A stretch of DNA of 6,940 bases. Source: a bacterium. GTDB taxonomy: Bacteria > Patescibacteria > Saccharimonadia > Saccharimonadales > UBA4665. The position numbers were made by a program, and so were the translations under genes. The notes under the pieces were generated by a model. That model had not been told where the DNA came from, searched no databases, and saw only the letters and a program-made list of their open reading frames with translations. The DNA is taken from the NCBI GenBank assembly GCA_021778165.1, contig JAJYCU010000034.1, forward strand, positions 1 to 6,940. Reading direction: 5' to 3'. Shown piece by piece: positions 1 to 6,940 of the stretch. The stretch's first letter is position 1, and the number at the start of each line of letters is the position of its first letter.

Positions 1-39
1 TCTAGCTTTAGGTAAGTTAGGGTTGATAGAATAAGCCAT
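1..39 (-). CDS. Transposase N-terminus, left IS copy (partial)
   Basis: A reading frame starts with ATG at 39-37 on the minus strand and leaves the window after 13 codons, MAYSINPNLPKAR. Its first eight codons and its whole leader are identical to the copy at the right end of the window. An SD sequence (AAAGGAG, 52-46) stands six bases before the ATG, and promoter boxes are present further upstream. The peptide reminds me of the start of helix-turn-helix, IS481-like (DDE) transposases of candidate-phyla bacteria, where an N-terminal Asn-Pro-x-Leu-Pro motif precedes the HTH. That family call is from memory and rests on very few residues. What the sequence does show is a repeated, outward-facing gene start inside a perfect inverted repeat, as expected for an IS. 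Catalytic residues are outside the window. Confidence 0.6.
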   Translation of the reverse strand, partial: MAYSINPNLPKAR

Positions 40-93
40 GGTAGGCTCCTTTCTGTAGTTATTTGATAGTATTTACAGTATACGGAGCCTACC
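40..93 (-). promoter_or_regulatory. SD-sequestering leader hairpin, left IS copy
   Basis: This is the mirror of the hairpin at 6863-6916. The arms are 93-84 and 49-40 on the minus strand, with the inner stem at 78-74 and 57-53. The SD (52-46) is largely buried in the arm next to the ATG at 39. Only RNA starting inward of about 93 would carry both arms. Confidence 0.7.
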
Positions 94-106
94 TTTTAGG
101 TTGCAA
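77..106 (-). promoter_or_regulatory. Transposase promoter, left copy
   Basis: On the minus strand TTGCAA (106-101) is followed after 18 bases by TATACT (82-77), five of six matches to the -10 consensus. Predicted transcription start is near 70. This lies downstream of one arm of the leader hairpin, so the native mRNA lacks that arm. Confidence 0.6.
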
Positions 107-130
107 TGCTGGTGAGTTACTACGTATTTA

Positions 131-159
131 TTGCTTTTTACCGAATATTATGTTATGAT
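131..159 (+). promoter_or_regulatory. Leaderless promoter of the 224-aa gene
   Basis: TTGCTT (131-136), a 17-base spacer and TATGAT (154-159) preceded by an extended TG (151-152). The ATG at 166 follows the -10 box by six bases, so transcription should start at or within a base or so of the start codon. The promoter begins only seven bases inside the IS end and points into the cargo. Confidence 0.6.
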
Positions 160-165
160 ATAAAA

Positions 166-840
166 ATGGTAACGCCGAACAATTATATCGAAAATCCAGA
201 GGCGAAAAACGCAAGTCAGGATGTTTTATCGACCATCATTGATTTAGCTAAAAGTACTATTAAGAATGACTTAGCTAATAGCATTATAAATACTGGCGAC
301 AAAACAAACGACGATGGTTTTGGCTATTTAAGAACTTTGGACACTTCAATATGCGTAGTATCATATGATAGATACAGCCAAGAAACGAGACAACGTTTGG
401 GCTTGGGCGATATCGAAATAGATATTACTCACTGGCTAGACCCCACTCAACTTGGTAAAGGACTGAATGAATTCTTTAATTTTAAATTCTATGTTGGCAA
501 TGATGGAATTAGAGGTATCAGAATATTTAATATTCGAAAATCGGTAAACTCTCCATTATTTGGTGGTGATAAAAATGATGGATTGCCTGTTTACCTAGAA
601 GATAATAACGAAGCTATATCTAGTATGAAACAGTCTTTCGAGGGACTACCTGAACAAATTCAAGGTACTAATAATAGCGTAGAGCAGCTGATAGAAATAG
701 GAAGAAGAGTAATCGGAGGACTAGACCCTAACGCATTAGAGATGGGGTTATTGAATGTTAATCAACATCAAGCCGAAGAGCTAATTGATTTATTAGTTTC
801 CGCCGAACCTACTACAAACCCATATTTCGAAGAAATATAA
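166..840 (+). CDS. Hypothetical protein, 224 aa, left cargo edge
   Basis: I do not recognise this protein. The open frame reaches back to 106, but those 20 extra codons lie in the IS end and the promoter, so I start at ATG 166, which gives a leaderless mRNA and MVTPNNY. The product is soluble, with no signal peptide or membrane segment. It is acidic and Asn-rich at the N-terminus (about residues 1-50). A mixed, beta-looking middle follows (about 55-125, containing VVSYDRYS and DIEIDITHWLDP), then a helical, acidic C-terminal third with NSVEQLIEIGRR and HQAEELIDLL. One cysteine is visible. The short Asp/Asn/Gly-rich stretch near FGGDKNDGLP could be a surface loop. It is the first cargo gene inside the left IS. 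The gene at the other cargo edge is also an orphan with no clear similarity to it. Confidence 0.75.
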   Translation: MVTPNNYIENPEAKNASQDVLSTIIDLAKSTIKNDLANSIINTGDKTNDDGFGYLRTLDTSICVVSYDRYSQETRQRLGLGDIEIDITHWLDPTQLGKGLNEFFNFKFYVGNDGIRGIRIFNIRKSVNSPLFGGDKNDGLPVYLEDNNEAISSMKQSFEGLPEQIQGTNNSVEQLIEIGRRVIGGLDPNALEMGLLNVNQHQAEELIDLLVSAEPTTNPYFEEI

Positions 841-934
841 TCAATTCTACGAAAACCAAATATACTTGCATCTGCATGCACGATGGTCCTCCAAAGATAA
901 GCATTTTAGTTTGTTAAAGATTCGATTTCTCGAC

Positions 935-952
935 ATCCATTGTACAATGGAT
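935..952. promoter_or_regulatory. 18-bp perfect palindrome over a -10 box
   Basis: ATCCATTGTACAATGGAT is a perfect palindrome. It covers TACAAT (943-948), the -10 box of the following gene, and ends two bases before its ATG. A dimeric repressor binding here would block RNA polymerase. No regulator can be assigned. Confidence 0.5.
943..948 (+). promoter_or_regulatory. -10 box, leaderless start of the 61-aa gene
   Basis: TACAAT (five of six to consensus) lies six bases before the ATG at 955, the same spacing as at the other leaderless genes here. I see no convincing -35 box. Confidence 0.45.
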
Positions 953-954
953 AT

Positions 955-1140
955 ATGCGTATATCGCATTCAAGAAAATACTGGATTTTTAGCCTTTCGA
1001 TATTTTTTGTCTGGGGTGTCGTTTTAATTGCCCATTGGACGATAGGTAGTCCACCACAACTTAAAACATTAGCTGTTTGGTTATTTTTCTACTTCGTAGG
1101 TTGGCTTTTAGCTACAATCGCTAGTAGTGTATATAGATAA
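955..1140 (+). CDS. Small membrane protein, 61 aa, two TM segments
   Basis: Unrecognised small integral membrane protein. I choose ATG 955 (MRISHSRKYW) because a -10 box is six bases upstream. A TTG five codons earlier would lie inside that box. After a short basic N-terminus (Arg and Lys within the first eight residues) come two hydrophobic segments, roughly residues 9-30 and 38-57. A turn containing GSPPQLK separates them, and the protein ends in VYR. The positive N-terminus suggests both ends are cytoplasmic with the loop outside. There is no SD sequence. It stands alone: the next genes are convergent, starting from 1255 on the other strand. Function unknown. Possible control through the palindrome at its promoter. 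Confidence 0.6.
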   Translation: MRISHSRKYWIFSLSIFFVWGVVLIAHWTIGSPPQLKTLAVWLFFYFVGWLLATIASSVYR

Positions 1141-1254
1141 CTTTAACTTTAATTTAATTTATACACAAAAGCAGGCACGATTGCATTCAATAACTCTTAT
1201 GTCAATCATTTAGTATATTTATAGCTAACTAACGCTAATAAAACTACTGTTAAC

Positions 1255-1473
1255 CTATATTTTCATAAACTGAAATAGGTAATAAATAAGATACGCTAGC
1301 CAAAATACAGCTTTAAATATCGCAAAAGCGACTAACTTAATGGTGCCTGAATGAAAGTGCAGATAATAAAATAGAGTACCGATAAAACCAAGAAACCAAA
1401 TTCCACCTATGCCACCATGTTGACTTACATTTATCATTCTCGAGCTAGTATATTTATTATCTTTATTTAGCAT
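1255..1473 (-). CDS. Small Gly-rich membrane protein, 72 aa, DUF4342 partner
   Basis: Small membrane protein with a polar N-terminus (about residues 1-18), then HGGIGGIWFLGFIG leading into a first hydrophobic segment (about 24-42), and a second (about 48-69) ending in YYLFQFMKI. The pattern of a glycine run, GFIG, a TM segment and then an FKAVFW-type TM resembles small unnamed membrane proteins seen in Clostridia and candidate-phyla bacteria. I know no function for them. The gene follows the DUF4342 gene after nine bases on the same strand, so they should be cotranscribed. No clear SD precedes ATG 1473, so translation may be coupled to the upstream stop. The second in-frame ATG (codon 13) is an alternative start. 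Confidence 0.7.
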   Translation of the reverse strand: MLNKDNKYTSSRMINVSQHGGIGGIWFLGFIGTLFYYLHFHSGTIKLVAFAIFKAVFWLAYLIYYLFQFMKI

Positions 1474-1482
1474 AACAACTCA

Positions 1483-1728
1483 CTAAACTTCTCTTTCTAT
1501 TGAAATCGTACATTCAGTAACCAAAGCCGCAATTGCACTAACGGCAGCTAATACTGGTAGTAAAACAGCTCCTACAACACCAATCGTTAGGGGTATCTCA
1601 ATAATTGATTTACCTTCTTTAGTTTTTATTGTAATCTTACGAATATTCCCTTGCTTAATAAGTTCTTTAACTCTTTTTAACAGTTCTTCGCCTTCAACTC
1701 TAAACTCTTCTTTTCGTTGTTTCTCCAT
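1483..1728 (-). CDS. DUF4342 domain-containing protein, 81 aa
   Basis: The whole protein matches the DUF4342 pattern as I know it. An N-terminal amphipathic helix (EEFRVEGEELLKRVKELIKQ, about 7-27) is followed by a basic beta-like stretch NIRKITIKTKEGKSIIEIP (about 29-47). Then comes one hydrophobic segment (about 48-69, TIGVVGAVLLPVLAAVSAIAA) and a short tail with CTISIERE. Some family members carry an N-terminal UBA-like helix, but the biochemical role is unknown. It is probably anchored in the membrane by the single hydrophobic segment. It starts at ATG 1728 with an SD (AAAGG, 1738-1734) five bases upstream, unlike the leaderless genes nearby. It forms a two-gene operon with the 72-aa membrane protein. 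Confidence 0.88.
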   Translation of the reverse strand: MEKQRKEEFRVEGEELLKRVKELIKQGNIRKITIKTKEGKSIIEIPLTIGVVGAVLLPVLAAVSAIAALVTECTISIEREV

Positions 1729-1968
1729 ATTTACCTTTCTTTAGCAGATATGCCTGATAACTCTCATAAGCATACTATTGTAGTAATTAAATAGATGTGG
1801 TTTTTATCACATGGTACATTATCAAGATATAATTAAAAATTACGGACAAAATTACTTAATAAACTTGGAGCCTCATTATAATAGCAATAACCCGTATGAT
1901 AGCTAAAAATCACGATTAGCTTATGATGATCGGTCTACAATTAGAAATGTTATTTTAAATCAATTTTA
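1729..1968. other. 240-bp AT-rich intergenic region
   Basis: I see no gene here. It must hold the promoter of the DUF4342 operon, though I find no convincing -35/-10 pair. TACAAT on the minus strand (1782-1777) is the best -10 candidate. A weak hairpin, AGCTAA with TTAGCT around 1901-1921, lies beyond the stop of the SRPBCC gene and could act as its terminator, but it lacks a T-tract. Confidence 0.35.
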
Positions 1969-2442
1969 TTATTCTAAAAATTTCTCTAGCTTTTTAAGTT
2001 GTTGATTAAATCCCATCTCCATACCTTCAACTGCCATTTTGGCATTTGGGCCAGTATTGTTAATTGTTGCTTTTAATAAAATTCTGGTCTTATTTCCTTC
2101 GTCAAATAATTCTATATGTGTTGTTTGGTCAATTTGAGTTGTTTTTTCTTGTCCTTCAGTCCAAGCCTTAGCATCATAGGATAACTTTAAATTTTCCTCA
2201 ACAATTGTATATCTGGCATCCATCGGCCATCTTACACCTTTATAGGGGCCCATAGCCTCACCCGCAACCATAACAATATAAAATCTTCCACCAACACGTA
2301 AATCTACTTCACATTCAGCTATATCGACGTTATCTGGTCCCCACCATTGACGTAATTGTTCTGGATCTGTCCATGCATTCCAAACCAAACTAGTTGATGC
2401 CTCATAGATTTTGTTTATTTCCAGTTCTTTAATTGGATTCAT
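1969..2442 (-). CDS. SRPBCC / AHSA1-family protein, 157 aa
   Basis: A single START-like (Bet v 1 fold) domain of the activator-of-Hsp90-ATPase-1-like family fills the protein. Family hallmarks are visible. An initial strand with IYEASTSLVWNAWTDPEQLRQWWGP (about 12-36, the usual 'W.a.TdpeqlrqWwgP' signature) is followed by DLRVGGRFYIVM (47-58). The middle contains strands with YTIVEENLKLSYD and THIELFDEGNKTRILLKAT, and the C-terminal long helix (about 138-157, GMEMGFNQQLKKLEKFLE) closes the hydrophobic pocket. Such proteins bind small hydrophobic ligands; the ligand is unknown. The gene follows the ArsR gene with only three bases between stop and start, and its SD (AGGAAGGA, 2456-2449) lies inside the end of arsR. 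ArsR-SRPBCC pairs are common, the regulator usually controlling the pair. Confidence 0.9.
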   Translation of the reverse strand: MNPIKELEINKIYEASTSLVWNAWTDPEQLRQWWGPDNVDIAECEVDLRVGGRFYIVMVAGEAMGPYKGVRWPMDARYTIVEENLKLSYDAKAWTEGQEKTTQIDQTTHIELFDEGNKTRILLKATINNTGPNAKMAVEGMEMGFNQQLKKLEKFLE

Positions 2443-2445
2443 AAT

Positions 2446-2763
2446 TTATCCTTCCTGTTTACTTAACTTTAAATATTCTTCTAAATTATCTAAGCGACTA
2501 GTCCAAGATCTTTCAAAAGAAATTATCCAATTATTTAATTCAATAAATGCATCAGGGTTTAATGAATAAATTCTTTTTTGGGCAACCGGTTTTACATTAA
2601 CTAATCCACTGTTATTTAATATTCGTAAGTGTTTAGATATTTGAGGTTGTCTTACTTTTAAAATTTTCACAAAATCATTGACTGAATATGACTGATTTTT
2701 TAACAATTCTACTATTTGAAATCTATTGGGTTCAGCTAACGCACTAAAAGTTTTTATATCCAT
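2446..2763 (-). CDS. ArsR-family winged-helix repressor, 105 aa
   Basis: Compact winged-helix DNA-binding protein of the ArsR/SmtB family. MDIKTFSALAEPNRFQIVELL (1-21) is the typical opening. The helix-turn-helix runs SVNDFVKILKVRQPQISKHLRILNNSGLV (about 27-55) with QPQISKHLRIL as recognition helix, and the wing follows (VKPVAQKRIYSLN). There is no ELCVC metal site and no cysteine at all, so it is not an arsenic or metal sensor of the classical kind. The C-terminus (WIISFERSWTSRLDNLEEYL) is the form seen in members paired with SRPBCC proteins. The start at 2763 follows a -10 box by six bases and has no SD, so the mRNA should be leaderless. It probably represses its own operon through the operator directly upstream. 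Confidence 0.92.
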   Translation of the reverse strand: MDIKTFSALAEPNRFQIVELLKNQSYSVNDFVKILKVRQPQISKHLRILNNSGLVNVKPVAQKRIYSLNPDAFIELNNWIISFERSWTSRLDNLEEYLKLSKQEG

Positions 2764-2769
2764 ATTTAT

Positions 2770-2799
2770 AATATACTATTTTGAGTATATTCTTGTCAA
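2770..2799 (-). promoter_or_regulatory. arsR promoter, leaderless
   Basis: A perfect -35 box TTGACA (2799-2794), an 18-base spacer and TATATT (2775-2770) are followed by six bases and the ATG at 2763. This is the best consensus promoter in the window. Confidence 0.75.
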
Positions 2800-2808
2800 G
2801 GAATATAC
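2770..2808. promoter_or_regulatory. Probable ArsR operator, three half-sites
   Basis: Three copies of a GAATATAC-like half-site alternate in orientation at 2808-2801 (GTATATTC), 2792-2785 (GAATATAC) and 2777-2770 (AGTATATT), spaced 16 and 15 bases centre to centre. The outer and middle sites form an 8-bp inverted repeat around the -35 box. The middle and inner sites form another (AATATACT, six bases, AGTATATT) running into the -10 box. The placement suits autorepression by the ArsR dimer. Confidence 0.65.
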
Positions 2809-2827
2809 ATTATTTATTTATCATAAT

Positions 2828-2858
2828 AAAAGAACCGACTTATTAAGACGGTTCTTTT
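2828..2858 (-). terminator. Intrinsic terminator after the 58-aa gene
   Basis: AAAAGAACCG (2828-2837) pairs with CGGTTCTTTT (2849-2858). The loop has a further CTT/AAG stem. On the minus strand it lies 14 bases after the stop at 2873 and is followed by a T-rich tail. The plus strand also ends in a T run, so it may work both ways, and it insulates the arsR promoter from upstream transcription. Confidence 0.75.
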
Positions 2859-2872
2859 TAAGTTTGAGATGG

Positions 2873-3049
2873 TTACTTATGGTGTATGAGCCATATTGTA
2901 ACGCCGGTGGAAATTACTACTAAAGCGTAGAATAAACCAAGGCCGACTGGCGAACCCCAACTAAACCAACTTCCCCAAGCCCGCCAATTTTTCATGTGTT
3001 CTCGGTGATGTTGGTCATACCACTCTGTATCAGTTTTTTTATCAATCAT
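2873..3049 (-). CDS. Trp-rich single-TM small protein, 58 aa
   Basis: This short gene starts at ATG 3049 and ends with TAA at 2873-2875. It has a clear SD (AGAGGA, 3063-3058) eight bases upstream and an intrinsic terminator downstream, which makes it a convincing gene despite its size. The N-terminal half is polar and His-rich (EWYDQHHREHMK, 9-20). Next comes NWRAWGSWFSWGSP with Trp at 22, 25, 28 and 31, every third residue, and then one membrane segment (about 33-55, GLGLFYALVVISTGVTIWLI) ending in HHK. The Trp ladder probably lies at the membrane interface. Its codons are visibly more GC-rich than those of its neighbours, so it may have a different origin or be part of the older chromosome. 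I do not recognise it. Confidence 0.75.
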   Translation of the reverse strand: MIDKKTDTEWYDQHHREHMKNWRAWGSWFSWGSPVGLGLFYALVVISTGVTIWLIHHK

Positions 3050-3220
3050 AAATTTTATCCTCTTATAATTAACCTAAAACAGTACTATCGACCATATACT
3101 ATCTACTCTTTAGGTGAATACCACATTCCTAATATGTCACGAGTAATGACTAGGCTGTTGCAAGGTGGATTTATATCATTAATCAAATCTTAACATTATT
3201 AAACAATTCTTATCAAATGA

Positions 3221-3248
3221 ATGACTCAATAGCTTTTATCTTTATGTT
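3221..3248 (+). promoter_or_regulatory. SDR gene promoter (tentative)
   Basis: ATGACT (3221-3226), a 16-base spacer and TATGTT (3243-3248) end eight bases before the GTG start at 3257. There is no SD. A leaderless mRNA starting with GTG is the likely outcome; the boxes are weak. Confidence 0.35.
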
Positions 3249-3256
3249 AATATTAA

Positions 3257-4015
3257 GTGGTGCAAAAGGCATTAATTACAGGTGCAACAAGTGGAATAGG
3301 TAAAGAATTAGCTATTTTGATGGCTAAGTCTAACCATGATTTAGTTTTAGTTGCAAGAAATAAAGATAATTTATTAGCTGTAAAAAATGAGATCAATAGT
3401 TTCTCAAGCGTAAATGTTTCATTCTATCAAGCAGATTTATCCCAAAATGGTTCTGCAGCAAAATTATTCAATGAAACTAAAAAAGAAGGTATTGAAATTC
3501 TTATTAATAATGCCGGGGTGGGTCTTAAGGGAGATTTCTTCCATGATGATTTATCAAAAACTATCCAAATAGCACAACTTAATATGATCAGTCTAATGGA
3601 ATTATCTCATCTATATGGAAATTATTTTTTAAAACAAAATAGCGGTAAAATATTAAACATAGGATCAATTGCTGCCTTTTTGCCAGGACCTAAACAGGCA
3701 GTATATTATGCGACAAAATCATTTGTTAGAAACTTATCTAGGTCACTTGCTTATAATTTAAGAAACTCGAATGTTACAGTTACTACCCTTCATCCGGGAG
3801 TGACTAAAACTAATTTTTTTAATGCTTCAGGGGCTACTAATTTTAGTAAAGGCGCACCTGCATCTTCAGTTGCAGCACTTGGTTATAAAGCAATGATGAA
3901 TGGTAAAATAGAAGTTACTTATGGTCTTTTTAATAAATTCTTAGTAAATTTTGTTCTTAGATTTATCCCTTATAAATACCAAGCATACCTGGTAGATAAT
4001 GCTTCTGAAATATAG
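3257..4015 (+). CDS. Short-chain dehydrogenase/reductase (SDR), 252 aa
   Basis: Classical NAD(P)-dependent oxidoreductase with a single Rossmann domain of usual length. The cofactor motif TGATSGIG is at 8-15. Arg34 after the second strand (LVLVARN) hints at NADP preference. ADL (59-61) contacts the adenine and NNAG is at 84-87. The catalytic tetrad is complete: Asn109, Ser137 (NIGS), Tyr150 and Lys154 (YxxxK). HPG (179-181) follows. The C-terminal part is hydrophobic (about 222-245, NKFLVNFVLRFIP), as in the DltE/YqjQ-like SDR group whose members act on hydrophobic substrates near the membrane. The substrate is unknown. Start: two GTG codons stand in tandem (3257 and 3260). I take the first; the second is one residue shorter. 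The gene stands between a divergent small gene and DUF1653, with its own promoter. Confidence 0.93.
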   Translation: MVQKALITGATSGIGKELAILMAKSNHDLVLVARNKDNLLAVKNEINSFSSVNVSFYQADLSQNGSAAKLFNETKKEGIEILINNAGVGLKGDFFHDDLSKTIQIAQLNMISLMELSHLYGNYFLKQNSGKILNIGSIAAFLPGPKQAVYYATKSFVRNLSRSLAYNLRNSNVTVTTLHPGVTKTNFFNASGATNFSKGAPASSVAALGYKAMMNGKIEVTYGLFNKFLVNFVLRFIPYKYQAYLVDNASEI

Positions 4016-4040
4016 ATATAATTTCGAAAAAATAAAATTA

Positions 4041-4065
4041 CTACTTTTTAAATTAATAAAAGTAG
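4041..4065 (+). terminator. Weak AT-rich hairpin after the SDR gene
   Basis: CTACTTTT (4041-4048) pairs with AAAAGTAG (4058-4065) around a nine-base loop, 26 bases after the SDR stop. There is no T-tract on the plus strand, so termination is doubtful. Confidence 0.3.
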
Positions 4066-4091
4066 AGATACTATCGGTGACTATTTAAATT

Positions 4092-4100
4092 TGATATACT
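4092..4100 (+). promoter_or_regulatory. Extended -10 promoter of the DUF1653 gene
   Basis: TG at 4092-4093, one base, then TATACT (4095-4100). The ATG at 4109 is eight bases further and there is no SD, so the mRNA should be leaderless. No -35 box is apparent, as is common for extended -10 promoters. Confidence 0.55.
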
Positions 4101-4108
4101 TTTTTTAA

Positions 4109-4384
4109 ATGGAAAGACAACCGACAAAAGAAGATAATTACCCCAAAATCGGAATTTACGAGCATTATAAAAGTACTCCTGAAGATCGAAGATATTACCA
4201 AATATTAGGTTTCGCCAGACATACAGAAACAAATGAAATATTAACTATCTATATCCCACTTTATCTTACAGAAAATACTCCTGGACTAAGGCTTCAAGCT
4301 CGACCCCTAGAAATGTTTACTGAAATAATTAATATCAATGGTGAAGAAATTCCAAGATTTCGTTATATCGGACACGAAATTTAA
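4109..4384 (+). CDS. DUF1653 domain-containing protein, 91 aa
   Basis: The protein is essentially one DUF1653 domain. The family pattern is easy to follow. GIYEHYKST (about 15-23) is the opening motif, then YYQILGFARHTETNEILTIYIPLY (about 29-52), where ARHTET is the most conserved stretch, then LQARPLEMFTEII (about 62-74) and finally EEIPRFRYIG (about 79-88). The domain is a small beta-rich fold; no biochemical function is established. It often occurs as a stand-alone small protein or fused to other domains. It is cytosolic, with no signal peptide. It has its own leaderless promoter and lies between the SDR and fusion genes on the same strand. Confidence 0.9.
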   Translation: MERQPTKEDNYPKIGIYEHYKSTPEDRRYYQILGFARHTETNEILTIYIPLYLTENTPGLRLQARPLEMFTEIININGEEIPRFRYIGHEI

Positions 4385-4410
4385 CTGTTAAGTATTTGTT
4401 TGATTTAAAA

Positions 4411-4440
4411 TTTAAAATCCGGAGACTCAAAACATTATTT
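4411..4440 (+). pseudogene. Fragment of a peptide deformylase coding sequence
   Basis: ATCCGGAGACTCAAAACAT at 4417-4435 occurs again at 4896-4914 inside the deformylase domain of the next gene. In the matching frame the upstream copy reads NPETQNII and then a stop two codons later, against DPETQNII in the intact gene (142-149). The differences beyond the exact core include ATC to ATT and ATA to ATT, which are synonymous. This is best read as a decayed remnant of a second deformylase N-terminal region, left by duplication or rearrangement. An alternative is a short duplicated regulatory or recombination site. Confidence 0.5.
4417..4435 (+). repeat. 19-bp direct repeat, copy 1 (intergenic)
   Basis: Identical to 4896-4914 at an offset of 479 bases. 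Together the two copies frame the promoter and the entire DUF1801 part of the fusion gene. Confidence 0.9.
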
Positions 4441-4456
4441 CTTAAAATAAATATTT

Positions 4457-4465
4457 TGTTATTAT
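4457..4465 (+). promoter_or_regulatory. Extended -10 promoter of the fusion gene
   Basis: TG (4457-4458), one base, TATTAT (4460-4465), then six bases to the ATG at 4472. No SD and no clear -35 box: a leaderless start. Confidence 0.55.
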
Positions 4466-4471
4466 TAAAAA

Positions 4472-5437
4472 ATGGAATCAGTCGATCATTATCTGAACAA
4501 TTTAAAACCACAGCAAAGAAAAGAACTTAAAAAAATACGCAAAATTATACATCAATTTGCACCCGACGTAGAAGAATCAATCAGTTATAAAATGCCAGCT
4601 TTTAAGGTCGATAATGAACCTCTTGTTTATATAGCAGCGTTCAGTAATCATTTAAGTTTTTTCCCAACTTCTAGACCAATAAAAGTAATGAAAGAAGGCT
4701 TAACAAATTTTAAGACTTCCAAAGGTGCTATCCAGTTTACTGCAGACAACCCATTACCAGAAAAAATAATTATTGAACTTCTAAATATAAGATTAAATGA
4801 TATTAGAAAAAATGAAGAATTCATTGAACAAGTGCCACCTAGTAGTAAGATTCTTAGCCAAGTAGCTAAACCGATAAAAATTAAAGAAATTAAAGATCCG
4901 GAGACTCAAAACATCATAAATACAATGTTTCGTATCGCATATGGCAGACAAGGCGACAAGAATTATCCAACATTAGTTGGTTTAGCTGCACCACAAATTG
5001 GTATATCAAAACGTATTATAATAATTGGAATTAACTCGGTTAGTGATGGTCAGCAGCCTGAACTAAGAGCCTTTATAAATCCAAAAATATTAAAATTATC
5101 AAAAGAGACAGAGGATGGCCGTGAAGGTTGTTTTTCAACCTCTAGGGTTTGTGGAATAGTTGAAAGATCAAAGTCAATAGTATTTGAAGCATATGACAGA
5201 AATGTTAAAAAAGTAACTATAACTCTAGAAGGTTTCCCTGCAAGAATTGCGCAACATGAAATCGATCATTTAAATGGAATTAGATTCCCAGACAGAATAA
5301 CAGATAATTCAAAATTGCATTGGGTCGAAGAATATGAATTTGGCAAATACAGAAATAATTGGAAGAAATGGACTATAAAATGCTCACCAGAAAAATGGCA
5401 GGCAATCAAATCTGGATTAATTAACTTTGTTATTTAA
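4472..5437 (+). CDS. DUF1801-peptide deformylase fusion, 321 aa
   Basis: Two domains sit in one uninterrupted frame. Residues about 5-115 are a DUF1801 (YdhG-like) domain: an N-terminal helix pair, SYKMPAF (38-44), HLSFFPTSRPI (60-70), KGAIQF (84-89), and LPEKIIIELLNIRLNDI (95-111). Residues about 124-315 are a peptide deformylase, which removes the formyl group from the initiator Met of nascent proteins. Its three metal-site motifs are present. Motif I is VGLAAPQ (169-175), with Leu where the first Gly of GxGLAAPQ is usual. Motif II is EGCFS (218-222, Cys220, Phe in place of the common Leu). Motif III is HEIDH (262-266, with the catalytic Glu263). So activity is likely. Ordinary deformylases have 150-230 residues and no DUF1801 domain. 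The start is leaderless at ATG 4472. The stop overlaps that of the opposing 7-TM gene. Confidence 0.92.
   Translation: MESVDHYLNNLKPQQRKELKKIRKIIHQFAPDVEESISYKMPAFKVDNEPLVYIAAFSNHLSFFPTSRPIKVMKEGLTNFKTSKGAIQFTADNPLPEKIIIELLNIRLNDIRKNEEFIEQVPPSSKILSQVAKPIKIKEIKDPETQNIINTMFRIAYGRQGDKNYPTLVGLAAPQIGISKRIIIIGINSVSDGQQPELRAFINPKILKLSKETEDGREGCFSTSRVCGIVERSKSIVFEAYDRNVKKVTITLEGFPARIAQHEIDHLNGIRFPDRITDNSKLHWVEEYEFGKYRNNWKKWTIKCSPEKWQAIKSGLINFVI
4896..4914 (+). repeat. 19-bp direct repeat, copy 2 (in deformylase domain)
   Basis: Identical to 4417-4435. This copy is coding, covering most of DPETQNI (142-148) in the N-terminal helix region of the deformylase domain. Confidence 0.9.
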
Positions 5438-6132
5438 ATTCTATGATTATTTGTTTTGGGAGAAATAATTGGAGTTATCGCAAATACTAAGATTAAAGCA
5501 TAAATAACTGCAAAACCACACATAATCGAAGGAATCCCATTAATTGTTTTTGGATTAATCGTATTAACTATACCTGTAGGAAGCAAGAAGCTTAAATAAC
5601 CAAATGCTTGTAGATATAGCGCTTTTTTTATTTTTTTAGATGAGGACCTAGCAAAATAAAGACAAAGCCCAATACCAAGAATAAGGAGCAGATAATAATA
5701 AGCAAAGTAAAATCCACCAACTTTATTAGCAAGTGTGAATATTGAATAATTTCCACCACAGACGCGGCTTAAAAATGCAGTATTTTGAAATCCTAAAGTT
5801 ATAGCGAATATAAAACTAACTAAATAAGTCGAATAAATTGACCAGTTATTCGTTTTCTTAGCAATCTTATAGATTAAATGCAGCCCTAGCGCAGGTAATA
5901 ATGTAATTGCAACAAACCCAATATGCATAAACAGCTCAGACTTATATCCACCGCAAACATTAAATTCAGCTAGTTGAAATATTGCTAGTAAGATCAAGAT
6001 AGCGGCTATAATTCTTGTGACAGAATTCAATTTATATCGATAAATTACATAAAAAAACATCGTCACTTCTATTATCATCGTAAGCAACATTATAGGTGGC
6101 GAGAAACAATATAAAGTATTATTTCTTTTCAT
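5434..6132 (-). CDS. Seven-TM membrane protein, 232 aa, function unknown
   Basis: Polytopic membrane protein with seven predicted segments at about 12-34, 40-58, 67-90, 99-117, 140-161, 171-192 and 200-223, with basic connecting loops such as KKTNNW and RSSSKKIKK. Two CGG motifs, NVCGGY (58-63) and RVCGGNYS (123-130), occupy the loops after TM2 and TM4. On the positive-inside rule these loops are outside, so Cys60 and Cys125 could form a disulfide. The size and topology recall 7-TM sensor modules of histidine kinases, but no kinase or other output domain follows. I recall similar unnamed proteins in candidate-phyla bacteria. The start at ATG 6132 lacks an SD and overlaps the stop of a possible five-residue leader peptide. 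Its stop overlaps that of the deformylase fusion by four bases, tail to tail. Confidence 0.8.
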   Translation of the reverse strand: MKRNNTLYCFSPPIMLLTMIIEVTMFFYVIYRYKLNSVTRIIAAILILLAIFQLAEFNVCGGYKSELFMHIGFVAITLLPALGLHLIYKIAKKTNNWSIYSTYLVSFIFAITLGFQNTAFLSRVCGGNYSIFTLANKVGGFYFAYYYLLLILGIGLCLYFARSSSKKIKKALYLQAFGYLSFLLPTGIVNTINPKTINGIPSIMCGFAVIYALILVFAITPIISPKTNNHRI

Positions 6133-6149
6133 TATACTAAGATTAGCAT
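6132..6149 (-). other. Possible five-residue leader ORF
   Basis: ATG at 6149 opens MLILV and its TAA shares one base with the ATG of the 7-TM gene (TAATG). AATAAT lies seven to twelve bases before this ATG, so the mini-ORF could be the leaderless start of the transcript. The downstream gene, which has no SD, would then be reached by reinitiation. This is a speculative reading of an AT-rich stretch. Confidence 0.25.
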
Positions 6150-6223
6150 TTATAAATTATTTATCATAAATATAATAGATGCTTTTTAAAAAATTTAATT
6201 AATTGTCTTTAATATTTTTTTGA

Positions 6224-6760
6224 CTACTGAGTCTTTATTATTTTCTGAAATTCAGTTTCACCGATTATGCCAGCTAAAATTCTTTTGGATAACTTTTGAT
6301 TTTTCAACATAAAATCAAAAGTTGTTTTAGAAACATTATCAAAAGAATCAATAAGAAGACTATTTGATGTTTCAATAAATCCTGATACTTTTGGTCTAGA
6401 ACTTAAATTGATAACACCAAGAAATAAACCGTGTTGTAATTTTTCTAAACTAGACATATTTTGCCTAAAAACACTTAAATCATTAACCCCTAGATCAATT
6501 AATTCATCATTAACTGCATACAATAATTCAATCCATCCTACTTGTAAAGTAGGGTTTAATGAATCAATTCCCTCTTGCCCCAAAAATATAACAGGATTTC
6601 TTAACATACATTCTGAATTATTTAATGTTTGTTTATCTTCAGTAGAAGCCACTATATTCGAAAAATTTTCAGCTAAAACTAATTGTTCTTCTTTAAAATG
6701 TTTCATTCTATCATGTAAGATGAATGATTCAACTTTATCACTTGGATGTAATTCAAACAT
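6224..6760 (-). CDS. Hypothetical protein, 178 aa, right cargo edge
   Basis: Unrecognised soluble protein. The open frame extends back to 6850 inside the IS end, but those 30 extra codons cover the promoter and IS tip, so I start at ATG 6760 (MFELHPSDKVESF). There is no signal peptide or membrane segment. Predicted structure is largely helical: FILHDRMKHFKEEQLVLAENFSNIV near 13-37, a more mixed centre with RNPVIFLGQEGIDSLNP and WIELLYAVNDELIDLGVNDL, and a helical end FDFMLKNQKLSKRILAGIIGETEFQKIIK. One cysteine is present in the ECMLRN stretch. The start codon has no SD. AATAAT sits six bases before it, and a stronger promoter lies at 6825-6797. It mirrors the 224-aa gene in position, both reading inward from an IS end. 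Confidence 0.72.
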   Translation of the reverse strand: MFELHPSDKVESFILHDRMKHFKEEQLVLAENFSNIVASTEDKQTLNNSECMLRNPVIFLGQEGIDSLNPTLQVGWIELLYAVNDELIDLGVNDLSVFRQNMSSLEKLQHGLFLGVINLSSRPKVSGFIETSNSLLIDSFDNVSKTTFDFMLKNQKLSKRILAGIIGETEFQKIIKTQ

Positions 6761-6796
6761 ATATATATTATTAATTCTATTATTTAAACTAAACAA

Positions 6797-6825
6797 ATAA
6801 TACCATAATATTATATATAAGTCAA
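6797..6825 (-). promoter_or_regulatory. Inward promoter next to right IS end
   Basis: TTGACT (6825-6820), a 17-base spacer and TATTAT (6802-6797) with an extended TG one base before it. It lies at exactly the mirror position of the promoter at 131-159. Transcription would start near 6790 and give a leader of about 30 bases without an SD before ATG 6760. Confidence 0.6.
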
Positions 6826-6849
6826 TAATACCGTAGTAACTCACCAGCA

Positions 6850-6879
6850 TTGCAACCTAAAAGGTAGGCTCCGTATACT
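6850..6879 (+). promoter_or_regulatory. Transposase promoter, right copy
   Basis: TTGCAA (6850-6855), an 18-base spacer and TATACT (6874-6879) form an outward promoter at the IS end. Predicted start is near 6886. The hairpin arm GGTAGGCTCC (6863-6872) lies inside the spacer and so is not part of the native transcript. Confidence 0.6.
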
Positions 6880-6916
6880 GTAAATACTATCAAATAACTA
6901 CAGAAAGGAGCCTACC
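6863..6916 (+). promoter_or_regulatory. SD-sequestering leader hairpin, right IS copy
   Basis: GGTAGGCTCC (6863-6872) is perfectly complementary to GGAGCCTACC (6907-6916). The second arm contains most of the SD (AAAGGAG, 6904-6910) and ends directly at the ATG. An inner stem, CTGTA (6878-6882) with TACAG (6899-6903), stacks inside the loop. On a transcript entering from the cargo side the SD would be paired; on mRNA from the IS promoter the first arm is missing and the SD is free. This matches the known strategy by which IS elements such as IS10 and IS50 block activation by external transcription. Confidence 0.7.
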
Positions 6917-6940
6917 ATGGCTTATTCTATCAACCCTAAC
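6917..6940 (+). CDS. Transposase N-terminus, right IS copy (partial)
   Basis: ATG at 6917 begins MAYSINPN and the window ends after eight codons. It is preceded by AAAGGAG (6904-6910) with a six-base gap, the strongest SD in the window. Leader and codons are identical to the left copy in opposite orientation, so the two frames point away from the cargo. The likely product is a transposase, IS481-like by the look of the longer left copy, but no catalytic part is visible. Translation should be shut off on read-through mRNA by the leader hairpin described separately. Confidence 0.6.

Follow-up and report, generated by a model that had tools for sequence, protein, structure and literature searches.

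Two outward-facing IS481-like insertion sequences in a Saccharimonadia genome, probably inserted separately at host promoters

The DNA analysed here, a stretch of 6,940 nucleotides referred to below as the window, is best read, with a probability that we put at roughly 85%, as host DNA lying between two independently inserted copies of an approximately 1 kb IS481-like element that homes on promoters. In the proposed mechanism one defined end of the element, the type-8 end, would be joined through a 6-bp staggered cut immediately 5' of a host promoter's -35 hexamer; the cut would remain as a 6-bp duplication and the promoter would stay intact, pointing away from the type-8 end, having been recognized either directly by the transposase or via RNA polymerase bound there. 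The two copies in the window, whose outer halves lie beyond it, would have arrived separately. As two insertions over inward-facing promoters leave the copies pointing outward, a mirror-image layout results without any larger mobile unit.

Positions 16-124 of the window are the exact reverse complement of 6832-6940, confirming the perfect 109-bp inverted repeat described in an earlier sequence-only reading. A 29-bp probe from this repeat, with up to 3 mismatches allowed, matched the window at these two places alone and gave 0 matches in 200 shuffles. The perfect repeat ends at the IS tip (CGTA), at positions 124 and 6832, and a longer match of 144 nt (92%) extends inward past the tips, since both are followed by similar promoter motifs. 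Reading outward, each arm carries, as had also been noted, a promoter-like TTGCAA-18-TATACT, a GGAG, an ATG and the initial codons of one common gene, whose N-terminus reads MAYSINPNLPKAR in the left arm and MAYSINPN in the right arm before the window edge. Both copies are 5' parts cut by that edge: the left one (1..124, minus strand), to which ends in relatives are related, comprises the type-8 tip at 124 (TACG on the plus strand), the leader and 13 transposase codons, and the right one (6832..6940, plus strand) the type-8 tip at 6832 (CGTA), the leader and 8 codons. A promoter consensus scan places the element's own TTGCAA-18-TATACT at 77..106 (minus strand, with the -35 within the terminal repeat) and at 6850..6879 (plus strand). 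The repeat is the tip of an IS481-like IS of Saccharimonadia (Patescibacteria). The copies are inverted and outward-reading with identical tips, as previously claimed, while the claimed identity of the IS ends extends only over the 124 and 109 bp of them that can be seen.

In relatives the IS is about 1.0-1.1 kb long and encodes a single transposase of ~320-330 aa with an HTH and an integrase core (321 aa at loci L020 and L033). The L020 protein contains the rve, rve_3 and HTH_23 domains, to which that of L135 adds LZ_Tnp_IS481, all of these being seen in relatives, as the window holds 13 codons. The NCBIfam IS481 equivalog is the best-scoring model, at 171.5 bits (L020) and 159.5 bits (L033), which is below its cut-off of 224; the tips start with CGT, as against TGT in IS481 terminal repeats, and we therefore name the element 'IS481-like'. 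It has ends of two types: the promoter-facing type-8 end, CGTA-N4-YTCA, and the type-9 end opposite. Across 26 tip pairs the target duplication is an exact 6 bp in 14, 5 bp in 3 and present with one mismatch in 2, with 7 of the 26 lacking one; comparison between loci yields 2 exact 6-bp matches in 1759. CTAG occurs in 0 of the 14 exact duplications, which thus depart from the NCTAGN target of one IS481 branch while sharing its length of 6. In those 14 of the 26 pairs, each with a perfect 6-bp duplication of its own, the copies must have moved singly.

The central observation is that promoters stand at a fixed distance from one end of the element. At type-8 ends, in relatives and the window together, a promoter scores best at the exact register, 1 of 26, in 38 of 51 sites, with 37 of 51 scoring above the 99% level set by off-register scores, as against 0 of 35 type-9 ends; register 0 is not the best in 13 of the 51, and of the five ends closest to the IS of the window two (L004, L011) are without a promoter in register and one (L005) has a weak one. 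These counts derive from 92 candidate tips (47 + 45), from which 3 were dropped by hand as non-IS (one each at L004, L068 and L089) and 2 for short flanks, and one with 7-bp spacing was kept apart; second ends at L041 and L087, which are outer-end-like with 8-bp spacing, were retained among the 51, where both fail and count against the register. The division into type-8 and type-9 ends was noticed after the first flanks had been inspected, and a held-out set served as the test of it. There, 16 of 19 type-8 ends have the promoter at register 0, and 18 of 19 have it within 1 bp and above the 99% level, as against 0 of 8 type-9 ends above threshold. Genomes or IS lineages already represented in the training set (G351, G138) contribute several of the held-out ends, at different sites, and one end lacking a flank was skipped. 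Seven of the 19 had been scored earlier with the same matrix; a looser pattern used in that earlier scoring adds two type-8-like and one type-7-like end, all failing, which the stricter held-out pattern omits. Training and held-out ends combined, 54 of 70 type-8 ends show the promoter in a single register out of 26.

Such a register might also arise if insertion were random and only copies upstream of promoters survived in compact genomes. The genomes with IS matches are indeed small (0.5-1.3 Mb), and 33 of 49 type-8 ends have an outward ORF beginning no more than 100 nt away, compared with 12 of the 36 remaining ends (35 of type-9, one of type-7). Mere tolerance, however, would predict a spread of distances rather than one register, and the signal tracks a single end type irrespective of gene orientation: the promoter faces the type-8 end also where the transposase starts at the opposite end (L035, L070 and L081, and among held-out ends L150, L160, L164 and L167). 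We consider this explanation highly improbable. A preference for the -35 pentamer alone, with the -10 present because such sites are usually promoters, is a weightier alternative, though still unlikely. Offset 7 has TTGAC in 20 of 51 type-8 ends and TTG in 35 of 51, the type-9 ends having TTGAC in 1 of 35 and TTG in 4 of 35. Against the pentamer acting by itself, TAnnnT is in place at 15 of 20 TTGAC targets compared with 28 of 544 background sites, a background that is all fetched DNA and mostly coding, such that intergenic TTGAC may have a -10 in more than 5% of cases; TAnnnT is also in place at 6 of 13 targets without TTG at offset 6 or 7. Hence, a TTGAC preference by itself looks insufficient.

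The homing interpretation further requires that the promoter belong to the host. That it might instead be an outward promoter forming part of the IS end is suggested by its adjoining one end type only, but the motif lies outside the target duplication and varies from site to site. As the 6 bp are the target duplication, the promoter beyond them is host DNA. Moreover, in the genome G284 two of these sites are empty with the promoter intact, the relative being 89-90% identical there, which refutes an IS-borne promoter at both; we regard that origin as virtually impossible. End anatomy, 6-bp duplications, the fixed register and the two empty sites are all observed in relatives.

The window itself shows the same register at both tips, an inward-pointing promoter motif standing 6 bp beyond each inner tip. 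On the left, the position of the target duplication, assigned from the 6-bp duplications of relatives, the other copy being outside the window, is TATTTA (125..130, plus strand), and the motif is TTGCTT (131-136), 17 bp, TATGAT (154-159), spanning 131..159 on the plus strand. Its -35 shares only 3 of 6 positions with TTGACA and it is missed by a plain consensus scan, with a leave-one-out score of 12.5 that is best at register 0. A gene of 224 aa follows (166..840, plus strand), its ATG 7 bases past the -10; family and homologue searches returned no family for it and no homologue but itself. At the right tip the corresponding duplication position, likewise assigned from relatives, is GTATTA (6826..6831, minus strand), and the motif, TTGACT (6825-6820), 17 bp, TATTAT (6802-6797) with a TG before the -10 (6797..6825, minus strand), scores 15.5, best at register 0, and is found by the consensus scan too. 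The gene after it encodes 178 aa, starting with the ATG at 6760 (6224..6760, minus strand), and has no match in Pfam or NCBIfam. A plain promoter scan of the window gives 39 sites against 38.1 in shuffles, no excess; being no better than shuffles, it leaves the fixed register as the only informative signal.

The sequence-only reading had taken the window for a possible composite transposon, in which the two inverted copies would be mobilized via their outer ends as a unit with the intervening 6.7 kb. The inverted tips are indeed identical at both edges, but we judge this quite improbable, and the movement of the cargo as a unit is not supported: copies in relatives moved singly, as their duplications indicate, and at both inner tips a 6-bp gap separates the element from an inward promoter motif, as at single insertions elsewhere. 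The outer ends of the inverted pair would be ends of the other type, which does not face promoters. As both IS copies run past the window edges, neither outer end nor outer target duplication is visible. The contig ends of several relatives also fall inside an IS copy, and such interrupted contigs mean that assembly of a repeated element can yield a segment bounded by two copies, which accounts for the frame.

Between the two copies, the host genes (940..6132) encode a DUF4342 protein, an AHSA1-like and ArsR-like pair, an SDR, a DUF1653 protein, a DUF1801-deformylase and small unknown or membrane proteins. The deformylase fusion reported earlier is borne out by DUF1801 and Pep_deformylase domains in one protein, and the suggested patescibacterial host agrees with the deformylase and SDR relatives, which among the best 120 for each include Saccharimonadales, Saccharibacteria and Patescibacteria. 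The IS occurs in genomes from the same order and class as G004, the sole genome of its family in the set compared. At the two loci examined, the deformylase neighbourhoods in G004 and G002, the other cargo genes are absent. Megablast of the window against plasmid records gave no match; in phage records the deformylase matches (78 records) are all below 60% identity and none covers 80% of the deformylase. Two viral contigs sharing the 20-base ribosome-site-and-ATG pattern were rejected, as it lies in unrelated genes there. No Rfam family reaches the gathering threshold in the window.

Within the element a leader hairpin can be predicted. In the left copy (40..93, minus strand) GGTAGGCTCC (93-84) pairs with GGAGCCTACC (49-40), and in the right copy (6863..6916, plus strand) the same arms lie at 6863-6872 and 6907-6916, the latter adjoining the ATG at 6917. 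The arms vary together between IS copies, and the hairpin lies over the transposase start in read-through RNA, with its 5' arm between the -35 and -10 of the element's own promoter. It would silence transposase translation from read-through RNA, and RNA from the own promoter would lack the 5' arm.

Few transposons spare their host by using one type of safe site, and these are instructive; in the present case that site would be the promoter, and the bacteria are Patescibacteria, whose small genomes leave little other room for insertion. If so, every copy of this kind pinpoints a host promoter with single-base precision, offering start-signal maps for the largely uncultured Patescibacteria, with TTGAC, 17 bp and an extended -10 as the form marked. 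The element would also be a compact system for studying how a transposase reads a promoter, whether by its sequence or through the polymerase bound to it. In annotating these genomes, a pair of outward-facing copies at contig ends should not on its own be taken for a composite transposon.

The matches listed in a literature search, made largely without subscription papers, include no description of a promoter-targeting IS, nor, for IS481 or other IS in Saccharibacteria or Patescibacteria, of promoter homing; a literature search on impinging transcription found nothing. RNA structure controls transposase translation in the leaders of IS10 and IS200, lying over the transposase start as in the present element. 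The ISPpu9 report (PMC8450116) describes the same control and placement. The present hairpin, whose function is predicted, differs from these in that its 5' arm lies between its own -35 and -10 and co-varies with the 3' arm. Within the IS481 family, ISLxc2 of Leifsonia xyli, as described in PMC2516522, is alike in its ~1.0-1.1 kb, single ~320-330 aa HTH and integrase-core transposase, CTCA near the tip and 6-bp duplication, but has TGT tips, with which the IS481EU terminal repeats also begin according to PMC10045372. One branch of the family targets CTAG, as against DNA just upstream of a promoter -35 here. ISAjo2 and the IS1202 family, as described in PMC10132070, keep as here a fixed distance and orientation to a defined host site; they hunt dif sites, for which its authors suggest contact with bound XerC, and have dif/pdif targets, 5-bp duplications and transposases of 441-457 aa. 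The present IS, with promoters, mostly 6 bp and about 321 aa, is not a member of that family but works like it. Ty3-like retrotransposons integrate at safe sites beside tRNA gene start sites, sharing with the present element a fixed place relative to the start of transcription and a spared gene; they are eukaryotic retrotransposons, whereas this is a bacterial IS at sigma70-type promoter motifs. It is conceivable, and we propose it tentatively, that a group of small IS in at least two Patescibacteria orders recognizes sigma70-type promoters as such and integrates at a point 6 bp ahead of the -35, leaving the host gene its promoter, most simply by one end docking on promoter-bound RNA polymerase, which would make it a bacterial counterpart of Ty3-style safe-site integration.

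The window is framed by a perfect inverted repeat of 109 bp, as the sequence-only reading had stated: positions 16-124 are the exact reverse complement of 6832-6940, and the repeat probe had no chance matches in the window. Each arm carries one outward-facing promoter motif (TTGCAA-18-TATACT), followed by a ribosome site, an ATG and the start of a single shared gene, MAYSINPNLPKAR, of which the left arm (1-124, minus strand) holds 13 codons and the right arm (6832-6940, plus strand) 8, both IS copies being interrupted by the window limits. A degenerate pattern spanning the ribosome site and first codons matched four loci on bacterial genome contigs; the transposase N-terminus from one of these had matches in 27 of 294 genomes sampled within the order to which genome G004 belongs, and the full transposase of locus L020 in 33 of 392 sampled within the class of G004 (E up to 1e-10). 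The transposases of L020 and L033 are 321 aa each, that of L020 comprising HTH and integrase core domains, and IS481 is the top-scoring NCBIfam model, its 171.5 bits falling short of the cut-off of 224. A complete copy of the element (L132, genome G437, 321-1344, 1024 bp) immediately precedes the promoter of the gene for ribosomal protein L27. Each IS tip opens with CGTA, four or five bases before YTCA, and continues into an inner box resembling CCTTTGCAAC; we name the ends type-8 or type-9 by the spacing from CGTA to YTCA, and both window tips are type-8. Two different bins of sample DBS2-1 end in the same tip (L003:1-129 and L005:2953-3081, 99.2% identity over 129 bp), reflecting either a recent exchange or a binning effect.

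Comparison of the DNA outside these ends revealed, at most type-8 ends, a fixed spacing to a predicted promoter. Outward from type-8 tips, at offset 7 after 6 bp, TTG is found in 35 of 51 cases and TTGAC in 20; further out come TGnTA at 27 (28/51) and TAnnnT at 30 (31/51). By its sequence this motif is a -35 box, a 17-bp spacer and an extended -10. At type-9 tips TTG occupies offset 7 in only 4 of 35. With a leave-one-out matrix, the register that places the -35 box directly after the 6 bp (register 0) was the best of 26 in 38 of the 51 type-8 ends, a result with a probability of about 5e-43 if registers are equally likely and sites independent; 37 of 51 type-8 ends exceeded the 99% level of off-register scores, versus none of the 35 type-9 ends. 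The matrix was then frozen and applied to 19 type-8 and 8 type-9 ends fetched later. Register 0 was best in 16 of the 19 (5/7 ends previously viewed with the same matrix and 11/12 new ones), 18 of 19 lay within 1 bp of it and above the 99% level, and no type-9 end (0/8) stood at the promoter register. The promoter-facing end is type-8 even where it does not adjoin the transposase start, as in L035, L070 and L081 and in the later-fetched loci L150 (G859), L160, L164 and L167 (G351). The promoter register hence follows the type of the end and not the direction of the transposase gene. Locus L153 (G861) combines two type-8 ends, both at strong promoter motifs (scores 15.6 and 17.7), with one type-9 end, an arrangement of either neighboring or nested insertions. 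The distant elements L135 (G539) and L137 (G667), with 42% and 41% identity to the L020 transposase over the matched part, have ends for which register 0 is again the best (12.3 and 4.5); their genomes belong to an order other than that of G004, since theirs is represented by 13 available genomes, as against 294 drawn from the latter.

As to what marks the target, TAnnnT is in place at 15 of 20 IS targets with TTGAC and at 6 of 13 lacking TTG at offset 6 or 7, versus 28 of 544 background TTGAC sites in other fetched DNA, coding sequence included, so that the mark comprises more than one pentamer. By these rates a preference for TTGAC alone looks insufficient; they fit both direct reading of the DNA and recognition via bound polymerase, and do not separate the two. 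Empty counterparts were sought for two of 15 joined sites, and both were found: in a relative, genome G284, two of the G437 insertion points lack the IS; the sequence spanning the joint is 89% and 90% identical, and each site has a single copy of TAGGGG or CTGTG beside the promoter. As the empty sites keep the promoter, one of which precedes the ribosomal protein L27 gene, the IS did not bring it.

Both window tips conform to this picture. The left one reads TACG, TATTTA and TTGCTT-17-TATGAT, and the right one, on the minus strand, TACG, GTATTA and TTGACT-17-TATTAT with a TG before the -10. Leave-one-out scoring gives them 12.5 and 15.5, with register 0 best for both. The left -35 (TTGCTT) is weak. 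Among the five related ends closest in DNA to the window's IS, register 0 is best in L003 (9.5), L006 (9.7) and L005 (4.3), and not in L004 and L011. Behind the left promoter motif, the ATG of gene 166-840 lies 7 bases past the -10, a distance that would suit a leaderless mRNA; a search of about 5.8 billion proteins returned one match to this gene, itself, listed with an 883-base contig. As for the other genes between the tips, the lists of the 120 best relatives of the deformylase and of the SDR protein contain named members of Candidatus Saccharimonadales, Saccharibacteria and Patescibacteria, bearing out an earlier guess of a patescibacterial host. Among those 120 only one deformylase relative exceeds 90% identity, a 249-aa protein from a 1332-base contig, and most listed homologs are stand-alone forms of ~210 aa. 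In the DUF1801-deformylase gene, the DUF1801 part lies between the two copies of a 31-bp direct repeat (90% identical; 4408-4438 and 4887-4917), the second of which falls within the deformylase part; the repeat may be a trace of the fusion's origin. At 1969-2763, on the minus strand, an ArsR-type regulator adjoins an AHSA1-like protein.

The sequence-only reading had proposed a composite transposon, in which both inverted IS copies and the DNA between them move as a unit. We consider this very improbable: it requires outer ends, and the window ends inside both copies; with the copies inverted as here, these outer ends would be each copy's opposite end, of the type not facing promoters in other loci; and separate single insertions, one at each of two promoters that point inward, yield the same picture, matching the behavior of the element in relatives. 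Contigs of relatives also stop inside the IS (G001 C8; G003 C2 and C25), and in G389 (C6, C10, C12) and G351 (C2, C34, C57, C59, C66) fewer than 20 bases or so separate the contig start from the beginning of the transposase match. A contig bounded by two IS copies can thus arise from assembly alone, and such a frame says nothing on co-mobility. Single insertions are also visible in the flanks of copies in relatives: type-8 and type-9 tips of one locus could be paired in 26 cases, and the 6-bp flanks are identical in 14 of these, identical over 5 bp in three, matched over 6 bp with one mismatch in two and unmatched in seven, versus agreement in 2 of 1759 comparisons between different loci. Among later-fetched ends read by eye, L150, L151 and L154 share 6 bp at both ends, and L134, L136 and L153 have no matching 6-bp flank. 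The matching flanks therefore indicate that the element, in the copies still showing them, moves as one unit on its own, with a stagger of 6 bp. In L154 (G869) the spacing is 8 bp at both ends and the 6-bp duplication is exact (AAATAG/CTATTT); at the promoter register one end has its best score (10.5) and the other scores 6.9, with a better score elsewhere.

The stretch from the tip to the transposase ATG is predicted to form a stem of 10 bp that covers the ribosome site (-23.6 kcal/mol, z -4.5; for 6862-6925, z -5.1). In the promoter motif that belongs to the IS itself, the spacer from -35 to -10 contains the 5' arm, so that RNA initiated there would lack this arm while still folding to some degree (-9.9 kcal/mol, z -3.0). 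From copy to copy the two arms differ in step (GGTAGGCTCC/GGAGCCTACC, GCGGGTCTCC/GGAGGCCCGC, ACAGGTCTCC/GGAGGCCTGT, CGGCTGTTCT/AGAACAGCCG). Because arms were chosen as best-pairing, the evidence lies in the shuffles and not in the pairing itself: at most 10 of 200 shuffles paired as well in 23 of 40 leaders, and more did so in 17. Other IS are protected from read-through transcription, and by analogy the hairpin may serve this purpose here. L004:294-524 and L006:4899-5192 are short remnants that retain the tip and hairpin together with the HTH portion of the transposase and break off soon after, that in L006 encoding 69 aa and that in L004 having a stop codon at the same stage.

Among the papers listed in searches on promoter-targeting IS and on IS in Saccharibacteria/Patescibacteria, none describes an IS with a promoter register. 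A large survey reports that IS frequently lie in promoter regions, at under 100 bp from a gene, and its accessible passages describe no fixed register (PMC9208149). Within the IS481 family, the accessible part of another report describes the member ISLxc2 with an NCTAGN duplication (PMC2516522).
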